Shown here: in pieces, positions 1 to 64,000 of the stretch | How the letters are laid out: each line of letters starts with the position of its first letter | How positions within the stretch are numbered: position 1 is the first letter of the stretch | Source: Thermanaeromonas sp. C210 | Lineage (GTDB): Bacteria; Bacillota; DSM-521; Neomoorellales; Neomoorellaceae | Direction: 5' to 3' | Assembly: GCF_013167955.1 (NCBI RefSeq) | Contig: NZ_BLWF01000002.1 | Coordinates: 62,001-126,000, forward strand | Length of the DNA stretch: 64,000 nt | The notes under the pieces: generated by a model | What the model saw: the letters and a program-made list of their open reading frames with translations, nothing else | What the model was told of the DNA's origin: nothing | The model's database searches: none | Made by a program: the position numbers and the translations under genes

Positions 1-677
1 GCCAGGAAGCCCACGACCGCCGACGTAACGATACCTACGGCGAAGGCCGCATCAATCTCCGCCACAGACAGATGCCTGAACTCCCAGAGGGCGGCGCCGG
101 CAATAATAGGCACCGACAATAAGAAGGAAAACCGGGCGGCGGTCTCCCGGCTCATCCCCGTAAGGAGTCCCGCCGTCATGGTGATGCCCGAGCGCGAGAC
201 TCCGGGAATAATAGCCAGGGCCTGGGAAAGCCCGACCAAAAGGCTGTCTACCAGGGTGATATTCTCTATATTCCGGGTCTTGCGCCCCCCACGGTCTGCC
301 GCCCACAGGGCAATGCCCATCAGGGCCAGGGCCAGGGCAATTAGAACCGGCGTCCGGAAAACCGTTTGGGCCTGTTCTTCCAGGGCTACGCCGAAGAGGG
401 CTCCGGGGACGCAGGCCAAAAGTATGTAATAAAGCAACCGACCTTCCCGGCTGCGGGGCTGCCTTAAACCTTCCCGGCCAATCTCCAGCAACTCCCGCCA
501 GAAGTAAGCCAGGACGGCCACCAACGTGCCCGCGTGGAGGGCCACATCAAAGGTTAAGCCGGGATCCGGCCAGCCCAAAAGCCAGCGCACCAGGACCAGG
601 TGGGCCGAGCTGGAGATGGGTAGGAACTCACCTAAACCTTGGACTAGGCCCAGAACAAAGGCCTGGAGAATAGACAC
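1..677 (-). CDS. uppP: undecaprenyl-diphosphatase UppP/BacA, 3' end cut by window
   Basis: Integral membrane enzyme that dephosphorylates undecaprenyl diphosphate to recycle the lipid carrier for peptidoglycan synthesis. Reading from 677, about 225 residues are present; the family is about 265-280, so the last segment lies outside the window. Visible marks are the N-terminal QGLGEFLPISSSAHL block near residues 10-25 and the PGVSRSG motif near residue 155, both UppP signatures, between hydrophobic segments. The start is a GTG preceded by AAAGGAGAGGAAGG at good spacing; no ATG fits. The gene stands apart from comEA by 117 bases. The family assignment is firm, the exact start fairly so. Confidence 0.9.
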   Translation of the reverse strand, partial: MSILQAFVLGLVQGLGEFLPISSSAHLVLVRWLLGWPDPGLTFDVALHAGTLVAVLAYFWRELLEIGREGLRQPRSREGRLLYYILLACVPGALFGVALEEQAQTVFRTPVLIALALALMGIALWAADRGGRKTRNIENITLVDSLLVGLSQALAIIPGVSRSGITMTAGLLTGMSRETAARFSFLLSVPIIAGAALWEFRHLSVAEIDAAFAVGIVTSAVVGFL

Positions 678-794
678 TATAGCCTGACCTTCCTCTCCTT
701 TTGTATATTCAGGTCGCCTATACAAGCACCTAGTAAAAGAACAGAGGGATCTACCCGGGTTGTAAAACTAGAGCCGCGGTCCCCCTTAGCAGGG

Positions 795-1418
795 TTAATA
801 AACGGTAATGAGTTCCTTCAACTCTTCAAATCGTTTAACTCCAATGCCGGAAACGTTTTGCAAATCTTCAATGGTGCGGAAAGGCCCGTGCTGCTGACGG
901 TAATCCAGGATCCGCTGCGCCAGGGCCGGTCCGATGCCTGGAAGACTGTCCAGCTCCTCCAGGCTGGCGGTATTAATATTAATTTTCCCCCGCGACACCC
1001 CGCCCGCCGCGGCGCCCGGTGAAGCGGGCGCGCTCCCTTCTTCCCCTTGGCGCGGCACAACTACCTGCTGACCGTCCTGCAGGGGAGCCGCCAAGTTCAA
1101 AGCATGGGGATTAGCCTCGGGCAGCGGTCCCGCAACCTGAACTGCCTCGTTCACCCGGGCACCCGCCGGCAACTGATAAACCCCCGGCCTCTCAACGGCA
1201 CCTGCTACGTGGACGGTTATGTTACCCCGATCTTCCTTCTCTTCCCCGGGCAGAGCCTCTCCTTGAAGCGGGGCGGCTGAGATGGCTTCCTTCTCTACCG
1301 CCGGCACCACTGCTTCTTTACTCTGACGCCAGCGGCCGTACTGCACTCCTGCCCCGAAGACCAAAGCTACCGCAAGCAACAGACCCACCCATCGCACCCG
1401 GCTGTCCCATTCCCACAT
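795..1418 (-). CDS. comEA: ComEA-like DNA-binding protein (SLBB + helix-hairpin-helix)
   Basis: Membrane-anchored double-stranded DNA receptor of the competence uptake machinery in Gram-positive bacteria. The 207-residue product has one N-terminal membrane segment (about residues 10-25), a linker rich in Glu, Pro and Ala, an SLBB-type soluble domain containing ITVHVAGAVERPGVYQLPAG, and a C-terminal helix-hairpin-helix pair with LPGIGPALAQRI and SGIGVKRFEELK. This is the usual ComEA order and length. An in-frame GTG at 1427 is possible, but the ATG at 1418 sits better behind GAGGTGG. No comEC or comEB lies beside it here; comEC could be elsewhere. DNA uptake is inferred from the family only. 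Confidence 0.88.
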   Translation of the reverse strand: MWEWDSRVRWVGLLLAVALVFGAGVQYGRWRQSKEAVVPAVEKEAISAAPLQGEALPGEEKEDRGNITVHVAGAVERPGVYQLPAGARVNEAVQVAGPLPEANPHALNLAAPLQDGQQVVVPRQGEEGSAPASPGAAAGGVSRGKININTASLEELDSLPGIGPALAQRILDYRQQHGPFRTIEDLQNVSGIGVKRFEELKELITVY

Positions 1419-1538
1419 GGCCTCCACCTCAAGCCATTATGGTCGACTTTGCCAATCAAAGGGGGTAACCCACAGGAGTGCGGAATCCTGCCGGACCAAG
1501 GGCCGGACCGCACGGGCTTTGCCGCCTCCCAATGGGGT

Positions 1539-2990
1539 TCACCGGAAGAATATCAGGGTATCCAGAACGAAGAGAGGTATCAAGATGGCCAGGGACCAGC
1601 CCATGTAGCCGAAGAAGCTGGGCATCTTGATGTTGTTTTCCTCAGCGATGGAGCGCACCATGAAGTTGGGTGCGTTACCTATATAAGTGTTGGCCCCCAT
1701 AAAAACCGCCCCGCAAGAAACAGCCATGAGCATTTGAGGATCCACCAGGCCTAAGGTTGTCTGTACGCCTGCCGATGCCCCCAGGCTGGCAGCCGTAGTC
1801 AAAAAGACCAGATAAGTGGGCGCATTGTCCAGGAAACCTGAGAGAGCGCCCGTGGCCCAGAAGAAATGGGCCGGCTGGGTGAGGCCGAGCTCTGCCCCCC
1901 GGGCATGGAGGATGGCCAAGGCCGGAATCATGGTCATGAAAATCCCGGCAAAGAGAGTAGCTACTTCCTTAATCGGCCCCCACGTGAACCGGTTATCCCT
2001 GCGAATGGCCAGGGGAGTAGTCTTGTAGGAGAGATAGGCCGCCAGGAGGATAACTACGTCTCGGATGAGGTTGACGTAGGGTAGGGTCACGGTTTCTTCC
2101 CCATGTCGCCACAAGGGAATACCGTACAATTCTCCCGTCGCCGGGTCGCCAAAGGACGGGTGCTTGGCCAGCAGACCGCTCCAAATCACCGCACCCACTA
2201 CCATACCAAGGTATATCAGATTCTGCAAGCCTTCTACCCGAAGGGGTTCGCGTGCCTGGGTAGTTCCGGGTGTATTTTCTCTGCGATAATAATAAGTATC
2301 CAGAAGGAAGTAAAGGGTCAGCAGGATTATAACGTTTAATCCCATAGGTAGAATAAGCCTCATGGTCCAGAAAAAGGGTACACCCCTCAAGAAACCCAAG
2401 AAAAGGGGCGGATCGCCGACGGGGGTAAGGGAGCCTCCGATGTTGGAGACCAAGAAGATAAAGAAAATAATGATATGGGCCTTATACCGCCGCCATTCGT
2501 TGGCCCGGATGACCGGCCTTATCAGGAGCATGCTGGCGCCGGTGGTACCCACCCAGCTGGCCAGCAAGGTGCCCACCACTAAGAGCAGGGTGTTTACCGC
2601 CGGAGTTCCCCGCAGGGTACCGCGCAAAATTATACCGCCGGATACGACGAAAAGTCCAAAGAGCAGGATAATAAAAGGTATGTAGTCGAGCACATAAACC
2701 TCAATTGCTTGGACAAAGGCGGTTTCCGCGCCGAAGTAGATTAAGAAGGGGATAAAGAAAACGAGGGACCAGAAAAGGCTCACCTTACCCATGTGGTGTT
2801 CCCACCAGTGGGCATTAACCAGGGGAAAAATAGCAATAGACAGAAGCATACCCGCGAAGGGGATTATACTCCACAAGGGCAACAAGTGTCCCAGTTCCCC
2901 GCTCCCTGAGGCCCAGGCTACGTCGGGTGCCCCCAAGATACCCATCGCCAAGGCTAAGACCAAGGCTACCACGCCCCACAACTTCCTCAC
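1539..2990 (-). CDS. NhaD/ArsB/CitM-superfamily ion transporter
   Basis: A 483-residue polytopic membrane protein of the ion transporter superfamily that includes NhaD sodium/proton antiporters, ArsB and CitM permeases. About eleven or twelve hydrophobic segments can be counted. The segment GTTGASMLLIRPVIRAN followed by SNIGGSLTPVGDPPLFLGFL is the characteristic re-entrant loop pair, and a second GANTYIGNAPNFMV motif near residue 440 is the matching repeat in the C-terminal half. An N-terminal cleavable-looking segment ends at AWA near residue 27. The start is GTG behind GGGAGGAAGGG. Substrate (Na+/H+ or a carboxylate) cannot be told from sequence; no partner gene is adjacent. Confidence 0.75.
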   Translation of the reverse strand: MRKLWGVVALVLALAMGILGAPDVAWASGSGELGHLLPLWSIIPFAGMLLSIAIFPLVNAHWWEHHMGKVSLFWSLVFFIPFLIYFGAETAFVQAIEVYVLDYIPFIILLFGLFVVSGGIILRGTLRGTPAVNTLLLVVGTLLASWVGTTGASMLLIRPVIRANEWRRYKAHIIIFFIFLVSNIGGSLTPVGDPPLFLGFLRGVPFFWTMRLILPMGLNVIILLTLYFLLDTYYYRRENTPGTTQAREPLRVEGLQNLIYLGMVVGAVIWSGLLAKHPSFGDPATGELYGIPLWRHGEETVTLPYVNLIRDVVILLAAYLSYKTTPLAIRRDNRFTWGPIKEVATLFAGIFMTMIPALAILHARGAELGLTQPAHFFWATGALSGFLDNAPTYLVFLTTAASLGASAGVQTTLGLVDPQMLMAVSCGAVFMGANTYIGNAPNFMVRSIAEENNIKMPSFFGYMGWSLAILIPLFVLDTLIFFR

Positions 2991-3136
2991 TCTCTACCCT
3001 TCCTCCCTTATTTTACAAAGTATACCTCCGGGAACGCTGCTTAATCATACTCCCTTGCTCTTTTTACGATTTTTCCACTGATCTTGGAGCCCTTCCCGGC
3101 CCGCAAAGGACACCGTAAATAGGCATTCTACTTAAA

Positions 3137-3158
3137 GGGAGAAAATCCTCCTTCTCCC
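3137..3158 (-). terminator. possible weak terminator hairpin after the MTH1187-type gene
   Basis: A 7-bp inverted repeat (GGGAGAA / TTCTCCC, 8-base loop) lies about 35 bases downstream of the MTH1187-type stop and upstream of the transporter gene. In the minus direction it is followed by only TTTAAG, so termination would be inefficient. Function is inferred. Confidence 0.3.
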
Positions 3159-3191
3159 CCGACTGCCTCATCTCAGGAAGAAAAGGTGGGA

Positions 3192-3518
3192 TTACGTCCC
3201 GCCCTCTCCTCCTCCCGCCAGCTTTTTCTTTACCGATCCGATTTTACCCTCCATGGTTACCTCTTTGTCTATCCGCTGGTCAATGCTGATGTTAGTGACC
3301 ACCCTGAGGGCACCCTTCTCAAAGGGCAATTCATGCATGCGGCGGAAAACCGTAAACAGCACATCCAAATCGCCTTCAATAACCGTGGACATCGGGGTTA
3401 GCTGGTATTTAATTCCTTCTACCTGGTTCAAGAAGCGATGCAGCTCGGCTACATACGAGCTCAGGCTGGGGGAGCCCGGCCCTCCTAGGGGTATCACCGT
3501 TATCTGGGCTACCGGCAT
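3192..3518 (-). CDS. MTH1187/YqgV-family thiamine-binding-like protein
   Basis: Small (108-residue) cytosolic protein of the MTH1187/YkoF-related family, a ferredoxin-like fold for which thiamine or a thiamine derivative is the proposed ligand. The family N-terminus AQITVIPLG, the central YQLTPMSTVIEGD block and the FEKGALRVVTNISIDQR segment are all present. The C-terminus ends in a Gly/Lys tail. The ATG at 3518 is a normal start. It stands alone between the transporter and leuS; the only thiamine genes in the window are 30 kb away, so no operon link supports its ligand. Family call is good, function uncertain. Confidence 0.82.
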   Translation of the reverse strand: MPVAQITVIPLGGPGSPSLSSYVAELHRFLNQVEGIKYQLTPMSTVIEGDLDVLFTVFRRMHELPFEKGALRVVTNISIDQRIDKEVTMEGKIGSVKKKLAGGGEGGT

Positions 3519-3681
3519 GCTCCTCGCTCCTTTCCCTTTTTATGGCCGCCAAAAGGTTATCCCCTGGCCCAGGGTTACCCCGCCCCTGGCCCGGGCAAAA
3601 AGGTTGAAGACTTACCGGTGAAGGGTCATCCTTCGCTCCACCCGCAGACCCCGAGGTTAAAGCCCGCAGGCGGGCCACCCT

Positions 3682-6180
3682 CTAGCCGGCCTGCCGGGTG
3701 GCGATGTTCACCAGTTTATCCGGCACCACTACGATCTTTACCACCTGCTGCCCCGACAACAGGGAGGCGATCTTTTCCCTCGCCAGGACAGCTTCCTTCA
3801 AATCCTCTTCCTTCATCCCGGCCGGCACCTGCAGGCGGTCCCGGACCTTGCCGTTAATTTGAACCACTACCGTTATTTCTTCCTTTACCAGGGCTTGAGG
3901 ATCGTAGGCTGGCCAGCTCTCCTGGTGCACACTCCCTTCCTGCCCGATCCCCTGCCACAGCTCCTCGGCAATATGGGGGGCAAAGGGAGCCAGCAGGGTA
4001 ATGAGCTTTTTCAGCCCTTCCTTCACCAGAGGCAGGTTTTGCTCCGGTTCCGGGACGGTATCCTGATAATGGTAAAAACCGTTGACCAGTTCCATGATGG
4101 CGCTGATGGCGGTATTGAAATTGAAGCGCTCCTCGATATCCTCGGTGACCTTTTTGATGGTAGCATGGATAAGCCGGTACAATTCCCTGTCGGCACGGCC
4201 GGCCGGTTTGATTTCTCCCTTTCCAATCTGGAGGCCGCGCACTTTCGCGCTATAGTTATAGATCAGCCGCCATACCCGGTTTAAAAAACGATAGCACCCC
4301 TCTACTCCCTGATCGCTCCATTCCAGGTCCCGCTCGGGCGGCGCGGCAAAGAGGATGAACAGGCGGGCCGTGTCGGCTCCGTAGCGCTCGATGATATCCT
4401 CGGGGCTCACCACATTGCCCTTGGACTTGGACATCTTGCCCCCGTCCTTGAGCACCATGCCCTGGGTCAATAAGTTTTGGAAAGGCTCTTCCACCCCTAC
4501 CAGCCCAAAATCGTAGAGGGCCTTGATAAAGAAGCGGGCGTACATGAGGTGGAGGATGGCGTGCTCCACCCCGCCTATATACTGGTCTACGTTCATCCAG
4601 TAGTCCACCTTATCCCTGGCAAAGGGAACCTCCTGGCTGTGGGGAGTGGTGTACCGCAGGAAATACCAGGAAGAGCATACAAACGTATCCATAGTGTCCG
4701 TTTCCCGGCGGGCAGGCCTGCCGCAGGCGGGGCAGGTGGTGTGAACAAACTCGGGGCAATCCTTTAAGGGGGATTCCCCGGTGGGCTTGAATTCCACCCC
4801 CTCGGGCAGGATTACGGGTAGGTCCTCCTCGGGAACGGGTACGATCCCGCAGTGGTCGCAGTATATTATGGGGATGGGCGCTCCCCAATAGCGCTGCCGG
4901 GAAATCAACCAGTCGCGGAGCTTATAATTTACCTTGCGCTTGCCTATCCCCTTTTCTTCCAGGTAGCGGATTATCCTTTCCTTACCTTCCTCGCTGGGTA
5001 GGCCGCTAAAGGGGCCGGAATCGACCATGCGGCCCGGCTCCACATAAGCTTCCGCCATGGTGGCGGCGTCCAGCTCCCGGTCCGGGGGCTGTATTACCAC
5101 TTTCACCGGCAGTCCGTACTTGCGGGCGAAGGCCAGATCCCGCTCGTCGTGGGCGGGAACGCCCATAACGGCTCCCGTGCCGTACTCCATGAGGACGTAG
5201 TTGGCAATCCATATGGGAATTCTTTCCCCGCTGACGGGGTTGACGGCATAGGCTCCTGTGAACAAGCCTTCCTTTTCCTTTTCCGTGGCCGTCCGGTCCA
5301 GGGCGCTCAGGTGCCGCGCGGCCTGGACGAACTCCTTCACCGGCCCCTCATAGGGGGTTCCCCTGGTCAAATCCTCCACCAGGGGATGTTCAGGCGCCAG
5401 CACCATATAGGTAACGCCGAAAAGGGTGTCCGGCCGGGTGGTGAAAACCGGGATCTCCTGTCCGGTGCCCGCCACGGTAAAGACCACCTCGGCGCCCTCG
5501 CTCTTACCGATCCAGTTTTCCTGCATCACCTTGACCTTCTCGGGCCATCCAGGGAGCTTCTTTAAATCGTTGAGCAAACGTTCGGCATAAGCGGTAATGC
5601 GGAAAAACCACTGCTCCAGGTCCCGGTGGGTGACCGGCGTACCGCACCGTTCGCAGGCTCCGCCCACCACCTGCTCGTTGGCCAGGACGGTGGCGCAGGA
5701 AGGACACCAGTTGACGGCCGCCTTCTTCCGGTAGGCAAGGCCGTGCTTATACATCTGGAGGAAAAGCCACTGGGTCCATTTATAGTAGTTGGGATGGCAG
5801 GTGGCGACCTCCCGGTCCCAATCGTAGCTTATGCCCATGGCCATAAGCTGCCTGCGCATGTTGGCGATGTTCTTCCAGGTCCACTCCGCCGGATGGATGC
5901 CGTGTTTAATGGCGGCGTTTTCCGCCGGCAGGCCAAAGGCATCCCATCCCATGGGGTGAAGGACGTTAAAGCCCCTCATCCGTTTGTAGCGGGCCACTAC
6001 GTCCCCAATGGAATAGTTCCTTACATGCCCCATATGCAGGTTGCCGGAAGGATAGGGAAACATCTCCAGGCAGTAAAACTTGGGCTTACCCTCGTCTTCG
6101 ACCACTTTATAGACCTCGCCGGCTTCCCAGCGGCGCTGCCACTTGGGCTCGATCTCCTTAAAGTTGTATCTAGCTTCCAT
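3682..6180 (-). CDS. leuS: leucyl-tRNA synthetase
   Basis: Class I aminoacyl-tRNA synthetase that charges tRNA-Leu in the cytosol. The 832-residue product is full length for bacterial LeuRS. It shows the HIGH-type motif in [18 protein letters not shown] near residue 45, a zinc-type CPSC...CERCG pair near 160-180, the CP1 editing domain with the TTRPDTLFG signature near 250, and KMSKSKGN near 570, followed by anticodon-binding and C-terminal domains. The reading frame extends further upstream, but ATG 6180 is preceded by AAGGAG and opens with the family N-terminus [15 protein letters not shown]. It lies 20 bases after rsfS, so it is probably the last gene of the rplU-to-leuS run. No T-box is seen. 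Confidence 0.97.
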
Positions 6181-6200
6181 ATCGCTCCTTTTCACCCCTT

Positions 6201-6548
6201 TTAGGCTTCCAGCTCTACCAACTCTGCATCGGCCCAGAGGCGTTCCAGGTCGTAAAACCTGCGGTCCTCCTCCAAAAAGACATGGACCACCACTCCCCCG
6301 AAATCCAGCAGGACCCACCGCGCCGATGCATATCCTTCCCGCCGCAAGAGCCGGCCGCCCGCTTCGGCCACCTTCTCCTCTATTTCCCGGGCTATGGCCT
6401 GCACTTGGGTGGTGGAGGTGCCGTGGGTGATAACGAAGTAATCGGCTATTAAAGAAATTTTACGTATATCCAGTATGACCACTTCCTGGCCCCTTTTGTC
6501 CCTGGCAGCCTGGGCGGCCACCCGGGCTACCCGTAGGGTGTCCGTCAA
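6201..6548 (-). CDS. rsfS: ribosomal silencing factor RsfS
   Basis: Binds ribosomal protein L14 on the 50S subunit and blocks joining with 30S under low-energy conditions. The 115-residue product matches the family in length and shows the [14 protein letters not shown] strand-helix block, the STTQVQAIA segment and the C-terminal [14 protein letters not shown] plus [13 protein letters not shown] blocks. The start is ATG at 6548. It sits between yqeK and leuS with short gaps, the standard nadD-yqeK-rsfS neighbourhood of Firmicutes. Confidence 0.95.
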
Positions 6549-6564
6549 GCAAATAGAACCCCCT

Positions 6565-7122
6565 TTATCGATTGATCAGCAGATAGTTCCTGGCTTCTAT
6601 CGTAACGGGGTGGAGAAGTTGCCCCCTTCTTAACACATAAACAATACCGCTTTCCATGGTCTTCAATAGGGCGCAGTCCAAGTCTCCTTCCGCCGCCCGC
6701 CGCAGGTCGTCCACGCCCGAGTATTGTCTCCCAGGTTCCAGAGCATCGGCCAGATAGACTATTTTATCCAGCAGGCTCATGTTCGGTGCACCTATGGTAT
6801 GACGGCTTACGGCCTGGAGGATCTCTTCGTCCTCTATACCTACTTCCTCCCTCAGCAACAAGGCCCCTACCGGGCCGTGCAGGAGAACCGGGACCTTCCT
6901 CTCAACGGTATGACTTATGAGGCCCGCCCTTTCCGCCCGTGCAACCAATTCTTGCGGCGTCAGATCCCGGGCATAATCGTGCAGCAGGCCCGCCAGCCGG
7001 GCTTTTTCCACAGACGCCCCGTATTTGGCCGCCAGCCGGGCGGAATACTCGGCCACTCCCAGGCTGTGGCGGAGACGCCCGGGCGAAAGCCTCCGGGCCA
7101 GCAGTTCGGCGTATTCCTCCAT
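6565..7122 (-). CDS. yqeK: YqeK-type HD-domain hydrolase (Ap4A hydrolase family)
   Basis: HD-superfamily phosphohydrolase; members of the YqeK family cleave diadenosine tetraphosphate symmetrically. The 185-residue product carries the metal-binding pattern RLRHSLGVAEYSARLA near residue 18, LLHDYARDL near residue 47 (the HD pair), a later HGPVGALLL histidine and SRHTIGAPNMSLLDKIVYLAD near 110-130. An in-frame ATG lies 105 bases further upstream, but ATG 7122 is preceded by GGGGAG and gives the normal family length and N-terminus. It follows nadD by 112 bases and precedes rsfS by 16. Confidence 0.92.
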   Translation of the reverse strand: MEEYAELLARRLSPGRLRHSLGVAEYSARLAAKYGASVEKARLAGLLHDYARDLTPQELVARAERAGLISHTVERKVPVLLHGPVGALLLREEVGIEDEEILQAVSRHTIGAPNMSLLDKIVYLADALEPGRQYSGVDDLRRAAEGDLDCALLKTMESGIVYVLRRGQLLHPVTIEARNYLLINR

Positions 7123-7234
7123 GACCGAATTCTCCCCGTAGTCCCCGGGAGGCAGGACTTCCCTGCCACAACCGGGCTCAACGCGATCTCCAAGGCCTCT
7201 CCTTGAAGAAAAACCCCCTATGGGCAATAGGAGG

Positions 7235-7858
7235 TCAGCTCAAATATAAACCTTCCCGCCGGATATATTCCTCCACCGCCTCGGGCAGCAAATATCTTAT
7301 GGTCTTACCTTCCCGCACCCGCCGGCGAATGTCGGTGGAAGAAATGGCCAAGGCCGGCACTTCCAGGAAATGAATGCGCTGCCACCCCTCGGGCGGCAAC
7401 TGGGGTTTCAGGTCCTTGAGCTTCTCCAAAGGAAACCCCGGCCGGGTGGCCGCAATAAACCGGCATTTCCGGAGGAGGTCTTCTACGTCCTTCCAGTGTA
7501 GTATCTCCAGGATGGCATCGGCCCCGGTAATAAAATAAAGCTCCGGCTCGGGGCCCAACAAGCGGCGAAACTCTGTCACCGTATCGATGGTATAGGATAA
7601 CCCCGGCCGGTCGATCTCTATACGTGACACCGTAAAGTGAGGGTTGCTGGCCGTGGCCAACACCGTCATGCGGTAGCGGTGTTCGGCCGGAGTAACTGGA
7701 CAACCCTTCTTATGGGGCGGATGGCCGGCAGGGATAAAGATAACTCTCTCCAGTTTAAACTCATCCCGTGCTTCCTCTGCGGCAACCAGATGGCCGTAAT
7801 GAATGGGATCGAAGGTACCCCCCATTAGGCCCACCTGTTGCAGACAACTGGCGGCCAT
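7235..7858 (-). CDS. nadD: nicotinate-nucleotide adenylyltransferase NadD
   Basis: Adenylates nicotinate mononucleotide to deamido-NAD in NAD synthesis. The 207-residue product shows the nucleotidyltransferase GGTFDPIHYGHL motif near residue 13, the FIPAGHPPHKK segment, the GADAILEILHWK block and the C-terminal ISSTDIRRRV motif near 170 that binds ATP. ATG 7858 is the natural start. Its place between proA and yqeK is the usual one for this group. Confidence 0.97.
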   Translation of the reverse strand: MAASCLQQVGLMGGTFDPIHYGHLVAAEEARDEFKLERVIFIPAGHPPHKKGCPVTPAEHRYRMTVLATASNPHFTVSRIEIDRPGLSYTIDTVTEFRRLLGPEPELYFITGADAILEILHWKDVEDLLRKCRFIAATRPGFPLEKLKDLKPQLPPEGWQRIHFLEVPALAISSTDIRRRVREGKTIRYLLPEAVEEYIRREGLYLS

Positions 7859-7902
7859 CGTTTACCCCCGGTGTACCTCGTGCTACAGAAGTATTTTAGC
7901 AA

Positions 7903-9159
7903 TTACTGGCGCACCTGTCCACTACCGAAGACGATGTATTTGAAGGTGGTGAGCTGTTCCGGGCCCATGGGACCCCGAGCATGAAGCTTCTGGGTGCTGA
8001 TGCCGATTTCGGCGCCGAAGCCGTACTGGAATCCATCGGTAAAGCGGGTAGAAGCGTTGACGTATACCGCGGCCGCATCAACTCGCCGGAGGAACTCCAG
8101 GGCCCGGGCGTAGTTGTTGGTCACGATGGCCTCGGAATGCCTGGTACCGTACGTGGAAATATGCTGGATGGCTTCCTCCAGGTCGTTGACTACTTTAACC
8201 GCTAGAATGAGGTCGAGGTATTCGGTGGCCCAATCCTCTTCGGTGGCCTCCCTGGCAAAGGGAACCAGGGCCCGGGTGTTTTCACAACCGCGGAGTTCTA
8301 CACCTAAGTCCCTCAATTGCGGCGCCACCAGCGGCAGGAAGGACGGGGCAATATTGCGGTGCACCAGAAGGGTTTCCATGGCATTGCAAACCCCCGGCCG
8401 CTGGGTTTTGGCGTTGACCACGATCCGGGCCGCCATCTCCAGGTCGGCATCCTCGTCTACGTATACGTGGCAGTTACCCACCCCGGTTTCAATGACCGGC
8501 ACGCTAGCGTTCTCCACCACCGTGCGGATGAGTCCGGCGCCACCCCGGGGAATGAGGACATCGATATACTCATTGAGGCGCATCATGACCTGTACCGCCT
8601 CGCGATCGGTAGTATCCACCAGCTGAATGGCGCCCTCGGGTATCCCGGCGGCGATGGCCGCCTCGCCAATAATCCGCGCAATGGCGCGATTGGAGTTGAT
8701 GGCCTCGGAACCTCCCCGCAGGATCACGGCGTTCCCCGTCTTTAGGCACAGGCCGGCGGCATCCACCGTCACGTTGGGCCGGGCCTCATAAATGATGCCG
8801 ATGACTCCCAGGGGTACCCGCATGCGGCCGATGGTGAGGCCGTTGGGCCTGGTCCACATGGATGTAATTTCTCCCACCGGGTCGGGAAGGCTGACGAGGG
8901 CCTCCAGGCCGGCAGCCATCTCCTCAATGCGCTTTTCATTAAGGAGGAGGCGGTCCAGCAGGGCCCGGGAGAGGCCCCTGGCCTGCCCCGCTTCCATATC
9001 CAGGGCATTGCTCTGGAGGATTTCGGCCGAACGTTCCCTCAGGGCCTGGGCCATGGCCCTCAGGGCGTTGTTCTTCACTTCGGTATTTAACGTGGCCAGC
9101 TTCTGGGCCGCCGCCCGCGCCCTTTTCCCCAGGGCGACGATTTCCTCCCGCACCGCCAT
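7903..9159 (-). CDS. proA: gamma-glutamyl phosphate reductase
   Basis: Second enzyme of proline synthesis: NADPH-dependent reduction of gamma-glutamyl phosphate to the semialdehyde. The 418-residue product is full length. The catalytic cysteine lies in [16 protein letters not shown] near residue 255, with the aldehyde-dehydrogenase-type nucleotide region including [20 protein letters not shown] near 110 and [12 protein letters not shown] near 150, and the C-terminal [16 protein letters not shown] signature. It lies 19 bases after proB and is surely co-transcribed with it. Confidence 0.97.
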
Positions 9160-9178
9160 TTTTATCGGTCCACCCCCG

Positions 9179-10315
9179 TTATGCGAGTACGATTAGATTA
9201 TCGCGGTGTACTACTTCATCATAATCCTTGCGCCCTAGAATTGCAAGAATTTCACCGGTTTTCTTCCCCTGGATGCGTTTTATCTCTTCCGCGGCATAAT
9301 TGGTCATGCCGCGGGCAATTTCGTTCCCGTCGGGACCCAGAATGCTCACCAGGCTACCGTGCTCAAAGTTCCCCTCCACGCCCGTAATGCCGCTGGGCAG
9401 CAAGCTTTTTCCCCGGTGAATAATGGCCCGGGCGGCGCCGGCATCAACCCAAATCTTCCCCTGGGCTACGGGCCCATAGGCCAGCCATTTCTTGCGGCCG
9501 TGGGCCCGGTGGTCCCGGGGCAGGAAAAGGGTCCCTATTTCTTCACCCCTTAAAATACCGGCGATCCGGCCGGGCAACAGGCCGCTGGCTATAATTACGG
9601 GAATGCCGAAACTGGTGGCCAGGCGGGCCGCCTGCAACTTGGTAACCATACCTCCGGTGGCCCAGGTCGAGCCGCCACCGCCGGCCGCGGCCTCTATCTC
9701 CGGGCCGATCTCTTCTACCACGGGGATAAGCCGAGCGTCGGGGCACGAACGGGGATCGGCCGTATATAGGCCCTCGCTGTCTGTTAGGAGGATCAATGCG
9801 TCGGCATCCACCAGGCCGGCCACCAGGGCCGACAGGGTGTCATTGTCCCCCACCCGGATTTCCTCCACGGCCACCGTATCGTTTTCGTTTACGATGGGTA
9901 ATACGCCTAAGCGCAAGAGGGCCCCGAAGGTATGGCAGGCGTTGAGGTAACGCCGGCGGTCAGCCAGGTCGTCCCGGGTAAGCAAAACTTGGGCCACGGT
10001 CAGCCCATATTCGCCGAAAAATTTCTCGTACATGTGCATTAACAGGCCCTGGCCTACAGCAGCCGCTGCCTGCTTCTCCGGCAGCGTGCGCGGCCGCTCC
10101 CTGAGGCCCAATCTACCCATGCCGGCCCCCACGGCGCCGGAAGTGACCAGTATCACCTGGCGCCCGGCATTGACCTGATCGGCCAGCTCCCTTACCAGGC
10201 GCTCCATACGCTCTAGATTGAGCTTTCCCGTCTGATGGGTGAGGGTGCTGGTACCTACCTTAACTACCACTCGCTTGGTGTCGGCCAGGGCCCGCCGGCA
10301 GTCGCTAGCCGTCAA
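9179..10315 (-). CDS. proB: glutamate 5-kinase with C-terminal PUA domain
   Basis: First enzyme of proline synthesis: phosphorylates glutamate with ATP and is usually feedback-inhibited by proline. The 378-residue product has the amino-acid kinase domain ([11 protein letters not shown] near 15, [15 protein letters not shown] near 60, NENDTVAV near 143, GTGGMVTK-type segment [12 protein letters not shown] near 220) and a C-terminal PUA domain from about residue 285. The start is TTG behind GGGGGAGGGGG; no ATG fits. It sits 18 bases downstream of obgE, so proline synthesis is tied to the rplU-obgE run. Confidence 0.96.
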
Positions 10316-10333
10316 ATTACCCCCTCCCCCAGG

Positions 10334-11602
10334 TTACTCCTCCAGCTGGAACTCCTGATCCCTTATACGAACAGTGTCCCCCGGGCGGGCGCCGGCCCGC
10401 CGCAGGGCCTCTTCAACCCCCAGGCGTTTGAAAGTCCGCTGTAGGCGCCGCACCGCCGCGTCACTGCTGAAATCCGTCATGGCCACCCGCCGCTCCACCT
10501 CCCGGCCAGAGACAACAAACACGCCGTTCTCCCGGGTTATGGTGAAAGTCTCGGCCGGTTCGACCATCCTTGCCGTAGTCTCGTCCGAGGGCGCGTCCTT
10601 CACCTCCGGCAGGTCTTCGAGCAGTTCTACCAAATACCATAGCAGGGGTTCAAGGCCCTCCCCCTTCAAGGCCGAAAGGGGAAATATGCGGTGCTTTTCG
10701 CCCAACCTTTCGGTAAGAAACCTACAGTTTTCCTCGCCCCCGGGCAAGTCTATCTTATTGGCCGCAATCACCTGAGGGCGCTTTAGAAGTTCGGGGCTGT
10801 AATGGCCCAGTTCATTGTTGACCGTTTCGAAGTCGCGGAGAACTTCCTCTCCGCCCTTCATGCCCACGTCCAGCACGTGGACCAGCACCCGGGTCCTCTC
10901 GATATGGCGTAGGAACTTTAATCCCAACCCCGCTCCCTGATGGGCGCCTTCAATAAGGCCGGGAATATCGGCTACCACAAAGGAGTGTTCCTCATCCAGG
11001 CGCACCACGCCCAGGTTGGGGTTCAAGGTAGTAAAGGGGTAATCGGCAATCTTGGGCCGGGCGGCGGATATGCGGGATAGCAAAGTGGATTTCCCCGCAT
11101 TGGGCAGGCCTACCAGTCCTACATCGGCAAGGAGCTTAAGCTCCAACCGGATCCACCGCTCCTCCCCAGGCTCCCCCTTCTCCGCAAACTTCGGGGCCTG
11201 CTCCCGGGGGTTAGCAAAGCGGGCATTGCCCCGACCCCCGCGGCCGCCCGCCGCTACTACCACCCTCTGACCGGGAGCAACGAGGTCCGCCAAAACCTCT
11301 CCGGTAACCGCGTCGCGCACCACGGTCCCCACCGGTACCCGCAGAATCAGGTCGGGGGCGCTGCGGCCGTGTTTATTCTTGCCCTGACCGTGCTCGCCCC
11401 TTTCGGCCCGGTAATGACTGCGGTAACGGAAATCCACCAGGGTCCTAAGGCCCGGATCGGCCTCCAGGACGACGCTGCCGCCCCGACCGCCGTCGCCACC
11501 GCTGGGGCCCCCGCGGGGTACGTACTTTTCCCGTCGGAAGGCCACCGCCCCGTTACCGCCGTCACCGCCGCGGACATATATTTTTGCTTCGTCGTAAAAC
11601 AT
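10334..11602 (-). CDS. obgE: GTPase Obg/CgtA with C-terminal OCT domain
   Basis: Ribosome-associated GTPase needed for 50S assembly and, in spore formers, linked to the stress and sporulation response. The 422-residue product has three domains: the glycine-rich Obg fold (residues 1-158), the G domain with GLPNAGKSTLL near 165, DIPGLIEGAH near 212 and the NKID motif near 282, and a C-terminal OCT domain from about 345. The OCT domain is typical of Gram-positive Obg. Start ATG 11602 follows an AGAGGT site. It lies downstream of the spo0B-like gene as in other Firmicutes. Confidence 0.97.
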   Translation of the reverse strand: MFYDEAKIYVRGGDGGNGAVAFRREKYVPRGGPSGGDGGRGGSVVLEADPGLRTLVDFRYRSHYRAERGEHGQGKNKHGRSAPDLILRVPVGTVVRDAVTGEVLADLVAPGQRVVVAAGGRGGRGNARFANPREQAPKFAEKGEPGEERWIRLELKLLADVGLVGLPNAGKSTLLSRISAARPKIADYPFTTLNPNLGVVRLDEEHSFVVADIPGLIEGAHQGAGLGLKFLRHIERTRVLVHVLDVGMKGGEEVLRDFETVNNELGHYSPELLKRPQVIAANKIDLPGGEENCRFLTERLGEKHRIFPLSALKGEGLEPLLWYLVELLEDLPEVKDAPSDETTARMVEPAETFTITRENGVFVVSGREVERRVAMTDFSSDAAVRRLQRTFKRLGVEEALRRAGARPGDTVRIRDQEFQLEE

Positions 11603-11671
11603 GGATGCTGACCTCTGCCCCTTTTGAGCTGACGTACTCCTTTAGCACCTTAAAGACTAGCCCTTGGCGGG

Positions 11672-11703
11672 CAAAAAAGTATATAACCCCCCTTTTGCGG
11701 GGG
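11672..11703 (-). terminator. possible terminator/attenuator between the spo0B-like gene and obgE
   Basis: In the minus direction a 5-bp all-GC stem (CCCCC/GGGGG, loop GCAAAA) is followed by TTATATAC and then TTTTTT. The short stem and delayed T run make it a weak candidate. It could lower expression of obgE relative to the ribosomal protein genes. Confidence 0.35.
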
Positions 11704-11755
11704 AACAAAAATCCTGTGGCCGGGGATGCCCGTAGACGGACCAATAAGGTCGCAC

Positions 11756-12319
11756 TTACTTGCGGGGCAAAAGTAGGGTGAGTTCGAATTTATGGGGAGA
11801 CCACGTAACAGGCGTACCGCACTTCTCCGCCCGTTCCTGCAGCTCCGCGAGGACGGAATCCATTCTCTCCCTTCCCACCGGCCCCGGAGAGCCAGTAAAA
11901 CGCCAGAGATACCCTTGCCCTGTTTCCCGGATCTCCAGCCCTAGCCTTCCTTCCTGCTCCCCGGCTTCGAAGGCCCCCAGCACCAGTTCCCAGGCGAGCT
12001 CCAGAAGACCCGCCGCCTGTTCCCCGGTTAAGGCCAGGTCCTCCATTTCGGTGTCTACTTCCACTTCCACCTTGATCTGGCGCTGGGCTGCTTCTTCTAG
12101 TTTAAACTGGCACTGGAGAACCAACTCGGCCTGCCGCAGGCGCATCAGTCTCCCGTTTTTCCCGATGCGCGCGACTACTTCTTTAGTATAGGCCAGGGCC
12201 CTTTCGGGTTTACCCAACTGCAAAAAGCCGGATATTACCTGCAGGTGGTTAAGGAAATCGTGTTTTTGACCCCGCAGCAAGCGTACAAAGGCTTCGGTCT
12301 CCCCTGCCACAATCTCCAC
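11756..12319 (-). CDS. Spo0B-type sporulation phosphotransferase-like protein
   Basis: Resembles Spo0B, which passes phosphate between Spo0F and Spo0A in the sporulation phosphorelay. The product (187 residues) begins with the helical-hairpin phosphoacceptor region GQKHDFLNHLQVISGFLQLG near residues 18-37, in which the histidine of HDFLNHLQ is the expected phosphorylation site, followed by a degenerate ATPase-like C-terminal region. The same N-terminal type also occurs in CitA/DcuS-class sensor kinases, but there is no sensor here. The first GTG is at 12319; a second GTG at 12310 has the better-placed GGGGTGGAG site. It sits between rpmA and obgE, the usual place for spo0B. Participation in a phosphorelay is inferred. 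Confidence 0.8.
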   Translation of the reverse strand: MEIVAGETEAFVRLLRGQKHDFLNHLQVISGFLQLGKPERALAYTKEVVARIGKNGRLMRLRQAELVLQCQFKLEEAAQRQIKVEVEVDTEMEDLALTGEQAAGLLELAWELVLGAFEAGEQEGRLGLEIRETGQGYLWRFTGSPGPVGRERMDSVLAELQERAEKCGTPVTWSPHKFELTLLLPRK

Positions 12320-12334
12320 CCCAAAATATTTATT

Positions 12335-12378
12335 GACCCCTGGAATCTTCCAGGGGTCGCCCAGGTTTTATCTGGGCC
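12335..12378 (-). other. two tandem hairpins between rpmA and the spo0B-like gene
   Basis: Directly after the rpmA stop are two strong inverted repeats: GGGCCCAG-type at 12359-12378 (6-bp GC stem) and a perfect 10-bp repeat GACCCCTGGA / TCCAGGGGTC at 12335-12358 with a 4-base loop. In the minus direction the second is followed by AATAAATATTTT, only partly T-rich. They may act as a leaky terminator or protect the 3' end of the rplU-prp-rpmA mRNA from decay. Confidence 0.55.
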
Positions 12379-12654
12379 TTAAGCATAAACACTAACTTGC
12401 TTCTTATCCCGGCCCTTGCGTTCAAACCTCACATAGCCATCAATGAGGGCGTACAGGGTGTTGTCTTTACCCAGGCCCACGTTACGGCCCGGGTGAATTT
12501 TGGTCCCCCGCTGGCGCACAATAATGTTTCCAGCGGTAACGAATTGGCCGTCGTGCCTCTTCACGCCCAGCCGCTTCGATTCACTGTCCCGTCCGTTGCG
12601 GGAACTACCCACTCCCTTCTTGTGGGCAAACAGCTGCAGGTCTATCTTGCGCAT
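12379..12654 (-). CDS. rpmA: 50S ribosomal protein L27 with cleavable N-terminal extension
   Basis: Large-subunit protein whose N-terminus reaches the peptidyl transferase centre. The 91-residue product starts [14 protein letters not shown]: the segment before AHKKG matches the Firmicutes pre-sequence that Prp removes after the F. A GTG at 12663 is in frame, but ATG 12654 lies 8 bases after GGAGG. The prp stop codon overlaps the start by 13 bases, so protease and substrate are translationally linked. Confidence 0.97.
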
Positions 12655-12989
12655 CTGCTCCACCTCCTCGATTCAACCTGTACAAAGCGTCTATAGCTCC
12701 TTGCTATGGCCCTCAGGCCCAGCTCCATGGTCCCTAAAATGACCTCCGCCTTCTCCCGCTCGCGTACCGGCAGGTCCCCGGGCAGTAGGCACTGTAGAGT
12801 GCCTTCCCCTTTCTGGACTTCAGGAGCCACGGTCAGGTACTCCTCCAGCCCCATGACCGCCGCCTGGGTAAGGGCCGATACAGCGGCACACACTATATCC
12901 CGGCCCCGCGGTCGGTAGCCCGCATGGCCGGAAACCAGGAAACCCACCGCGCGGCCGCCCTCATCGCGCCAAAGGGTTACCCGGACCAT
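12642..12989 (-). CDS. prp: ribosomal-processing cysteine protease Prp
   Basis: Cysteine protease that cuts the N-terminal extension from L27 in Firmicutes and relatives. The 115-residue product carries the catalytic pair in [20 protein letters not shown]: the histidine near residue 22 and the cysteine near residue 34. Length is normal. ATG 12989 starts 7 bases before the end of the rplU gap. It lies between rplU and rpmA as in B. subtilis (ysxB), and L27 here does carry the expected cleavable segment. Confidence 0.94.
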
Positions 12990-12996
12990 GGGTATT

Positions 12997-13311
12997 TTAG
13001 GAAACCTCGATCTTTTCGATACGCAGGGCAGTAAAGGGCTGACGGTGCCCCTGCTTCCGGCGGTAATTCTTCTTGGGCTTATATTTGAACACGATTATCT
13101 TTTCGCCCTTACCGTGTCCTTCGACCTTGCCTATCACCCGGGCGTTGGCCAGATAAGGCCTACCCACCTGCAAACCCCCGTCGCCCTGGACGGCCAGCAC
13201 TTTATCCAATACTACCGTTTCGCCCTCGGGAACGGGCAGCTTCTCCACTTTCAACACATCGCCCTCGGAAACCCGGTACTGCTTGCCACCTGTTTCGATA
13301 ATAGCGTACAT
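12997..13311 (-). CDS. rplU: 50S ribosomal protein L21
   Basis: Large-subunit protein that binds 23S rRNA. The 104-residue product has the family N-terminus [18 protein letters not shown] and the C-terminal basic block [17 protein letters not shown]. It is the first gene of the rplU-prp-rpmA-spo0B-obgE-proBA run, behind a structured leader and a clear promoter. Start ATG 13311 follows GGGAGGAGAAGG. Confidence 0.97.
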
Positions 13312-13419
13312 TCGTTCCTTCTCCTCCCAAGCTAAGACTCGCCGGAATAAAGGTATCCTGCCCGAAGGCAGGGGTTTTTAGACCTTTCCCGGGCGGTTTA
13401 AAACTTGAGGTATATCCGC
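13312..13419 (-). promoter_or_regulatory. L21-type structured mRNA leader
   Basis: Between promoter and rplU lies about 108 bases with nested pairing: AAAGGT (13382-13387) with ACCTTT (complement of 13349-13354) enclosing a CCTGCC-UUCG-GGCAGG hairpin at about 13357-13372, and an outer CCGCCCGGG / CCGGCG arm. Firmicutes rplU transcripts are known to carry an L21 leader used for autogenous control; this position and shape fit. A covariance-model match was not run. Confidence 0.7.
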
Positions 13420-13425
13420 TTCTGC

Positions 13426-13455
13426 AGTGTAGCATATTTAGTAAAGGGCTGTCAA
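13426..13455 (-). promoter_or_regulatory. vegetative-type promoter of the rplU operon
   Basis: TTGACA (complement of 13450-13455) and TACACT (complement of 13426-13431) are separated by 18 bases, a near-consensus sigma-A promoter. The start of transcription would be near 13419. Confidence 0.75.
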
Positions 13456-13524
13456 GCAAACCACGCCCGCCCTCCGTGTCAAGAGTTAGTAGGCGTCGTT
13501 GAAGTTAGGCTCCGGTCATAAGAA

Positions 13525-13560
13525 ATAAGCCTCCCCAGCTTGTTTTCTGAAGAGGCTTAT
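13525..13560 (-). terminator. terminator candidate after the FGGY kinase gene
   Basis: A perfect 9-bp inverted repeat (ATAAGCCTC / GAGGCTTAT, 18-base loop) lies about 120 bases past the kinase stop. In the minus direction it is followed by TTCTTATG, so the T run is partial. It would close the island operon before the rplU promoter. A smaller repeat, CCTCTG/CAGAGG at 13634-13653, has no T run. Confidence 0.5.
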
Positions 13561-13682
13561 CTCCTAAATCTAGGGGCGTTGCTTAGGTAGGTTGTATTTG
13601 ACCCTTACCCCCCTTTTGTTTTTCTTCTACCCACCTCTGTTATATCACAGAGGATTGAGGGCCGCCACCTTCGTTTTCCAAG

Positions 13683-15236
13683 CTATGTTCCCAGGGCTAT
13701 CTCGTCTAGGCGGTCGTAAACGCCTTTAAGGGCCGCGTAGAGCTCCCTGTAGAGTTCCCGGTAGGGACGGTAATGGGCGTGGGCCTTTTCATTTACCTCG
13801 AACTTTTGGGCCGGCCGGGCAAGTTCCTTGGCCACCCCCGCCAGGTCCTTGTAGATGCCTACCGCATACCCCGCCACCAAGGCCGAACCCCAGATGCCTA
13901 CCTCTTCCCTCTCCAAACTCACGTAGGGTATCCCTAAGATATCCGCCTTCATCTGGTTCCAGAGGGGGCTTCTCGCTCCGCCGCCTATGACCCGCACTTC
14001 CTTAACTTCCAGGCTCGGGAACAATTTGCGAGTTATATCTAGGTAATAGCCATACTCGTAGGCCACTGCTTCCAATATAGAACGATAGAAGCCTGCCTTG
14101 TCGTGGTTCCAGCTAAAGCCTATCCATGCTCCTCGGATGCGGCTGTCATAAGGGCAGACACGGCCGCCCAGATGGGGTACGAACAAGAGCCCGGCAGACC
14201 CGGCCGGAACCTCCGCGGCGGCTTCGTTAAGAATATCGTACACGTCACGGCCCGAACGCTCTGCCTCCTCCCTTTCCGCAGCAGCCCAGGTATCCCTAAA
14301 CCACCGCAGGCACAAGCCCCCGCCGCCGATATAGGCCATGGCGAACCACAGACCGGGCTGGACGGCCCGGGGTACGATCAAGGTTTTGTTTTCAATGTCC
14401 GGGACGAATTCGTCCACACAGAAGGCTAACACGGAAGCGGTACCCGCTACATCCACGGCCTGGCCCTTCTCTACCATACCTGCGCCCAGGAAGCTGGCCG
14501 CCGTATCCCCCACCCCGGCCGCCACGGGCGTGCCTGCGGCCAGGCCAGTGTCCCTGGCCCCTTCCTCGGTTACATAACCGACAATCCGCCAGGGCTCGAC
14601 TATTTGGGGAAGCTTATCCTGGGATAGGCCAAAGGCACCAAGGAGTTCGGGGGACCACCGGCCGGCGAGGGCGTCGGAAACGCCGGAAAAGTGAAGATAA
14701 GTGTAATCCTCGAAGGCCTGTTCCGCCCGCAACCCGCATACGCGCCCCGCTACATATACGGCTGGGACAATGAACTTGACAATGCGGCGGTACACCTCCG
14801 GCTCTTCTTCCTTCCACCAGATCATCTTGGGACCGTGGGCTATGGAAGGGGGCATGCCCACCGTGGCTATGAGTTTTTCGCCGAAATGCTCCCTCAGCCA
14901 ATCCACGTATTTCTGGCAGCGGACGTCAAGCCACGAGTCGTAGCGGGTAACGGCACGCCATTCTTCATCTATACCCATGATACCCGCCATCTGTCCGTCG
15001 AAGGCCATACCGGCTATATCCCGTGGATTTATGCCGCTCTTCTCCAAAACTTCCCGGATAGTGATACAGGCCGTCCGGTAGAAATCTTCCGGGTCCTGCT
15101 CCACCCACCCCGGTGCTGGATACCGCAAATAAGACTCGGCGTAGGCTACGGCGAGGAGGCGACCTTCCAGGTCAAATAATCCCGCCTTGGTCCCTGCAGT
15201 GCCTATATCGACGCCCAGAAGGTATTTGGCGCCCAT
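13683..15236 (-). CDS. FGGY-family carbohydrate kinase (xylulokinase-like)
   Basis: Cytosolic ATP-dependent sugar or polyol kinase. The 517-residue product has the N-terminal phosphate-binding motif LGVDIGTAGTKAGLFD, the conserved MAFDGQMAGIMGID block near residue 90, and the C-terminal FGGY signature region with VIGGGARSPLWNQMKADILG near 420-440, all in the usual order and length. The nearest characterised groups are xylulokinases, but the substrate cannot be assigned. Its ATG shares one base with the stop of the cupin isomerase gene (TGATG), so the two are translated together. It is the last gene of the island and presumably phosphorylates a product of the upstream dehydrogenases or epimerase. 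Confidence 0.85.
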   Translation of the reverse strand: MGAKYLLGVDIGTAGTKAGLFDLEGRLLAVAYAESYLRYPAPGWVEQDPEDFYRTACITIREVLEKSGINPRDIAGMAFDGQMAGIMGIDEEWRAVTRYDSWLDVRCQKYVDWLREHFGEKLIATVGMPPSIAHGPKMIWWKEEEPEVYRRIVKFIVPAVYVAGRVCGLRAEQAFEDYTYLHFSGVSDALAGRWSPELLGAFGLSQDKLPQIVEPWRIVGYVTEEGARDTGLAAGTPVAAGVGDTAASFLGAGMVEKGQAVDVAGTASVLAFCVDEFVPDIENKTLIVPRAVQPGLWFAMAYIGGGGLCLRWFRDTWAAAEREEAERSGRDVYDILNEAAAEVPAGSAGLLFVPHLGGRVCPYDSRIRGAWIGFSWNHDKAGFYRSILEAVAYEYGYYLDITRKLFPSLEVKEVRVIGGGARSPLWNQMKADILGIPYVSLEREEVGIWGSALVAGYAVGIYKDLAGVAKELARPAQKFEVNEKAHAHYRPYRELYRELYAALKGVYDRLDEIALGT

Positions 15237-15820
15237 CAGTCTCCCCCCCGAGGGTTGTAGCGGGGATTATCTATGATGCACGGCTGGCCGTCTTCCTCCA
15301 AAACCAGCTTGGAAAAACCCTGTTTTTCTATGGTGCCGTAGTTATGGCCCGCGTCACCCCTATACACCCCGAAAAAGACCAGGGGTTCATCCCCCGTATT
15401 TATCGTACGGTGGGCCCAGTAGGGCGGGATATAGGATATGCTGCCCGGATACATCTCCAGGACTTCCGCCTGGCCGTCCTCAGTCTGCATCAGGAGCAGC
15501 CCCTTGCCGGCAAGGCATACATAGATCTCCGCCGTGCCGGCCACGGCGTGAAAGTGGCCCTTGGTCATAAAGTATTCCTTGCCTACTTTGCCCGGGTATA
15601 TGATACTGGTGCAGTGCTGGAGATGGCCGTCCTCTTCGGGAATGACTACATTATAGAATTCGTAAACCTTCGGGTTCTCTTTTAACATGGTTTCGGCCGC
15701 TTCCCGGTCATGGAACATTTCCTTCATGTCCGCCAAATAGCGCACTATATGATTGCCGGGCGGAGAAAGAACACCCGTCTTGAGATCGCATATGGTATTA
15801 AAGGGTTTAAATAGATGCAA
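15236..15820 (-). CDS. cupin-type phosphoglucose isomerase family protein
   Basis: Resembles the small metal-dependent cupin glucose-6-phosphate isomerase of archaea and some bacteria, which interconverts glucose 6-phosphate and fructose 6-phosphate. The 194-residue product has the metal site in MTKGHFHAVAGTAEIYVCL (two histidines and a glutamate) near residues 87-105 and a fourth ligand in IPPYWAHRTINTGDEP near 130. A TTG at 15820 opens the frame, with AAAGGGG upstream; the start is moderately sure. Its coupling to an FGGY kinase suggests action on a sugar or sugar phosphate, which need not be glucose 6-phosphate. It also gives the island an isomerase independent of the classical Pgi. Confidence 0.8.
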   Translation of the reverse strand: MHLFKPFNTICDLKTGVLSPPGNHIVRYLADMKEMFHDREAAETMLKENPKVYEFYNVVIPEEDGHLQHCTSIIYPGKVGKEYFMTKGHFHAVAGTAEIYVCLAGKGLLLMQTEDGQAEVLEMYPGSISYIPPYWAHRTINTGDEPLVFFGVYRGDAGHNYGTIEKQGFSKLVLEEDGQPCIIDNPRYNPRGGD

Positions 15821-15896
15821 CCCACTTCGCCCCTTTCCGCGGTTCTAATTCTTCCGTAACGCCGTGTTTGTCGTCGGCCTTTCCGCTCCCCTTTGC

Positions 15897-16949
15897 CTAC
15901 CAGTCGAAACCGATGACCACTTTACGGTTGCTGGCCTTCCCGGCTACCCTTTCAAAGGCATCCTTAATGGATTCCAATCGGTAAATACCTTCGATGAGAC
16001 TCTTAACCTCCACACGCCCGGCGGCGATAAGCTCCATGGAACGGCGGAATTGATGGTAGTTAGAGCCTGTAGTGGCGGTAACCTTCAACTGTTTATAGTG
16101 GATGAGGTTAGTGTTCAGAGGCACCGTTTCCTGGCCGCGGGGCAGGCCCCCGAAGAGGTTTATGCGTCCGAAAACCCCCGCCAGCTCCAGGGCCCGCTGC
16201 TGCACCGCCGGCACCGAGCAGGCGGTTATAACGACATCCGCTCCCTTCCCGCCGGTTTCTTTAAATATGACCGATTTCAGGTCTTCCTTAGAGGGGTTCA
16301 CCAATACATCGGCCCCGAATCGTGCGCCGTCCTGTAGACGTTCTTCCACCGTCTCGCTTAAGATCACCTTTGCCGCGCCCTTGAGTTTGGCCATCTGAAC
16401 GTGGAGCAGGCCTATGGGTCCCGCACCTATTATTACCACCACGTCGGCCGCGCGTATATCTACGGCTTCTACCCCGTTATACACGCAGGATAAGGGCTCA
16501 ACCAACACGGCTTCCTCGAAGGATACGCCGTCCGGTATGCCCACTATATTGCCCCGAAGGACGGCCGGGGCGGTAATCTTCATGTATTCTTGGAAGCCGC
16601 CATCCAGGCTGATTCCGAAGGCCTGGTAGTCGGGGCAGAGCTGGTTCCAACCCCGCAAGCATACTTCGCACTGTCCGCACCCTATATTTGGGGCTACAGC
16701 CACCCTCATTCCCGGGGCCAGGCCCCGGACCTCGCTCCCCACCGAGGCTATCACACCTACTACCTCATGCCCCAGCACTCGTTCGGTTCCCGGAGGTATT
16801 TTAAAGTGACCGTAATGGTAAATGCGGATATCGGTACCGCAGATGGAGCAATACTTTACCTGCAGAAGGACTTCGTAGGGGCCTATTTGAGGGACGGGGC
16901 CCTCCACCACCTCCATATCCCTTATTCCCCGGTAAACTGCCTTTTTCAC
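15897..16949 (-). CDS. zinc-dependent medium-chain alcohol dehydrogenase (polyol/sugar type)
   Basis: Medium-chain dehydrogenase, sorbitol/threonine dehydrogenase-like, about 350 residues. Catalytic zinc ligands are in SICGTD near residue 36 and GHEVVG near 61; the structural zinc site is the four-cysteine GCGQCEVCLRGWNQLC near 95. The Rossmann motif VVIIGAGPIGLLHVQMAK is near 170, and the acidic SETVEERL after the second strand suggests NAD over NADP. The start is GTG behind GGAGGGAG, and it overlaps the stop of the hydroxyacid dehydrogenase by 4 bases (GTGA). It likely oxidises a secondary alcohol of a polyol or sugar; the substrate is unknown. Confidence 0.88.
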   Translation of the reverse strand: MKKAVYRGIRDMEVVEGPVPQIGPYEVLLQVKYCSICGTDIRIYHYGHFKIPPGTERVLGHEVVGVIASVGSEVRGLAPGMRVAVAPNIGCGQCEVCLRGWNQLCPDYQAFGISLDGGFQEYMKITAPAVLRGNIVGIPDGVSFEEAVLVEPLSCVYNGVEAVDIRAADVVVIIGAGPIGLLHVQMAKLKGAAKVILSETVEERLQDGARFGADVLVNPSKEDLKSVIFKETGGKGADVVITACSVPAVQQRALELAGVFGRINLFGGLPRGQETVPLNTNLIHYKQLKVTATTGSNYHQFRRSMELIAAGRVEVKSLIEGIYRLESIKDAFERVAGKASNRKVVIGFDW

Positions 16950-17947
16950 CGGCTCGCACTCCCTCCGTTCGCTTCTCCTTCATGAGTCCTGTAGCAGGAT
17001 ACTACATTCTTCGGTCTTCTTCCTTCTAAAACGCTAATCACGTTTTCCGCCGCCTCCAGACCCATGCGCATTACCGCCTCTTCCGTATAGGCACCTATAT
17101 GGGGTGTCAAGACCGTAGTTTCAAGGTCCAGCAGCTCCCGGCCCCGGAGGGGTTCCTCGGCGTACACATCTAGCGCCGCAGCCCTTATCCACCCCTCCCG
17201 CAGGGCCCTGGCGAGGGCCTTTTCTTCTACGATTCCGCCCCGGGAGGTATTTATGAGGACGGCATTGGGTTTCATGAGCCTGAGTTCAGCCTCACCTATG
17301 AGGTTCCTGGTTTCCGGTACGAGGGGAAGGTGGACGGAGATGTAGTCAGCCTCCCGGAGGATCTGCTCCAATCCGACATATTCTCCCCTTACCTCCGCCG
17401 CCAAGGAGGGATCCGGGCAAACGTCGTAAAGCAACAGCTTGGTACTAAATCCCAGGAGCCTCCTCGCCACCGCCCGGCCGATCCGACCCGTCCCCAGGAT
17501 GCCGACGGTCTTTCCGAACAAGGACATGCCCATGAACTTCTTCCACTGGCCCTGCCTCATGGAAGCATCCGCCTGGGGGATACGCCGGGCGGCGGCCAGC
17601 ATCAGCCCCACCGCCAGGTCCGCCACGGCCTCCGTATTGACGTCGGGGGTGTTCGTCACGATTATGCCCTTCTCGGCTGCGGCCTCAAGATCAATATTGT
17701 CCACCCCCACGCCGTATTTGGAAATGACCTGCAGGCGGGGCGCGTTCTCGATTATCTTCCTGGTTACTTTATCTATACCGACAATAAGGGCATCCGCGTC
17801 TCTAACGAGCTCCAGAAGCTCATCGACCTCAAGGGGTCGTTCCAGCTGATTGCGCACGATGCTATAGCCCCTCTCCTCGAGTACCTTAAGGGGTAAGGGA
17901 GAGGTAGCCGCAAAGGATCTGGGCGTTACGACTACTTTAATGGTCAT
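16946..17947 (-). CDS. D-isomer-specific 2-hydroxyacid dehydrogenase (phosphoglycerate dehydrogenase-like)
   Basis: NAD-dependent dehydrogenase of the 2-hydroxyacid family, 333 residues, like the catalytic part of SerA without its regulatory ACT domain. Seen are the VDNIDLEAAAEKGI entry motif near 80, the nucleotide fold GILGTGRIGRAVARRLLGF near 150 followed by an aspartate (LLLYD, NAD preference), and the catalytic Arg, Glu and His in NTSRGGIVEE, DVYAEEPL and TPHIGAYTEEA. The frame runs 153 bases further upstream, but ATG 17947 has GGGAGG just before it. It begins 5 bases after the MoaD-like gene stop. In this context it probably reduces or oxidises a 2-keto/2-hydroxy sugar acid; serine synthesis is possible but less likely. 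Confidence 0.87.
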   Translation of the reverse strand: MTIKVVVTPRSFAATSPLPLKVLEERGYSIVRNQLERPLEVDELLELVRDADALIVGIDKVTRKIIENAPRLQVISKYGVGVDNIDLEAAAEKGIIVTNTPDVNTEAVADLAVGLMLAAARRIPQADASMRQGQWKKFMGMSLFGKTVGILGTGRIGRAVARRLLGFSTKLLLYDVCPDPSLAAEVRGEYVGLEQILREADYISVHLPLVPETRNLIGEAELRLMKPNAVLINTSRGGIVEEKALARALREGWIRAAALDVYAEEPLRGRELLDLETTVLTPHIGAYTEEAVMRMGLEAAENVISVLEGRRPKNVVSCYRTHEGEANGGSASR

Positions 17948-17951
17948 CCTC

Positions 17952-18206
17952 TTAACCTCCCGCGAGCATGGGTAGGACCGTAAGTTGGCAGTCTTGGTCG
18001 ACCGTACAGGCGTCCCAATCCTCCGGCGGTACCCCCCGGCCGTCCAATAACACGGCCCAGGCTGCCGGGTCAACACGGAAGCCGCACTCGTTGGCCGCAA
18101 CCTCCAGTATCTCCTTTACCGTAGCCGGCGCCGCTACTTCAAGGACAGCGGCCGTACGGCCGGCAAAGCTGGCCGCCGGGCCCAGAAAGGTAACGGTAAC
18201 CCTCAT
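17952..18206 (-). CDS. MoaD/ThiS-family ubiquitin-like sulfur carrier
   Basis: An 84-residue beta-grasp protein ending in LAGG, the double glycine that is adenylated and thiocarboxylated in MoaD and ThiS. The N-terminal MRVTVTFLGPAASFAG and central VLEVAAPATVKEIL segments fit MoaD. ATG 18206 with GGAGGAAGGG upstream is better than the in-frame ATG at 18233. It starts 33 bases after the AOR stop. Because AOR enzymes carry a tungsto-bis-pterin cofactor, a dedicated MoaD-like partner for pterin sulfur insertion is the natural reading. No MoaE, MoeB or other pterin gene lies in the window, so this is inference. Confidence 0.82.
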   Translation of the reverse strand: MRVTVTFLGPAASFAGRTAAVLEVAAPATVKEILEVAANECGFRVDPAAWAVLLDGRGVPPEDWDACTVDQDCQLTVLPMLAGG

Positions 18207-18239
18207 ATACCCTTCCTCCACAGGTGCGGACACGCAACT

Positions 18240-20102
18240 TTATTTAACACCGGCGGCGACCGTGCCGGTTCCATCGGATTGGACCACGGAGTCCAACGCC
18301 AGTTGCTTCAAACACTCGCGAGTAGGTATCCCGTCCCTGTCCCAGCCCCGGGCTGCATAATACTCGTCTAACATCTCGTCGTACATCTCTCTAGTCAGTA
18401 CCTTCCCCTTGGCCGGCCCCTCCGGCAAGGGCTCCTTCATAATACGGTCAGGCAGGTAATCGTCCTTACGGGTAATACCTTCCCGCGCTAGGATAAGCCG
18501 TTCCAGGGTATATATCCTCTCTCCGATCTCCATGAGCTGGGGTGTAAGATCCACCCCGGTGACCATCTCCAAAACCGTCCCGCTCGGCCGGTCGCTAAAG
18601 CCCATAGATGACCGCGCCACGGTGCAGATCCCCAGGGAGTCTACATACGCCCTGGTGTCCTGGATACGCTTAACGAGAAGCCCCTTCCCCTTAACAGCAA
18701 ACCTGTCGTACTCGCCGGTAAGGAGTTCGTCCCGGATGGTCCATCCGCCTACGTTGTGGCACGCCCCACGGCTGGAGGTCCCGTAGGACAACCCTATGCC
18801 GAAGAAGCCCCTCGGCTCGTAGGCCGCAAAGGGCATCCATTTGCAGTGCATCATGTAGGGCACGGTTTCCGGATATTTTGCGGCCAGGTACTTAAAGCCC
18901 CTGGCCAGCTCGGCACCAAAGCCCCGCATCTCCCCCATATCCCGGAGCATCTCCACCATGGCCTTGCCGTCGCCAAAGGGCAGTTCCCTTCCTATCAACT
19001 CCCGGCTAAACAGGCCCAGTTCATAGCACTCCATGGCATAGGCAATAATGGTCCCGGCGGACATGCTGTCCATCCCGTACTCATCGCATAAATTGTTAGC
19101 CGCAACAATGGCGCCGAAATCGGCCACGCCGCACTGGCCACCCAGGCTGCCTATGCTTTCGTACTCCGGGTCGGACTTGAAACCCTTAAAGGGCCCCTCT
19201 TTAACCTCGCATATCTGGGCGCACCCGATGGGGCAGGAGTAGCAGGCTTTGTTCTTCACTTTGTAGTGCTTTTCCATGTATTCGGCCTTGATGGTCTCAA
19301 TACCATCGAATACACTGGTACGGAAATTGTAGCTGGGATAACATCCCAGTTCGTTGAGGACGCCCGTGTACTGGGGCGTACCGAAGCGAGTATGCACAGG
19401 CCTGCTGTCCCGCGCCTTGCGCATGGCCTCGCGGCTGAACTCCGCTAGGGCTTCCGGGCGGTGAAGGGGTATCTTCCCCCGCCCCAGTACCGCCACGGCC
19501 TTTAAGTTCTTGCTCGCCATGACCCGGCCGGCGCCGCCCCGGCCGGCGCTCCGGCCGTCCACCATGATACAGGCGATGTCCGCCCCGCGCACCGCCGCCC
19601 TGCCGGCGATCATTACCGAAGCCCTTTTCTCCCCTATGGTGTCCTTTATGATTTCCGTGCCCCGGCCGGTTTCTTCCTCCCAGAAGGCTTCGGCCGAATG
19701 GAACTCCACCTGGCCGTCCCGGATATAAAGGAAGGTGGGTCTTTTAGCCCGGCCCTCAATGATGAGCCCGTCAAACCCCGCAAATTTGAGATGGGGCCCG
19801 AAATTTCCTCCGGAGTTAGAACAGAGGTACAGTCCTGTCTGGGGGGACTTGGTGGCCAGGTTAAACTTCGTAGTGGAAGGCAGCCTTACCCCCGTTAACG
19901 GCCCGGTGAAAAAGAATATCTTATTCTCCGGGGAAAGGGGATCGGTATTAGCACCTATCTCGTTGTAGTAATAAAAGGCCGCCACGCCCCGACCGCCCAA
20001 GAACTGTTCGTACACTTGAGGAGCAATCTCCTCTATTGTGGCCTTTTCGTCCGTGAGATTTACCCGTAACACCCTTCCCAGGTATCCACCTTTAAACAAC
20101 AT
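18240..20102 (-). CDS. aldehyde:ferredoxin oxidoreductase (tungsten AOR family)
   Basis: Tungsten-pterin enzyme that oxidises aldehydes to carboxylic acids and reduces ferredoxin. The product is about 620 residues, normal for the family. Numbering from the GTG at 20108, the [4Fe-4S] ligands are C289, C292 and C296 (CYSCPIGC) and C495 (DSLGIC, also a pterin-binding motif). RGACHNVGG near 448 holds a conserved active-site histidine. The N-terminal GGYLGRVLRVNLTD and LGGRGVAAFYYYNE blocks are typical. ATG 20102 is chosen, with GTG 20108 an alternative. Within this island it is flanked by a MoaD-like gene and dehydrogenases, so a sugar-derived aldehyde is a likely substrate (compare glyceraldehyde oxidoreductases), but this is inference. 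Confidence 0.92.
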   Translation of the reverse strand: MLFKGGYLGRVLRVNLTDEKATIEEIAPQVYEQFLGGRGVAAFYYYNEIGANTDPLSPENKIFFFTGPLTGVRLPSTTKFNLATKSPQTGLYLCSNSGGNFGPHLKFAGFDGLIIEGRAKRPTFLYIRDGQVEFHSAEAFWEEETGRGTEIIKDTIGEKRASVMIAGRAAVRGADIACIMVDGRSAGRGGAGRVMASKNLKAVAVLGRGKIPLHRPEALAEFSREAMRKARDSRPVHTRFGTPQYTGVLNELGCYPSYNFRTSVFDGIETIKAEYMEKHYKVKNKACYSCPIGCAQICEVKEGPFKGFKSDPEYESIGSLGGQCGVADFGAIVAANNLCDEYGMDSMSAGTIIAYAMECYELGLFSRELIGRELPFGDGKAMVEMLRDMGEMRGFGAELARGFKYLAAKYPETVPYMMHCKWMPFAAYEPRGFFGIGLSYGTSSRGACHNVGGWTIRDELLTGEYDRFAVKGKGLLVKRIQDTRAYVDSLGICTVARSSMGFSDRPSGTVLEMVTGVDLTPQLMEIGERIYTLERLILAREGITRKDDYLPDRIMKEPLPEGPAKGKVLTREMYDEMLDEYYAARGWDRDGIPTRECLKQLALDSVVQSDGTGTVAAGVK

Positions 20103-20269
20103 CCTCACCCCGTCCGCTCATAGTCTCCAGGTTTCCCTCCCAGCCCTATTGCTAGCACGTAATGTTATCCTTACAGGTGCAGAAAGGTAAAACCCCTCCC
20201 GTGTCTCGTAGCCTCCCCACCTCACGCGAACCCCGCGCAACTCATCTAAAGTCTGTCACAACCATTCCC

Positions 20270-21289
20270 TTACAAATGAACCACTTCTCCCGTCACCAGT
20301 GAACGGTTGGCCGCGCGAACTACCTTAAGGGCTCTAGTACCATCCTCGACGGTGGTACGGGGTTTGGCTCCCTTTGAGAGGCATTCAATGAGATGTCGGT
20401 CCTCCCGGATGTACGCCTCCCTAAATAGGCTGCGCCAGCTCTGGACCAAGGACCTGCTTGCGCCTTTCCCCTTACTGCATACCGTAACACCGTGCTCCGC
20501 TATGTCACCGATAAAGAGAACCCCCTTGGTGCCTTGTATTTCAACCCTTGCATCGTACCCGTACTCGCTGGGGCAGGCTCCCTCTACGGTGCCCATACAG
20601 CCGTTCTTCAGTTCAAACATGACCAGGGCGTGATCGTAGAATTCGGGAAACTCTTCCCGAAGGTCCTCACAGCGCATATTCTTGCCCCGGGCATAAACCC
20701 ACTTGTACTCGGAGCCCATCAGCCAGTAAACAGTATCGAAATCGTGGCTGTTGACTTCTCCTAAAACACCGTTGCTCTTCTTAACATCCCAAGCCCAGCG
20801 GGGCGGGAGGCTCGGCCCTTTACCCACCGACCGTATGATAAGAGGGTCGCCGATCTCGCCGTTCTCAAGTAATTCCTTGGCCCGCATGAAACTCGCGTCG
20901 TAACGCCTCATAAACCCCATGACGAAAACTACGCCGTTTTCTTCCACTGCCCGGCGCATGTCCTCGGCCTCTTCTGGCGTAAGGGTAAGGGGTTTTTCAC
21001 ACAGGATGGCCTTCTTGCCCTTTGCTGCTGCCACAACCAGATCCCGGTGGGCGAAGGTCGGCGCAGCCACCACCACTGCGTCTATGGCGGGATCGCCCAG
21101 TACTTTCTCCAGGTCGGTATAACCCTTGACTCCTAACTCACTGGCCGCCGCCTCCACTCGTTCCTTCTCCACATCATAAACGGCAACAAGCTTGGCCATG
21201 GGCACGGATTCTACGAAATTGCGTGCGTGGACCATCCCCGCCCTTCCGATTCCCAGGACAGCTACGCCGCATGCTTCAATACTCAGCAC
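20270..21289 (-). CDS. Gfo/Idh/MocA-family NAD(P)-dependent oxidoreductase
   Basis: Two-domain oxidoreductase of the glucose-fructose oxidoreductase/inositol dehydrogenase family, 339 residues. The Rossmann motif VLGIGRAGMVHARNF is near residue 12, the CEKPLTLT motif with the catalytic lysine near 95, and a C-terminal alpha/beta substrate domain with SHDFDTVYWLMGSE near 180 follows. The start is GTG behind GGGAGGGAG. It stands 167 bases from AOR downstream and 168 from the epimerase upstream, so it may have separate expression control. Substrates of the family are sugars, inositols and their phosphates or keto derivatives; the specific one is unknown. Confidence 0.87.
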   Translation of the reverse strand: MLSIEACGVAVLGIGRAGMVHARNFVESVPMAKLVAVYDVEKERVEAAASELGVKGYTDLEKVLGDPAIDAVVVAAPTFAHRDLVVAAAKGKKAILCEKPLTLTPEEAEDMRRAVEENGVVFVMGFMRRYDASFMRAKELLENGEIGDPLIIRSVGKGPSLPPRWAWDVKKSNGVLGEVNSHDFDTVYWLMGSEYKWVYARGKNMRCEDLREEFPEFYDHALVMFELKNGCMGTVEGACPSEYGYDARVEIQGTKGVLFIGDIAEHGVTVCSKGKGASRSLVQSWRSLFREAYIREDRHLIECLSKGAKPRTTVEDGTRALKVVRAANRSLVTGEVVHL

Positions 21290-21457
21290 TACGCTCCCTC
21301 CCGTAGTCTAAATATGGTTCATATGGCTCCCCGACTAATCTGGAGGACTGGTGGGGAATTCTACGGGCCGCAAGCGAGCCCTAAATCACAAACCCTTGAA
21401 ACTCGGGGATAATCGGGGATAAAATGTGTTGTGCCGGTGGGTCAGGAGGTTCCTGTT

Positions 21458-22351
21458 TTACCCCCTGCTTTCGCCTCCCCTGAGTTCCCCTTCTATATCC
21501 TTAAGCCTTTCAATGGATATCCTGGCATAATCGTCCCATAGATGCATAAACCGCTTCATGCGGGCCGCCATATAGGGGTCGGGGACGGGCGGTAAAGGCT
21601 CCAGGGATAACATCCCTTCGTACCCTATATCCAGTAAAGCCTGCAGGACAGCCTTGAAATCTATATGACCTTCCCCCACCGCCGTCCTATTGCTGTCGGC
21701 CACGTGGAGATTGACAAGCACACCTTTCGCAGCCCTAATAGCCTGGGCTACATCTCTTTCCTCAATGTTCATATGGAAAACATCCAGGTGCAACTTTACC
21801 GCCGGGGACCCTATCTCTTGGATCATCCGCAACCCCTGCTCGCAGGTATTCACAAGGAACGTTTCGTAACGGTTAATAGGCTCTATGGCGAGGACTACGC
21901 CCTGCTTTTCTGCGTAAAGGGCTGCTTCGCCCAGTGACTCCACGGCCAGCTTCCACTCTTTATCGTAAGCCTTGAGCCACTCTTCCTCGTCCCGGGGCTC
22001 ACCCACCGGTAGGACCTTACCTACGGCCGACGGCACCACTATTATTACGCCCGCTTCCAACCTCACCGCAAAGTCGCAGCAGTCCTTAAGATATTGAACG
22101 GCTCTCCGGCGAACCTCCTCTCTGGGGTTGCTCAAATCTCGCTCTTCGGTGGGCCAGGGATACATACCGGCAATACTCAGGACCTTAAGGCCGTATTGCT
22201 TGCACAGGGCTTCCACCTCGTCAGTGTCATAGCGTGCAGGCTCTCCCATAAGTTCCACACCGTCGTAGCCATAGCGCTTAAGCCGCTGAAAGGTCGTCTC
22301 CAACGCCTCATCACCGTATATCCAGTTGCTGATGCTGTACTTAAAACCCAT
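21458..22351 (-). CDS. sugar phosphate isomerase/epimerase-type TIM-barrel protein
   Basis: AP-endonuclease-2-like TIM barrel, 297 residues, in the family of ketose 3-epimerases, hydroxypyruvate isomerase and IolE/IolI-type enzymes. Candidate metal ligands are in AIEPINRYE near residue 155, KLHLDVFHMN near 188, a histidine in LVNLHVADSNR near 215, and LSLEPLP near 250. The N-terminal YSISNWIYGDEALETTF and GYDGVELMGEP blocks fit. ATG 22351 is preceded by GGGAGG. It follows the permease gene by 41 bases, so it belongs to the importer transcript and probably acts early on the imported sugar. Confidence 0.83.
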   Translation of the reverse strand: MGFKYSISNWIYGDEALETTFQRLKRYGYDGVELMGEPARYDTDEVEALCKQYGLKVLSIAGMYPWPTEERDLSNPREEVRRRAVQYLKDCCDFAVRLEAGVIIVVPSAVGKVLPVGEPRDEEEWLKAYDKEWKLAVESLGEAALYAEKQGVVLAIEPINRYETFLVNTCEQGLRMIQEIGSPAVKLHLDVFHMNIEERDVAQAIRAAKGVLVNLHVADSNRTAVGEGHIDFKAVLQALLDIGYEGMLSLEPLPPVPDPYMAARMKRFMHLWDDYARISIERLKDIEGELRGGESRG

Positions 22352-22392
22352 GATTCGGCCTCCCTTCGATAAGTTTAAATATCTTTTTCCTT

Positions 22393-23391
22393 TCACATAC
22401 CCCAGCGCCGACGCCGCCACTGGTCAAAGACCACTACCGCCACTATGACCAGGCCCAGCACTACCTGCTGCCAGAACGCCGAGATGTTAAGCAGGTCCAG
22501 CCCGTTGGCCAGGACCCCCATGGTCACGACGCCCAAGATCGTACCTCCGATGCTGCCCTCGCCACCAAAGAGATTCGTGCCACCAATAACCACTGCCGCT
22601 ATCGCGGAAAGTTCCAGGCCCGTACCCATAAGGGCATTGGCAGAATTGAGCCGACCCACCATGAATATGCTGGCTATACCTGCACATAAGCCCGCAAAGC
22701 AGTAGACTAGAAGCTTGGTACGGACCAGGTTGATGCCCGAAACCCTGGCGGCCTCCTGGTTACCCCCCATGGCTAGAACCGCCCTGCCGAAGGTGGTATG
22801 GGCCAGGAGAAACCAACCTATTGCGGCTACAATAGCTGCTCCGATGGCCGCCACCGGTATGCCTAAAATATCCCCGCTACCTAGCCAGGCGATTACAGAC
22901 GGGATCCCGGAAATGGGCAGACCGTCTGTGACTATCAGGGCCAGACCTTTATAAGCCGATAGGCCTCCCAGAGTCACGATAAAGTCGGGAACTCGACCTT
23001 TGGAGATAACGTAGCCGTTCAGAAACCCGGCCACCACCCCGGTCAGAAGGGCCAGGACCACGGCGGGTAACAAAGGTACGCCGTATTTCACCACGGCTAC
23101 GGCCATCACGGAACCGGCCAGGGCCATGACGGACCCGATAGAGAGGTCTATGCCTGCGGCTAAAATCACCAGCGTCTGACCAACGGCCAGTATAGCGTTT
23201 ATAGAGCTTTGCCTGGCGATATTAAGGAAATTATTCACATCTAGAAAGCTAGGAGTTGCTAGACTCAGGTAGAGGATAAGGAGTATTAGTGCAAATCCTG
23301 CTGCACCTCTACCCAAGAGCTCGAGAACCGCCGCTCCTTTCCTTCTGACCCCGGTATCGGCCTTCGGGGCGACTGCCCTTACATCCTTCAT
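22393..23391 (-). CDS. ribose-type ABC transporter permease
   Basis: Inner-membrane permease of the CUT2 carbohydrate importer class (RbsC-like), 332 residues with about nine or ten hydrophobic segments. The AAGIDLSIGSVMALAG block near residue 80 and AVVIGGTNLFGGEGSIGGT near 265 (the ATPase-contact region) are characteristic. Its ATG overlaps the ATPase stop by 4 bases. It presumably forms a homodimer with one RbsA-type dual ATPase below it. Substrates of this class are pentoses, hexoses, inositol or autoinducer-like sugars; none can be chosen from sequence. Confidence 0.93.
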   Translation of the reverse strand: MKDVRAVAPKADTGVRRKGAAVLELLGRGAAGFALILLILYLSLATPSFLDVNNFLNIARQSSINAILAVGQTLVILAAGIDLSIGSVMALAGSVMAVAVVKYGVPLLPAVVLALLTGVVAGFLNGYVISKGRVPDFIVTLGGLSAYKGLALIVTDGLPISGIPSVIAWLGSGDILGIPVAAIGAAIVAAIGWFLLAHTTFGRAVLAMGGNQEAARVSGINLVRTKLLVYCFAGLCAGIASIFMVGRLNSANALMGTGLELSAIAAVVIGGTNLFGGEGSIGGTILGVVTMGVLANGLDLLNISAFWQQVVLGLVIVAVVVFDQWRRRRWGM

Positions 23392-24884
23392 GCGACTGTA
23401 CCTCCCATCGCTGCCGCCAGGATTTCCTCCTGGCTTACCGTCCTAGCTTCATACTCTCTGACTAATCTGCCCGTGCGCATCACTGCTATACGATCGCATA
23501 TTCCCATCAGTTCCCCCATGTCCGAAGACACTACCACCACGGCCGCACCGCTTTTTTTCAGCTGGTTTATTAGGCGGTACACTTCAACCTTAGCGCCCAC
23601 ATCGATTCCTCTGGTAGGATCGTCCAGAAGGAAAATGCGCGCTTTGCTACAAAGCCACTTTCCTAGGACCACCTTTTGCTGGTTACCCCCGCTAAGGGTC
23701 CTCACTACCCGCGTTAATTGGGGCGGTTCTATCCTCAAACCTTTTACCAGATCCAAGGCGCTCTTAACTTCTCTATAACGGTTCATGAGTCCTATCCTGC
23801 TGTGCAATCTGAGGCTGGCCAGGGTAAGGTTAAACTTGATAGAATTCTGCAGAACAAGGCTGTTCTTACGGTCTTCGGTAACTAGTGCCATTCCGGCCCT
23901 AATGGCATCTTGTGGAGAACGTACCTTCAGTTCCGTCCCGTTTACCCATATCGTGCCTTTATCCGCCCGGCGCAGGCCAAAAACCGTTTCCAGAAGTTCC
24001 GTCCTGCCGGCACCCATTAGTCCTGCGATGCCCAACACCTCACCGTAGCGGACGGCAAAGGTTACATCCTTCACCCGGTTGCCGGCGGCCAAACCCTCGA
24101 CCCTCAAAGCCTCTTCTCCCGGACATACTTCTTCTCGCGGATATTGTTCTTCCAAAGTTCTACCCACCATCATTTTGATGAGGGTCTGTTCATCCACTTC
24201 ACTAACCGGCTTGGTAGCCACCAGTTTGCCGTCCCGCAATACAGAAACCATATCACCGATCATGGGAACTTCTTCTAAGTGGTGGGTGATGTAGATAAAA
24301 GCCACTCCTTCTTTCTTCAAGGCGCGAACTATCGAGAACAGTTTCTCACGCGCATTGCTTGTCAAAGCGGAGGTGGGCTCATCCAGTATAATGAGGCGCG
24401 CATTTCTGGAGATAGCCCGGGCTATCTCAATAAGTTGCTGCTGCCCAAGCTCCAGATTTCGCACCTTGGTATCGGGGTCGATATCCACGCCCAGCCTTTC
24501 TAGAGCGGCGCGTGTCCGTTCCCTGGCAGCCTTCCAGTCTACTAGACGGCTATTACCCTTGCGAGGCAGCCCACCGAGACATATGTTTTCTACTACGGAT
24601 AGCGTGGGTACAAGGGTGAGTTCCTGATAGACCATGCCTATACCTAACCTTAAAGCATCCCACGGGTGGTCCATTTCCGCCTTGCGCCCCTGGATAAGAA
24701 TAACCCCTGTATCTGGCTTAACCACCCCGGCGAGAATCTTCATAAGGGTAGACTTGCCTGCACCATTCTCTCCCAGGAGCACGTGAACGGTTCCCTCGTC
24801 CACCGTAAGCGAAACATTATCCACCGCCTGTGTTCCGAAGAACCGCTTGCTCACATTTCTTAGTTCAACAAGCGGAGGCGACAA
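23388..24884 (-). CDS. ribose-type ABC transporter dual ATPase
   Basis: Cytosolic ATPase with two fused ABC domains (RbsA/MglA-like), about 498 residues. The first domain has Walker A GENGAGKSTLMK near residue 40, signature LELGQQQL near 140 and IILDEPTSALT near 165. The second has the degenerate Walker A GLMGAGRTELLE near 280 and the canonical signature LSGGNQQKVVLGKWL near 395. The frame opens at TTG 24908, but TTG 24884, seven bases past GGAGG, is the best start (GTG 24890 is too close). The downstream permease overlaps by 4 bases. Confidence 0.92.
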   Translation of the reverse strand: MSPPLVELRNVSKRFFGTQAVDNVSLTVDEGTVHVLLGENGAGKSTLMKILAGVVKPDTGVILIQGRKAEMDHPWDALRLGIGMVYQELTLVPTLSVVENICLGGLPRKGNSRLVDWKAARERTRAALERLGVDIDPDTKVRNLELGQQQLIEIARAISRNARLIILDEPTSALTSNAREKLFSIVRALKKEGVAFIYITHHLEEVPMIGDMVSVLRDGKLVATKPVSEVDEQTLIKMMVGRTLEEQYPREEVCPGEEALRVEGLAAGNRVKDVTFAVRYGEVLGIAGLMGAGRTELLETVFGLRRADKGTIWVNGTELKVRSPQDAIRAGMALVTEDRKNSLVLQNSIKFNLTLASLRLHSRIGLMNRYREVKSALDLVKGLRIEPPQLTRVVRTLSGGNQQKVVLGKWLCSKARIFLLDDPTRGIDVGAKVEVYRLINQLKKSGAAVVVVSSDMGELMGICDRIAVMRTGRLVREYEARTVSQEEILAAAMGGTVA

Positions 24885-24909
24885 GTTCACCCCTCCCAGT
24901 CCTTTCAAG

Positions 24910-24944
24910 CCGAGGAGTAGGGGGTACCCTTCCCTACTCCTCGG
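24910..24944 (-). other. intercistronic 13-bp hairpin between binding-protein and ATPase genes
   Basis: A perfect 13-bp inverted repeat, CCGAGGAGTAGGG / CCCTACTCCTCGG, with a 9-base loop fills most of the gap between the solute-binding protein stop and the ATPase start. No T run follows in the minus direction. Such hairpins after binding-protein genes typically stabilise the upstream mRNA so that the binding protein is made in excess; that role is inferred. Confidence 0.7.
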
Positions 24945-24966
24945 CCGGTGTTATATCCTGCCGCAG

Positions 24967-26136
24967 CTATTTAGCCTTAGCAGCCTTAGCCTCTTCTATG
25001 ATCTTGTTCCAGTCGATGGGTTCTAACTTGGGGTTGGGGTAAAACATATCGGCATTATTCTTATACTCCGTTCTGGGCCGAACGTCAAAGATTTCGGGCA
25101 CCGGCACGCCGAGCTTTAGCATAACGGCAAACTTGGTACCATACCATCCCCATTCTGGGAAACCGTGCCACGTTTCGGCTACTATGGTTCCCTTCCTTAT
25201 TTCATCGACGGACTCCGGAGTACCGTCATTGCTGAACACGGCTACCTCGTTCTGCCTATTAGCGGCCTGAACGGCATTTTTAGCGCCCAGGGCCATCTCG
25301 GCGCATTGCGCCCAGATCACGTCCAGGTCTTTAAAGTTCTGCAGTATGTTTTCGGCCGCCTTTACCGCCTTTTCCCGATTCCAGTCGGCAGGCAAAGCAG
25401 AAACTATCTCCACATTGGGGAATTTGCTTATTACCTCCTTGAAACCTCTGGTGCGGGCATTAGTAAAGAAGTCGCCGGCCACTCCCTCAATTATGGCCAC
25501 CTTTCCTTTTATGCTGTTGGGATCTACATCCTTATAAAGGTTCTTCCACCATTCCTCGTCGAGATAGGTTTCCGGAGAAACTTCGACTTTTTCTCCTTCT
25601 CCGAGGACACCCGGGCCTCCGAGATAATCTAATACCGCGTAGGCGCTCACCCTGGCGGCTTGTTCATTGTCAAAACCGATATAGGAGGCTACCTCTATTC
25701 CTTCGATAGGTTCTAGCAGATTTACTACGATAACCGGGATCCCCGCTTCGTTGGCCTGTTTGATGACCGGTTTAACGGGCTCGATGTCTATGGGAGATAC
25801 TACGATGGCATCCACCTTACGCTGTATGAAGTTTTCCAAAATAGCCACCTGGGCGGCATAGTCCGTATGGGACGAAGGCGCCCTCGTTATGACTTCCACG
25901 TTTAGCCCGGCCTTCTCCTGAGCATCCTTGGCCGCTCGCTCGAGGTAATCTTGCGCCGTTTTGAAGACGCCGGTAATATCAGGGGGTGCCCACCCGATAA
26001 CTATTTTGTCCGGCAATTGGAATTCACCTTGAGCAGTGCCCGAAGGTGAAGCCTCTTGCTTGGAACACCCGACCACCCATATCAGTAAGGCAAAAACCAC
26101 TAATATGGGTATTAATACCCGCCGCTTGGGAAACAT
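24967..26136 (-). CDS. ribose-type sugar-binding lipoprotein of ABC importer
   Basis: Extracellular solute-binding protein of the periplasmic-binding-protein type 1 family, 389 residues. Residues 7-24 form a lipoprotein signal ending VVGC, so C24 would be lipidated and the protein tethered outside the membrane. The mature part has IVIGWAPPDITGVFKTAQDY and DAIVVSPIDIEPVKPVIKQA, the RbsB-like hinge and ligand regions. It is longer than RbsB (about 300) by some 80 residues, with extra sequence around residues 190-215 (YLGGPGVLGEGEKVEVSPET). Start ATG 26136 follows AGGAGGTC. First gene after the probable operator at 26.4 kb. Confidence 0.92.
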   Translation of the reverse strand: MFPKRRVLIPILVVFALLIWVVGCSKQEASPSGTAQGEFQLPDKIVIGWAPPDITGVFKTAQDYLERAAKDAQEKAGLNVEVITRAPSSHTDYAAQVAILENFIQRKVDAIVVSPIDIEPVKPVIKQANEAGIPVIVVNLLEPIEGIEVASYIGFDNEQAARVSAYAVLDYLGGPGVLGEGEKVEVSPETYLDEEWWKNLYKDVDPNSIKGKVAIIEGVAGDFFTNARTRGFKEVISKFPNVEIVSALPADWNREKAVKAAENILQNFKDLDVIWAQCAEMALGAKNAVQAANRQNEVAVFSNDGTPESVDEIRKGTIVAETWHGFPEWGWYGTKFAVMLKLGVPVPEIFDVRPRTEYKNNADMFYPNPKLEPIDWNKIIEEAKAAKAK

Positions 26137-26498
26137 AGAGCCTGACCTCCTAACTTAAAATATCCTGCTTTTAGAAGGTTTTAGATGTAGTTCCTCTTTC
26201 CCGCGAACGGTTAAAGGTGATTACGTTCGGCAGTAATGCCCCTTTAGTCTCATCACCTCCGACTAAATGATATTTGGAGGTGCCCTCCGGTAAGAGCCTA
26301 GGTTACCTACTACTCACCTGAACCGGGAATCTCCTATGCTTAAACCTACCAAGCATCCCTCCCCTCAGCGAAAACGGGAGTATTATATTATATTGTGTTT
26401 ACATCCTGATGTTATAATTTGCTTTCCATCTCTGGGTTACTTCTTATCTCTGTTATCCCTCGGCCTTTTGTCAGGGAAAACTTGATTCTTATGGCGGT
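26137..26498 (-). promoter_or_regulatory. 362-base control region of the importer operon
   Basis: This gap between the SDR stop and the binding-protein start holds the importer operator (26393-26416) followed in the minus direction by overlapping TATAAT boxes (AATATAATATAATAC, complement of about 26383-26397). The long 5' untranslated part, about 240 bases, contains no open frame of note. I see a GGAGGTG followed by a short ATG frame of ten codons near 26255, probably chance. No known riboswitch motif was recognised. Confidence 0.6.
26393..26416 (-). promoter_or_regulatory. candidate GntR operator, importer copy
   Basis: The 24-base sequence centred on the palindrome ACATC-CT-GATGT (26401-26412) matches a second site at 28263-28286 in 23 of 24 positions. 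Here it lies just upstream of and overlapping the spacer/-35 zone of the importer -10 box, a repressing position. The short, AT-flanked palindrome suits a HutC-type GntR dimer. Regulator assignment is inferred from its being the only local regulator. Confidence 0.75.
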
Positions 26499-27263
26499 TT
26501 ACTGGGCAGTATATCCACCGTCAACGCACAGGACGGCTCCTGTAGCATAACTAATCTCATGGCTAGCCAGGAACAAAAGGGCGGCTGCTTGTTCGTCGGG
26601 CAAACCCAATCTGTTCATGGGCCTTATTTGTTCCAGCTCCCTCCTCGCCTTTTCAGCGTCTCCGCTGCGTCGAACTGATTCTTCTACTAGCGGAGTGGCC
26701 GTGGTTCCGGGGCATAGACAGTTCACCCTTATAGCGGGAGCATGATCCACTGCCAAACTTCTAGTGAGACCGATTAGCGCGGCCTTGGAAACGTTGTACA
26801 CCACTTGTCCCTTAATGCCTACCAACCCCGCCTCCGAGGCTACGTTGATTATGACCCCCCCACCCTGCTTTTCCATGATGGCTACGGCCTCCCGGGCACA
26901 GAGGTAAGCACCGCGCACGTTAACCGCCATCACCTTTTCCCATACGGCCAGGGGAGTATCGGTAATTTTACCCTGGTAGTATATGCCCGCATTGTTAATC
27001 AGGACGTCTACCCGTCCCCACTTGTCCAAAACTCCGCGGAAGCAATTCTTGACCTGTTCCTCCTGGGAAACATCTGCCACAAAGTAAGCTGCGGTTCCTC
27101 CCTCTGCCCCTATGGCTTCCACCGTATTGCGGGCATGATCCTCGTTCAGATCGATAACTGCTACCTTCGCACCGTGTTTGGCAAACATCCGAGCTGCCGC
27201 CCTGCCTATTCCCAGGCCGGCTCCCGTAATTACAACTACTTTATTCCCGAAATCAAGATTCAT
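26499..27263 (-). CDS. short-chain dehydrogenase/reductase (SDR)
   Basis: Classical SDR of 254 residues. Seen are the cofactor motif ITGAGLGIGRAAARMFAKHG near residue 12, an aspartate after strand 2 (VIDLNEDH, NAD preference), the NNAG motif near 90, the catalytic tyrosine and lysine in YNVSKAALIGLTRS near 155, and the C-terminal YATGAVLCVDGGYTAQ. Start ATG 27263. It lies between the regulator and the importer operator and presumably oxidises or reduces the imported sugar or polyol at one carbinol. The frame reads through without breaks. Close relatives range from glucose dehydrogenases to 3-oxoacyl reductases, so substrate stays open. Confidence 0.88.
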   Translation of the reverse strand: MNLDFGNKVVVITGAGLGIGRAAARMFAKHGAKVAVIDLNEDHARNTVEAIGAEGGTAAYFVADVSQEEQVKNCFRGVLDKWGRVDVLINNAGIYYQGKITDTPLAVWEKVMAVNVRGAYLCAREAVAIMEKQGGGVIINVASEAGLVGIKGQVVYNVSKAALIGLTRSLAVDHAPAIRVNCLCPGTTATPLVEESVRRSGDAEKARRELEQIRPMNRLGLPDEQAAALLFLASHEISYATGAVLCVDGGYTAQ

Positions 27264-27423
27264 AGAATTTTACCACCCCTTTTCCAAGAGCATTTTCCTA
27301 AACAAATAGGAACAAATAAGACATTTCTTTCTTATTAGCCTTTCGCCGTTCCTCCCTCCGGGCAACTTGCGTTGCCACCAGTTTGAGCATATCCTGCACC
27401 ACCGGTGCCGGCCGAAAAATATC

Positions 27424-28167
27424 CTACCGCCGCAGCTCTATGATGAACTGGCTTCTATCTCCTCGGTAACGGGCAATAGAGAACTCCACGGCCCGGTTAT
27501 ACTGGTCCCAGCCTACCGATTTGGAAAGCTGTAAGGGCGCACCTACTTCCGTTTCCAGAAGCTTGGCCAGCTCCTCGGTAGCAGCGATAACCTCCAGAAT
27601 GCGCCTAGCCCGGCATACGCGAATACCGTACCGTGACTCCAAGGTCCTGTAGAGGGAGTTATTGTTAAGGTCGTGTTCATGAAGATTCGGGCAATACTTC
27701 TGGGGTACGAAAGTGGTCACCACCACAATGGGGGTGCCCTCCACCCGGCGCAGACGCTCCAGACGGTAAACCGGTTCCTCATGGGCCAGAGACAGAAAGG
27801 CAGCTACCGTCTTGGAGGCCGGCACTACCTCCAGCTCCAACACCTGAGTAGTAGCGCTGAGGCCCTTTTGTTCCATTTCTTCGGTAAAGCTGACCAGCCG
27901 CTGAAAAAAATCCTGCTGGATCTTGGGTTCGGATACAAAGGTTCCCTTGCCCCGCACGCGGTGCAAGAGGCCTTCCCGGACGAGCTCGTTTATGGCCTGG
28001 CGTACTGTGGGCCGGCTTACGCTAAACCTCTCACACAACTCATTCTCCGAGGGAAAAAGGTCTCCGGGCTGATACCTCCCTTCCTCGATCTCCTGGAGCA
28101 GCACCTGCATCAGCTGATAGTAGAGGGGTATGCGGGGATCCATGTTCAAGCCTCGGTGAACTGCCAT
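27424..28167 (-). CDS. GntR-family transcriptional regulator, HutC/UTRA type
   Basis: Probable repressor of the carbohydrate island. The 247-residue product has an N-terminal winged helix (YQLMQVLLQEIEEGRY, FSVSRPTVRQAINELVREGL near residues 48-68, RVRGKGTFVSEP) and a C-terminal UTRA ligand domain (EEPVYRLERLRRVEGTPIVV near 130, ending AVEFSIARYRGDRSQFII), the usual layout for sugar- or histidine-responsive members. ATG 28167 has GGAAGGGAG upstream. One palindromic site lies about 100 bases upstream of its start and a near-copy before the importer, which suggests autoregulation and control of the transporter. The effector is unknown. Confidence 0.92.
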   Translation of the reverse strand: MAVHRGLNMDPRIPLYYQLMQVLLQEIEEGRYQPGDLFPSENELCERFSVSRPTVRQAINELVREGLLHRVRGKGTFVSEPKIQQDFFQRLVSFTEEMEQKGLSATTQVLELEVVPASKTVAAFLSLAHEEPVYRLERLRRVEGTPIVVVTTFVPQKYCPNLHEHDLNNNSLYRTLESRYGIRVCRARRILEVIAATEELAKLLETEVGAPLQLSKSVGWDQYNRAVEFSIARYRGDRSQFIIELRR

Positions 28168-28262
28168 GTTCTCCCTTCCTTACCCTATTTGGTCTGTGGA
28201 GTGCTTTCCTTAAGAAGCCATGCTGCTCGGCCGCGTCCTTCCCTTCTCCATCGGTTAGCATC

Positions 28263-28286
28263 TTGTGTTTACATCTTGATGTTATA
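28263..28286 (-). promoter_or_regulatory. candidate GntR operator, regulator copy
   Basis: Palindrome ACATC-TT-GATGT at 28271-28282 within a 24-base block nearly identical to that at 26393-26416. In the minus direction TTGCCA lies upstream, and TAACAT, 16 bases further, would be a -10 overlapping the palindrome. Binding would therefore block transcription of the gntR gene itself. Confidence 0.72.
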
Positions 28287-28387
28287 TTATTCGCCCTCCT
28301 TGGCAAAATTCCTGCTGCTCCGTTATGAAAAAACAAAAAATATGCCGGCAAGGGTTACCCAACATCGTGCTGCATAAAAGATGGGAA

Positions 28388-29041
28388 TTAATCCAGGGGA
28401 GCGGCCGATTTACCTTCACAGCCGGTGTACAGCCCCGTCCGGCGGGCATGTTTAACCGTAAGGCGGGGATCCAAGGCCATTACTACCTCTTCGGGCCGAA
28501 CGGTGCCTTGAGGACCACAGGCTAGAAGCATGTCAAGGGTATGGGGCCCCTCTAGGTCCACCCGGTAAATGCCGGGCCGGATATCTACCTGCCGGGGTCC
28601 CTCTTTCGTCCGCCGGCAGATGATGGCCTTTTCCTGAGCCAGGAGGGCATCCAATCTTTGGCGCAGCTCCCCGGGAGGCAGTCCCTCCACTTCCACCCGG
28701 TAGGCAGCACAGCGGACGGCTTCTCCCAGGGTGGGCTCGCCGGGTGAAAGGGCCCTGATGGTCAGAACCTCGAGCCCTAGGGGCAGCTGGCCTGCGAGGG
28801 CCTTCAAGACTTCCCTCGCCTCCATGGGTTCCGCCAGCTCCAGGTCGAGATATTCCGCCTCGCTTTCCAGGCCCACGGCCAGGGCCGGTCCGAAGGATAT
28901 ACGTGGATGGGGATTAAAACCTTGGCTCAAAGCCAGGGGAAGATCCGCCCGCCGCGCAGCCCGCTGGAAGGCGCGCATTACTTCCAGCTGGCTCAAGAAA
29001 CGCCCCTCTCCTCGCTTCGCGAATTTAATCCGCAGCCGCAA
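28388..29041 (-). CDS. TIGR03936/DUF2344 radical-SAM-associated protein
   Basis: A 217-residue protein of the family that always accompanies the large TIGR03960 radical SAM enzyme; its function is not established. The N-terminal block LRIKFAKRGEGRFLSQLEVM and the ALSQGFNPHPRISFGPALAVG block near residue 40 are the family marks. The start is TTG at 29041, inside the 3' end of the radical SAM gene (17-base overlap). The gene usually continues into rng (RNase G) and rplU in this group, but here the carbohydrate island follows. Confidence 0.9.
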   Translation of the reverse strand: MRLRIKFAKRGEGRFLSQLEVMRAFQRAARRADLPLALSQGFNPHPRISFGPALAVGLESEAEYLDLELAEPMEAREVLKALAGQLPLGLEVLTIRALSPGEPTLGEAVRCAAYRVEVEGLPPGELRQRLDALLAQEKAIICRRTKEGPRQVDIRPGIYRVDLEGPHTLDMLLACGPQGTVRPEEVVMALDPRLTVKHARRTGLYTGCEGKSAAPLD

Positions 29042-30902
29042 GACGCCCCTCCCCCTTTAGCTGCAAGCGCACGTTCAGTCCGGGACATACCCCGCAGGCC
29101 GCACACCGCCCCGAACGACAATCCCGGGTTACTTCCCCCGCCATGGCCCGGCGGTGCTCTTCTTGGAGAAATCTTTTGCTTACACCGAAATCCAGGTGAT
29201 CCCAGGGGAGTTTTTCGTCATAATCCCTGCGCCGGTAGGCGTAAAAGGCGGGATCTACCCCGGCGTTTTCCCAGGCCCTTTGCCATATCTCGTAGCGGAA
29301 GTGTTCCGACCACCCTTCCAGTCTGGCTCCCCTTCGCCAGGCCTCCAGGATAACCGGGGCCAGCCGCCGGTCACCCCTGGCCAAGACTGCCTCCAGGAAG
29401 CTCATCTCCGGCTGGTGCCAGCTGAACTGCAGGCCGGGACCTTTGAGGCGGGATCGCAGGAAACCCTGTTTCTCCTTTAGTTCTTTTAAGCCGTCCTGGG
29501 GCTCCCACTGAAAAGGGGTATGGGGTTTGGGGACGAAGGAAGAAACGCTTACGGTAACCGTGGGCTTTTTGCCCTTGCTTAACCGCCGCCCCTGTTCCAA
29601 CACCTGCCGGGCCAGCTCTCCTATTCCCTCCAGATCCTCGTCGGTTTCCGTAGGCAATCCGATCATAAAATAGAGTTTAATATGGTGCCAACCGGCGGCA
29701 AAGGCCTCGCCGGTGGCTGAAAGAAGATCCTCGGCCGTTACTCCCTTATTGATCACATCCCGCAGGCGCTGGCTTCCGGCCTCCGGAGCAAAGGTGAGGG
29801 TGCTCTTCTTGCGGAACCGCTGGAGGGCCTGGGCCAGCCTCACGCTGAAGGCGTCCACCCGCAGAGAAGGGAGGGAAACCGCGATGCCCCGGGAAGCGTA
29901 GGCCTCCGCCAGGGACCGCGCCAGGGCTTCGATGCAGGAATAATCAGCCGTGCTGAGGGAGGTGAGGGAGATTTCCTCATACCCCGTGTGCCGGACCAGC
30001 TCCGCCGCCTGGCGCAGCAGCACCTCCACATCCCTCTCCCGCACCGGCCGGTAAATGGCTCCGGCCTGGCAGAAGCGGCATCCCCGGGTGCAGCCCCGCA
30101 TCACCTCCAGCATAATGCGGTCGTGGACCACCTCCAGATAGGGCACGATGGGCCGCGTGGGGAAATAGGCCCGGTCCAGGTCGTCCACCACCGCTTTCCT
30201 TACCCTTGGCGGAGCTTCGGGCCTCACGGTCCTTATCTCGGCTACAGTCCCGTCCTGCCGGTAACCGACCTCGTAAAAGGACGGCACGTAGACCCCCGGC
30301 AAGGCAGCGGCCCGGCGCAGGAATTCCGCCCGGTCTGTACGCGAGGCGGGGGAATCCTTAAGTTCGGCCACGATCTCCAACAGCGAAGGGAGTACCTCTT
30401 CGCCGTCCCCTAAAACGAAACAATCGAAGAAAGGGGCCAGGGGCTCGGGATTACAAGCGCAGGGTCCGCCCCCGATCACCAGAGGATGGCCGGAGCGGCG
30501 CTCGGCGGCCAATAAGGGTATGCCGGCCAGGTCCAACATATGGAGTACGGTGGTATAGCTCAGCTCATACTGGAGAGTAAAGCCGACAACGTCGAACTCG
30601 GCCAACGGTCGGTGAGACTCCAGGGAAAAGAGGGGGAGCCCCTCCTGCTTCAAGATCCCGGCCAGGTCCGGCCCCGGAGCGAAGACCCGCTCCATAAGCA
30701 TGTTTTCCCTTTCGTTTACCGCTCCGTAGAGGACGGCCAATCCGAGGTGGGACATACCCACTTCGTATAAGTCCGGAAAGGCAAAGGCCATGCGCACCGG
30801 GGTCTTATCCCAATCCTTATGTACGCTATTCCACTCTGTTCCCAAATAGCGGGACGGCTTTTCTACCCGGGGCAGTATTTTCTCTCTTATATATTCCTGC
30901 AA
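29025..30902 (-). CDS. TIGR03960-family B12-binding-like radical SAM protein
   Basis: Large radical SAM protein with an N-terminal cobalamin-binding-like domain (PDLYEVGMSHLGLAVLYGAV near residue 35) and a radical SAM core with CTRGCRFCQAG (CX3CX2C) near 270, an EVMRG-type strand before it, and later SLSTADYS and FAPEAGSQRLRDVINKG blocks. The C-terminus has an extra cysteine group, CRSGRCAACGVCPG, which may bind metal or iron-sulfur. Reaction unknown. The frame opens at ATG 30944, which lacks a ribosome site and abuts a TATACT box; TTG 30902 has AAGGAG nine bases upstream and gives the usual family N-terminus, so it is preferred. Confidence 0.9.
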   Translation of the reverse strand: MQEYIREKILPRVEKPSRYLGTEWNSVHKDWDKTPVRMAFAFPDLYEVGMSHLGLAVLYGAVNERENMLMERVFAPGPDLAGILKQEGLPLFSLESHRPLAEFDVVGFTLQYELSYTTVLHMLDLAGIPLLAAERRSGHPLVIGGGPCACNPEPLAPFFDCFVLGDGEEVLPSLLEIVAELKDSPASRTDRAEFLRRAAALPGVYVPSFYEVGYRQDGTVAEIRTVRPEAPPRVRKAVVDDLDRAYFPTRPIVPYLEVVHDRIMLEVMRGCTRGCRFCQAGAIYRPVRERDVEVLLRQAAELVRHTGYEEISLTSLSTADYSCIEALARSLAEAYASRGIAVSLPSLRVDAFSVRLAQALQRFRKKSTLTFAPEAGSQRLRDVINKGVTAEDLLSATGEAFAAGWHHIKLYFMIGLPTETDEDLEGIGELARQVLEQGRRLSKGKKPTVTVSVSSFVPKPHTPFQWEPQDGLKELKEKQGFLRSRLKGPGLQFSWHQPEMSFLEAVLARGDRRLAPVILEAWRRGARLEGWSEHFRYEIWQRAWENAGVDPAFYAYRRRDYDEKLPWDHLDFGVSKRFLQEEHRRAMAGEVTRDCRSGRCAACGVCPGLNVRLQLKGEGRLAAAD

Positions 30903-31014
30903 TGGTCCTGTCTCCTTAAACGAAAAGTCACGAGACCACTTCATAGTATAGCAAAAATCTCGGCGGCAATATACCTTTCACTCATTTATGCCTGGCCTTT
31001 ACATGGAAGGTCTG

Positions 31015-31250
31015 CTTGGGCCTGGCGGTGAGCCACTCAACCCCAGCGGTATTGCCGAACTTTAGCTCGGCGGTGGGCCGAGGCCATGAGAAGCCCAGGG
31101 CGGGCAACTGAGGCAGGATCTTGGACTCTGCCGGGTAGCCCACCGGAGCCTTGAGATAAGCGGTTGTCTTGCCGGTGAGGGTTTCCGGAGCGGCCCCAAG
31201 CCAGGCAGGCTGGAGACCAAAACTGGGGTGCGCCGGACTTCTTTCGCCGC
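31015..31250 (+). repeat. dispersed repeat, copy A
   Basis: About 235 bases that align with 61075-61296 in the same orientation. Shared blocks include GGCAACTGAGGCAGGA (31103-31118 and 61171-61186), then CCGGAGCCTTGAG 39-40 bases later, and a GAGACCAA or GACC-AAAA-GGGG tail. A minus-strand frame across it (30982-31260) ends KARHK but resembles no protein I know. The element is non-coding or a decayed gene. Strand is arbitrary. Confidence 0.6.
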
Positions 31251-31277
31251 GCCAAGGCAAAGGAAGGGAGAGTACGC

Positions 31278-32153
31278 CTACCGTAGCAGTTTGCCGATAG
31301 GTTCGCCAGATCCTCCGTCATAAAGGGCCTTAAGCACCTCTCCTTCGCCCACCAGGCCTAATACCCGGCCTCCGGAACCGATTACCGCTACCAGGTTGTA
31401 TTTCCTGGGCTTAAACCGCTTCACAATTCGGATCACGGGCTCTCCTTCCCTTGCGGCTAACAGCCAAGCCTCGCCCAGGATCTTCCGTTCCTCCGGGGGG
31501 TACCCGCGCCAGAACTGACGCCAAAACAAATAAGGGGCTACCTCCTTTTCCCGGCTAGCTTCTCGGAAAATGAAAAGGGCCAGGATGACGCTCTGCAAGT
31601 CGGTGACCCGCAGGCAGAACCCGACTATGCCTCCCACGGCCAGGAGTAACGCCAGAGCCTGACCCAGCACAGCGCCTTCCAGGGTAGCTCGGCCCGCCCC
31701 CACTCGGCAGGTCCGCCAGCTACGGTAAAGGCGACCGCCGTCCAAGGGCAGACCCGGGAAAAGATTGAAAAAACCCAGCAGTAAATTGGCCTGAATAAAG
31801 AAGGCCAGCCAGGGTTCCCCCTCCCTCCCCATGAGCCGGCCCACCAGCTCCGTAATCAGAGCAAGGGTTAAACTTCCTATAGGCCCGACCAGGGCTATGC
31901 GAGCTTCTTGGTGGGGGTAAAAGGCCAGCGGGGCCGCAAAGCGGGCCACGCCGCCAAAGGGGAATAACTCTACCTTCCCGGGGATAAAGCCCACTCTACG
32001 CGCTGCAAGCACGTGCCAGGCTTCATGCCAGGCAACGGCCAAAAAAAGCAGTACAGCCTGGGGCAAAACCCCCAGCAGGAAATAAACCCCCAGGAGCAAC
32101 AAGAAATAGTCATTCACTACCAGGTTGATCCCGGCTACTTGTCCCAGGCGCAT
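31278..32153 (-). CDS. spoIVFB: SpoIVFB-like M50 intramembrane metalloprotease
   Basis: Site-2-type membrane protease; SpoIVFB in B. subtilis cleaves pro-sigma-K in the outer forespore membrane. The 291-residue product has several membrane segments, the zinc motif HEAWH within AVAWHEAWHVLAARR near residue 43, and the partner motif NLFPGLPLDGGR near 133. A C-terminal cytosolic domain from about 215 looks like half a CBS pair (NLVAVIGSGGRVLGLVGEGE). The ATG is 3 bases after the spoIVFA stop. Neighbour and size support the sporulation role over a housekeeping RseP role. Confidence 0.88.
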   Translation of the reverse strand: MRLGQVAGINLVVNDYFLLLLGVYFLLGVLPQAVLLFLAVAWHEAWHVLAARRVGFIPGKVELFPFGGVARFAAPLAFYPHQEARIALVGPIGSLTLALITELVGRLMGREGEPWLAFFIQANLLLGFFNLFPGLPLDGGRLYRSWRTCRVGAGRATLEGAVLGQALALLLAVGGIVGFCLRVTDLQSVILALFIFREASREKEVAPYLFWRQFWRGYPPEERKILGEAWLLAAREGEPVIRIVKRFKPRKYNLVAVIGSGGRVLGLVGEGEVLKALYDGGSGEPIGKLLR

Positions 32154-32156
32154 GGC

Positions 32157-32906
32157 TTAAATTTTCTCAGCCGGAGCCAGATACAGCATGGGGTCTACTG
32201 CCTGGCCGTTCTCCCGCACTTCAAAATGGAGCTGGACCGTGGAGCCCGAAGCCAGAACTGCGATGGTATCTCCCTGCTTAACCGTCTGTCCCGGACGAAC
32301 GTAGATCTTTCCCAGGGTACCGTATACCGTCACCAGACCACCGCCATGATCGATTTCCACCACCCGCACGAGGATAGGGTCTTCCCCGGCCCGGATGACC
32401 CGGCCATCCATAACCGCCCGTACAGGGCTGTCTCCCGCAGCCTTTATATCTATGCCCTTGTGGAACTGCTGGGGCTGGCCCTCCTCGGCCGGTAGCCAAC
32501 CGTAGGGTTTAATGATTTCACCCGAGACCGGCACGGCCATAGGGGGATAATCCCTTTGCTCCTGGGGTCTGAAGGCGGGCAGGGAATCCTGTTCCCCTTG
32601 AAAATCGTGGAAGACCCAGCGGTCGAAGGCATCCAGCCACAGGGCATTCCTCATGACCTGGCCCACCTGCCAGGTCTGGTCCGAGGACGGGTCCCGCAAG
32701 TAGTAGCGCAGGGCCGCCTGGAGTTGACCCGCTCCCTCTCCTTCCAGGCGGAAAACCAGAGTAATGGCCAAGAAAAGCAAGCCGGCAGCCAGAGTCTGTT
32801 TTAACAGCTGCCGGGAAAAGCGAGATGGCGGCAAGGCGCGGCCGGGACCTTTGAATTCCCCCAGGGGTGCACCCTTAAAGTCGTCCCAATCCCAATCATA
32901 ACGCAT
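32157..32906 (-). CDS. spoIVFA: SpoIVFA-like M23-domain protein
   Basis: Partner that anchors and holds SpoIVFB inactive in the spore mother cell. The 249-residue product has one membrane segment near residues 35-55 and a C-terminal M23/LytM-type domain from about residue 125 (VSGEIIKPYGW, FHKGIDIKAAGDSPV, GRVIRAGEDPILVRVVEIDHG, VYGTLGKIYVRPGQ). The metal-ligand pattern of active M23 enzymes is only partly kept (HKGID present), as expected for a non-enzymatic SpoIVFA. It is transcribed just ahead of spoIVFB. Confidence 0.85.
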   Translation of the reverse strand: MRYDWDWDDFKGAPLGEFKGPGRALPPSRFSRQLLKQTLAAGLLFLAITLVFRLEGEGAGQLQAALRYYLRDPSSDQTWQVGQVMRNALWLDAFDRWVFHDFQGEQDSLPAFRPQEQRDYPPMAVPVSGEIIKPYGWLPAEEGQPQQFHKGIDIKAAGDSPVRAVMDGRVIRAGEDPILVRVVEIDHGGGLVTVYGTLGKIYVRPGQTVKQGDTIAVLASGSTVQLHFEVRENGQAVDPMLYLAPAEKI

Positions 32907-33186
32907 TAGTCGCGGCCTCCCGGACAGGCATGTTTCTATCTAATGTTTATGCATGTCCTGCCGGACTATGCCTGCCGGTCCGTCAGCCGGGCACTGCTAT
33001 CTTTCCTGTGGACGCCGAGGAAGGTCCAACCGCCTGCCGGCAGACTTCTCCGGTTTGCGGCACGCGAGCAATTCCCGGCCCTATGGGACTATACCCCATC
33101 GAAGGCCTGCGCCGCCCCAGGGCAGGAAACACCGGCGCCGAGACCCCGGGTCCGAGCCTCTAGCCCGGTCCCCGGGGGCCCCGAAC

Positions 33187-34590
33187 CTAGAAATATAGGT
33201 CCCGGTATCCCTGTTCCAGTTGTTCGAGTTTCTCCTCCGTGGCCCGGCGCAAAGATTCCTCCTTTATTACCGCCAGGCCGGCCCGTATTACCCTTTCGCC
33301 CCGTTCCCGCAGATGAAGGGGCGCCCTCTCCAGCAGGTATTCTTTAAAGCTCAGTAGGGCGTTGGGGAGGCAGAAGTCTTGTATGCGTCCCTGCCGGGCC
33401 AGCCCCGTAAACCGGGCACCCGTCCGGCCTGCCCGGTAACAAGCAGTGCAAAAACTGGGCAGTCGCCCGCCGTCCAAGATGACCTGCAAAATGTCCTCCA
33501 AGGGGCGGTGGTCGTCTACCTCGAATTGAGCTGCCGGTTCCCCCGCCCGGGCATAGCCACCGGGACTTACACAGGACCCTGCCGACATCTGGGAAACCCC
33601 TATATTAATCAGTTCATCCCGGAGCTCCGGTCGCTCCCGGGTGGAGAGCACTATTCCCACGTAGGGCAGGGCTAGACGATAAACGGCCACCACTTTGCGA
33701 AAATCGACGTCGCTCAAGGGATAGGGTACCCCGGTCAGAACTGCTCCCAGGGCCGGCCGCAGCCGGGGTACGGAAACGGTGTGGGGGCCAGCTCCGAATT
33801 CCCTCTCCAGGGCTGCGGCATGGCTCAGGGTGGCTAGGACCTCGAAACGGTAATCATAAAGCCCGAGCAGAGGGCCGATGCCTACATCACCGAAGCCTGC
33901 CTGCATGGCGCGGTGCATGCACGTCAGGCGCCATCCGTAATCTGCTTTGACACCACTTGGATGCATGGCTATATAAGTGGGTGGGTGGTAGGTTTCCTGA
34001 AAACACTGGTATACCCCCGCCCCCGCTTCCTTTAGCCGGCGGAAATTGGCCACCGTCTGGGGAGCCACATTAATATGGACTATTCTCAAGGGGGAATAGC
34101 GGTAAACCGCCTTAATGGCCTCCACCAGATAGTCTACGTCCCTCCCCTCCCGGCCCTCACCGGATACCAGTAGTACGCGCTTAAAGCCTTTCTCGGCCAG
34201 GGCCTTCGCTTCACGTCCTATCTCCTCCGGGGTCAAGGCCCTGCGTTTAAGCTGGCGATTATCCCGCCGGAAGCCGCAGTAGAGGCAATTATTGCTACAG
34301 CGGTTGCTGATATAGAGGGGGGCAAACAAAACGATGCGCCGCCCGTATACTTTCTCCTTGACCTCTCCTGCCGCAGCATAGACCTGGGTTAGGAGGTGTT
34401 CGTCCCTCAAGTTGAGAAGGGAGGCCGCCTCTTCGAGGGTTAGTCCCCTCAAGTTTCTGGCTTTGCGCAAGATATCCTCCAGGGCCGCCGAAGAGGGCGG
34501 CGGGCTCTCCACCAACTGCTCTAAATCGTGGGGATTTACGATAGAGGTAGGGTCCCAGTTCGCCTCTGGTTTTATGGTAGCCAATTCCAT
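33187..34590 (-). CDS. HydG-like radical SAM tyrosine lyase in the thiH position
   Basis: Radical SAM enzyme that splits tyrosine. The 467-residue product has the SAM cluster motif CSNNCLYC (C98, C102, C105) and, near the C-terminus, C381-X2-C384-X22-C407 in SFCTACYRAGRTGARF and onward. The CX2CX22C group is the hallmark of HydG, which makes CO and cyanide for the [FeFe]-hydrogenase H cluster; ThiH is about 370 residues and ends differently. Yet the gene is the last of a TPP-riboswitch operon, 7 bases after thiG, where ThiH (dehydroglycine for the thiazole) is expected. No hydE, hydF or hydrogenase gene is in the window. It may serve thiamine synthesis, H-cluster assembly, or both. Confidence 0.88.
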   Translation of the reverse strand: MELATIKPEANWDPTSIVNPHDLEQLVESPPPSSAALEDILRKARNLRGLTLEEAASLLNLRDEHLLTQVYAAAGEVKEKVYGRRIVLFAPLYISNRCSNNCLYCGFRRDNRQLKRRALTPEEIGREAKALAEKGFKRVLLVSGEGREGRDVDYLVEAIKAVYRYSPLRIVHINVAPQTVANFRRLKEAGAGVYQCFQETYHPPTYIAMHPSGVKADYGWRLTCMHRAMQAGFGDVGIGPLLGLYDYRFEVLATLSHAAALEREFGAGPHTVSVPRLRPALGAVLTGVPYPLSDVDFRKVVAVYRLALPYVGIVLSTRERPELRDELINIGVSQMSAGSCVSPGGYARAGEPAAQFEVDDHRPLEDILQVILDGGRLPSFCTACYRAGRTGARFTGLARQGRIQDFCLPNALLSFKEYLLERAPLHLRERGERVIRAGLAVIKEESLRRATEEKLEQLEQGYRDLYF

Positions 34591-34597
34591 CTCCCCT

Positions 34598-35380
34598 TCA
34601 GGCTTTGGGCCGGCCTATCATGCCCTCCGTGGGGCTGCTGGGGCTGGCATAAGGCCTCTTGGGTATGCGACCGGCCAGGAACCCTTTGCGGCCGGCCTCC
34701 ACCGCCTGCTTCATGGCTTCGGCCATGAGGACGGGGTCTCGGGCCTGGGCAATGGCCGTATTGATAAGGCAGGCATCGGCGCCGATCTCCATGGCCAGGG
34801 CCGCGTCTGAGGGAGCGCCGATGCCCGCGTCCACTATTACGGGTACGTTTACCCGATCGATGATGAGTTTAATATGTTCGAAGTTAGGCAGCCCCTGGCC
34901 AGAACCGATGGGCGACCCGAGGGGCATGACCGTGGCGGCCCCGGCTTCCACCAGGCGCCGAGCCACCACCGGGTCCTGGGTAGTGTAGGGCAGCACAATG
35001 AACCCTTCCTGCACCAGTATGCGGGTGGCCTCAATGGTGGCTACCGGATCAGGAAGTAGGGTTTCTTCATCCCCTATAACTTCCAGCTTGATCATATCCG
35101 AAAGACCGGCTTCCCGGGCCAGCCTGGCCAGCCGTACCGCTTCATCCACCGTATAGGCCCCGGCGGTATTAGGCAGTAGAGTGATCTTCTTTAAATCCAG
35201 ATAATCCAAAATGGAAGGCTCATTGCTGCCCAGGTTTAGGCGCCTCACCGCTACGGTAACAATTTCAGCTCCTGAGGCCTCTATAGCCTTCTGCATAACT
35301 TCCATACTGGAATACTTACCGGTACCTACCATTAGACGGGAATTGAATTCCCTGCCGGCAATTACTAATTTATCCGTCAT
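34598..35380 (-). CDS. thiG: thiazole synthase ThiG
   Basis: Forms the thiamine thiazole phosphate from DXP, ThiS thiocarboxylate and dehydroglycine. The 260-residue TIM barrel begins [21 protein letters not shown] and contains the [18 protein letters not shown] and [20 protein letters not shown] blocks of the family; the imine-forming lysine is expected in the MVGTGKYSS[13 protein letters not shown] core (the IKLEVIGDE segment). ATG 35380. It lies between thiS and the HydG-like gene in the riboswitch-controlled operon. Confidence 0.96.
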
Positions 35381-35443
35381 CTCTTAAACCTCCTCAAAGC
35401 TATTTAACCTTTTCCCCCTGGTCTGCCTGAAAGGGGGGACATA

Positions 35444-35644
35444 TTAACCGCCTCCTACAAAACGGACGATCTCGATCTCATCCCCTTCCTGCAACACCAC
35501 CTTCTCGTACTCCTGCTTGGGTACGATGGCCCGATTGCGCTCCAGGGCCATATAACGATAGTCGATACCCAGTTGCCGGAGCAGCCCGGCCACGGTCGTG
35601 CCCGGGTGGACCTCCCTTTTCTCACCATTCACCATAATCTGCAT
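35444..35644 (-). CDS. thiS: sulfur carrier protein ThiS
   Basis: A 66-residue beta-grasp protein ending in GGG, the C-terminal glycine that receives sulfur as a thiocarboxylate. The opening MQIMVNGEKREVH and the RNRAIVPKQEYEKVVLQEGD block are typical ThiS. It lies between thiE and thiG. No ThiF adenylyltransferase is in this operon, so activation must be by an enzyme coded elsewhere, perhaps shared with the MoaD-like protein at 18.0 kb (inference). Confidence 0.94.
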   Translation of the reverse strand: MQIMVNGEKREVHPGTTVAGLLRQLGIDYRYMALERNRAIVPKQEYEKVVLQEGDEIEIVRFVGGG

Positions 35645-35689
35645 CTTTCTTGCAACCCTCCTTTTCTTTTCGGCTTATCCTCCCCGAGC

Positions 35690-36304
35690 TCACGTCCCTC
35701 CTCTATCCCCGTCCAAGGCCCGGCGGAACTCCCTGACCGCCGCTGCAGGATCAGTAGCAGCCATAACGGCCGACATGACGGCCACTCCGCTGGCCCCCGC
35801 CGCCAGGCAGGCCTCCACCCTCTCCACGGTAACCCCGCCCAGGGCCAACACTGGTATACCAATCTCCCCTGCAACTTCCCCCAGGGCCTCTAACCCCCGG
35901 GGCGGCAAACCCTTCTTGGAATCGGTGGCAAATACATGGCCGAAGAGCAGGTAGTCGGCGCCACTCCGGGCAGCCGTCAAAGCTTCTCCCCGGTTGTGTA
36001 CGGATACCCCGATGAGGGCGTTGGGCCCCAGTAGCCTCCTGGCCGCTTCCACCGGAAGAGAGCGCTGCCCCAAATGTACGCCGTCCAGCCCTGCCGCCAT
36101 GGCTATATCCACCCGGTCGTTGATTAGAAGCCTGGTGTTCGCCGGCAACGCCCTTCGCAGCTTGCAGGCCAGCCGGTAGAGCTCGCTTGCAGGAAGGTTC
36201 TTTTCCCGTAATTGGAAAAAGTCTACTCCTTCCAGTTTAGCCGCCATAACCTCCAGGGGATACCGGGTAAGCTGTTGGTTGCTTATTACATATAGCCAGG
36301 CCAC
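35690..36304 (-). CDS. thiE: thiamine-phosphate synthase ThiE
   Basis: Joins HMP diphosphate and thiazole phosphate to thiamine phosphate. The 204-residue TIM barrel has FFQLREKNLPASELYRLA, LLINDRVDIAMAAGLDGVHLG and the C-terminal GGVTVERVEACLAAGASGVA diphosphate-binding block. The start is GTG behind GGAAGGGGG. First gene after the TPP riboswitch. Confidence 0.95.
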   Translation of the reverse strand: MAWLYVISNQQLTRYPLEVMAAKLEGVDFFQLREKNLPASELYRLACKLRRALPANTRLLINDRVDIAMAAGLDGVHLGQRSLPVEAARRLLGPNALIGVSVHNRGEALTAARSGADYLLFGHVFATDSKKGLPPRGLEALGEVAGEIGIPVLALGGVTVERVEACLAAGASGVAVMSAVMAATDPAAAVREFRRALDGDRGGT

Positions 36305-36424
36305 CCGTCATCACCCCCTTCCAGGCCGACTTCTATCCCCTGCGAGGGCTTGGTCGTTTTCCCGCAGCCGGCCATGCAAGGAACGGATACGAAGCACGGC
36401 TTCCCTGCCGTCCGCCATAAAGAT

Positions 36425-36462
36425 AAAAAGGGTGCACCTCCGCAAGGAAAGTACACCCTTAA
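36425..36462 (-). terminator. riboswitch expression-platform terminator
   Basis: About 20 bases past the TPP aptamer a 10-bp stem AAGGGTGTAC / GTGCACCCTT (one G-U pair, loop of about 13) is followed by TTTTTATC in the minus direction. It lies well before thiE and is the expected off-state terminator. Confidence 0.85.
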
Positions 36463-36477
36463 ATCACCGGCTTTCTT

Positions 36478-36563
36478 TTCCCTCCGCAGGCATTATCCTG
36501 AACAGGTTCAGCGGGTCAGGTGCTCACTAGCCCTTTCTCAGCCCCTAACAGGAGCTCCCCGTT
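36478..36563 (-). ncRNA. TPP riboswitch (THI element)
   Basis: In the minus direction the leader contains GGGGAGC, then GGGGCTGAGAAAGGG, then ACCTGACCCGCTGAACCTG and CAGGATAATGCCTGCGGAGGG. These are the conserved pyrimidine-sensing and pyrophosphate-sensing arms of the TPP aptamer. It precedes thiE-thiS-thiG and the HydG-like gene, so TPP should shut them off through the following terminator. A TATAAT box (complement of about 36574-36583) lies just upstream without a clear -35. Confidence 0.95.
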
Positions 36564-36760
36564 GTCAAATACACTATTATATTAGAATTTATTTTAACTC
36601 TCCTAGCCCGGCCCGGCAAATCCCGTCGCCAGCTCCAGCGGCCGTTTCTTGCCCCATACAGGCCCTCTTTCCGCCCTTTTCGTGCTTTTCCCTCTCCTTT
36701 TCAATTTCTATACACCCTTCCTGTCCCGTCCTCCGCCCCCGTGGGGGGCGTAAAAAAGTA

Positions 36761-36797
36761 AAAAAGGATACCCTCCTCGCGAGGGTATCCTTTTATT
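36761..36797 (-). terminator. strong terminator after groEL
   Basis: A perfect 10-bp stem GGATACCCTC / GAGGGTATCC with a 5-base loop and T runs on both sides (TTTTTTACTTTTTT in the minus direction). It lies 13 bases past the groEL stop and would also work in the other direction. Confidence 0.92.
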
Positions 36798-36809
36798 GCC
36801 CGGCAGTTT

Positions 36810-38450
<1,641 letters not shown>

Positions 38451-38468
38451 TCATATCGCCCGCTGAAT

Positions 38469-38753
38469 TTATTCTTTCACGGCCAGAATATCGCTATCGC
38501 GGATGATCAGGTATTCCTGCCCGTCCACTTTGACCTCAGTTCCGCTGTACTTGGCAAAGACCACCCGGTCACCCACCTTAACTTCAGGCGCCACCCGCGT
38601 ACCGTTGTCCAAGATCCGGCCCGGACCTACTGCCACCACTTCCCCTTCCTGGGGCTTCTCCTTAGCGGTGTCCGGCAGAACAATGCCTCCTTGGGTCTTT
38701 TCCTCGGTCGAAACTACCTTGATTACCACCCGATCGCCAAGAGGCCGGAGCAT
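38469..38753 (-). CDS. groES: 10-kDa co-chaperonin GroES
   Basis: Heptameric lid of the GroEL chamber. The 94-residue product begins [12 protein letters not shown], carries the mobile loop [19 protein letters not shown] near residues 17-35 and ends [11 protein letters not shown] 38753 has GGGAGG upstream; the in-frame ATG at 38780 would add nine non-family residues. It is 45 bases ahead of groEL. Confidence 0.97.
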
Positions 38754-38786
38754 AGAAGTTATCCTCCCTTCAGCGTACAAATTTTG

Positions 38787-38813
38787 TTAGCACTCACCTG
38801 AGGTAAGTGCTAA
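38787..38813 (-). promoter_or_regulatory. CIRCE element (HrcA operator)
   Basis: TTAGCACTC - 9 bases - AAGTGCTAA, matching the CIRCE consensus with a single mismatch in the second arm, between the groES promoter and start codon. HrcA repressor binding here is established for Firmicutes groESL; hrcA itself is outside the window. Confidence 0.95.
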
Positions 38814-38826
38814 CAGCCAAATATTA

Positions 38827-38855
38827 TATTAATACATGGGCTTTCTGCTTGTCAA
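38827..38855 (-). promoter_or_regulatory. groESL promoter
   Basis: TTGACA (complement of 38850-38855) and TTAATA (complement of 38827-38832) with 17-base spacing; a TATAAT also lies a few bases further. The CIRCE element begins about 14 bases downstream, covering the transcription start. Confidence 0.8.
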
Positions 38856-38867
38856 TAGGTCGCGGTT

Positions 38868-40004
38868 CTAAAAAAGAATTTTTTGCCTGCGCAAATTTAC
38901 GTTGATCACTATACCCAGGGCCAACAAGTTGGTCAGCATAGAACTGCCGCCGTAGCTGAAAAGGGGGAGAGGAATGCCGGTCACCGGCATGATGCCTATG
39001 GTCATGCCCACATTGACCAGCACATGAAAGGTAAACATGCAGCAAACCCCGGTAACCAGGAGGGCACCGAAAAAGTCCTTGGCCTGGTTGGCGATGCGGA
39101 TCATCCGGTAAAGGAGCAGGAAATACAGGGCTAGCACCCCCAGGGTGCGAAAGAACCCGAGTTCTTCTCCTACCACCGAAAAGATAAAGTCGGTGTGGTG
39201 CTCAGGTAGAAAATTGAGCTGGACCTGGGAACCCTGGTGTAGCCCTTTGCCCCAGAGGCCGCCAGAGCCGATGGCTACCTGGGACTGGATAATGTGGTAA
39301 CCGGCTCCACGACCCCCTTCTCCGTCGTTATAGGGATCTAGCATGACCACCAACCTTTTGAGCTGGTACTCCTCCAGAGGCAAGGGCATGCCCCAGTTGA
39401 AGTGCGCGTAAAGGGCCAGGCCGGTGGCCAAAGCAACTCCCCCAACTAAAGCAAAGAAAAGGCGTGAATTCACGCCGGCCACATATAGCATGCCCCCCAG
39501 AATGGCCACGAACACCAGAGCGGTTCCCAGGTCGGGCTGTTTGAGTACCAGGAGCATGGGCCCGGCCACATGCAGAAAGGGGACCAACAGATCCCTCAGA
39601 CGGTTTAATTTACCCTGGCGGCCATCCAACAAACTGGCCAGAGTGATAATAACCATTAGCTTACTGAACTCCGAGGGTTGAAACTGGAAAAATCCTAGAT
39701 CGATCCAGCGCTGGGCTCCCTTGGCCTCACTGCCTATAACGAAAACTGAAGCCAGCAATAGGAGGTTGAAGACGTACAGGGGTAACCGATACCGCTTAAG
39801 CTGCTGGTAATCTATGGCCAAAGCCGCCAGGATACCTATCAATCCCAGGGCGATAACCATCATTTGCTTTTTAACGTAATAGTCGGGTCGCGAGGTTATG
39901 CTGGCGGCCGCACTGTCCAGGACCAGGAGGCTGATACTTAAAATGGCCAGCACAGTGGCTACCAAAACATAATCTAAGTTGCGCCATAGTTTGCGGTTAA
40001 ACAT
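38868..40004 (-). CDS. rodA: SEDS glycosyltransferase RodA
   Basis: Peptidoglycan glycosyltransferase of the elongation machinery, partner of PBP2. The 378-residue product has about ten membrane segments, the DLGFFQFQPSEFSKL block near 105, KQPDLGTALVF near 160 and PVTGIPLPLFSYGGSS near 335. The frame extends 81 bases further up, but ATG 40004 follows AAGGTGG and gives the usual N-terminus. It has its own terminator-separated position after minE. Spo-specific SpoVE or FtsW are alternatives, but the mre/mrdA/min context favours RodA. Confidence 0.9.
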   Translation of the reverse strand: MFNRKLWRNLDYVLVATVLAILSISLLVLDSAAASITSRPDYYVKKQMMVIALGLIGILAALAIDYQQLKRYRLPLYVFNLLLLASVFVIGSEAKGAQRWIDLGFFQFQPSEFSKLMVIITLASLLDGRQGKLNRLRDLLVPFLHVAGPMLLVLKQPDLGTALVFVAILGGMLYVAGVNSRLFFALVGGVALATGLALYAHFNWGMPLPLEEYQLKRLVVMLDPYNDGEGGRGAGYHIIQSQVAIGSGGLWGKGLHQGSQVQLNFLPEHHTDFIFSVVGEELGFFRTLGVLALYFLLLYRMIRIANQAKDFFGALLVTGVCCMFTFHVLVNVGMTIGIMPVTGIPLPLFSYGGSSMLTNLLALGIVINVNLRRQKILF

Positions 40005-40035
40005 CTTCTTTCGCCACCTTGTCCCTCTAATTATA

Positions 40036-40070
40036 CAAAAAAGCAAGCCCCGCCGGTAGCTTCGCGGGGC
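40036..40070 (-). terminator. terminator between minE and rodA
   Basis: A 7-bp GC stem GCCCCGC / GCGGGGC (10-base loop) followed by TTGCTTTTTT in the minus direction, a good intrinsic terminator ending the mreB-to-minE transcript. TATAAT directly after it (TGTATAATTAG) may belong to a rodA promoter. Confidence 0.85.
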
Positions 40071-40117
40071 CTGACTTTCTTTCATACGGTGGCGTGCCTC
40101 GTTTATACTCCAGAGGG

Positions 40118-40414
40118 CTAGTATGTAACGCTTTGTTCGCCGCTGGCCTTAAAGGTTCGCTTGATGCGGAGGATGGGAATGTTGGCCACCAGAGCAACCG
40201 TATCGTTTTCCCGGCTCAAACTAACTTCCAGCCCGGCGGCGTCGATCTCCAGGTACTCGGAAATAACCTTAATCAAGTCTTCCTTCAAGGCCTCCAGCAG
40301 GTGAGGCGATACCCCTACCCGGTCGTGGACCAGCACCAAGCGCAGCCGCTCCTTGGCCACCTTCTTGCTGGAGCTCGTTTCGCGTCCAAAAAAACGCAAC
40401 AGGAAATCTAACAC
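40118..40414 (-). CDS. minE: cell division topological factor MinE
   Basis: Stimulates MinD ATPase and drives Min oscillation or release. The 98-residue product has the N-terminal amphipathic region, the ERLRLVLVHDRVGVSPHLLE anti-MinCD helix/strand near residue 22 and the C-terminal dimerisation part. The start is GTG. It follows minD by 14 bases. Presence of MinE, rather than DivIVA/MinJ only, is common in this anaerobic group. Confidence 0.94.
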   Translation of the reverse strand: MLDFLLRFFGRETSSSKKVAKERLRLVLVHDRVGVSPHLLEALKEDLIKVISEYLEIDAAGLEVSLSRENDTVALVANIPILRIKRTFKASGEQSVTY

Positions 40415-40428
40415 CGGTAGGTCCCCCC

Positions 40429-41223
40429 TTAACCTAGGCCAAAGAGCTTCCTCAATTTGGCCACGATACCTTCATTGCCCTCCAGATTCAGCAGGGGTAC
40501 TTCTTCACCCAGGAGACGGCGGGAAATGTTGTGGTAGGCCTGTCCGGCCCGGGAACGTTTGTCCAGAATAGCCGGTTCCCCCTTGTTGGTGGAAACCACG
40601 ATCATCTCGTCCTCCGGCACCACTCCCAGGAGGTCAATGGCCAGGATCTCCAGCATATCGTCGATATCCATCATATCTCCGCGGCGGACCATGTCCGGCC
40701 GTACGCGATTGATTATGAGGCGCGGCGCCTCCATTTCTGCCGCTTCCAGCAGGCCGATGATACGATCGGCATCGCGCACGGCCGCCACTTCCGGCGTAGT
40801 CACCACAACGGCCTTTTCCGCTCCGGCAATGGCATTCTTAAAGCCCATTTCAATGCCGGCCGGGCAGTCGATCAGCACAAAATCAAAATCTTCTTTTAGC
40901 TGGTCGCACAGGTCCATCATCTGGTGTCGGGTAACGGCCGTCTTGTCCCTGGTCTGGTTGGCCGGCAGAAGGTAAAGATTCTCCAGCCTTTTATCCTTGA
41001 TCAATGCCTGTTTCAGACGGCACCTTCCTTCCACCACGTCCACCAGATCGTAGACTATGCGGTTCTCCAGTCCCAGCACCACATCCAGATTCCGCAGCCC
41101 TATGTCCGTATCTACCATAACCACCCTTTTGCCGAGAAGGGCTAGTCCGGTGCCCAGATTAGCCGTAGTAGTCGTTTTCCCTACGCCGCCCTTGCCCGAG
41201 GTAATGACTATAACCTCACCCAT
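40429..41223 (-). CDS. minD: septum-site ATPase MinD
   Basis: Membrane-cycling ATPase that places MinC at the poles. The 264-residue product has the deviant Walker A ITSGKGGVGKTTTTANLG near residue 6, VDTDIGLRNLDVVLG near 40 and the DCPAGIEMGFKNA switch near 120. The C-terminal amphipathic membrane helix IVAKLRKLFGLG is present. ATG 41223 overlaps the minC stop by 8 bases. Confidence 0.97.
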   Translation of the reverse strand: MGEVIVITSGKGGVGKTTTTANLGTGLALLGKRVVMVDTDIGLRNLDVVLGLENRIVYDLVDVVEGRCRLKQALIKDKRLENLYLLPANQTRDKTAVTRHQMMDLCDQLKEDFDFVLIDCPAGIEMGFKNAIAGAEKAVVVTTPEVAAVRDADRIIGLLEAAEMEAPRLIINRVRPDMVRRGDMMDIDDMLEILAIDLLGVVPEDEMIVVSTNKGEPAILDKRSRAGQAYHNISRRLLGEEVPLLNLEGNEGIVAKLRKLFGLG

Positions 41224-41653
41224 CTTGTTCCTCCTCTTTCGTGGTATTACCTGAGTTTAGGAAGCGCCTTTCTCCGCCAGGTTGGTATCGTTCGATGATC
41301 ACCGTCCCGTCCTGCACCCTGGCAATTTCGGGTTGTCGGGTTGGCTTGTCCTCAACATCCGGCGGCCGGGCAATATATCCTGCTATCCTCAGCTGGGTGG
41401 GCCGCAGGTCGAAGGCAATAACCACCGCCCCCTCATCTCCCTCGGCCCCAGCGTGGACAATACCTTTCAGAGCGCCCATGACGATGACGTGCCCCCCGGC
41501 CACCACCTCACCGCCGGGATTGACGTCGCCCATAATTACCATATTACCCGGATAGTCGATGCGCTGACCCGAGCGCACCGTACGCCGCACTAGTAACGTA
41601 TGTCCGGGCCCACAGCGGGACTTCCCCAGTGCCAGCGTTCCTCCCGAAGGCAT
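41216..41653 (-). CDS. minC: MinC C-terminal-domain protein, N-terminal domain absent
   Basis: The 145-residue product holds only the right-handed beta-helix MinC C-terminal domain (LVRRTVRSGQRIDYPGNMVI, GDVNPGGEVVAGGHVIVMG, GALKGIVHAGA, PTQLRIAGYIARPPD), which binds MinD and dimerises. The N-terminal domain that blocks FtsZ assembly, about 100 residues, is missing; full-length MinC is about 220-230. ATG 41653 has GGAGGAGAG upstream. The frame stays open for 62 codons before it, but those read as arginine/lysine-rich low-similarity sequence, not MinC. Loss of FtsZ inhibition, or a shorter native form, are both possible. Confidence 0.87.
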   Translation of the reverse strand: MPSGGTLALGKSRCGPGHTLLVRRTVRSGQRIDYPGNMVIMGDVNPGGEVVAGGHVIVMGALKGIVHAGAEGDEGAVVIAFDLRPTQLRIAGYIARPPDVEDKPTRQPEIARVQDGTVIIERYQPGGERRFLNSGNTTKEEEQDG

Positions 41654-41728
41654 ATACTCTCCTCCGTTAAGCACGCATGATGATTTTTTCTTTCTACGTG
41701 TTATAAGGTAAATCCTGCCGTAGGAGGC

Positions 41729-41747
41729 AAAAAGCCGGGAGCTTTTT
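41729..41747 (-). terminator. weak hairpin between mrdA and minC
   Basis: AAAAAGC / GCTTTTT with a 5-base loop, A/T-rich with a short T run in the minus direction. It could reduce read-through from the mre genes into minCDE. Weak evidence. Confidence 0.35.
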
Positions 41748-41858
41748 TTATCTCCTTTTCCGGAAAATACGACAAGAAGGGAGGATCTTCCGGCCCAGGA
41801 CCGGGTACAGTATCCCCTCCTGTCGAATTTCGGGAACACCCACAGGTGCGGCGTCGGT

Positions 41859-43931
41859 TTATTCGGTGGCTCTTCCGGCCAGCTCGGCGTCCGAAAGCTG
41901 GTCGGTCAAACCGAAATAACGGGCAAAGACCTCCCGGGCCACTATTCCCGCTGAGTCGCCGCCATGGCTCGCGTATTCTATGATCCCGGCAAAGGCGATC
42001 TGAGGATCGTCGTAGGGAGCAAAGGCGATAAAGGTTCCGTAAAAATCGCGGCTGAGGTCGTCACCGGCCAGGCCGGTCTGGGCCGTCCCGGTCTTAGCCC
42101 CCACCTTGAGGTGGGACGGGAAATCGGCGAAGAGAAAGGAAGCCGTACCGCCCGGCTGGGTCACAGCCAGCATCCCCCGCCGAACCTCTTCTAAAATTTC
42201 GGCCGGAATATCAACTTTTTGTGCCACTTCCGGACCGAATTCCAACTTAACCTCACCTTCCGGGGACACCACCCGCTTTACCAGATAAGGCCGCCACCGG
42301 GTGCCGCCGTTAGCCAGGGTGGCCACGTAGTTGGCGAGCTGGAGCACAGTATAATTGTTGGCTCCCTGGCCGATTACCGTATTGTACGTGTCAAAGGGCT
42401 GCCAGTTAGTCTCAAAGTTGAAGGTTATGTCGAATCTGGCCTTTAGGGCACCCAGCTCCTGCTCTTTCTGCCGCAACAAGCGCTCCCTCTCCTCTTCGTC
42501 GGCGGAAGCTAAAACCTCTCGGTATTTCTGCTCGATTTTTTCCTGCTCCTTGGCCAACCAGTTCTCCAGGGCTGCCCCATTGACGGTCTTCTTCCATTCC
42601 GGAGAAGGCAGAATGCCCTTGGCCTCCCCCAGAATACCTACGGCACCGGTAGGGCTCCCCAGACCGAACTGGGCGGCCACCCGGTTCACCAGGTCAATGC
42701 CGGCCTGTTCTCCGGCCCACTGGAAGTAGGTATTGCATGAAACGGCCAGGGCTTTTTCCAGGTCCACCGGGCCATGGCTGCTCCAGCAGCTGATCCCCCC
42801 TGCTTTCCAATATCGGCCCCTGCAATCTATCCTGTAATCGGGGTCAACCCCGGCCAGAAGGGCGGCGATAGCCGTAATAGGCTTAAAAGTGGAGCCGGGG
42901 GGGTAGGTGCCCTGGACCGCACGGTTAAACATGGGTTTGAGGCGGGGATCGTTGTAGTAAGCCTGTTTCTCGGAAAAGGCACCGGTGACAAAATCGTTGG
43001 GATCCATATCAGGCTTGCTGGCCATGGCCAGAATAGCCCCCGTCTTAACGTCCAGCACTACTGCCGCCCCGGCGCCGGCCTTGGGATTCTTTTTCTTGGT
43101 CTCGGCAATAACCCGGTCCATGGCCTCTTCCAGGGTCTTCTGGAGATCCAGATCCAGAGTCAGCTCCACGTTATCTCCCGGAGCCGGAGGAATGGTAAAG
43201 AGATCTCGGATCTTGCGATTGAAGGCGTTGACTTCTACCTGCTCCGCGCCATCCTGCCCCCTCAGGCCTATGCGAAGATCACCGCGTTTTTCATACTCCA
43301 GGTAGCGTTCAATGCCGCTTTTACCGATTTTGTCGTTGAAGCGGTAATTATCCGACCGCCGCTGTTCCAACTCCTCCTGGGTTATCTGGCCCACAAAACC
43401 TAATAGGTGTCCGGCCAGGGGGCCGTTGGGATAAAACCGCTGGGGTTCCGTGGTGATATTGACACCCGGCAGCTCCGGTCGCCTTTCCTCCAGCCTAGTA
43501 ATTACAGCCATGCTCTCGGGACCGGCAGGCAATCGCTTAACCACTACCGGTTCATAGCGATACGGATTGTTCTTCAGTTTTTCGGCGATAACCTCCGGCG
43601 TCAGTTCGGGATCTTCCAAGAGGCGGGCTAGCTTCTCTATAACGGGCGACATATCCTGCCCGGGAACATTGGTCAGGGTAATGGCATACACAGGTTGGCT
43701 GGTGGCCAGGACCCTCCCCTGGCGGTCCAGAATATCCCCCCGCCGGGCTTCGATGGGAATAAGCCGGATGCTGTTTTCAGCCGACTGCCGGGCGAATTCA
43801 TGGGCATTTACCACCTGGAGAAAGAAAAGCCGCCCTGCCAGGACTAAGAAAACGAGAACCAAGAAGGCTAAGTAGCCCTGTAGGCGGCGGTTCAGGTTAA
43901 GCTTCCATGGTTCCTTTTCCTGGCTACCCAC
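41859..43931 (-). CDS. mrdA: penicillin-binding protein 2 (MrdA), with long insertion
   Basis: Class B transpeptidase of cell elongation. The 690-residue product has an N-terminal membrane anchor (about 18-40), the dimerisation part, and the transpeptidase domain with SxxK at S347 (PPGSTFK), SCN at 398-400 and KTG at 613-615. Between PSPEWKK (about 448) and the TVIGQG motif (about 518) it carries about 50 extra residues, charged and helical (KEQEKIEQKYREVLASADEE and onward), absent from typical PBP2. The start is GTG behind GGAGGAGAG. It overlaps mreD by 40 bases. Confidence 0.94.
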   Translation of the reverse strand: MGSQEKEPWKLNLNRRLQGYLAFLVLVFLVLAGRLFFLQVVNAHEFARQSAENSIRLIPIEARRGDILDRQGRVLATSQPVYAITLTNVPGQDMSPVIEKLARLLEDPELTPEVIAEKLKNNPYRYEPVVVKRLPAGPESMAVITRLEERRPELPGVNITTEPQRFYPNGPLAGHLLGFVGQITQEELEQRRSDNYRFNDKIGKSGIERYLEYEKRGDLRIGLRGQDGAEQVEVNAFNRKIRDLFTIPPAPGDNVELTLDLDLQKTLEEAMDRVIAETKKKNPKAGAGAAVVLDVKTGAILAMASKPDMDPNDFVTGAFSEKQAYYNDPRLKPMFNRAVQGTYPPGSTFKPITAIAALLAGVDPDYRIDCRGRYWKAGGISCWSSHGPVDLEKALAVSCNTYFQWAGEQAGIDLVNRVAAQFGLGSPTGAVGILGEAKGILPSPEWKKTVNGAALENWLAKEQEKIEQKYREVLASADEEERERLLRQKEQELGALKARFDITFNFETNWQPFDTYNTVIGQGANNYTVLQLANYVATLANGGTRWRPYLVKRVVSPEGEVKLEFGPEVAQKVDIPAEILEEVRRGMLAVTQPGGTASFLFADFPSHLKVGAKTGTAQTGLAGDDLSRDFYGTFIAFAPYDDPQIAFAGIIEYASHGGDSAGIVAREVFARYFGLTDQLSDAELAGRATE

Positions 43932-44401
43932 TCTGCTCTCCTCCGGGAAAGGCCCTGGCCTACGAAGGCCAGAGAAGCGTTATAAATAGAAGCAGGCAAT
44001 ATTACAGTGGTCAAGGCTGCCGACCAGGGATAGTCCATTCCCCCCAAGGGGCACAGGAGCAAAAACATAACTCCGGCGGCCAGGCTGGCTCCCCAGGCCA
44101 GGCTGACAGGTACCCAGGGATTGTCCACATTTAACCTATCCCTGCCCCAACCCAGAAGGTAGCCCAACAGCATCTTGATCAGGGCGTTAAAGCCCAGCAA
44201 TCGGCCGACATAAAGATCTTCCATCAGGCCGTAGAGCAGCCCCACGACTGCCCCCCGGCCTGCCCCGGTTTCCAGGGCATAAAACAGGAGCAGGATCAGC
44301 AACAAGTCCGGTTTAACGCCGGCTATCTTGAAGAATTCCATTAGGGTGGCTTCCAGAATCAGAGCGCCCATCCCCGCCAGTAGCCAGACTACCACCTGCA
44401 T
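43892..44401 (-). CDS. mreD: rod-shape protein MreD
   Basis: Small membrane protein of the MreBCD elongation complex, 169 residues with about five hydrophobic segments, including VKPDLLLILLLFYALETG and VGLLYGLMEDLYVGRLLGFN, the family motif. The start at 44401 lies within the 3' end of mreC (89-base overlap); a GTG two codons on has a better-spaced GGAGG. Placement between mreC and mrdA is standard. Confidence 0.9.
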   Translation of the reverse strand: MQVVVWLLAGMGALILEATLMEFFKIAGVKPDLLLILLLFYALETGAGRGAVVGLLYGLMEDLYVGRLLGFNALIKMLLGYLLGWGRDRLNVDNPWVPVSLAWGASLAAGVMFLLLCPLGGMDYPWSAALTTVILPASIYNASLAFVGQGLSRRRAEWVARKRNHGSLT

Positions 44402-45245
44402 CCTCCGCCACCCCCCCGAAAACCTCGGTAATCACCATAACTTCTTCCAGACGGTGGAAATCTACTGCCGGCGCGATAAGGGCTCTCTTAAGCAAGCCCC
44501 CGGTCTCCGGCAAGACTTCTACCACCGTACCGATGAGCAGACCCTTCGGGAAAATCCCCCCCAGGCCCGAAGTGACGATCACATCGTTCTTGGCAACGGG
44601 GGCATCGTGGGCCAGGTGGATCATCTGCAAGTAGCCCCGGTAGTCCGAGCTGGCCTCCACTACCCCCGGGAGGCGGGTAGATTGTACCATGCCCCCCACC
44701 GCTCCTTCCCGGTCGAGGAGCAACAGCACCTCGGCCGTCCGGGGGCTGACCCGGATGATACGGCCTACCACCCCTGCCGGGGTAATCACGACTTGATCTT
44801 GCCGCACCCCTTCCTCCGACCCAATACCCAGGGTAAGGGTGCTAAACCAATTGTCGGGATTGCGGCCTATAACCGGGGCAACTTTTAACTGCCATCGTTC
44901 CTTGGTGGCATCTCTATATGCCAGCACTTGTTGTAACCGTTCGTTCTCCAGGCGATATTCTTCCATCTGGGCAAGCCGGCCTTGTAATTCGGCAACCTGC
45001 CTTTTTAAGCGCTCGTTTTCCTCCTGCAAGCGGCCCATATGCAAGATATTTTCCCACAGGCTTTGGCCCCTGTGTCCCACCCAAGTCGCAGCCCCGGCCA
45101 CCGGTGCCACCATTTCCTTTAGAATTCCCCCGGCCAACCTGAAGGTGCTCCCCCCGGCTACCGACCAGCGGAGGATAAAGATTAACATCCCAGCAGCCAG
45201 CCCCAGACCAAGGAGGGGAAGCAACCTCCGCCAAAGCCACCGCAA
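44313..45245 (-). CDS. mreC: rod-shape protein MreC
   Basis: Membrane-anchored scaffold that links MreB to peptidoglycan enzymes. The 310-residue product has a membrane segment near 10-28, a coiled coil near 65-110 (EENERLKRQVAELQGRLAQM) and the beta-domain pair with APVIGRNPDNWFSTLTLGIG and DAPVAKNDVIVTSGLGGIFP. The last 30 residues, after the conserved core, overlap mreD in another frame. The start is TTG behind GAGAGGTG. Confidence 0.94.
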   Translation of the reverse strand: MRWLWRRLLPLLGLGLAAGMLIFILRWSVAGGSTFRLAGGILKEMVAPVAGAATWVGHRGQSLWENILHMGRLQEENERLKRQVAELQGRLAQMEEYRLENERLQQVLAYRDATKERWQLKVAPVIGRNPDNWFSTLTLGIGSEEGVRQDQVVITPAGVVGRIIRVSPRTAEVLLLLDREGAVGGMVQSTRLPGVVEASSDYRGYLQMIHLAHDAPVAKNDVIVTSGLGGIFPKGLLIGTVVEVLPETGGLLKRALIAPAVDFHRLEEVMVITEVFGGVAEDAGGSLATGGDGRSDSGSHPNGILQDSRR

Positions 45246-45260
45246 TAAATAACACCTCTC

Positions 45261-46301
45261 TTAACCCGAGCGCCGTGCCGCAAAGAGTACCCGCTTCAAT
45301 TCCTCCAGGTTCTCCAAAACTTTGCCGGTGCCTATAACGACGGCCGTCAGGGGATCCTCGGCCATGTGGACCGGCATACCCGTTTCCTGGCTGACCAGCC
45401 TGTCCAGTCCCCAGAGCAGTGAACCCCCGCCAGCCATAACTATTCCCCGGTCCATAAGGTCCGCTGCCAGTTCGGGGGGCGTCCGTTCCAGACATACTTT
45501 AATGGCTTCCAGGATGGCGGCCACCGGTTCGGCCAGGGCTTCCTTGATTTCTTCCGCGGACACCTCAATTGTTTTGGGCAGACCGGTCACCAAATCCCGT
45601 CCCCGGACGGAGTAGGTGCGCGTGCTCCGGGCTTCGTCCTCCGGAGTATCGCCAAAATAAGCCGCACCTATTTCCATTTTTATCTCTTCGGCTGTACGCT
45701 CACCGATCATTAGATTGTAGTTGCGCTTAATATGCTGGGCAATGGCTTCATCCATTTCATCTCCGCCCATGCGAATAGAGCGGCTGGTGACGATACCTCC
45801 CAGGGAAATTACGGCCACTTCCGTGGTGCCCCCGCCGATGTCTACAATCATATTGCCGGTGGGCTCGTAGACCGGCAGCCCGGCACCGATGGCCGCGGCC
45901 ATGGGCTCCTCGATGGGATAGGCCTCCTTGGCCCCTGCCTGAATGGCGGCTTCACGTACGGCCCTCTCTTCCACGGCAGTGACGCCCGAAGGCACGCCGA
46001 CCACCACCCGGGGCCGGACAAAGAAACCCTTGGGAATGGCCTTTTGGATAAAGTAACGCAGCATGCTCTGGGTTACATCAAAGTCGGCTATAACTCCGTC
46101 CTTTAAAGGCCTTATAGCCACAATGTCGCCCGGTGTGCGTCCTATCATCTTCTTGGCCGCTTCTCCCACGGCTAGCACCTGCCCGTTTCCCCTCCGGATG
46201 GCCACCACGGAGGGCTCGTGCAGGACGATACCTTTGCCCCTCACATAAACGAGGGTATTGGCCGTACCTAAATCAATCCCGATGTCCCGGGAGAATACCA
46301 T
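45261..46301 (-). CDS. mreB: actin-like rod-shape protein MreB
   Basis: Filament-forming ATPase that directs lateral wall synthesis. The 346-residue product has [18 protein letters not shown] near residue 7, the [13 protein letters not shown] segment near 135, [16 protein letters not shown] near 158 and [16 protein letters not shown] near 290. ATG 46301. It heads the mreB-mreC-mreD-mrdA-minC-minD-minE run. Confidence 0.97.
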
Positions 46302-46346
46302 AAATCATGCTCCTTCCTCGTACGCTTTAAGGTCTATATCTAAGGC

Positions 46347-47039
46347 CTAAAGCAGGCCCCTCTCTTTCATACTCACAAAAGAGCCGTCTCCCAACACCAC
46401 ATGATCCAGGACCTCAATACCCAACAGCCTCCCAGCTTCTGCCAACCGACGGGTCACCTGAATATCCTCCACGCTGGGGGAAGGATCCCCGCTGGGATGG
46501 TTGTGGACGAGGATGATGGCCGCTGCACTCCTTTTTATGGGACCTTTAAATACTTCCCGCGGGTGTACCAGGGAAGCGTTCAAGCTACCCACCGCCACGT
46601 TATCGACGGCTAAAATCCGGTTCTTGGTATTCAAAGAAATAGTGCGAAAGTGTTCCCGGTCCAAATAGCGCATTTCGTCCATGAGAAGGGCGGCTACATC
46701 ACCAGGCTGCTGGATGACAGGCCTGTGGGCGCTGTACGCCGCCAGCCGGCGCCCCAGTTCCACGGCCGCCTTTATCTGGGCCGCCTTAGCTAAACCTATT
46801 CCCTTCTGTTCCTTCAACTCTTCCAGGGAAACCTCGGCCAGGTAGCGCAGCCCTCCGGGCTGGGCCAGCAACCTTTGGGCCAAATCCAGGGCGTTTTCCC
46901 GGGGGGTGCCGGTGCGGAGTAGGATGGCCAGCAATTCGGCGTTGGAGAGGGCCTGGGCCCCTGCCAGCAACATGCGCTCCCGCGGCCTCAGATCTTCCGG
47001 CAGTTTCTTAATGGTCCTTCCCTCATTCTTTTCCACCAT
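46347..47039 (-). CDS. radC: RadC-family JAB-domain protein
   Basis: Family of uncertain role, once linked to DNA repair. The 230-residue product has an N-terminal helix-hairpin-helix segment (LKEQKGIGLAKAAQIKAA near 75) and a C-terminal JAB/MPN metal motif: the acidic EHFRTISL near 135 and HNHPSGDPSPS near 182. ATG 47039 lies inside the maf 3' end (17-base overlap). Its place between maf and mreB is typical for Firmicutes. Confidence 0.92.
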   Translation of the reverse strand: MVEKNEGRTIKKLPEDLRPRERMLLAGAQALSNAELLAILLRTGTPRENALDLAQRLLAQPGGLRYLAEVSLEELKEQKGIGLAKAAQIKAAVELGRRLAAYSAHRPVIQQPGDVAALLMDEMRYLDREHFRTISLNTKNRILAVDNVAVGSLNASLVHPREVFKGPIKRSAAAIILVHNHPSGDPSPSVEDIQVTRRLAEAGRLLGIEVLDHVVLGDGSFVSMKERGLL

Positions 47040-47628
47040 CTGCCTTAGGGCCTCCCCAGATATCTATGCCGAATTCCTCCAGCAGCCCGGCCGTTTTGAC
47101 CAAGGGTAGGCCGACTACGTTGAAAAAGTCTCCCTTGATACCTTCGACCAGAAGGGCACCCCGCCCCTGGATGCCGTAGGCGCCTGCCTTATCCAGGGGT
47201 TCACCGGTGGCCACATAGGCTTTGATCTCTTTGGGTGTGAGCCGCCGGAAGCGTACTTCGGTACATTCCCAGGCTTCCCGGATAACTTTACCGGGCACAG
47301 CCACCACCGCTACCCCGGTATAAACGCGGTGGGTTTTCCCACTCAAAAAGCTCAGCATGGCTTCGGCTTCGGCCGGAGAAGACGGCTTACCCAGTACCCG
47401 GCCTTGGCAGACGACCAGGGTATCGGCCCCCACTACGACGGCCTCGGATAGGTTCCGGGCCACCTCCAGGGCCTTGGCCCTGGCCAGGGCCCTCACCCGT
47501 TCTTCAGGTGGCAGCCGGTCGTATTTGTTCTCCCGTAGGGAACTGGGCATGGTTTCAAACCGCAAGCCCAACTGGCTTAAGAGCTGCTGCCGCCGCGGTG
47601 AACCGGAGGCTAGAACCAGTCGAGGCAT
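47023..47628 (-). CDS. maf: Maf-family nucleotide pyrophosphatase
   Basis: Hydrolyses non-canonical or excess nucleoside triphosphates; Maf affects septum formation when overexpressed. The 201-residue product has LVLASGSPRRQQLLSQLGL at the N-terminus, VVVGADTLVVCQGRVLGKP near 65 and the GAYGIQGRGALLVEGIKGD block near 148. It lies between rex and radC with short gaps. Confidence 0.95.
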   Translation of the reverse strand: MPRLVLASGSPRRQQLLSQLGLRFETMPSSLRENKYDRLPPEERVRALARAKALEVARNLSEAVVVGADTLVVCQGRVLGKPSSPAEAEAMLSFLSGKTHRVYTGVAVVAVPGKVIREAWECTEVRFRRLTPKEIKAYVATGEPLDKAGAYGIQGRGALLVEGIKGDFFNVVGLPLVKTAGLLEEFGIDIWGGPKADGGKE

Positions 47629-47649
47629 CTACCTTGCTCTCCTAAGGCT

Positions 47650-48306
47650 TTAAGCCTCGTGATAAGCTTTCAAAGTGCGCCGGAAGGCTAGGTTAAAGGT
47701 CAGGATTTCTAGATTAACGGTCAGGTCGACGTTGCGCACTTCGATGTGGCTCGGGACATTGATGACCCGCGGGGCAAAATTGAGAATGCCGCGGATGGAG
47801 GTCTTGGCCAGCTCGTCAGCCACAAATTGGGCCTGGTCGGCGGGCACGGCAATAATAGCTATTTGGGCCTTCTCCCTTTCGATTATTTCGGCCAGCCTAT
47901 CCATGCTGTAAACTTCAACCCCGTTTAAACGGTAGCCGATCTTGTGGGGGGCATTATCAAAAATACCTACGATTTTAAAGCCCCTCTCCCGGAAACCGCC
48001 GTACATGGACAGGGCGGTCCCCAGGTTACCGGCACCGATGATGACCATGGGCCAGGTGGTATTAAGGCCCAGGATTTTAATGATATGCCAGTAAAGATCC
48101 TTTACATTGTATCCCACACCCCGGGTCCCGAATTCGCCAAAGTAGGCCAGATCTTTGCGAACCTGGGCCGGGCTCACCCCAACCCCTTCCGCAATTTCCC
48201 CCGACGAGATGGTCACAATTCCCTGGCGGTCGGCCTGGGCCAAGAAACGGGAGTACACCGAAAGTCTGGTGATGGTAGCCTCCGGAACTTTCAGGGTCTT
48301 AATCAT
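47650..48306 (-). CDS. rex: redox-sensing repressor Rex
   Basis: Transcription factor that senses the NADH/NAD ratio and controls fermentation and respiration genes. The 218-residue product has a winged helix with ETI-type [17 protein letters not shown] near residue 6 and the [20 protein letters not shown] recognition helix near 48. The NAD fold shows [18 protein letters not shown] near 88 and a C-terminal domain-swapped helix. ATG 48306. It is the only global redox regulator in the window and could act on anaerobic energy genes elsewhere. Confidence 0.96.
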
Positions 48307-48368
48307 TCTGGAAATCCCCCCTGCTATAGTTTAAACCTTTCGCACAAGGTCTGATTTTGTCCTATTCG

Positions 48369-49691
48369 CTATTTAACCGCGAAATCCTCTTTTTTCTTCA
48401 TTAGAAACCATTCCCTGGCCTCAGCTACCATGTACAAAGATCCGGTAGCGCAAATCAAATCCTCAGGCCCCGCCAGACCCAGAGCTGTTTCCATAGCCTG
48501 GGATATGTGCCTGATGATATGAACGTGGGGGGTGAAGCGGCGCGCATGCAACCCCAAGACCTTCCAATCTCCCGCCCGGGGATTGTTGGGCCGGGTTATA
48601 ATCACCGCCTGGGCCAGGGGAACCAAGGCGGCCACTACCTTTTCCCTCTCTTTATCGGCCAGCATCCCCAGAACCAAAATTAAACGCCGGTGGGGAAACA
48701 ATTCTTCCAAGGACCGTTTCAGGGCCAGTGCGCCGTCGTAGTTATGGGCCCCGTCCAGAACCACCAGGGGACGGCGGTTAACTATTTCCAGGCGGCCCGG
48801 CCAGAAAGCCCGGTCCAACCCTTCCCGGATATGTTCTTCCAGGACGTCCAGGTTATGGTGGCGCCGCGCCGCTTCCATTACCGCTACCGCCAACGCGGCG
48901 TTGCTCAGCTGATGGCGACCCAAGAGGGCTACCCTCAGGCCGGGGTAGGTTCGGCCCAGCCCCTTCCAGTCCATCCGGCCTCCCCTGCAGGACACCTCGG
49001 TGGGGTTATAAGTAAATTCCTTCCCCAGCCGGTAGAGGATGGCTCCCTTCCGCCGGCACCTTGTCTCTATAACTTCCAGGGCTTCGGGCTTATCCGCGCC
49101 GGTGACCACTACCGCCCTATCCTTAATGATGCCCGCCTTTTCCCCGGCGATTTCTACCAGGGTATGACCCAGGTAATCCATGTGATCCAACCCTACGTTA
49201 GTAATTACACTGACCAGGGAGGAAGGTATCACATTGGTGGAATCAAAGGAACCTCCTAGACCGACTTCCAAAACTACGTAATCCGCCCCCACCTCATTAA
49301 AATAGTGGAAGGCTAAGGCCGTGCTTACTTCGAACTCGGTGGGATGCTCGTGGCCCTCCTTTACCATCCCGTCCAGAAGGGGGCGCATGCGGGTGAGGAT
49401 TTCGGCCACGTGTTCCCGGCGTATCTCCTGCCCGTTCAGGCGGATGCGTTCGGTATAGCTGTGGAGGTGGGGGGAGGTAAAAAGCCCCACTCTATAACCG
49501 GCAGCCTGGAGGATGGCCGCCACCATGGCCGCTACCGACCCTTTGCCGTTGGTCCCACCGATATGAAAAAAACGGAGCCGGCGGTGGGGGTTACCCAACC
49601 GCTCCAGCAGCTCCTCCATACGACCTAAGCCCAGATTAACGCCGAATTTAGTAAGATCCCGCAAGTATGCCAGGGCCTGAGGATAATCCAA
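48369..49691 (-). CDS. folC: folylpolyglutamate synthase/dihydrofolate synthase
   Basis: Adds glutamate to folates (and may form dihydrofolate from dihydropteroate). The 440-residue Mur-ligase-like product has IGGTNGKGSVAAMVAAIL near residue 43, LFTSPHLHSYTERIRL near 75, the EVGLGGSFDSTNVI block near 140 and HNYDGALALKRSL near 318. The start is TTG behind GAGGTGAAG. It usually follows valS in Firmicutes and does here, with a 126-base gap. Confidence 0.95.
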   Translation of the reverse strand: MDYPQALAYLRDLTKFGVNLGLGRMEELLERLGNPHRRLRFFHIGGTNGKGSVAAMVAAILQAAGYRVGLFTSPHLHSYTERIRLNGQEIRREHVAEILTRMRPLLDGMVKEGHEHPTEFEVSTALAFHYFNEVGADYVVLEVGLGGSFDSTNVIPSSLVSVITNVGLDHMDYLGHTLVEIAGEKAGIIKDRAVVVTGADKPEALEVIETRCRRKGAILYRLGKEFTYNPTEVSCRGGRMDWKGLGRTYPGLRVALLGRHQLSNAALAVAVMEAARRHHNLDVLEEHIREGLDRAFWPGRLEIVNRRPLVVLDGAHNYDGALALKRSLEELFPHRRLILVLGMLADKEREKVVAALVPLAQAVIITRPNNPRAGDWKVLGLHARRFTPHVHIIRHISQAMETALGLAGPEDLICATGSLYMVAEAREWFLMKKKEDFAVK

Positions 49692-49817
49692 GCTTCTTCA
49701 CCTCGAAATGTCTAGGACGTCTGGCCCCAGAGGTAGGGGAAAGCCCCGGGTAGCCCGGCATCTTCTACCCTCCCCAAGGGGGGCAGAAACCGCTGATGAG
49801 CTAAGGGACAGGAGGCC

Positions 49818-52472
49818 TTAGAAGCCTCTTAAGGAGCGCAGCCGACTCTGCAGGGCCTCCCCTTTGTCCACCAGCTCCTTTTCTTTAGCCCTTTCCTTGG
49901 CCACCACTTCCTCCGGCGCCTTAGCCACAAAATCGGGTTTGGCGAGCTTGCGGCGCACCTGCTCAAGCTCTTTCTGTACGGCGGCCAGTTCCTTTTCCAG
50001 CCGGGCTATTTCCTTCTGGAAATCCACCAACCCCTCAAGGGGTAGATAGATCTCCACGCCGGCGGTAACCGCCGCAGCCGCCTTAACCGGAGGCTCTTCC
50101 AGGGACGCCACTACTTCCACGGGTTCGACCCGGGCCAGGCTCTCCAGGTATTCTCGCGCCTCCTCTAAAACCCGCCTTGTAGCGGCAGACTGGGCGACGA
50201 GCAGGACCCGGGCCTTGCGGCCGGGAGCTACCCGCATTTCGCTTCTTAGATTGCGGATGGCCCGGATCACTTCTATAATCAATGTCATGGCCTCTTCGGC
50301 TGCCGCGTCGCGGGATTCCGGCGGCGCCTGGGGCCAAGAACTAACCATTATGCTGGACCTTTCGCCGGGGAGATGGTGCCAGATTTCCTCGGTGATAAAG
50401 GGCATGAAGGGATGCAGCAGCTGCAAGCTGGTCTCCAGCACCTCTACCAGCACTTTCTGGGCCGTGGCTTTGGCCGCCGGATCTTCACCGTAGAGGCGGC
50501 CTTTGGCCAGTTCAATATACCAGTCGCAGAACTCACCCCAGAAAAAGTCGTAGATAAGCCGGGCTGCCTCGCCTATCTCGTAATCCTCCAGATTGGCGGT
50601 AACCTGATCTACTACCCCGGCCAGCCGGCTCAAAATCCAGCGATCGGCCACGGTATACGGCGCCCTTTCCCCTTCCGGATCGTAATCCTGCAGGTTCAAT
50701 AAGACAAAGCGAGCGGCGTTCCAGATCTTGTTGCAGAAGTTGCGGGTACTTTCCAGGCGCTCCGGATGGAAACGCAGATCGTTACCCGGCGTATTGCCGG
50801 TGATGAGCATAAAGCGCAGGGTATCGGCCCCGTATTCCTCTATAACTTCCATGGGGTCTACGCCGTTACCCAGGGATTTGCTCATCTTGCGCCCCAGGGC
50901 GTCCAGAACCAGGCCGTGAATGAGGACCTCCCGGAAGGGGACATCCTCCATGAATTCCAGTCCCATAAAGATCATGCGGGCCACCCAGAAAAAGATAATA
51001 TCCCGACCGGTTACCAGCACCGAAGTCGGGTAATAAACCTCCAGCTCCCGGGTTTTCTCAGGCCACCCCATGGTAGAGAAGGGCCACAGGGCCGAGCTGA
51101 ACCAGGTATCCAGAACGTCGGGATCCTGCTCCAGGGCCGTACTCCGGCAGGAGGGACACTCCTCGGGGTCGGTGGTACTGCATATGACCTCCCCGCACTG
51201 CTGGCAGTACCAGACCGGGATGCGGTGACCCCACCAGAGCTGGCGGGAAATACACCAGTCGCGGATATTCTCTAGCCAGTTAAGGTAGATCTTGGTAAAG
51301 CGCTCCGGCACGAAGCGTACCCGCCCTTCCCGGGCAGCGCGGATGGCGGGTTCGGCCAGGGGCTTCATCCGTACGAACCACTGGGGCGAAACTAAGGGTT
51401 CAATAGTGGTATTGCAGCGGTAACAATGGCCCACGGCGTGGGTATGCTCTTCTACTTTTACCAGGTAACCCAGGCGTTCCAGATCCTGAACCACCTGCCG
51501 GCGGCAGGCATACCGCTCCATGCCGGCGTATGGGCCGGCATCCGCCGTCATGGTGGCGTCTTTGCCGATGACGGTAACCGACGGCAGGCCGTGGCGCTGG
51601 CCTATCTCGAAGTCATTAGGATCATGGGCCGGGGTAATCTTAACCGCGCCGGTCCCGAAGTTAGGGTCCACATATTCATCGGCGATCACCGGTATTTCCC
51701 GGTTGACCAGGGGTAGGATGAGGGTTGCGCCGATGAAGGGGCGGTAGCGCTCGTCGTCCGGGTGGACGGCCACAGCCGTATCGCCCAACATGGTCTCCGG
51801 CCGGGTAGTGGCCACGACAATGCCGCCCGGACGGTCTTTAAAGGGATAACGTACATACCAAAGGTGCCCGGCCTCCTCCTGGTGTTCTACTTCGATGTCG
51901 GAAATAGTAGTCTGGCAGCGCGGGCACCAGTTGATGATATAATTACCGCGGTAAATCAACCCCTTCTCAAACAGGCGCACAAAAACCTCCCGGACCGCCC
52001 GGGAACAACCCTCGTCCATGGTAAAGCGCTCCCGGCTCCAGTCACAGGAAGCGCCGAGCCGCCGGAGCTGCTGGGTAATGCGCGTGCCGTACTGTTCCTT
52101 CCAGGCCCATACCCGCTGCAGGAACTCCTCCCGGCCCAGATCGTACTTGCTCAATCCCTCTTTAGACAGCTCCTCCTCCACCCGGGCCTGGGTGGCTATC
52201 CCTGCATGGTCGGTCCCCGGGATCCAGAGGGTAGCATCCCCCCGCATGCGGTGCCAGCGGACCAGGATATCCTGGAGGGTGTTATCTAAAGCATGTCCCA
52301 GGTGCAGGCTGCCGGTGACATTGGGCGGCGGCATGACTATGCTGAAGGTGGGCCGCCCGGCCGCTTTCTCCCGCGGCCCGCAGAAATAACCTGCCTTTTC
52401 CCACACGGGGTACCATTTCCGTTCAACCTCTTTAGGTGAATAGACCGAGGGCAATGAAAATGCCGAAGGCAC
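49818..52472 (-). CDS. valS: valyl-tRNA synthetase
   Basis: Class I synthetase that charges tRNA-Val and edits threonine. The 884-residue product has HLGH in [16 protein letters not shown] near residue 50, the CP1 editing domain ([20 protein letters not shown] near 215), a zinc-type [20 protein letters not shown] near 415, KMSKS in [11 protein letters not shown] near 525, and a C-terminal coiled-coil tRNA arm over the last 70 residues. The start is GTG behind GGAGG. An intrinsic terminator lies just upstream; no T-box sequence is present. Confidence 0.97.
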
Positions 52473-52496
52473 ACCCGCTTCCTCCTTATGCTTTTA

Positions 52497-52533
52497 GAAA
52501 AAAACCCCTCATCCGCCCTTGCCGGACGAGGGA
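52497..52533 (-). terminator. terminator in the lonA-valS gap
   Basis: Stem CCCTCGTCCG / CGGATGAGGG (one G-T pair, loop GCAAGGG) followed by GTTTTTTT in the minus direction. It is about 75 bases past the lonA stop and only 25 before valS, downstream of the candidate valS promoter. It could end lonA messages or act as an attenuator for valS. Confidence 0.85.
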
Positions 52534-52556
52534 ATTGGCTATAAAGGTCCGCTAAT

Positions 52557-52586
52557 ATCTTAACGTTTCGGGCCAAATCATGTCAA
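52557..52586 (-). promoter_or_regulatory. candidate valS promoter
   Basis: TTGACA (complement of 52581-52586) and TAAGAT (complement of 52557-52562), 18-base spacing. Transcription would begin near 52550 and meet the terminator after about 20 bases. Confidence 0.6.
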
Positions 52587-52605
52587 GGGCTGTCGTTCCC
52601 GGCGG

Positions 52606-55002
52606 CTAGTTCCTCAGCGTAGATGATACCGGGCCGGGATCCACCGGAGCCTCGGCGTAATCACCCTTTTCTTGCCGGCCTTTGTCCGCCGGGTGGACGC
52701 GCTGAACCAGGGCCTCTTTGAGCACTTCGTCCATATGGTCTACCAGCACGAATTTTATTTTGCGCTTTACCTGCGGGGGTATTTCCTCCAGATTCTTGGC
52801 ATTATCCCGCGGAAGTATAACGGTTTTAATCCCCGCCCGGTGGGCGGCCAGGACCTTCTCTTTTATCCCTCCTACCGCCAGCACCCGCCCCCGCAGGGTT
52901 ATTTCCCCGGTCATGGCCACGTCGCTGCGTACCGGAACGCCCATCAAGGCCGAAGCCATGGCTGTAGCCATGGTTATACCTGCCGAAGGGCCGTCTTTAG
53001 GAATAGCTCCTTCCGGCACGTGGATGTGGACATCGCATTTTTCGTGGAAGTCAGGAGCCAGCCGCAGATCTCCCGCCCGGGACCGCAGGTAGCTGAAGCC
53101 AGCATAGGCCGATTCCTTCATAACCTCGCCTAGTTTACCGGTTAGGGTCAAGTTACCCTTCCCGTTTAACACGGTGGCCTCTACATTGAGGACCTCGCCG
53201 CCCACTTCGGTCCACGCGAGCCCGCGGGCCACGCCGATGACTTCCGCTTCTTCGGCCAGAGTATGCCGGTAGCGGGGTATACCCAGGAAGGTGTCCACGT
53301 TTTGAGCCGTCACCTTGACGGCTTCGGCCTTTCCGCTCACAATGTCCCGGGCCGTCTTACGGCACAGGGTGGCTATCTGGCGTTCCAGATTCCGCACCCC
53401 GGCTTCCCGGGTGTATTCCCGTATAATCCGGCGGAGGGCATTTTCCGAAATAACCAGCTGATTGGCCTTCAATCCGTGCTCCTTAATCTGCTTCGGGATT
53501 AGATGCAGCTGGGCTATTTTAACTTTCTCTTCTTCAGTATAGCCCGGTATGCGGATGACTTCCATTCGATCCAGCAAGGGCCGGGGAATGGAGTATTCCA
53601 CATTGGCGGTGGTGATAAACATTACCTTGGAAAGATCGAAGGGGGCCTCGATATAATGATCGCTGAACATATAGTTCTGCTCCGGGTCCAACACTTCCAG
53701 GAGGGCCGATGACGGGTCGCCCCGGAAGTCACTGCTCATCTTATCGATTTCATCCAGCAAAAAGACGGGGTTCTTGCTGCCCGCCTGCTTCATCCCCTGG
53801 ATGATGCGTCCCGGAAGGGCGCCCACATAGGTGCGCCGGTGACCGCGTATTTCCGCCTCATCCCGCACTCCACCGAGGGAAATGCGTACAAACTTGCGCT
53901 GTAGGGCCCGCGCGATGGACTTGGCCAGGGAAGTCTTACCCACCCCCGGCGGCCCCACAAAACATAAAATAGGCCCGCGCATCTTCTTAGCCAGCTTACG
54001 GATGGCCAGGTACTCCAGTATGCGCTCCTTTACTTCTTCCAGTCCGTAATGGTCTTCATTCAGGATCTTTTCGGCCATGTTGATGTCCAGGCGATCCCTG
54101 GTTTCTTTTTGCCAGGGAAGAGCCAGCAACCAATCCAAGTAGTTGCGCACCACGGTGGCTTCCGCAGCCATGGGCGGCATTTTCTCCAGGCGCTCCACTT
54201 CTTTGAGGGCCCTCTCCTCTATCTCCCTCGGGAGTTTGGCCTTAGCAATCCTTTCCCGCAACTCTTCGACTTCGGCCAGGCGCTCGTCTTTTTCGCCCAG
54301 CTCCTTCTGAATGGCCTTGATCTGCTCCCGCAGGTAATACTCCTTCTGGGTTTTCTCCATCTGCTTGCGGACCCGCAAGTTGATCTTGCGTTCCAGCTCC
54401 AGGATTTCCTTTTCCCGGGCCAGTATCTCACACAGGAGCTCCAAGCGCCGGCGGATGTCAACGGCCTCCAGGACGGCCTGCTTGTCAACCAGCTTGAGAG
54501 TCAAATGGGAGGCAATAACATCCGCCATCCTCCCCGGCTCTTCCAGGCTCACCACCGCCACCACGGTCTCCGGCGGGATTTTCTTGGACATCTTCACATA
54601 ATGCTCAAATTCGTTGATGAGGGTGCGCATCAAGGCATCAATCTCGTTGTCGGACGGGACCTCGTCAGTATATTCCTCAATTTCCACGGACAAATAAGGA
54701 TCATAGCCCAGGTAGCGGACGATCTTGCCCCGCCGCATCCCCTCCACCAGGATCCTTATGGTTCCCCCGGGCAACTTCAACAACTGCTTAATCTCCGCCA
54801 CAGTGCCGGTAGTATAGATATCTTCTTCTCCCGGCTCATCGGTCTGGGCTTCCTTTTGCATGGCCAGGAAAATGGCCCTGTCCCGGATCATGGCCGCTTC
54901 GATGGCATTAACCGAACGTTCACGCCCTACGTCCAGGTGGAGTACGGTATATGGAAAAACAATAACTCCCCGCAAGGGAAGCAAAGGAATAGTCCGCGTC
55001 AA
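52606..55002 (-). CDS. lon: ATP-dependent protease LonA
   Basis: Cytosolic AAA+ serine/lysine protease for damaged and regulatory proteins. The 798-residue product has the N-terminal LON substrate domain (1-200), a coiled region, the ATPase with [17 protein letters not shown] near 350, and the protease domain with the catalytic serine in [14 protein letters not shown] near 675 and lysine in [15 protein letters not shown] near 715. The start is TTG behind TGGAGGTG. It is followed by valS and preceded by lonB, as in B. subtilis-like order (lonB-lonA). Confidence 0.97.
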
Positions 55003-55105
55003 ATTTTACACCTCCAACAGAGTCCCCCTATTTCTCCTCTCCAAGTCTTCATTATATTCTACGAGATATCGCCCCCCTCCGCAATAGGTAAAAAGCGGTG
55101 AGCGT

Positions 55106-56812
55106 TTAAGGGCGCTGGAAAGGGGAAGCGCTTAAGACCTGGGCCCGGGAAGATAAACCTTCGCGGGCACTGATTTTGTTTTCCTGGTACAGGGCATGCT
55201 CAAGCGCCTCCTGCACCCAGCGCACCGGCACCACCTGTATATCTTTCAACTTACGAAAGCTTTCCTGCCAGTTCTCCCAGGGTATCAACACTTTCCGGAT
55301 CCCGGCCCGGCGGGCAGCTTCCACCTTGGCCACTATACCACCCACCGGCTTTACGGCCCCCCGTATGGATACCTCGCCGGTCATGGCCACTACATTGTCC
55401 ACGGGTATTCCGGTGAAAGCAGAGTAGATGGCGGTGACCATGCTGATACCGGCCGACGGCCCGTCCACCGGTGTGCCGCCGGGAAAGTTAAGGTGAATGT
55501 CATAATCGAGGGGATCGACGTTTAAGAGGGAACGCACTACCGTGAGGACGTTTTCCACCGAGTTCCGGGCCATGCTTTTTCTCTTGAACCGGCGGCCGTC
55601 GTGGCTGCCCATCTCTTCCTCCTCAACCACGCCCGTTACCTTTACTTGTCCGCGGCGCTGGCCTACAAAGTGGACACAAGCTTCCAGTTCTACCAAGGTA
55701 CCCATGTTGGCCCCATACACCGCCAGGCCGTTAACTACTCCCACCTGGGGCTCCGGGGAAATGCGCGCTTCCTGTCTGGGAGTGTATTGTCCGCAGCTCA
55801 CCACCCATTCTACGTCTTCCCTTGTGATCTGGGCGCGCCTCTCGGTCATAGCCAGGCCGGCAGCCAGCTGGACCATGTTGACGGCTTCTCTGCCGTTGGT
55901 GGCAAAGCGCTTAATAATCTCTATTCCCTCTTCCTGCAGGGATAGGCCGATCTTGCGGGCCGCATTCCTGACGATAATGCCTATCTCCTCTGGCAGGAGA
56001 GGTCGAAAATAAATTTCTATGCAGCGGGACCGGATGGCGGCAGGGATTTCCTGGGGGAGCCGGGTGGTGGCCCCCACTAAACGGAAGTCGGCAGGCAGGC
56101 CGTTCTTAAAAATGTCGTGGATATGGCTGGGGATGTTGGTGTCCTCGGAGCTATAATAAGCGCTCTCCAGCAGTACCTTGCGGTCTTCCAGGACTTTGAG
56201 AAGTTTATTTATCTGGATGGGGTGTAATTCGCCGATCTCATCAATGAATAGAATCCCTCCATGGGCTTTGGTAACCGCTCCCGGCTTGGGTTGGGGAATT
56301 CCTGCCATGCCTAAAGGCCCTGCCCCCTGATAAATGGGATCGTGTACCGAGCCGATAAGGGGGTCGGCAATGCCCCGCTCGTCAAAACGGGAAGTGGCAC
56401 CGTCCACCTCTACAAACTGGGCGTCCTCTTTGAAGGGCGATAAGGGGTTTTTCTTGGCCTCTTCCAGCACCAGCCTGGCCGCCGCCGTTTTGCCGACCCC
56501 CGGAGGCCCGTAGATAATGACATGCTGGGGGTTGGGACCGCAAAGGGCAGCCCGGAGGGCCTTCAACCCTTCTTCCTGGCCGATGATCTCGCTAAAAGTG
56601 GACGGGCGCGTTTTTTCCGCCAGGGGTTGGGTTAACGCAATCTGGCGCAACCGCTGCAGTTTTTCCAGTTCCTTACGGGATTCCTTTTCCACCGCCGTGC
56701 GGTTGCCAGGCTGGTTCTTCAAGAGATTCCAGACATACATCCCGATGACCACGGCCAGAAAGACCTGTACAAAGGTAAGTATTCCGGCGAGGTTAAGATT
56801 GGCTTCCGGCAC
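55106..56812 (-). CDS. lonB: ATP-dependent protease LonB (Firmicutes, membrane-anchored type)
   Basis: Lon paralogue of spore formers, expressed in the forespore in B. subtilis. The 568-residue product lacks the N-terminal LON domain and begins with a membrane segment (about residues 9-27). The ATPase has [19 protein letters not shown] near 100 and GGILFIDEIGELHPIQ near 190; the protease serine is in TPVDGPSAGISMVTA near 450 and the lysine in VGGIVAKVEAARRAG near 490. The start is GTG behind AAAGGAG. It stands between lonA and the clpX terminator. Confidence 0.95.
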   Translation of the reverse strand: MPEANLNLAGILTFVQVFLAVVIGMYVWNLLKNQPGNRTAVEKESRKELEKLQRLRQIALTQPLAEKTRPSTFSEIIGQEEGLKALRAALCGPNPQHVIIYGPPGVGKTAAARLVLEEAKKNPLSPFKEDAQFVEVDGATSRFDERGIADPLIGSVHDPIYQGAGPLGMAGIPQPKPGAVTKAHGGILFIDEIGELHPIQINKLLKVLEDRKVLLESAYYSSEDTNIPSHIHDIFKNGLPADFRLVGATTRLPQEIPAAIRSRCIEIYFRPLLPEEIGIIVRNAARKIGLSLQEEGIEIIKRFATNGREAVNMVQLAAGLAMTERRAQITREDVEWVVSCGQYTPRQEARISPEPQVGVVNGLAVYGANMGTLVELEACVHFVGQRRGQVKVTGVVEEEEMGSHDGRRFKRKSMARNSVENVLTVVRSLLNVDPLDYDIHLNFPGGTPVDGPSAGISMVTAIYSAFTGIPVDNVVAMTGEVSIRGAVKPVGGIVAKVEAARRAGIRKVLIPWENWQESFRKLKDIQVVPVRWVQEALEHALYQENKISAREGLSSRAQVLSASPFQRP

Positions 56813-56890
56813 AACTAAAGCTCCTTTCTGGAGGGTTTCGTTTCTTAAGTTGTGCCAGAACCCCGGATTTTATCCACCACGTCAGCAGGC

Positions 56891-56926
56891 AAAATAAAAG
56901 GCGGAAACCCCTGGGCTCCCGCCTTT
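56891..56926 (-). terminator. terminator after clpX
   Basis: Stem AAAGGCGG / CCGCCTTT with a 14-base loop, followed by TATTTTGCC in the minus direction (CTTTTATTTT overall). Ends the tig-clpP-clpX transcript and separates it from lonB. Confidence 0.85.
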
Positions 56927-56943
56927 CTCACCTAGATTTATCG

Positions 56944-58206
56944 TCACGCCGTCTCTTCTTTTTTCTTCTTGCGTTCTACCGTGGTGAGGAGAAGGGGCTC
57001 TTCCTTCCGCAAGATGACGTCCTTAGTAATCACACACTTGGTGACATTGCCCCGGGAAGGTATCTCATACATGACGTCCAGCATGACCTCTTCCAGAATG
57101 GACCGCAAGCCCCGGGCGCCGGTCTCCCTCTTGATGGCCTCTTTAGCAATGGCCACCAGGGCATCTTCTTTAAATTCCAAGGTGACGCCGTCCATTTCGA
57201 AGAGCTTCTGGTACTGCTTCACCAGGGCATTGCGCGGCTCCGTCAGCACCCGGATAAGGGCTTCTTCATCCAGGGCATCCAAGGTAACGATAATAGGCAG
57301 CCTGCCCACGAACTCCGGAATCAAACCGTATTTTAGGAGATCCATCGGCATTACGTGCTTCAGGATCTCGCCGATGTTGACTTCGTTTTTCCCTTGAATT
57401 TGGGCTCCGAAGCCCATGGTCTTCTTGGAAATGCGGTTCTTGATGATCTTATCCAAACCCTCAAAGGCCCCGCCGCAGATAAACAAGATGTTGGTGGTAT
57501 CGATCTGGATGAACTCCTGGTGGGGGTGTTTGCGGCCCCCCTGGGGCGGCACGCTGGCCACCGTCCCTTCCAGGATCTTTAGCAAAGCCTGCTGCACGCC
57601 CTCCCCGGAAACATCGCGGGTAATGGAGGGGTTTTCCGATTTGCGGGCGATCTTATCGATTTCGTCGATATAAACTATACCCTTTTCTGCCTTCTCCACA
57701 TCGTAGTCGGCCGCCTGGATGAGTTTCAGGAGTATATTTTCTACGTCTTCACCTACATAGCCGGCCTCGGTGAGGGACGTGGCGTCGGCAATGGCAAAGG
57801 GTACGTTGAGGATCTTAGCCAGTGTCTGGGCCAAGAGGGTCTTACCGCTTCCCGTAGGCCCGATCATGAGAATATTGCTCTTCTGAATTTCTACATCATC
57901 CAGTTTTAGGCCCAGATTAACCCTCTTATAGTGGTTGTACACCGCCACCGACAGGGCCTTCTTGGCGTGGTCTTGCCCTATTACATACTCATCGAGAATT
58001 TCCCTTATCTCCTTGGGCTTGGGAATCTCTCCTAGTTCCAGGCTTAGATCTTCATTCAGTTCTTCTTCGATAATTTCATTGCACAGCTCGATACATTCGT
58101 CACAGATATAAACCCCGGGTCCCGCCACCAGCTTCTTGACCTGATCCTGCAGCTTGCCGCAGAAAGAACACTTCAGTTGTCCCTTATCGTCGGTATACTT
58201 ATACAT
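56944..58206 (-). CDS. clpX: ClpXP unfoldase ClpX
   Basis: AAA+ hexamer that unfolds tagged proteins and feeds them to ClpP. The 420-residue product has the N-terminal four-cysteine zinc domain ([14 protein letters not shown] and CDECIEL), Walker [17 protein letters not shown] near 118, Walker [15 protein letters not shown] near 180 and the IGF-like ClpP-docking loop in the MGFGAQIQG region near 272. ATG 58206. It is the third gene of tig-clpP-clpX. Confidence 0.97.
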
Positions 58207-58230
58207 GTAGAGTTCACCTCGCTGTCGTGC

Positions 58231-58830
58231 CTATTTGGCGAGCAGCACGCGCCTGGTGATTACCTCATCAATAAGACCGTACTCCTTGGCTTCCAAGGCC
58301 GACATAAAATGGTCCCGGTCCGTATCCCTCGCTATGACCTCCACGGGTTTCCCCGTGATCTCGCTCAGAATCTGGTTCAGCTGGTCCCTTATCTTCATAA
58401 TACGCTTGGCGTGGATCTCAATATCCACCGCCTGACCCTGAGTGCCTCCCATGGGCTGGTGGATCATGATTTCGCTATGGGGCAAGGCATAGCGTTTTCC
58501 CTTAGCCCCCGCCGCCAGGAGAAAAGCACCCATGCTGGCGGCTAGCCCCACGCAAATAGTTGACACATCAGGCCTAATATACTGCATGGTATCGAAAATA
58601 GCCATGCCCGCCGTAATAGAACCCCCCGGACTGTTGATATAAAGGTGAATATCCTTGTCGGGGTCCTCGGCCTCCAAAAAGAGCATCTGGGCAATAACCA
58701 GATTGGCCACATGATCATCTATAGGGCTACCTAAGAAAATAATGCGGTCCTTTAGCAACCGGGAATAAATATCATAGGCTCGCTCGCCCCTATTGGTCTG
58801 CTCCACTACTATCGGCACCAGAACGGACAT
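58231..58830 (-). CDS. clpP: ClpP protease subunit
   Basis: Self-compartmentalised serine protease. The 199-residue product has the catalytic serine in [13 protein letters not shown] near residue 97, histidine in [12 protein letters not shown] near 122, and aspartate in the [19 protein letters not shown] segment near 170. ATG 58830 follows GGAGGTGGG; a GTG four codons up touches that site. The start lies within the 3' end of tig (41-base overlap). Confidence 0.97.
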
Positions 58831-60130
58831 CTTCAGGCCCACCTCCGTCTGCAGGGATGCTGTTGCTTACTAGATACTCGATGGTCTTATTAATTATAAT
58901 ATCGTATCGCAGCCCATCCAAATTATTTTCCATTCTCTCCCGGACTTTTTCCACTGGCTGCTGCAGGAGCTGGGCCATTTTCTCTATCTCCCGGTCCACA
59001 TCCTCCTGCGTAGCTTCCATGCCTTCGGCCTTGGCTATGGCTTCCAGGACTAAATCTGTTTTTACGTCCTTCTCGGCCTGAGGCCGCAGGTCTTCCTTCA
59101 ACTGCTCCCAGGTTTTCCCCGACCGTTCCATGAGCTGCTCCAGGGAGACGCCCTGACTCTGGAGGCGCCAAGCCATATCATTAATCAAATAGCCAATGCG
59201 CCTCTCTACCAGCACCGGGGGTAATTCGACAGCGGCATTTGCTACCGCCTTTTCTATTACTTGGCGGCGCACTTCTGCTGCCGCCCTCTGCTCCTGCTCC
59301 TCCCTCAGGCGTTCGCGGATATCCTCCTTGAGTTCCTCCAGGGTTTCGTACTCGCTGACGTCCTTGGCAAACTCATCATCGAGGGGCGCGAGCTGTTTCC
59401 GTTTGATGCCCCGTATTTTAACGGCAAAAACCGCTTCCTTACCGGCCAGCTCTTGGCGGTGATAGTCTGCCGGGAAGGTCACCTTTACTTCCCGTTCTTC
59501 ATCTACCTTGGCTCCCACCAACTGGGCCTCAAAGCCCCGAATGAAAGTACCGGAACCGATTTCTAGAGGGTAGTTTTCCCCTTTAAGGCCGGGATAATCT
59601 TGGCCTTCCACTTCACCTTTAAAGTCTATTATCGCCGTATCACCCTCTTGTAGGGAGCCTTCCTCTACGTCTTTAAGCTGGGCAAATCTCTCCTGCAGGC
59701 GCTTTAAAAAAGCCTCCACATCTTCATCGGTAACTTTTACCTCCGGCCGCTCTACCGGAATCCCTTTGTATTGTCCGAGCTGGACTTCGGGTTTGACGTC
59801 AACCGTGGCTTTGAAAATAAGGGGCCGGCCTTCCTCTGCCTGGACGATCTCTACCTCCGGTTGGTCGATGGGCTCAATCTTGGTTTCTTCTACCGCTTCC
59901 CGGTAGGCCGAAGGGATGACTATATCCATAGCCTCATGGTAAAGAGGCTCCTTGCCCATGTAGCGCTCTAAGATAAACCGGGGTGCTTTCCCTCTGCGGA
60001 AGCCCGGTATGTTGACCTGGCGTACCAGCTTCCGATAGGCCTTATCCAGTGCCTGCTCCAGCCGGGGAGCTTCCACCTCCACTTCCAGGATTACCCGGTT
60101 CTTCTCTAGCTTTTCCACCGTTGCCTTCAT
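58790..60130 (-). CDS. tig: trigger factor
   Basis: Ribosome-bound chaperone and prolyl isomerase. The 446-residue product has the ribosome-binding domain with [19 protein letters not shown] near residue 40 (the GFRxGKxP signature), an FKBP-type domain around 150-240 ([19 protein letters not shown]) and the C-terminal helical arms. It ends in a short low-complexity tail that overlaps clpP. ATG 60130 has GAGGAGGAG upstream. First gene of the tig-clpP-clpX operon. Confidence 0.96.
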
Positions 60131-60481
60131 TTATGCCCTGCTCCTCCTCAGGTCCGACACTTGTTCATATTATGCTGGAACCTACGGAATTATTTCGCTA
60201 CGCGGCTTACCTTTTCCTGCCGTCCAAGTATAAATTATCGGCCACTACAATAATACCTCGGCCGACCGTCCTGCAACCTAAGCCGAGGTGGTAAGAACAA
60301 AAGTCTTGCCTCTCGTTTCGTAGCCGCATTGTATCAGATAAGATCAGGACCTGTCAAGGGAGACCGCGCAGGCGTCCCCCCGACACCGGTGCCAAACTTG
60401 AACGCATCGCGTTGGCGCCCTGCAAGGCTAAAACATTCCAACAAAAGTCCGGGCCTTTTAACCCGGAACCCTGCTAGAAAC
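60131..60481 (-). other. 351-base gap upstream of tig
   Basis: It must hold the tig promoter; the only candidate seen is a CATAAT box (complement of about 60166-60171) without a convincing -35. A GC-rich stretch at about 60360-60430 is open on the minus strand (60334-60540), but that frame runs into a tRNA and resembles no known protein. Nothing else is recognised. Confidence 0.4.
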
Positions 60482-60521
60482 AAAGGGCGGGCGATAGCCA
60501 CAACGCCTTCCGCCCGCCTTT
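60482..60521 (-). terminator. terminator of the tRNA cluster
   Basis: Stem AAAGGCGGGCG / CGCCCGCCCTTT with a loop of about 17 bases, followed by GTTTC in the minus direction, ten bases past tRNA-Lys. T run is short but the stem is very stable. Confidence 0.75.
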
Positions 60522-60529
60522 CCCCTTGT

Positions 60530-60605
60530 TGGTGAGCCATGGAGGAATCGAACCTCCGACACCCTGATTAAAAGTCAGGTGCTCTACCTACTGAGCTAAT
60601 GGCTC
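60530..60605 (-). tRNA. tRNA-Lys (anticodon TTT)
   Basis: Complete cloverleaf: acceptor GAGCCAT / ATGGCTC, T loop GGTTCGATTCC, anticodon loop CTTTTAA giving TTT. The CCA end is encoded. Confidence 0.96.
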
Positions 60606-60614
60606 ATGCACATA

Positions 60615-60689
60615 TGGCTGGGGCGGCTGGATTCGAACCAACGCATGACGGATCCAAAGTCCGTTGCCTTACCGCTTGGCTACGCCCCA
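60615..60689 (-). tRNA. tRNA-Gln (anticodon TTG)
   Basis: Acceptor TGGGGCG / CGCCCCA with discriminator G and encoded CCA; anticodon loop CTTTGGA gives TTG; T arm GGTTCGAATCC. Confidence 0.96.
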
Positions 60690-60705
60690 GCACTAATTAT
60701 CTAAT

Positions 60706-60783
60706 TGGGGTGGGTGAAGGGACTCGAACCCATGACCCCCAGGGCCACAACCTGGTGCTCTAACCAACTGAGCTACACCCACC
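60706..60783 (-). tRNA. tRNA-His (anticodon GTG)
   Basis: Acceptor GTGGGTG / CACCCAC with discriminator C, the extra 5' G (position -1) encoded, and CCA encoded. Anticodon loop TTGTGGC gives GTG. Confidence 0.96.
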
Positions 60784-60812
60784 ACGTAGCCGTACACTTT
60801 TATTCATTAACA

Positions 60813-60889
60813 TGGCGCGCCTGGCAGGATTCGAACCTGCGGCCCGCGGCTTAGAAGGCCGCTGCTCTGTCCAGCTGAGCTACAGGCGC
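60813..60889 (-). tRNA. tRNA-Arg (anticodon TCT)
   Basis: Acceptor GCGCCTG / CAGGCGC with discriminator G and encoded CCA; anticodon loop CTTCTAA gives TCT; T arm GGTTCGAATCC. Confidence 0.96.
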
Positions 60890-60907
60890 CCTAGATGATC
60901 GCAAGTA

Positions 60908-60981
60908 TGGAGCGGGTGATGGGAATCGAACCCACGCAACCAGCTTGGAAGGCTGGGGCTCTACCATTGAGCTACACCCGC
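60908..60981 (-). tRNA. tRNA-Gly (anticodon TCC)
   Basis: Acceptor GCGGGTG / CACCCGC, discriminator T, encoded CCA; anticodon loop CTTCCAA gives TCC. First tRNA of the cluster in transcription order. Confidence 0.96.
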
Positions 60982-60993
60982 ATGGCAACATTA

Positions 60994-61022
60994 ATTATAC
61001 TTCATAAACCTACAGTCGTCAA
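60994..61022 (-). promoter_or_regulatory. promoter of the tRNA cluster
   Basis: TTGACG (complement of 61017-61022) and a perfect TATAAT (complement of 60994-60999) with 17-base spacing, directly ahead of tRNA-Gly. Strong sigma-A promoter. Confidence 0.9.
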
Positions 61023-61074
61023 CCGCTATCAAAACCTACGTATCCTATCCCGTCTCTTTGCCGGGCAGGCCTAC

Positions 61075-61296
61075 TTGGGCTTGGAAGTGAGCGACTAAAC
61101 TCGAAGGGTAGCCATGCTTAAGCTTCACGACAGACGGAGGCAGGCTTGAGACCAAGGATAGGCCGCGGCCGGCAACTGAGGCAGGAAGCCTAACTTGCCG
61201 GGAAGCCTGCCGGAGCCTTGAGCCCAGCGTCTAGCTTGGCCCGGAAGGTCTCCCAAGGGCAAGCCAAGGAGACCTGGGATCAAAAACGGGGACAGC
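61075..61296 (+). repeat. dispersed repeat, copy B
   Basis: Aligns co-linearly with 31015-31250, sharing GGCAACTGAGGCAGGA, CCGGAGCCTTGAG and several shorter blocks, with substitutions and small indels between. It fills the whole gap between the tRNA promoter and rdgB. A minus-strand frame (61125-61307) shares an LPQLPA stretch with the frame in copy A, which could be chance from the DNA similarity. Confidence 0.6.
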
Positions 61297-61899
61297 TCAG
61301 CCCTCAAAAACCTTCACCAGAACAGGCCAAAGGTCGCGCACGGCCCGGGCCCGGTGGCTGATGTTGTTCTTGACTTCCGGTCCCAGCTCCGCCAGGGTCT
61401 TACCCCATTCGGGGAGCAAAAACAGGGGATCATAACCGAAGCCCTCTCGGCCGCGGGGTTCCCTGGTAATAAAGCCTTCAAGAAACCCCCTGCCCGTATA
61501 GGTATCGCCCTGGGCCGTGCATAGGGCCAGCACACAGCAAAAGCGCGCCCGCCGTAGTTCCTCCGGGTAGGGTTCCAGGAGGCGTAGGAGCTTCTCGTTG
61601 TTCCTGGCATCGTCGGCCCCTTCGCCGGCAAAGCGCGAGGAATAGAGTCCCGGCGCGCCACCTAAAGCTTCCACCTCCAGCCCCGAATCGTCCCCCAAGG
61701 CCGAGAGCCCCAACCAGCTGGACACTAACCGGGCCTTAAAAAGGGCGTTCTCTTCAAAGGTGCGGCCTGTTTCCGGAGGCAGGGACAGGCCAGGAAAATC
61801 CAGCAGGGAATATACCTCCAGCCGGAGGGGGGCGAGGAGTTCCTCGAACTCTCTAACCTTACCCCTGTTGCGCGTCGCTAGGACCAGCTTCCTCTGCAT
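61297..61899 (-). CDS. rdgB: XTP/dITP pyrophosphatase RdgB (HAM1 family)
   Basis: Removes ITP and XTP (and deoxy forms) from the nucleotide pool. The 200-residue product has [19 protein letters not shown] at the N-terminus, [18 protein letters not shown] near 67, [19 protein letters not shown] near 86 and the [20 protein letters not shown] block near 152. ATG 61899 lies within rph (41-base overlap). Confidence 0.97.
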
Positions 61900-62641
61900 C
61901 CCTCGCTACCACCTTTAGGGCTAAGTCTCCCAGGGCCTTTTTCTGGGCCTGAATGAGCTCCCCGATTCCGAGCCAGGCCAGGTCCAGCATGGCGTCCATT
62001 TCGGCCCGGGAAAAGGTACTCCCTTCCGCCGTGCCCTGGACTTCCACTAGCTGGCCGCCTCCGGTCATGACCACGTTCATATCCACCTGGGCCATGGCAT
62101 CCTCCTCAAAGGCCAGGTCTAGAAGGAGCTCTCCTCCCACTATGCCCACACTAGTAGCGGCCAGAAAATCCCGGACCGGCAGGTGGGGAATTACGCCGGC
62201 TTCTTGGAGCCCATGCAGGGCCCCCACCAAGGCCACAAATCCCCCGGTAATGGCCGCGGTCCTGGTGCCCCCATCGGCTTGAAGCACATCGCAGTCCACC
62301 CAAATGGTCCTCTCCCCTAAAAGGCCTAGGTCGACCACACTTCGAAGGGCGCGGCCGATGAGGCGCTGGATTTCATGGGTCCGGCCGCTAACCCTCCCCT
62401 TGGCCGCTTCGCGGACCGTCCTTTCCTTAGTGGACCGGGGCAGGAGGGAATATTCGGCTGTTATCCATCCCCTTCCCGAACCCTTTAGGAAGGGCGGCAC
62501 TTTTTCTTCTACGCTGGCACTGCACAAAACCCAGGTTTCTCCCAGGGTGATTAGAGCCGAACCCTCTGCGTATTTGAGGTAGCCGGGTTCGATGTTCACC
62601 GGTCGCAGTTCCCGGGCTCCCCGGCCGTCCCTTCTAATCAT
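61859..62641 (-). CDS. rph: ribonuclease PH
   Basis: Phosphorolytic 3' exoribonuclease that trims tRNA ends. The 260-residue product starts [20 protein letters not shown], has [18 protein letters not shown] near 50, [19 protein letters not shown] near 88 and the [19 protein letters not shown] block near 115. ATG 62641. Its adjacency to rdgB and murI is the normal Firmicutes arrangement; a tRNA cluster lies a kilobase away. Confidence 0.97.
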
Positions 62642-62668
62642 GCCCCCTCATCACCTTTCTCCTGCAGG

Positions 62669-63478
62669 TCAGTCCAGGAGCTTGACGCGGCGCGCAGCCT
62701 TGAGCTCCGGCCAGCCCACCAGTTTTTGAGCCACCTGGCGAAAACTTTCTGCCGAACCGCTCACTAAAAAGGTATGGGCCTGGGAGCCGTGAACACAGCG
62801 CAGGCCACCGTGCCGCTCGAGGAGGTCACCCAGTTCCCGGGCGGTACTCGCCGCCGGATCTACTAAAGTTACCCCTTCTCCCGCCACCTCATGGATTACC
62901 GGTGCTAAAAAGGGATAATGGGTGCACCCCAAAAGGAGCGTATCGATACCCTCCTTCACCAGGGGCTCTACATATTCGGCCACCGCCTGGCGAGCCTCCG
63001 GCCCCTCCACTCTCCCCGCTTCCACCAGGGGTACCAGGCGGGGACACGCCTGGGGATAAACCTTCAGGCGGGGTTCCAGGGATTGAAGCAATCGGGCATG
63101 GATGCCACTGGCAATGGTAGCTTCCGTGGCCAGCACGCCGATACGGCCGCTACGGGTCACTGCCAGGGCTTCCCGGACCCCGGGTTCAATGACCCCGATA
63201 ATGGGGACGCTATATTTATTTTTTAGATAGTCTAAGGCTATAGCAGAAGTAGTATTGCAAGCATCAACTATCGCTTTAACCCCTTGCTCCACCAGATAGG
63301 ACACAATGGCATCGGCATAGGCTATCAGCTCCTCTACCTTTTTGGAGCCGTACGGTACGTGAGCCGTGTCACCGTAGTAAATGATAGTTTCTGCAGGAAG
63401 CTGGCGAACTATTTCCCGGACTACAGTTAACCCGCCGACCCCGGAATCAAACACACCCACCGGCTGTTCTGGCAGCAC
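62669..63478 (-). CDS. murI: glutamate racemase
   Basis: Makes D-glutamate for peptidoglycan. The 269-residue product has GVFDSGVGGLTVVREI near residue 8 and the two catalytic cysteines in DACNTTSAIA near 70 and LLGCTHYPFL near 183. The start is GTG at 63478, 10 bases past GGAG; no ATG is in frame nearby. Probably first gene of murI-rph-rdgB. Confidence 0.97.
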   Translation of the reverse strand: MLPEQPVGVFDSGVGGLTVVREIVRQLPAETIIYYGDTAHVPYGSKKVEELIAYADAIVSYLVEQGVKAIVDACNTTSAIALDYLKNKYSVPIIGVIEPGVREALAVTRSGRIGVLATEATIASGIHARLLQSLEPRLKVYPQACPRLVPLVEAGRVEGPEARQAVAEYVEPLVKEGIDTLLLGCTHYPFLAPVIHEVAGEGVTLVDPAASTARELGDLLERHGGLRCVHGSQAHTFLVSGSAESFRQVAQKLVGWPELKAARRVKLLD

Positions 63479-63826
63479 CCTTGTTCATCTCCTTCGTAAG
63501 ATACACCCCTTCTACGACGACTGGTGTTAAATCTTTTACTATATATGTAAGTATTGCCGTCCGTAGCACCCGTTCACCGGTGCACCTAAGCCATTCTAGC
63601 AGAGAAAACAAAGGCTGACAAGGAAGCTGCCAGGTGAGGCATCTGCGTTGTGGCCGATTTTTTAGAAGGCCTTGACATAATCTTACAGAAGCAACCCTAT
63701 AATTAATAGGGTAGGCGCCTCAGGAATATAAAAAGCCTTAAGGAGATGGCAAGCGTTGGTAAAATAACCCCAAAAAGGGTATATTACTTCTTCTACCACC
63801 CTTTATGGTAGTATCTACCACTTAAT
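63479..63826 (-). other. 348-base gap between murI and the transposase remnant
   Basis: Low-GC compared with its surroundings. It contains TTGACA on the plus strand at 63673-63678 with TATAAT 20 bases later (a long spacer), the palindrome at 63695-63711, and TACCAC/GTGGTA-like short repeats near 63795-63822 that may mark the end of the insertion sequence. No gene was recognised. Confidence 0.4.
63695..63711. other. CCCTAT-AATTA-ATAGGG palindrome
   Basis: Six-base arms around a 5-base centre, overlapping a TATAAT box. Could be an operator or a short hairpin; no nearby plus-strand gene is visible to be controlled. Confidence 0.4.
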
Positions 63827-64000
63827 TTAGGCTGCCTTTACTAAACTGCGTAGGTTTTCTCCTTTCTTTTCTCGTATCCTCCCTAGCGCCATGGCCAGCA
63901 TCACCGCTAACGCTAGAGCGCATGTTAAACTCATCTTCTTTAATCCTCGAATAAAGTGTTGCTCAAAACCAAAACTCTGGTCTAATCGGCTGTTTACTCG
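63827..64000 (-). CDS. transposase C-terminal end, cut by window
   Basis: The last 58 codons of a minus-strand frame that enters from beyond the window and stops with TAA at 63829-63827. It reads RVNSRLDQSFGFEQHFIRG, then a hydrophobic alanine/leucine-rich helix and ends IREKKGENLRSLVKAA. This pattern (a basic RVNSRL segment, a GL-type turn, a hydrophobic helix and a short basic tail) resembles the C-termini of DDE transposases of IS4/IS1182-like groups. It is too short for an IS family call. Whether the gene is intact cannot be seen. Confidence 0.6.
   Translation of the reverse strand, partial: RVNSRLDQSFGFEQHFIRGLKKMSLTCALALAVMLAMALGRIREKKGENLRSLVKAA

Follow-up and report, generated by a model that had tools for sequence, protein, structure and literature searches.

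A HydG-like radical SAM enzyme in the thiH position of a thiamine operon in Thermanaeromonas sp. C210: a predicted ThiH equivalent

HydG is commonly viewed as a hydrogenase enzyme whose second cluster is there to make CO and cyanide. Its C-terminal cluster is required for CO formation and for hydrogenase maturation (PMC3457958, PMC9431212). The closest described systems for the gene analysed here are HydG itself (TIGR03955; structures 4WCX from T. italicus and 4RTB from C. hydrogenoformans), the thiamine enzyme ThiH (TIGR02351; structure 7PD1 from T. carboxydivorans), and the glycine oxidase ThiO, the other dehydroglycine route. In a 64,000-nucleotide stretch of the Thermanaeromonas sp. C210 genome (the window), the product of the last gene of a thi operon is not a ThiH by profile, and is not a hydrogenase HydG by its residues and gene context. 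Judged from sequence, this gene very likely encodes the ThiH equivalent (2-iminoacetate synthase) of a HydG-like family, feeding thiazole synthesis. We coin the name HydGt for this thi-type family, defined by Ile or Met at position 170, H172, V193, three C-terminal cysteines and a location beside thi genes; the window protein has all of these features. A full-text search of the literature open without subscription turned up no account of a HydG-like enzyme encoded in a thi operon.

The thi operon and its last gene

Pfam and NCBIfam profiles assign the genes of an operon of the order thiE-thiS-thiG-X, in which the HydGt gene is last and a TPP riboswitch lies ahead:

36461..36571, minus strand: TPP riboswitch aptamer (Rfam RF00059, 62.6 bits against a gathering threshold of 54.3)
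36428..36460, minus strand: terminator-like hairpin directly behind the aptamer, a pattern match only, with a 14-pair stem and a T-rich tail
35690..36304, minus strand: thiE-type thiamine phosphate synthase (TIGR00693, 169.7 bits, cut-off 145.1)
35444..35644, minus strand: thiS sulfur carrier with a GG end (TIGR01683, 81.8 bits, cut-off 37.45)
34598..35380, minus strand: thiG thiazole synthase (PF05690, 373.7 bits), placed by the ThiG tree with the partners of HydGt rather than those of ThiH
33187..34590, minus strand: HydGt gene, a predicted tyrosine lyase of the HydG-like radical SAM kind at the place of thiH, with an ATG start and 467 amino acids

The hairpin is likely the expression platform of the riboswitch. 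The thiE product also scores 179.5 bits against the TenI model, below that model's cut-off of 251. Exactly 7 bases (34591-34597) separate the HydGt gene from the end of thiG at 34598. The initial annotation had described the protein length, the cluster motif, the place in the operon, this gap and the riboswitch, and was right in every detail; the arrangement is not due to chance.

Against the HydG model TIGR03955 the window protein scores 444.5 bits, passing the curated cut-off of 312.15, and against the ThiH model TIGR02351 it scores 316.3 bits, missing the curated cut-off of 380. The best PDB match of its AlphaFold model (mean pLDDT 87.8) is HydG 4WCX over the whole chain (TM 0.91); the match to ThiH 7PD1 covers the barrel only (TM 0.68). 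With HydG the protein shares this whole-length fold at ~50% identity, the radical SAM motif, the tyrosine-binding residues, an Asn at the position of ThiH E158, and the C-terminal CX2CX22C motif (C381, C384, C407). With ThiH it shares the place after thiG, TPP riboswitch control, the tyrosine-binding residues, the expected reaction and an occurrence that is mutually exclusive with that of ThiH itself. Unlike ThiH, to which identity is 34-36% and under the model cut-off, HydGt has Asn for Glu158, a different type of ThiG partner, and an extra C-terminal domain of ~90 residues with three cluster cysteines. It would deliver the same intermediate to ThiG as ThiO does, as an anaerobic radical SAM enzyme unlike that unrelated, oxygen-dependent flavoenzyme. 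The positions discussed below are:

34276..34299, minus strand: radical SAM motif C98-X3-C102-X2-C105, invariant in all HydG and ThiH compared
34069..34083, minus strand: strand beta-3 signature I170 and H172, with N174 as in HydG; I/M170 with H172 in 56 of 56 relatives, R/S170 with N172 in 192 of 192 others
34012..34014, minus strand: strand beta-4 signature V193, Thr in hydrogenase HydG, exceptionless in a recount of 56 and 192 sequences
33820..33822, minus strand: H257, kept in thi-type proteins, hydrogenase-type proteins and ThiH
33370..33450, minus strand: auxiliary-cluster motif C381-X2-C384-X22-C407, with T395 inside, where hydrogenase HydG almost always has Met

H257, which we take to be the 'dangler' iron His of TiHydG, is present in 56 of 56 HydGt sequences. 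All five tyrosine-binding residues of TcThiH (T299, R300, R306, S318 and S321; PMC9046217) are kept in the window protein as T317, R318, R324, S336 and S339, a site that is common to HydG and ThiH and so cannot alone tell the two apart. ThiH E158 touches the tyrosine carboxylate (PMC9046217), and the window protein has N174 in its place, as in HydG.

Elsewhere in the genome, at C3:12714-14117, lies another HydG-type gene, with a HydE-like gene and hydrogenase genes of the NuoE/NuoF/HydA type behind it; hydF and three [FeFe]-hydrogenase matches are present too. A ThiH profile search of the genome matches the two HydG-type genes alone, with no classical ThiH. With a dedicated HydG beside hydE, hydrogenase maturation has its own enzyme, and among the ThiH-profile matches only the window gene, seen in operon with thiS-thiG, is left for ThiG. 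The initial annotation had proposed looking for another hydG or thiH and for hydE and hydF, and would have yielded to a separate thiH with the gene tracking [FeFe]-hydrogenase, or to closest relatives that are characterised ThiH with the same motif; neither was found. Just upstream of the hydrogenase-type hydG of this genome lies a gene for a MoaD/ThiS-like beta-grasp protein (L014:12110-12400, plus strand).

A residue signature and its genomic context

The signature was found by comparing 19 thi-clade with 160 other HydG-type sequences, and was recounted on 56 against 192. The non-overlapping positions, window against others, are I170 against Arg, H172 against Asn, V193 against Thr, F/Y136 against His/Gln, and T395 against Met. 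In the numbering of the 4WCX chain, the almost invariant R179, N181, T202, H/Q141 and M408 of HydG are replaced in HydGt, and the window protein itself has I170, H172, V193 and F136 at the first four. The combination of I170, H172, V193 and F/Y136 is common to the 56 relatives and occurs in none of the 192 other HydG-type proteins, 148 of which are clearly encoded beside hyd genes. Positions 170, 172 and 174 lie on beta-3 of the AlphaFold model and 193 on beta-4, with 136, 233 and 311 located where beta-2, beta-5 and beta-7 begin or immediately ahead of that. From strand geometry, 170 and 172 should face the barrel interior, and because N174 aligns with ThiH E158 they would be expected to do so further down, toward the C-terminal domain.

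Because H172 and V193 served to assign the type, the independent test is gene context. The signature form is found in thi context 48 times and in hyd context never; the other form is found in thi context once and in hyd context 148 times. Among genes fetched after the signature had been defined, 33 are in thi context and 6 in hyd context, and wherever a type could be scored it agreed with the context. Six loci first scored as having no context (L062, L069, L258, L259, L263 and L266) lie beside a ThiS-ThiF fusion gene; in most of these genomes ThiG is encoded at another place. Thi neighbours are seen for 54 of the 56 HydGt genes, the remaining two being at contig ends, and hyd neighbours for none of the 56.

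In two UBP13-like genomes, which also carry an ordinary HydG, thi-context HydG-like genes (L042, L071) have an intermediate signature, with R kept at 170 and H172 and V193 changed. Three hydrogenase-type HydG relatives (L090:1099-2580, L068 and L224) have Gly or Ala at the equivalent of window H257; L224 is an additional copy alongside the ordinary HydG of its genome, and L090 adjoins a divergent thiG. We considered L090 as a HydGt and rejected it, as it is a single case beside ThiG with H257 changed to Gly and a hydrogenase-type signature. The second Cys of CX2CX22C is Gly or Asp in 20 of the 192 hydrogenase-type HydG (e.g. L187, L184 and L193), and several of these variant genes lie beside hydE/hydF, so the motif as written is not strictly needed.

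Within the family of the window's genome, every genome with a true ThiG has exactly one supplier, ThiH in three and HydGt in five. In G013, G132 and G212 ThiG is followed by classical ThiH, and in G000, G098, G187 and G237 by the HydG-like gene, each of these genomes also having one hydrogenase-type HydG; in G162 thiG and the HydGt gene are at the ends of two contigs in a fitting order. Neither a true ThiG nor ThiH nor HydGt is found in G285 and G059. The HydGt-group operon is found at a single conserved place, flanked by groEL on one side and by an M23/M50 gene pair on the other, and the thi genes of the ThiH group are at a different locus. ThiG identity is 52-56% between the two groups and 85-96% within type. 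A swap of thiH for hydG beside an unchanged thiG inside Moorella is therefore rejected, as both ThiG and the thi locus differ, and recent capture of the linked hydG of the same genome is rejected by 50% identity and a separate clade. A HydG fragment in G212 is not at the thi locus and is uninformative.

The same arrangement appears among the best 80 contig-database matches in Moorella mulderi, M. stamsii, Nitrospirota, MAGs labelled Deltaproteobacteria, and UBP13. In wider sampling HydGt recurs repeatedly in Nitrospirota and in a second large MAG phylum, that of locus L026, as well as in a few others, adjoining thiS-thiG-thiE or a thiS-thiF fusion. Sixty more HydG-type loci fetched from the rest of the window's own phylum, beyond Moorellaceae, include none with a thi-type context. 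An apparent HydG-ThiG fusion (L270) is an artefact, its poly-Ala run being an assembly gap.

The HydF search, at a match threshold of E 1e-60, covered 17 first-set genomes traced from their loci. HydF and classical ThiH, the latter visible to the same search, are both absent from 13 of the 13 genomes whose sole HydG-type gene is HydGt, and the genomes with HydF (Moorella and two UBP13-like) carry two HydG-type genes. Because the MAG genomes are incomplete, any one missing HydF or ThiH counts for little, and the strength lies in the pattern as a whole. Unlike HydG, then, HydGt is encoded in thi operons and not beside hyd genes, and is found in genomes without HydF; the window's own genome does have HydF and hydrogenases, for which its other HydG provides, and the HydGt operon itself is a thi operon.

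Phylogeny and origin

A HydG tree was built without the signature columns and with ThiH as outgroup. The hydrogenase-type HydG form one clade (bootstrap 98, SH-aLRT 97) that also takes in the UBP13 pair and an uncharacterised group, and HydGt lies outside it. Constraining HydGt to a single sister clade gives a likelihood slightly above that of the free tree (AU p 0.549), and neither a clade of all thi-type sequences with L268, L269 and L271 (AU p 0.349) nor a thi-type group nested beside clostridial HydG (AU p 0.128) is rejected, so that the three tests reach no decision on the root. Moreover, the ThiH branch is very long, and long-branch attraction can yield a rooting with HydGt outside HydG. 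HydGt is best read from these alignments as a sister family of hydrogenase HydG, with the data fixing no order of the two functions. The initial suggestion that the enzyme evolved from HydG is not established by lineages whose direction is not fixed.

A claim on origin that is compatible with the ThiH-equivalent function is that HydGt forms a thiamine-side ancestor grade of hydrogenase HydG, its cluster having first served dehydroglycine handling and later been recruited for CO and cyanide. This is a tentative reading that we consider rather unlikely: the single hydrogenase-type clade under the ThiH outgroup argues for it, as do the thi-type rows, including L271, L268 and L269, that branch outside, but the alternative placements survive the AU tests and attraction to the long outgroup branch can give the same rooting. 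We give marginally less credence to the fuller version, in which HydGt would be the surviving thiamine-side source lineage of HydG and Nitrospirota would keep the steps, from ThiH-like enzymes without the C-terminal domain, through a short Cys-rich tail, to thi enzymes with the full domain and then to CO/cyanide-making HydG.

In the ThiG tree, a 100/100 branch separates ThiH-partnered from HydGt-partnered ThiG. The non-ThiH side mixes HydGt partners with genomes that have ThiG but neither ThiH nor HydGt, which are probably ThiO users; because these group with the HydGt side, the split is no proof of a private fit between HydGt and ThiG.

Two further groups were seen in the course of this sampling. 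A fast-evolving third HydG-type group (L316-L324; e.g. L321:4983-6401, minus strand) scores about 290-325 bits against TIGR03955, some members below the cut-off; all three C-terminal cysteines are kept, there are no thi or hyd neighbours, and the genomes carry classical ThiH as well, several of them together with an ordinary HydG. In the Nitrospirota group, L280:3998-6766 (minus strand), and probably also L239, encodes a 922-residue protein in which a complete HydG domain of hydrogenase-type signature is fused to a HypC-like (PF01455) and a HydE-like radical SAM domain, so that [NiFe] and [FeFe] maturase parts are combined in one chain.

Proposed function and significance

HydGt is built like HydG and very probably works like ThiH. 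In the reaction we propose, SAM would be cleaved at the radical SAM cluster (C98, C102, C105), and the 5'-deoxyadenosyl radical would attack L-tyrosine to give p-cresol and dehydroglycine. The dehydroglycine would travel through a lower barrel now without the Arg/Asn/Thr set of hydrogenase HydG and be received by the co-encoded ThiG, which would combine it with deoxyxylulose phosphate and the sulfur of ThiS-thiocarboxylate into the vitamin B1 thiazole.

All 54 HydGt sequences that extend to a visible C-terminus retain the three cysteines there, so the barrel exit probably still houses an auxiliary Fe-S cluster, and a site conserved for this long without a hydrogenase is presumably in use. We speculate that the cluster may hold or protect dehydroglycine on its way to ThiG rather than convert it to CO and cyanide. 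Two genes of the Nitrospirota group beside thiS-thiG-thiE (L268:3893-5140, minus strand, and L269) encode only a Cys-rich tail of ~45 residues, and a third HydG-like gene of that group (L271:1-1188) lacks the domain, so some thi-side relatives manage without the complete C-terminal domain; all three match neither signature type.

That a HydG-type enzyme supplies thiazole synthesis, as initially proposed, is borne out by the lack of a classical ThiH, by the separate hydrogenase HydG, and by the recurrence of the arrangement in dozens of genomes mostly without [FeFe]-hydrogenase maturation. We give almost no weight to the idea that the window gene is a second hydrogenase-maturase copy, placed in the thi operon by chance or co-regulation and making CO and cyanide for the H-cluster. 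The protein does pass the NCBIfam HydG model and retain CX2CX22C and H257, and its genome does contain [FeFe]-hydrogenases; but a dedicated HydG lies beside hydE, the genome would then have ThiG without ThiH, and we reject an ordinary second HydG on context, residue signature and the HydF absences.

A bifunctional enzyme, passing dehydroglycine to ThiG or converting it at the second site to CO and cyanide (or to free cyanide or CO) once ThiG is saturated or to supply a different metallocofactor, is improbable but has more in its favour. Its cluster cysteines have persisted far beyond what would be expected of an unused site, H257 is retained, and CO formation in HydG depends on this cluster (PMC3457958, PMC9431212), which leaves room for some HydG-like chemistry at the second site. 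Against this stand the replacement of all four residues almost invariant in hydrogenase-type HydG (R170, N172, T193 and H/Q136 in window numbering) and the HydGt-only genomes with no HydF to receive a product. With the HydG-invariant residues of the lower barrel replaced, CO and cyanide synthesis has probably been lost or altered in HydGt, and the capacity that the initial annotation thought might be retained is not borne out.

The standard HydG model names HydGt hydrogenase maturases in organisms without [FeFe]-hydrogenase maturation, and predictions of hydrogen metabolism can be misled. By keeping the cluster ligands while apparently serving vitamin B1, HydGt uncouples the cluster from its hydrogenase role; it is a natural control for the residues that turn a dehydroglycine maker into a CO and cyanide maker, and it makes the origin of HydG testable.
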